DNA of 7,212 nucleotides from Hydrogenothermaceae bacterium (lineage in GTDB: Bacteria; Aquificota; Aquificae; Hydrogenothermales; Hydrogenothermaceae), in NCBI GenBank assembly GCA_026984415.1, contig JALSSE010000436.1, positions 1 through 7,212 on the forward strand, read 5' to 3'. Numbering within the stretch: the first letter of the stretch is position 1; every line of letters starts with the position of its first letter. A model generated the notes under the pieces. It was not told the DNA's origin. It did no database searches and worked only from the letters and a program-made list of their open reading frames with translations. A program made the translations under genes and the position numbers. Shown here one piece after another: positions 1 through 7,212 of the stretch.

Positions 1-2
1 TG

Positions 3-62
3 GTATATCCAAAAATTTCTCCTGTTTCTGGTATTTTTAAATATTATACTGAAAAGGAGTGA
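3..62 (+). CDS. Possible 3' end of a rightward gene, product unknown (partial)
   Basis: Reading frame 3 is open from the left edge to a TGA at 60-62 and gives a hydrophilic tail of 19 residues ending in KYYTEKE. It looks like an ordinary protein C-terminus and would converge on the sigma-54 activator gene with a 25-base gap. Frame 1 is also open here (to about 168), but it encodes a Phe/Leu/Ile-rich string that runs into the neighbouring gene and looks spurious. On the opposite strand a short open stretch has no start codon after its upstream stop. With only 60 bases visible the family cannot be named, and the segment could be non-coding. Confidence 0.3.
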   Translation, partial: VYPKISPVSGIFKYYTEKE

Positions 63-71
63 AATTTTTGG
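9..71. repeat. 11-bp perfect inverted repeat with a long AT-rich loop
   Basis: CCAAAAATTTC at 9-19 is the exact reverse complement of GAAATTTTTGG at 61-71. Three further pairs (TCC 20-22 with GGA 56-58) can form across a two-base bulge at 59-60. The loop of about 33 bases contains a leftward TATAAT (complement of 43-48). The loop is too long and the stem too AT-rich for a classical intrinsic terminator. It could be a paired operator or a loose bidirectional terminator between converging genes, or chance in AT-rich DNA. Confidence 0.3.
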
Positions 72-87
72 GGAAATGTTAAATTTA

Positions 88-1518
88 TTAGAAATTTACC
101 TTTCCTATATCGTATTTCTCCATAAGTTTATAAACTTTTGGACGGCTGACTTTTAGTAAGGTTGCCATTTTACTGACATTTCCACGGGATATAATGAATG
201 CTTTCTTTAAAAGTTCCCTCTCCAAAGCTTCAACGTGTTTGTTAAGGTCAAGTATTCCTTCTCTTAAATCTTTTGCTTCAATATTTTCAAATTTTATGTT
301 TAGGTCATTTACATCAATGTATTCTTTATCACTTAATACACACGCTCTTCTAACTACATTTATTAATTCTCTAACATTACCTGGCCATGTATAGTTTCTA
401 ATTAAGTCTAATGCACCTTCTGAAAATCCAATAATATTTTTATTAAGTTCTTCTGAATATTTTTTCAGGAAATATTTTGCAAGGATTATTACATCATCGC
501 CCCTTTCCCTTAAAGGTGGCAATTCAATAGATAATGTACTTAGTCTATAGTATAAATCCCTTCTGAATGAGCCTAATTTAACAGCTTCCTCTAAATTTAT
601 GTTAGTTGCTGATATTATTCTTACATCTGCTTTTATTGTTTCGTTTCCACCTAACCTCTGGAAAGTATAATCCTGTAAAAATCTCAATAATTTTGCCTGT
701 AAGTCATAAGGCATATCTCCAATTTCATCTAAAAATAGTGTTCCACCTGCAGCATACTCTATTCTTCCGATTTTTCTTTTATCTGCTCCTGTGAAAGCTC
801 CTTTTTCATAACCAAAAAGCTCTGCCTCTAACAGATCAGCTGGAATTGCTGCACAGTTAACTACAACAAATGGTTTGTCTGCTCTCCTGCTTCTTTCGTG
901 GATTGCCCTTGCTGTAAGTTCTTTTCCTGTTCCAGTTTCTCCTAAAATTAAGACAGGATAATCTGTTGCTGCATACCTTCTAATCAGGTTGAAAATATTT
1001 CTCATTTTTTCACTGGTTCCAACCATTTCCAGTGATTCTTCTACACAGAACCTTGTGTAGTCTTCTTTTCCTTCAACCATTTGGGAAATGAAAGTTCCTA
1101 TTCTCATTTCCTGCATTATTTTTATTACTTCTTTTTTAGAAAAGTCCAGATACATTCCACATTTTGGACATATTTCAACAATTCTATCTAAGTTATACCC
1201 ACAATAAGGACATTTTTTTGATTCAAAAATTTTATCTGTAAGGTATTTACCTACAGTTCTTGCAATAACTTCAGGGTCTTCTGTAAATTTAACAACAACA
1301 TCCTGTTTATTTTCCCTTTTTATTTCTCCGCTTAAGGATACTTCTTCACCTAAATCTATATTAACAACAACATTTCTTCCTTTTTCAAAAGAAAGTCCAG
1401 ATTTTCTTTTTGTCTTTATCGCAAAAAGGGATAAATCAATACCTTCAGCATTTACTAAATCACCATCGTACTCTATTTTCACTATTTTAGGAAAAGAGAT
1501 TCTTGGAGATATTCTCAT
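88..1518 (-). CDS. Sigma-54-dependent activator: PilZ-like + zinc ribbon + AAA+ + Fis HTH
   Basis: This 476-residue bacterial enhancer-binding protein should use ATP to open promoters held by sigma-54 RNA polymerase. Seen in order: a PilZ-like region (about 2-92) with R2xxxR6 and D28-L-S30-L-F-A33; a zinc ribbon with C103-P-Y-C106 and C117-P-K-C120; then the AAA+ module, with Walker A GETGTGK at 193-199, the sigma-54-contacting GAFTGA loop at 240-245, Walker B LFLDE at 261-265, sensor I SATN at 303-306, arginine-finger candidates R319 and R325, and sensor [10 protein letters not shown] at 378-385. A Fis-type helix-turn-helix lies at about 445-470. There is no response-receiver domain, so the input is probably a ligand at the PilZ-like or zinc domain rather than phosphorylation. 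All core motifs are intact. The ATG is preceded by a G6 Shine-Dalgarno run (complement of 1525-1530) six bases away, and in-frame stops lie just upstream. Target genes are unknown. Confidence 0.93.
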
Positions 1519-1592
1519 TAACGACCCCCCATATTTTTAACATTAAATTTAAGTGTCAAATAAAAATATGCAAACTGACTTATAATCGCAAT

Positions 1593-1622
1593 ATTATACC
1601 ATTTATATCTTTATATTTCCAA
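1593..1622 (-). promoter_or_regulatory. Sigma-70-type extended -10 promoter for the sigma-54 activator
   Basis: Read leftward, TTGGAA (complement of 1617-1622) is followed by an 18-base spacer and a perfect TATAAT (complement of 1593-1598). The TATAAT is preceded by TGG, giving the extended form TGnTATAAT. Transcription would start near 1586 and leave a leader of about 68 bases before the activator ATG at 1518. The region is AT-rich, so the -10 match is worth more than the imperfect -35. Confidence 0.55.
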
Positions 1623-1678
1623 TTTATATTATAATTTCAATCACTTAATCTAATTGTTAGATAAATTTATAAACACCG

Positions 1679-1687
1679 TGATAAAAT
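1679..1687 (+). promoter_or_regulatory. Candidate extended -10 for the small Cse60-like gene
   Basis: TGATAAAAT reads as TG, one base, then TAAAAT (1682-1687), an extended -10 with one mismatch to TATAAT. No convincing -35 lies 16-18 bases upstream; TTGTTA at 1654-1659 is 22 bases away. A start near 1694 would give a leader of about 21 bases containing the Shine-Dalgarno site. The geometry is reasonable, but the support is weak in such AT-rich DNA. Confidence 0.3.
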
Positions 1688-1701
1688 AATAAAAAACAAA
1701 T

Positions 1702-1707
1702 GGGAGG
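1702..1707 (+). promoter_or_regulatory. Ribosome binding site GGGAGG that fixes the start at 1715
   Basis: GGGAGG stands seven bases before the ATG at 1715. An in-frame ATG at 1700 overlaps this site and has no Shine-Dalgarno of its own, so the shorter protein starting MKPLTK is chosen. Confidence 0.8.
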
Positions 1708-1714
1708 TTTAAAA

Positions 1715-1903
1715 ATGAAACCGTTAACAAAAGTAGCCGTATTTGAAAATGAGATTTTTGTAAAATTAGAGGAAGAAATTAATCTGTTTACAAGGAATAT
1801 TAAAAAAGAACATCCAGATTGTGAAATCGTAGATATTAAATTTTTTGTAGAAGAAGGAACAAAATACGCTATGGTGATTTACCATAAATGTGAAGAAGAA
1901 TAA
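1715..1903 (+). CDS. Small Cse60-like protein (62 residues), function unknown
   Basis: The 62-residue product is acidic and probably cytoplasmic, with no signal peptide or membrane segment. It runs from MKPLTKVAVFENE through a charged helix (about 16-35, LEEEINLFTRNIKKEH) to a strand VDIKF (about 39-43) and a closing YAMVIYHK. A helix rich in Glu/Asp/Lys followed by VDIKF and a near-terminal YxAMVIY-like strand resembles the Cse60/DUF2758 small-protein family, named for a Bacillus sporulation gene. I recall that resemblance and have not searched it. The two cysteines (about 36 and 59) are too few for a classical zinc site. The helicase gene begins 41 bases downstream on the same strand but appears to have its own promoter, so a strict operon is uncertain. 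A role in sporulation is unlikely in the kind of organism inferred here. Confidence 0.75.
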   Translation: MKPLTKVAVFENEIFVKLEEEINLFTRNIKKEHPDCEIVDIKFFVEEGTKYAMVIYHKCEEE

Positions 1904-1910
1904 AAAACAA

Positions 1911-1938
1911 TTGAGATGTTTTAAATTGAACATATAAT
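1911..1938 (+). promoter_or_regulatory. Promoter giving a probably leaderless helicase mRNA
   Basis: TTGAGA at 1911-1916, a 16-base spacer and a perfect TATAAT at 1933-1938 form a good sigma-70-type promoter in the gap after the small gene. The helicase ATG is at 1945, six bases past the -10. That is where transcription would normally begin, so the message would have essentially no leader. This agrees with the absence of any Shine-Dalgarno sequence before that ATG. Confidence 0.5.
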
Positions 1939-1944
1939 ATACGA

Positions 1945-4389
1945 ATGCAAAGTTTAAAATACTATAAATCGCGGGTGGCATTTGACAAAAAGTTAATGCC
2001 GATATCCCCTGTTTTTTCAAAGTATAACTTTGAAAATAAAAAATTAAACAATTTTATAAAAAGAAAAGGTATTGAGTTATACTCCCATCAGGTAGAAGGT
2101 ATTAAAGCTGTAAAAGAAGGTAAAAATATAGTTGTAACAACCCCTACCGCATCGGGAAAATCATTTATTTACATTTTTAGTATTTTAGAAAATCTAATAA
2201 AAAATCCTTACACAAAAAGTTTAATCATATTTCCACTAAAAGCACTGGCAAGAGACCAGCACGGAAAAATATTAGATGTTCTCCTTGAAACTGGTATAGA
2301 AGCTTCTGTTGAAGTTTATGATGGTGATACCCCAAAAGAAAAAAGACAGGAAATAAAAAGAAATCCACCAAACTTTTTAATAACTACACCAGATATGTTA
2401 AATGTAGGAATTCTTCCATACCACCAGAGCTGGAGTTTGTTTTTTGAAGACCTTGATTTTATTGTTTTAGATGAAATACACGCATACCGTGGAATAATAG
2501 GTTCACACATAGCAAACATTATAAAAAGATTAAAAAGGGTTGCTGGCTTTTATAAATCAAAAAAACCTGTATTCATAACAAATTCAGCCACAATTCATAA
2601 TCCTTCAAAATTTGCATCCCGTTTGATTGGTGAAGATGTTGTTGAAATCTCCAAATCAGGGGCTGGTTCCCCTGAAAGGGAAATAAAGATATTTAAACAG
2701 TTTAAATCTTCCGAAATTGCCCAGATTGTTGCAAACTCAATGGAAGAAGATTTATCAACAATAGTTTTTGTTGATAGTAGAAAAGAGGCTGAAATTCTTT
2801 CTTTAAGAATAAAAGATATTTTAAATAAAAAGGGGAGGAAAGATTTAATAGATAAAGTAAGTCCTTACCGTTCTGGATACACACCTGAAGAAAGAAGGGA
2901 AATTGAATTTAAAGTAATGACAAAAAATATTTTAGCTGTTATTTCAACAAGTGCCCTTGAACTTGGAATTGATATTGGAAATCTTGATACGTGTATACTT
3001 GTAGGCTATCCGGGAACTTTAGCTCAGGTATGGCAGAGATTTGGTAGAGCAGGGAGAAGAGACAAAAAAGCTTTTAACCTCTTATTTCCAAAGAGAAACG
3101 CATTAGACCAGTATTTTGTTAAAAATCCAGAGCAACTTTTTGAAAGACAAATGGAAGAACCAATAATAAATCCACAGAATAAACATATTTTAAAAAAACA
3201 CCTTCCTGTAATGGCAAATGAAATTCCAATAAAAATTTCAGAACTATCGGAAATAGAAAAAGACGTGGCAAGGGAATTGTTTAAAGAAAAAAAATTGAGA
3301 TTTTCAAATAACAAACTTTATGCAAGCAGACAGGAACCTTTCAGTATAAGGTCTGCAGGGGATATGTACACAATAAAAGAAATTATTAAAGACAAAGTTA
3401 TAGGAAGTATATCTTCTGACTTGATGATTTATGAAACACACGTTGGGGCAGTTTATCTACATAACGGAGAAAGGTTTATTGTTGAAAGTATAGATGAAGA
3501 TACAAAAACTGTTAATGTTGTTAAAAGCAACGGAAAATATATTACAGAACCTTTAAAGGAATCTTTTATTGACATAATAGAAATTACAGATTCAAAAAAA
3601 GTTGGAAATATAGAACTATTTAAAGGAAAAGTAAAAGTTAAAAGTACTGTTATAGGTTATTCTACAAGGGATTTTGAAAATGATGAAAAATTACAGGATT
3701 TCTTTTTTGATTCTGAAAATATTCTTTCAAGGGAGTTTGAAACAGAATCTTTCTGGTTTTCAATGCCAAACGAATGGGAAACAGAAATAATTAGAAGAAA
3801 TGTCAGATTTAACTCAAGGATTCTATATCAGTTTTTAAAAAAGAAAGAACGACTATACACTGGTGGATTTGTTCATTCACAGATTGTTTATGAAAATCTA
3901 AATAAATTCAAAAAAACCGGCGATTCTGAACTGTTAAATCTTGCATTAAAAGCAGCTGAATCTTTTATTACAAGACTATCAGAAAAAGAGAAAGAAGAAT
4001 ATACAGAAATAGTTAAAAGAATAAAAGAAAGGAAAAACTCATTTTTAGGAGCTTTACATGGACTTGAACATGCATTAATTGGAATTTACCCGTTATTTGC
4101 TATGAATGATAGGTGGGATATAGGTGGCTTATCAACCCCATTTTATCCAGAAATTGGAAAGCCAGCTATTTTTATTTACGATGGTTATGAAGGTGGAGTT
4201 GGATATTCAGAAGTCGGATTTAAACGCTTAAAAGATATGATAAAAAGTACATATTTAAATATTTCAAGGTGCAGTTGTGTTGCAGGATGCCCATCCTGTA
4301 TTTATTCTCCAAAATGTGGAAACTCAAACGACTACCTTGATAAAACAGCATCTATGATTTTAGCAAATAAAATTTTAAAAGAGTTTTAA
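1945..4389 (+). CDS. mrfA: MrfA/YprA-type DEAH-box DNA helicase with C-terminal zinc-binding DUF1998 region
   Basis: This 814-residue superfamily 2 helicase resembles Bacillus MrfA (YprA), a 3'-5' helicase that repairs mitomycin-type DNA damage, and more distantly Hrq1. Motifs seen: YSHQ upstream of Walker A at 46-49; motif I TPTASGKS at 66-73; Ia FPLKAL at 96-101; TTPD at 147-150; motif II DEIH at 176-179; motif III SAT at 214-216; FVDSRKEAE at 275-283; motif V STSALELGIDIG at 334-345; motif VI QRFGRAGRR at 364-372. The C-terminal part ends in a zinc site with the family's CxCxxxCxxC spacing (C776, C778, C782, C785) plus an extra C791. All catalytic motifs are intact. In Bacillus the partner is the exonuclease MrfB, which is not in this window. 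ATG 1945 is the first possible start after an in-frame TGA at 1927-1929. It has no Shine-Dalgarno site, and M18 (1996) is a weaker alternative. The gene symbol is by family resemblance; a general helicase role is safer than a proven repair role. Confidence 0.93.
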   Translation: MQSLKYYKSRVAFDKKLMPISPVFSKYNFENKKLNNFIKRKGIELYSHQVEGIKAVKEGKNIVVTTPTASGKSFIYIFSILENLIKNPYTKSLIIFPLKALARDQHGKILDVLLETGIEASVEVYDGDTPKEKRQEIKRNPPNFLITTPDMLNVGILPYHQSWSLFFEDLDFIVLDEIHAYRGIIGSHIANIIKRLKRVAGFYKSKKPVFITNSATIHNPSKFASRLIGEDVVEISKSGAGSPEREIKIFKQFKSSEIAQIVANSMEEDLSTIVFVDSRKEAEILSLRIKDILNKKGRKDLIDKVSPYRSGYTPEERREIEFKVMTKNILAVISTSALELGIDIGNLDTCILVGYPGTLAQVWQRFGRAGRRDKKAFNLLFPKRNALDQYFVKNPEQLFERQMEEPIINPQNKHILKKHLPVMANEIPIKISELSEIEKDVARELFKEKKLRFSNNKLYASRQEPFSIRSAGDMYTIKEIIKDKVIGSISSDLMIYETHVGAVYLHNGERFIVESIDEDTKTVNVVKSNGKYITEPLKESFIDIIEITDSKKVGNIELFKGKVKVKSTVIGYSTRDFENDEKLQDFFFDSENILSREFETESFWFSMPNEWETEIIRRNVRFNSRILYQFLKKKERLYTGGFVHSQIVYENLNKFKKTGDSELLNLALKAAESFITRLSEKEKEEYTEIVKRIKERKNSFLGALHGLEHALIGIYPLFAMNDRWDIGGLSTPFYPEIGKPAIFIYDGYEGGVGYSEVGFKRLKDMIKSTYLNISRCSCVAGCPSCIYSPKCGNSNDYLDKTASMILANKILKEF

Positions 4390-5669
4390 ATATCTTTTCT
4401 TATCTCTATTCCCAATTTATGTGCTTCTAAACCTTCTGCTTCAGCTATTTTTGCAGCGTACTTTCCAACCCTTTCAAATCCTTCTTTTGAAACATAAATT
4501 ACAGAACTCCTTTTTACGAAATCATAAACCCCAAGTGGAGATGAAAATCTGGCCGCCCTTCCAGTTGGTAAAACGTGGTTCGGTCCTAAAATATAATCTC
4601 CTAAAGGTTCTGTAGAATACTCACCTAAAAATATAGCCCCTGCATGTTTTATTTTATTTAATAAATCAAAAGGTGATTTTGTAAGTATTTCTAAATGTTC
4701 AGGTGCAATATAATTGGCAAGATTGCACGCCTTTTCCAAATCATCAACAATAAAAATATGACCGTAATTATTCAAAGATTTTTCTGCAATCTCTTTTCTT
4801 GAAAAATCAGGTAAAAATTTGGTGTATAGAACATCTTTTACTTCATTAGCTAATTTTTCTGAGGTGGTAACAAGTATTGAAGCAGCAAGTTCATCATGCT
4901 CAGCCTGTGAAAGTAAATCTGCCGCTGTCCATTCTGGATTAGCAGTTTCATCTGCTATTACTAAAATTTCTGATGGTCCAGCAATAGAATCAATATCAAC
5001 AGCTCCGTAAACGTTCTTTTTAGCAAGGGCAACAAAAATATTTCCAGGTCCAACTATTTTATCCACCTTTTTAATTGTTTCTGTTCCATAAGCCATTGCA
5101 GCAATAGCCTGTGCTCCACCAATCCTGTAAACTGTTTCAATCCCACATAAAAAAGCAGCGGCAAGGGTAAATTTATTAGGATTTGGAGAACACATTACTA
5201 TTTCATTGACCCCTGCAACTTCTGCTGGAATAGCATTCATAATAACTGTTGACGGGTAAGCTGCCTTTCCACCGGGAACGTAAAGCCCAGCTCTTTCTAT
5301 TGGAATTACTTTCTGACCTAAAATCATTCCATCTTCTTCTTTAAAGTAGGAGTTTTCAACCTGTCTTTCGTGGAATTCTCTAATCCTTTCAATAGCAACT
5401 TCTAAAGCCCATTTTGTGTCATCATCAATCTGGTCATAGGCTTCTTCTAATTTTTCAAAAGGAACTATTATTTCCTCTGGGGTTAAATCAACTTTATCAA
5501 ACTGTTTTGTAAATTCAATAACAGCCTCATCTCCCTTTTCTTTAACTGCCTTTATTATATTTTTTACGCTCTCTTCATACTCATCTATTTCCATTTCACT
5601 TCTTTTTATTAATTTTTGTAATTCTTCATTCTTCTCAAAAATTCTATTCCTCAAATCAACGATTTTCAT
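4386..5669 (-). CDS. hisD: Histidinol dehydrogenase
   Basis: This enzyme performs the last two steps of histidine synthesis, the NAD-dependent, zinc-requiring oxidation of L-histidinol to L-histidine, in the cytoplasm. The 427 residues match the family's usual length (about 430), with recognisable blocks throughout: GLYVPGG (128-134), RIGGAQAIAAMAYGT (182-196), KIVGPGN (204-210), DSIAGPSEILVIAD (227-240) and FSSPLGVYDF (375-384). Expected zinc ligands, by comparison with the E. coli enzyme, are Q255, H258, D358 and H417. The catalytic pair is E324-H325 in APEHLE. Nothing essential is missing. The gene stands alone rather than in a his operon, as is common in Aquificota. Its ATG has AAGAGGA (complement of 5677-5683) seven bases upstream. 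Its stop overlaps the stop of the convergent helicase gene by four bases, with no terminator between them. Confidence 0.97.
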   Translation of the reverse strand: MKIVDLRNRIFEKNEELQKLIKRSEMEIDEYEESVKNIIKAVKEKGDEAVIEFTKQFDKVDLTPEEIIVPFEKLEEAYDQIDDDTKWALEVAIERIREFHERQVENSYFKEEDGMILGQKVIPIERAGLYVPGGKAAYPSTVIMNAIPAEVAGVNEIVMCSPNPNKFTLAAAFLCGIETVYRIGGAQAIAAMAYGTETIKKVDKIVGPGNIFVALAKKNVYGAVDIDSIAGPSEILVIADETANPEWTAADLLSQAEHDELAASILVTTSEKLANEVKDVLYTKFLPDFSRKEIAEKSLNNYGHIFIVDDLEKACNLANYIAPEHLEILTKSPFDLLNKIKHAGAIFLGEYSTEPLGDYILGPNHVLPTGRAARFSSPLGVYDFVKRSSVIYVSKEGFERVGKYAAKIAEAEGLEAHKLGIEIRKDI

Positions 5670-5698
5670 TTTTACATCCTCTTGTTTTGTTTTAAATA

Positions 5699-5704
5699 AT
5701 TATA
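5699..5704 (-). promoter_or_regulatory. Candidate -10 element for hisD
   Basis: A perfect leftward TATAAT (complement of 5699-5704) would start transcription near 5692 and give a leader of about 23 bases that includes the hisD Shine-Dalgarno site. Seventeen bases upstream the -35 position reads TGATAT, a poor match to TTGACA. The site is plausible by position only. Confidence 0.35.
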
Positions 5705-5762
5705 AATGTTTTTCATAATTTATATCATTAAAATTTTCATAAAAAAGGATATTATTAATGAA

Positions 5763-5769
5763 AAGGAGG
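5763..5769 (+). promoter_or_regulatory. Strong ribosome binding site AAGGAGG that fixes the start at 5781
   Basis: AAGGAGG is a near-perfect Shine-Dalgarno sequence. It lies 11 bases before ATG 5781, a little longer than usual. The same frame is open back to an ATG at 5706, but that extension is an AT-rich Ile/Lys/Phe string with no ribosome site and would place the Shine-Dalgarno inside the gene, so it is rejected. I see no convincing promoter for this gene in 5670-5762. Confidence 0.75.
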
Positions 5770-5780
5770 TTGATATTCAG

Positions 5781-5981
5781 ATGGATTACAAACATATTAA
5801 ACATTTAACAAAAATAGAAAAACCTGATATTGAGTGTTTTAAATGCGGAAAGAAGGGAGTTCTTTATGAAGACCCAAATATTGAAGAGCTTTATTTCTGT
5901 GAAGAATGCTGGGAAGAAAGATTTAAAACAGAACTTCTTGACAGGTACGGTTATGATAATGAGCTTCCCTATGATGAATAA
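5781..5981 (+). CDS. Small zinc-ribbon-like protein with two CxxC pairs, function unknown
   Basis: The 66-residue product is acidic and has no signal peptide or membrane segment. C19-F-K-C22-G and C40-E-E-C43 are separated by 17 residues, the layout of a treble-clef or zinc-ribbon knuckle, so it probably binds one zinc (or iron) ion. The N-terminus is basic (MDYKHIKHLTK) and the C-terminus is acidic and aromatic (DRYGYDNELPYDE). I do not recognise a named family. The last 13 bases overlap the end of the convergent DUF2063 gene. The upstream neighbour hisD is divergent, so this gene is transcribed alone. A strong Shine-Dalgarno site and coherent codon use support its being real. Confidence 0.8.
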   Translation: MDYKHIKHLTKIEKPDIECFKCGKKGVLYEDPNIEELYFCEECWEERFKTELLDRYGYDNELPYDE

Positions 5982-6676
5982 TCAACAAATACTTTGTTTT
6001 CAATAAGTTCAGTAAAAAATTTTTCCAGATAAGGCATTATTTCTTCTTTTTCAATTTCTATATTTTTTTCCTGAATTGATTCGTAAGGGGTAATACCACA
6101 GGAAATCTCATCTAAAATCTGATAAACAAAGTCTGTTAACTCAACTGTTTTAATTTCAAAATCAACAGGTTCTCTGAAAATAAGAAGGTTGTATCTTCCT
6201 TTATTACCAATAATTTCTTCTATTTCTATATCTTCATATCTGTGGACTGGATATTCATATATGTTTAGCCTTGCTGTAGAATTTATACTGTACTTTTTGT
6301 TCCAGTCAAATTCTGTTAGTTTTCCTGTTTCCTTTTCATTAGACAGCTCAATTTCAAGCCATTCGTAGTATATAAGGTCGTCAATAAATGGATAATCATT
6401 TTTAAACTTCCAGTCATTTTTTATTATAAATTCAGCAAATCCTTTTGCTTCCTTCCATAAAATCTGTTCTGAATGTTGTTCTTTTATATATTCCTCAACT
6501 AAAAGCTCAAATATTTTACTTCCTAAAATCTCCCTTGTATAAGGAAAAGCGTATTCAAAAGAATCTAAAAATCTGTTAAAAACAAGCTCTTTATAAAGTT
6601 CTGCTTCTTTTGAATTTGGTGGAATTTTTCCTGTTATGCTGTTGAAAAATTCAATCTGCATATTAAACTCTTGCAT
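5969..6676 (-). CDS. DUF2063/HvfC-type partner protein of an MNIO peptide-modifying enzyme
   Basis: This 235-residue protein resembles the DUF2063 (COG3219, HvfC/BufC) family, which works with DUF692 iron oxidases and is thought to present the precursor peptide to the oxidase. The family-like N-terminal helical domain is visible: ELYKELVFNRFLDSFEYAFPYTREILG at about 26-52, then GFAEFI near 79-84, and YPFIDDLIYYEWLEIEL at 95-111. A second domain (about 130-230) includes ARLNIYEYPVHRYE. The gene follows the MNIO gene in the same direction and overlaps it by 14 bases, so the two are probably translationally coupled. ATG 6676 was chosen because GGAG (complement of 6685-6688) lies eight bases upstream. 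Alternatives are GTG 6685, with no clear ribosome site, and ATG 6661, one base after the MNIO stop. The end overlaps the convergent CxxC gene by 13 bases. The family call rests on pattern resemblance plus context. Confidence 0.8.
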   Translation of the reverse strand: MQEFNMQIEFFNSITGKIPPNSKEAELYKELVFNRFLDSFEYAFPYTREILGSKIFELLVEEYIKEQHSEQILWKEAKGFAEFIIKNDWKFKNDYPFIDDLIYYEWLEIELSNEKETGKLTEFDWNKKYSINSTARLNIYEYPVHRYEDIEIEEIIGNKGRYNLLIFREPVDFEIKTVELTDFVYQILDEISCGITPYESIQEKNIEIEKEEIMPYLEKFFTELIENKVFVDYSS

Positions 6677-7212
6677 TTTCCACACTCCATTTAACTTTTT
6701 TATACTCTTCTATCAGTTGATTGTATTCTGGAATGTTGTTGTCCCTTTCTAATAAAACAGGAACATCTCCTAATCTTTTCAAGCTAAAATCAAGCAAGTC
6801 GTAAACAGGTTCACAAACATCAGCCCCATGGGTATCAATTATAATGTCATCAAATTTGTTATGTCCTGCTATATGAATGTATTCAACTTTAGAAAGGTCT
6901 AAATCTTCTATAAAATGGTAAGGGTCATATCCGTGGTTTAAAGAATTTACATAAACATTATTTACATCTAAAAGAAGTTTGCAATTTCCTTTTTCAAGGA
7001 CAAGATTTATAAATTCAACTTCTGACATTTCTGCATCAAATGAGTAGTAGTATGAAATATTTTCTAAAATTAAAGGTCTTTCTAAATAATCCTGAATGTA
7101 TCTTGCTTTCTCTCCTATGTATTCAGCTAATTTTTCTGAAAATGGGACAGGAAGTAAATCGTAAATATAACTTCCGTTTAGTGAAGAATAGCTAAGATGC
7201 TCTGAATAAATA
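6663..7212 (-). CDS. DUF692 multinuclear non-heme iron oxidase (MNIO), C-terminal 182 residues, cut by window edge
   Basis: The fragment is the C-terminal part of a TIM-barrel MNIO (COG3220; relatives MbnB, BufB, HvfB and TglH), enzymes that use an iron cluster and O2 to modify cysteines in ribosomal peptides. Seen, numbering from the first full codon at the right edge: SEHLSYSS (3-10) with the conserved Glu-His; DLLPVPFSE (18-26); LILENIS (47-53) with a metal-ligand Glu; LLLDVNNVYVNSLNHGYDP (79-97); IHIAGH (112-117); DTHG (126-129); and LLERDNNIP (153-161). These are the family's hallmark blocks, and the expected acidic, Asn and His metal ligands are present. The frame continues past 7212, so an internal Met at 7028 is not the start. 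Roughly the first third is missing, judging by the usual length of about 280 residues. The gene is followed by its usual DUF2063 partner. The substrate is unknown, because the precursor gene would lie upstream, outside the window. Confidence 0.9.
   Translation of the reverse strand, partial: IYSEHLSYSSLNGSYIYDLLPVPFSEKLAEYIGEKARYIQDYLERPLILENISYYYSFDAEMSEVEFINLVLEKGNCKLLLDVNNVYVNSLNHGYDPYHFIEDLDLSKVEYIHIAGHNKFDDIIIDTHGADVCEPVYDLLDFSLKRLGDVPVLLERDNNIPEYNQLIEEYKKVKWSVENARV
6685..6688 (-). promoter_or_regulatory. Ribosome binding site GGAG inside the end of the MNIO gene
   Basis: GGAG (complement of 6685-6688) lies within the last codons of the MNIO gene, eight bases before ATG 6676 of the DUF2063 gene. 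Its position favours this ATG over GTG 6685 and ATG 6661 and suggests coupled translation of the pair. Confidence 0.5.

Follow-up and report, generated by a model that had tools for sequence, protein, structure and literature searches.

The window analysed here, a stretch of 7,212 nucleotides with a G+C content of 28-34%, ends in two overlapping reverse-strand genes that encode an MNIO (DUF692) enzyme and its DUF2063 partner. The frame of the MNIO gene (6663-7211) is open up to the window end, and its 182 residues, the C-terminal two thirds of an HvfB-like protein, match PF05114 far above the Pfam cut-off (E value 1.6e-66; 224.7 bits against 25), covering positions 85-259 of the 263 in the profile. 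P0008, which represents the cluster at full length, comprises 273 amino acids and is 99% identical over the 182 window residues; about 91 N-terminal residues of the MNIO would therefore lie beyond 7212, and any precursor gene beyond about 7485. Among solved structures, 3BWW scored highest for this protein. The partner gene (5969-6676; 235 amino acids) had been listed with a GTG start at 6685, which is probably wrong: ATG 6676 is preferred because the homologue P0001 begins at this in-frame codon and because a GGAG, the probable ribosome-binding site, lies 9-12 bases upstream within the MNIO frame (6685-6688, reverse strand). With this start the two frames overlap by exactly 14 bases (6663-6676), as the earlier note had stated, and the overlap makes translational coupling of the two genes likely.

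The partner combines a DUF2063 helical domain (6425-6658; PF09836, E value 8.4e-9, 36 bits against a cut-off of 27.2), whose helices are also seen in the structural model, with an RRE-like winged-helix domain at its C terminus (5978-6292; model residues 129-233). Its predicted fold matches NGO1945 (3DEE), TglI and RRE structures, and on this model the partner is of PME-type 1, that is, DUF2063 followed by an NGO1945-like RRE. We discounted a match to 3JQH (C-type lectin neck repeats; E value 0.00017), in which no single stretch passed by itself, as fortuitous coiled-coil similarity. The MNIO gene directly adjoins the PME1 partner gene (6663-7211 and 5969-6676), an arrangement expected of captophorin (MNIO-PME1) clusters. 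Linkage of the two genes in other genomes is supported indirectly: two of seven DUF2063 homologues, P0006 and P0007, have an MNIO on a contig of the same size (159631, P0010, and 46749, P0011, respectively) among the 120 MNIOs listed of 7936. Taken with the Pfam and NCBIfam matches, the RRE fold supports the reading of the pair as RiPP-modifying, which the earlier note had proposed together with the DUF692 and DUF2063 assignments that the HMM searches bear out.

All four hallmark blocks named in that note are present in the MNIO frame on the reverse strand (P0008 numbering): SEHL (7194-7205; Ser94, Glu95 and His96 invariant), LLLDVNNVYV (6948-6977; Asp173, Asn175 and Asn176 invariant), IHIAGH (6861-6878; His204 and His208 invariant) and DTHG (6825-6836; Asp217 and His219, the motif equivalents of HvfB Asp242 and His244). 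Further downstream, LERDN (6738-6752) carries Glu246, Asp248 and Asn249; Asp248 is the equivalent of the proposed catalytic base FonB-Asp249, and Asn249 occupies the substrate-facing site of FonB-Phe250. Across 34 aligned MNIOs, H61, H96, E141, N175, N176, H204, H208, D217, H219, E246 and D248 are invariant, all except H61 within the portion encoded by the window; some of these positions are equivalents of sites where mutation inactivates HvfB or FonB, and the remaining ones we take to be iron-binding. In HvfB, N175, D242 and H244 are site-3 ligands required for activity (excerpts of PMC13419390), and we equate them by motif to MNIO positions in LDVNN and DTH.

The remainder of the window holds genes of other kinds. 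A 65-codon forward-strand ORF with an AGGAGG site (5784-5981) encodes a small CxxC...CxxC zinc-ribbon-like protein that matched no Pfam or NCBIfam family; it is convergent with the DUF2063 gene, the stop of which its end overlaps by 13 bases. As a precursor candidate it was rejected for want of a signal-peptide-like start, judged by eye. Further to the left lie a 67-residue ORF without family match (1700-1903), adjoining the gene for an MrfA-like DEAD/DEAH helicase with a C-terminal MZB zinc-binding domain (1945-4389, forward strand; PF09369), and a sigma-54 activator (88-1518, reverse strand) with an unusual N-terminal part, in which PilZ (20.9 bits; cut-off 22.5) and a zinc ribbon (24.2 bits; cut-off 27) match weakly and Pfam matches include no receiver domain. 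The region from 5400 to 7212 showed no terminator-like site.

Among characterised maturases, the pair most resembles HvfB/HvfC, the Haemophilus oxazolin maturase, and FonB/FonC, the fontiphorin maturase of the captophorins, with which it shares an MNIO and a DUF2063-RRE partner encoded together, the best NCBIfam models and, by motif, the metal and catalytic residues. HvfB is the best model for the MNIO fragment (PRK05409; 4.7e-71, under the cut-off). At full length, P0008 reaches 343 bits against HvfB (NF003818; cut-off 360) and the partner homologue P0001 81 bits against HvfC (NF050145; cut-off 142), each missing the equivalog threshold. The window pair differs from these systems in its sub-threshold scores, in its Aquificota-like host, in showing no precursor within the window and in the residues at the sites of FonB-Arg16 and FonB-Phe250, which are Phe (as read in P0008) and Asn. 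Seven Aquificota-like MNIOs were scanned whole (P0008, P0010, P0011, P0025, P0041, P0054 and P0095), and for each of them HvfB was the top NCBIfam model, at 320-349 bits.

The close kinship to MbnB/MbnC or to the DUF2282 bufferins suggested in the earlier note is not supported, the nearest kind being HvfBC with Cys-Gly-repeat precursors. MbnB/MbnC and TglH/TglI are also among the closest known systems, but a methanobactin-like pair that makes an oxazolone-thioamide for copper acquisition is disfavoured and highly improbable; P0008 scores 41.1 bits against MbnB (TIGR04159), for which the cut-off is 325. BufB/BufC are nearer, being drawn from the same two protein families, with an RRE partner and probably the same 5-thiooxazole chemistry, and BufB (NF050167) is the second-best model for P0008 at 287.8 bits (threshold of 310 missed). 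A maturase of DUF2282-type (Buf1) or Cys-Lys (Buf2) bufferins would accordingly have the same partner and operon logic and would act on a four-Cys or CK-repeat precursor, a precursor class other than that expected for HvfBC. We regard such a maturase as quite unlikely: HvfB outscored BufB in all seven of the scanned MNIOs, and the residues and trees considered below bear on the same question.

The host is likely an Aquificota bacterium, in keeping with the earlier note, since the named MNIO relatives, among them P0054 and P0095 from Persephonella hydrogeniphila and Hydrogenothermus marinus, belong to Persephonella, Hydrogenothermus and Hydrogenivirga (53-57% identity, among 120 listed of 7936); the closest relatives in the same set reach 81-87%. 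The system probably belongs to a heat-loving bacterium. A scan of genome contigs, for which the query consisted of 8-residue words of the window alone and an alignment query might do better, returned 20 loci at 34-55% identity, none of them Aquificota by title. Searches through the genomes of related loci found an MNIO in 26 of 397 genomes of the phylum of L005 (titled Sulfurimonas, from which we read the label Campylobacterota), with matches in 16 of 395 genomes of the phylum of L008 (Desulfobulbaceae) and in 24 of 294 genomes of the class of L004 (Melioribacter). Relatives occurred in 353 plasmid records, all below 60% identity; none was found in phage records, or in viral contigs with the DUF2063 query or the Aquificota MNIO alignment A1.

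Related loci show what kind of precursor such enzymes accompany. In 15 loci at 46-55% identity (L001-L015), a Cys-Gly-repeat ORF of KCGEGKCG or KCGAGKCG type lies upstream of the MNIO gene in all except the truncated L011, followed by the MNIO gene and, in most, a DUF2063-sized ORF; in five of them (L004-L007 and L010) a DoxX-like ORF, recognised by eye, comes next. Campylobacterota loci (L005, L007, L024 and others) offer the closest comparison: their MNIOs are 44-52% identical to P0008, they share Asn at the FonB-250 site, and their precursors are visible (for example KCGAGKCGG and GSCGAGKCGG). Two Campylobacterota precursors were scanned with NCBIfam, and both reach the 19.5 bits required for the HvfA repeat domain, one at 42.6 and the other barely, at 20.0; P0219, annotated as HvfA family in Sulfurimonas paralvinellae, scores 40.6 bits against the same domain. 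Like the window's kind, the Campylobacterota proteins scanned fall under the HvfB and HvfC cut-offs (three MNIOs at 312-323 bits and two partners at 61-76 bits). As observations in their own right, the precursors of L027 and L028 in this group begin with M(N/K)KMNRRKAM, which resembles a twin-arginine rather than a plain Sec signal, and ORFs that by eye, not by HMM, look like an ECF sigma factor and a small Cys-containing anti-sigma factor lie upstream of the precursor in L001-L004, L006, L009, L010, L013 and L015; the precursors concerned are of KCGEGKCG type and come from MAGs of Flavobacteriales, Ignavibacteria and Betaproteobacteria.

Two substrate-facing positions were followed across these loci. 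According to excerpts of PMC13097082, two FonB residues, Arg16 and Phe250, point towards the substrate; at position 250, Phe typically goes with Lys-Cys precursors and Asp with Cys-Lys precursors. P0008 carries Arg14-Phe15, beyond the window, and Asp248-Asn249, inside it, at the corresponding sites. Among the 120 MNIOs listed of 7936, the FonB-250 site reads Asp-Phe in 68, Asp-Asn in 51 and Asp-Thr in one; in the 50 listed Asp-Asn proteins with both sites (one of the 51 is without the N-terminal site), the Arg16 site holds Tyr, Thr or Phe in 44, Arg in four, Ser in one and Leu in one. The Glu-binding Arg of FonB is replaced by Phe in P0008 and mostly by Tyr or Thr in its relatives. The loss of this second Arg is also seen in Cys-Lys and DUF2282 enzymes (excerpts of PMC13097082), which speaks for a bufferin maturase, but the FonB-250 site is Asn, not Asp.

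To score precursors, we took ORFs that contain three or more Cys and lie no further than 700 bases upstream of the MNIO, and counted their Cys-Gly motifs. An upstream ORF with at least four motifs accompanies 15 of 17 Phe-type loci (two motifs in L068, none in L066) and 26 of 28 Asn-type loci (three in L056, none in L040), against 0 of 24 loci with Asp, Glu, Ala, Gly, Ser or Thr at the FonB-250 site. L070 shares the precursor of L010 and probably its genome, and without it the Phe-type count is 14 of 16; L011 was treated as unreadable. Left out of the count were L021 (a plasmid stretch), L022 and L023 (DUF2063-centred, from the genomes of L005 and L007), L025, L051 and L067 (same genomes and matches as L005, L008 and L004) and L062-L064 (no match at 1e-10). 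The idea that Asn at the FonB-250 site, combined with loss of Arg16, marks a non-KCG precursor was rejected, as Asn-type loci carry Cys-Gly repeats. The repeats themselves vary: in L032, L034-L039 and L046, which have Ser at the FonB-Arg16 site, the residue before the first Cys of each pair is Ser or Ala and not Lys (GSCGAGKCG, GACGAGKCG), yet L005 and L007 have Ser there too and keep GKCGAGKCGG. L056, from the phylum of L008's Desulfobulbaceae genome, has Asn at the FonB-250 site, sits on a long branch outside the clade described below and has a precursor with QCGSGNCGSGNCGSD; here Asn may have become associated independently with Cys-Gly repeats that have no Lys.

A first tree of 118 rows, built without P0012, L008 and two thirds of the Phe-type proteins, gave no firm order of the Asn groups. 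A second tree of 79 rows, computed under a mixture model with both substrate-facing columns removed, places 11 Aquificota-like rows (chosen by us from the 120 MNIOs listed of 7936) together with a support of 93. Their sister group is made up of 27 Campylobacterota rows (86 for the two combined), and both lie inside a 54-row clade with a support of 100. The rest of this clade consists only of Phe- and Asn-type loci, and 40 of its 43 loci with readable flanks have, upstream, an ORF containing four or more Cys-Gly motifs. This bracketing predicts, from sequence relationships, a precursor of Cys-Gly-repeat type for the window, and it argues further against a bufferin maturase in that the Aquificota-like rows sit apart from the 24 loci without Asn or Phe. 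On the trait-masked tree the association between residue and precursor amounts to essentially one independent contrast (here two or more Cys-Gly motifs sufficed for a precursor to be scored present, against four in the survey; L016 with two was scored absent by choice, and L011 and L070 were omitted); the residue therefore cannot be called a cause and predicts by kinship only.

The window's own precursor likely lies just outside 7212, where the earlier note had placed it, as judged from relatives, in most of which the precursor is immediately upstream of the MNIO gene. Inside the window, none of the 52 ORFs of at least 25 amino acids is precursor-like; of the five short ones with at least three Cys, four are antisense and one is zinc-ribbon-like. 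A search with the Campylobacterota precursor family (E value of at most 1) gave, among 120 listed of 2038 matches, none traceable to contigs of the window's clade, and no contig of the window's closest relatives coincided in size with that of a listed precursor. By eye, two listed precursors share a contig size with listed relatives: P0156 with P0070, a Phe-type MNIO (3773), and P0172 with P0108 (1049), the latter pairing, from different sources, being probably due to chance. The pair might instead work on an orphan precursor encoded elsewhere in the genome or on a larger protein, given that sizeable shares of Buf1 and Buf2 precursors are unlinked to MNIO genes and that MNIOs may modify whole proteins (excerpts of PMC12452194). 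Within the same clade, L040, which is among the 27 Campylobacterota loci, and L066, a Phe-type locus, indeed have no precursor within 700 bases upstream, but the Cys-Gly-repeat ORF found immediately upstream in 40 of the 43 readable loci makes such an arrangement improbable here.

Our results make it probable that the pair is an HvfBC/FonBC-type RiPP maturase acting on a secreted Cys-Gly-repeat precursor to install 5-thiooxazoles in a copper or metal buffer. This explanation rests on the protein families, the gene overlap, the predicted fold of the partner, the conserved residues and the phylogenetic position, all presented here, while the type and position of the precursor, the thiooxazole chemistry, the export and the role in copper handling are drawn from relatives and published work. 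The partner's RRE domain would hold the leader of a secreted Cys-Gly-repeat precursor that is encoded directly upstream of the MNIO gene, hence to the right of 7212. The mixed-valent iron cluster of the MNIO would then, with O2, oxidise each Cys in the repeats, and each oxidised Cys would be cyclised with the preceding amide to a 5-thiooxazole. After export by Sec, the modified peptide would serve as a stress buffer by binding copper or a different thiophilic metal. In every MNIO-PME1 case characterised so far, 5-thiooxazole is installed and the products bind copper (excerpts of PMC13097082), so that the new chemistry that the earlier note had thought possible is not supported. Counting against the HvfBC/FonBC-type explanation are the missed HvfB and HvfC cut-offs, the differing residues at the Arg16 site, the single independent contrast between residue and precursor, the precursor search in which none of the 120 listed of 2038 matches was traceable to this clade, and the two clade members, L040 and L066, that have no precursor within 700 bases upstream.

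The Arg16 site also bears on the details of the substrate. At Asn- and Phe-type loci with a readable site and a precursor, the residue is R, K, S, E or N (Arg, Ser, Glu, Asn or Lys in Campylobacterota; L003 and L008 had no readable site in the survey), with no case of Phe, Tyr or Thr. The exact core motif of the window's precursor, or its flanks, may therefore differ from known ones. With Phe, Tyr or Thr at the position of the Glu-binding Arg, and Asn for Phe beside the catalytic base, the Aquificota-like enzymes have a modest chance of representing a specificity class of their own. They would then act on a Cys-Gly core whose register or flank is unlike EGKCG, and their product would be a multi-thiooxazole metallophore that is heat-stable and adapted to hydrothermal metals.

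The system is a widespread bacterial one of a known kind that is apparently unreported in Aquificota: among open-licence PMC papers, none was found that mentions MNIO or DUF692 together with Aquific*, and this term is absent from the main text of the two MNIO landscape papers. The locus would extend the captophorin (thiooxazole-metallophore) system to Aquificota, the probable phylum of the host, which is early-branching and thermophilic. The comparison of loci also yields a simple sequence rule, in which the residue after the catalytic Asp (Phe or Asn versus others) separates the loci with Cys-Gly precursors in the survey, and thermophilic pairs of this kind would be useful for structural work on an MNIO with its partner and precursor.
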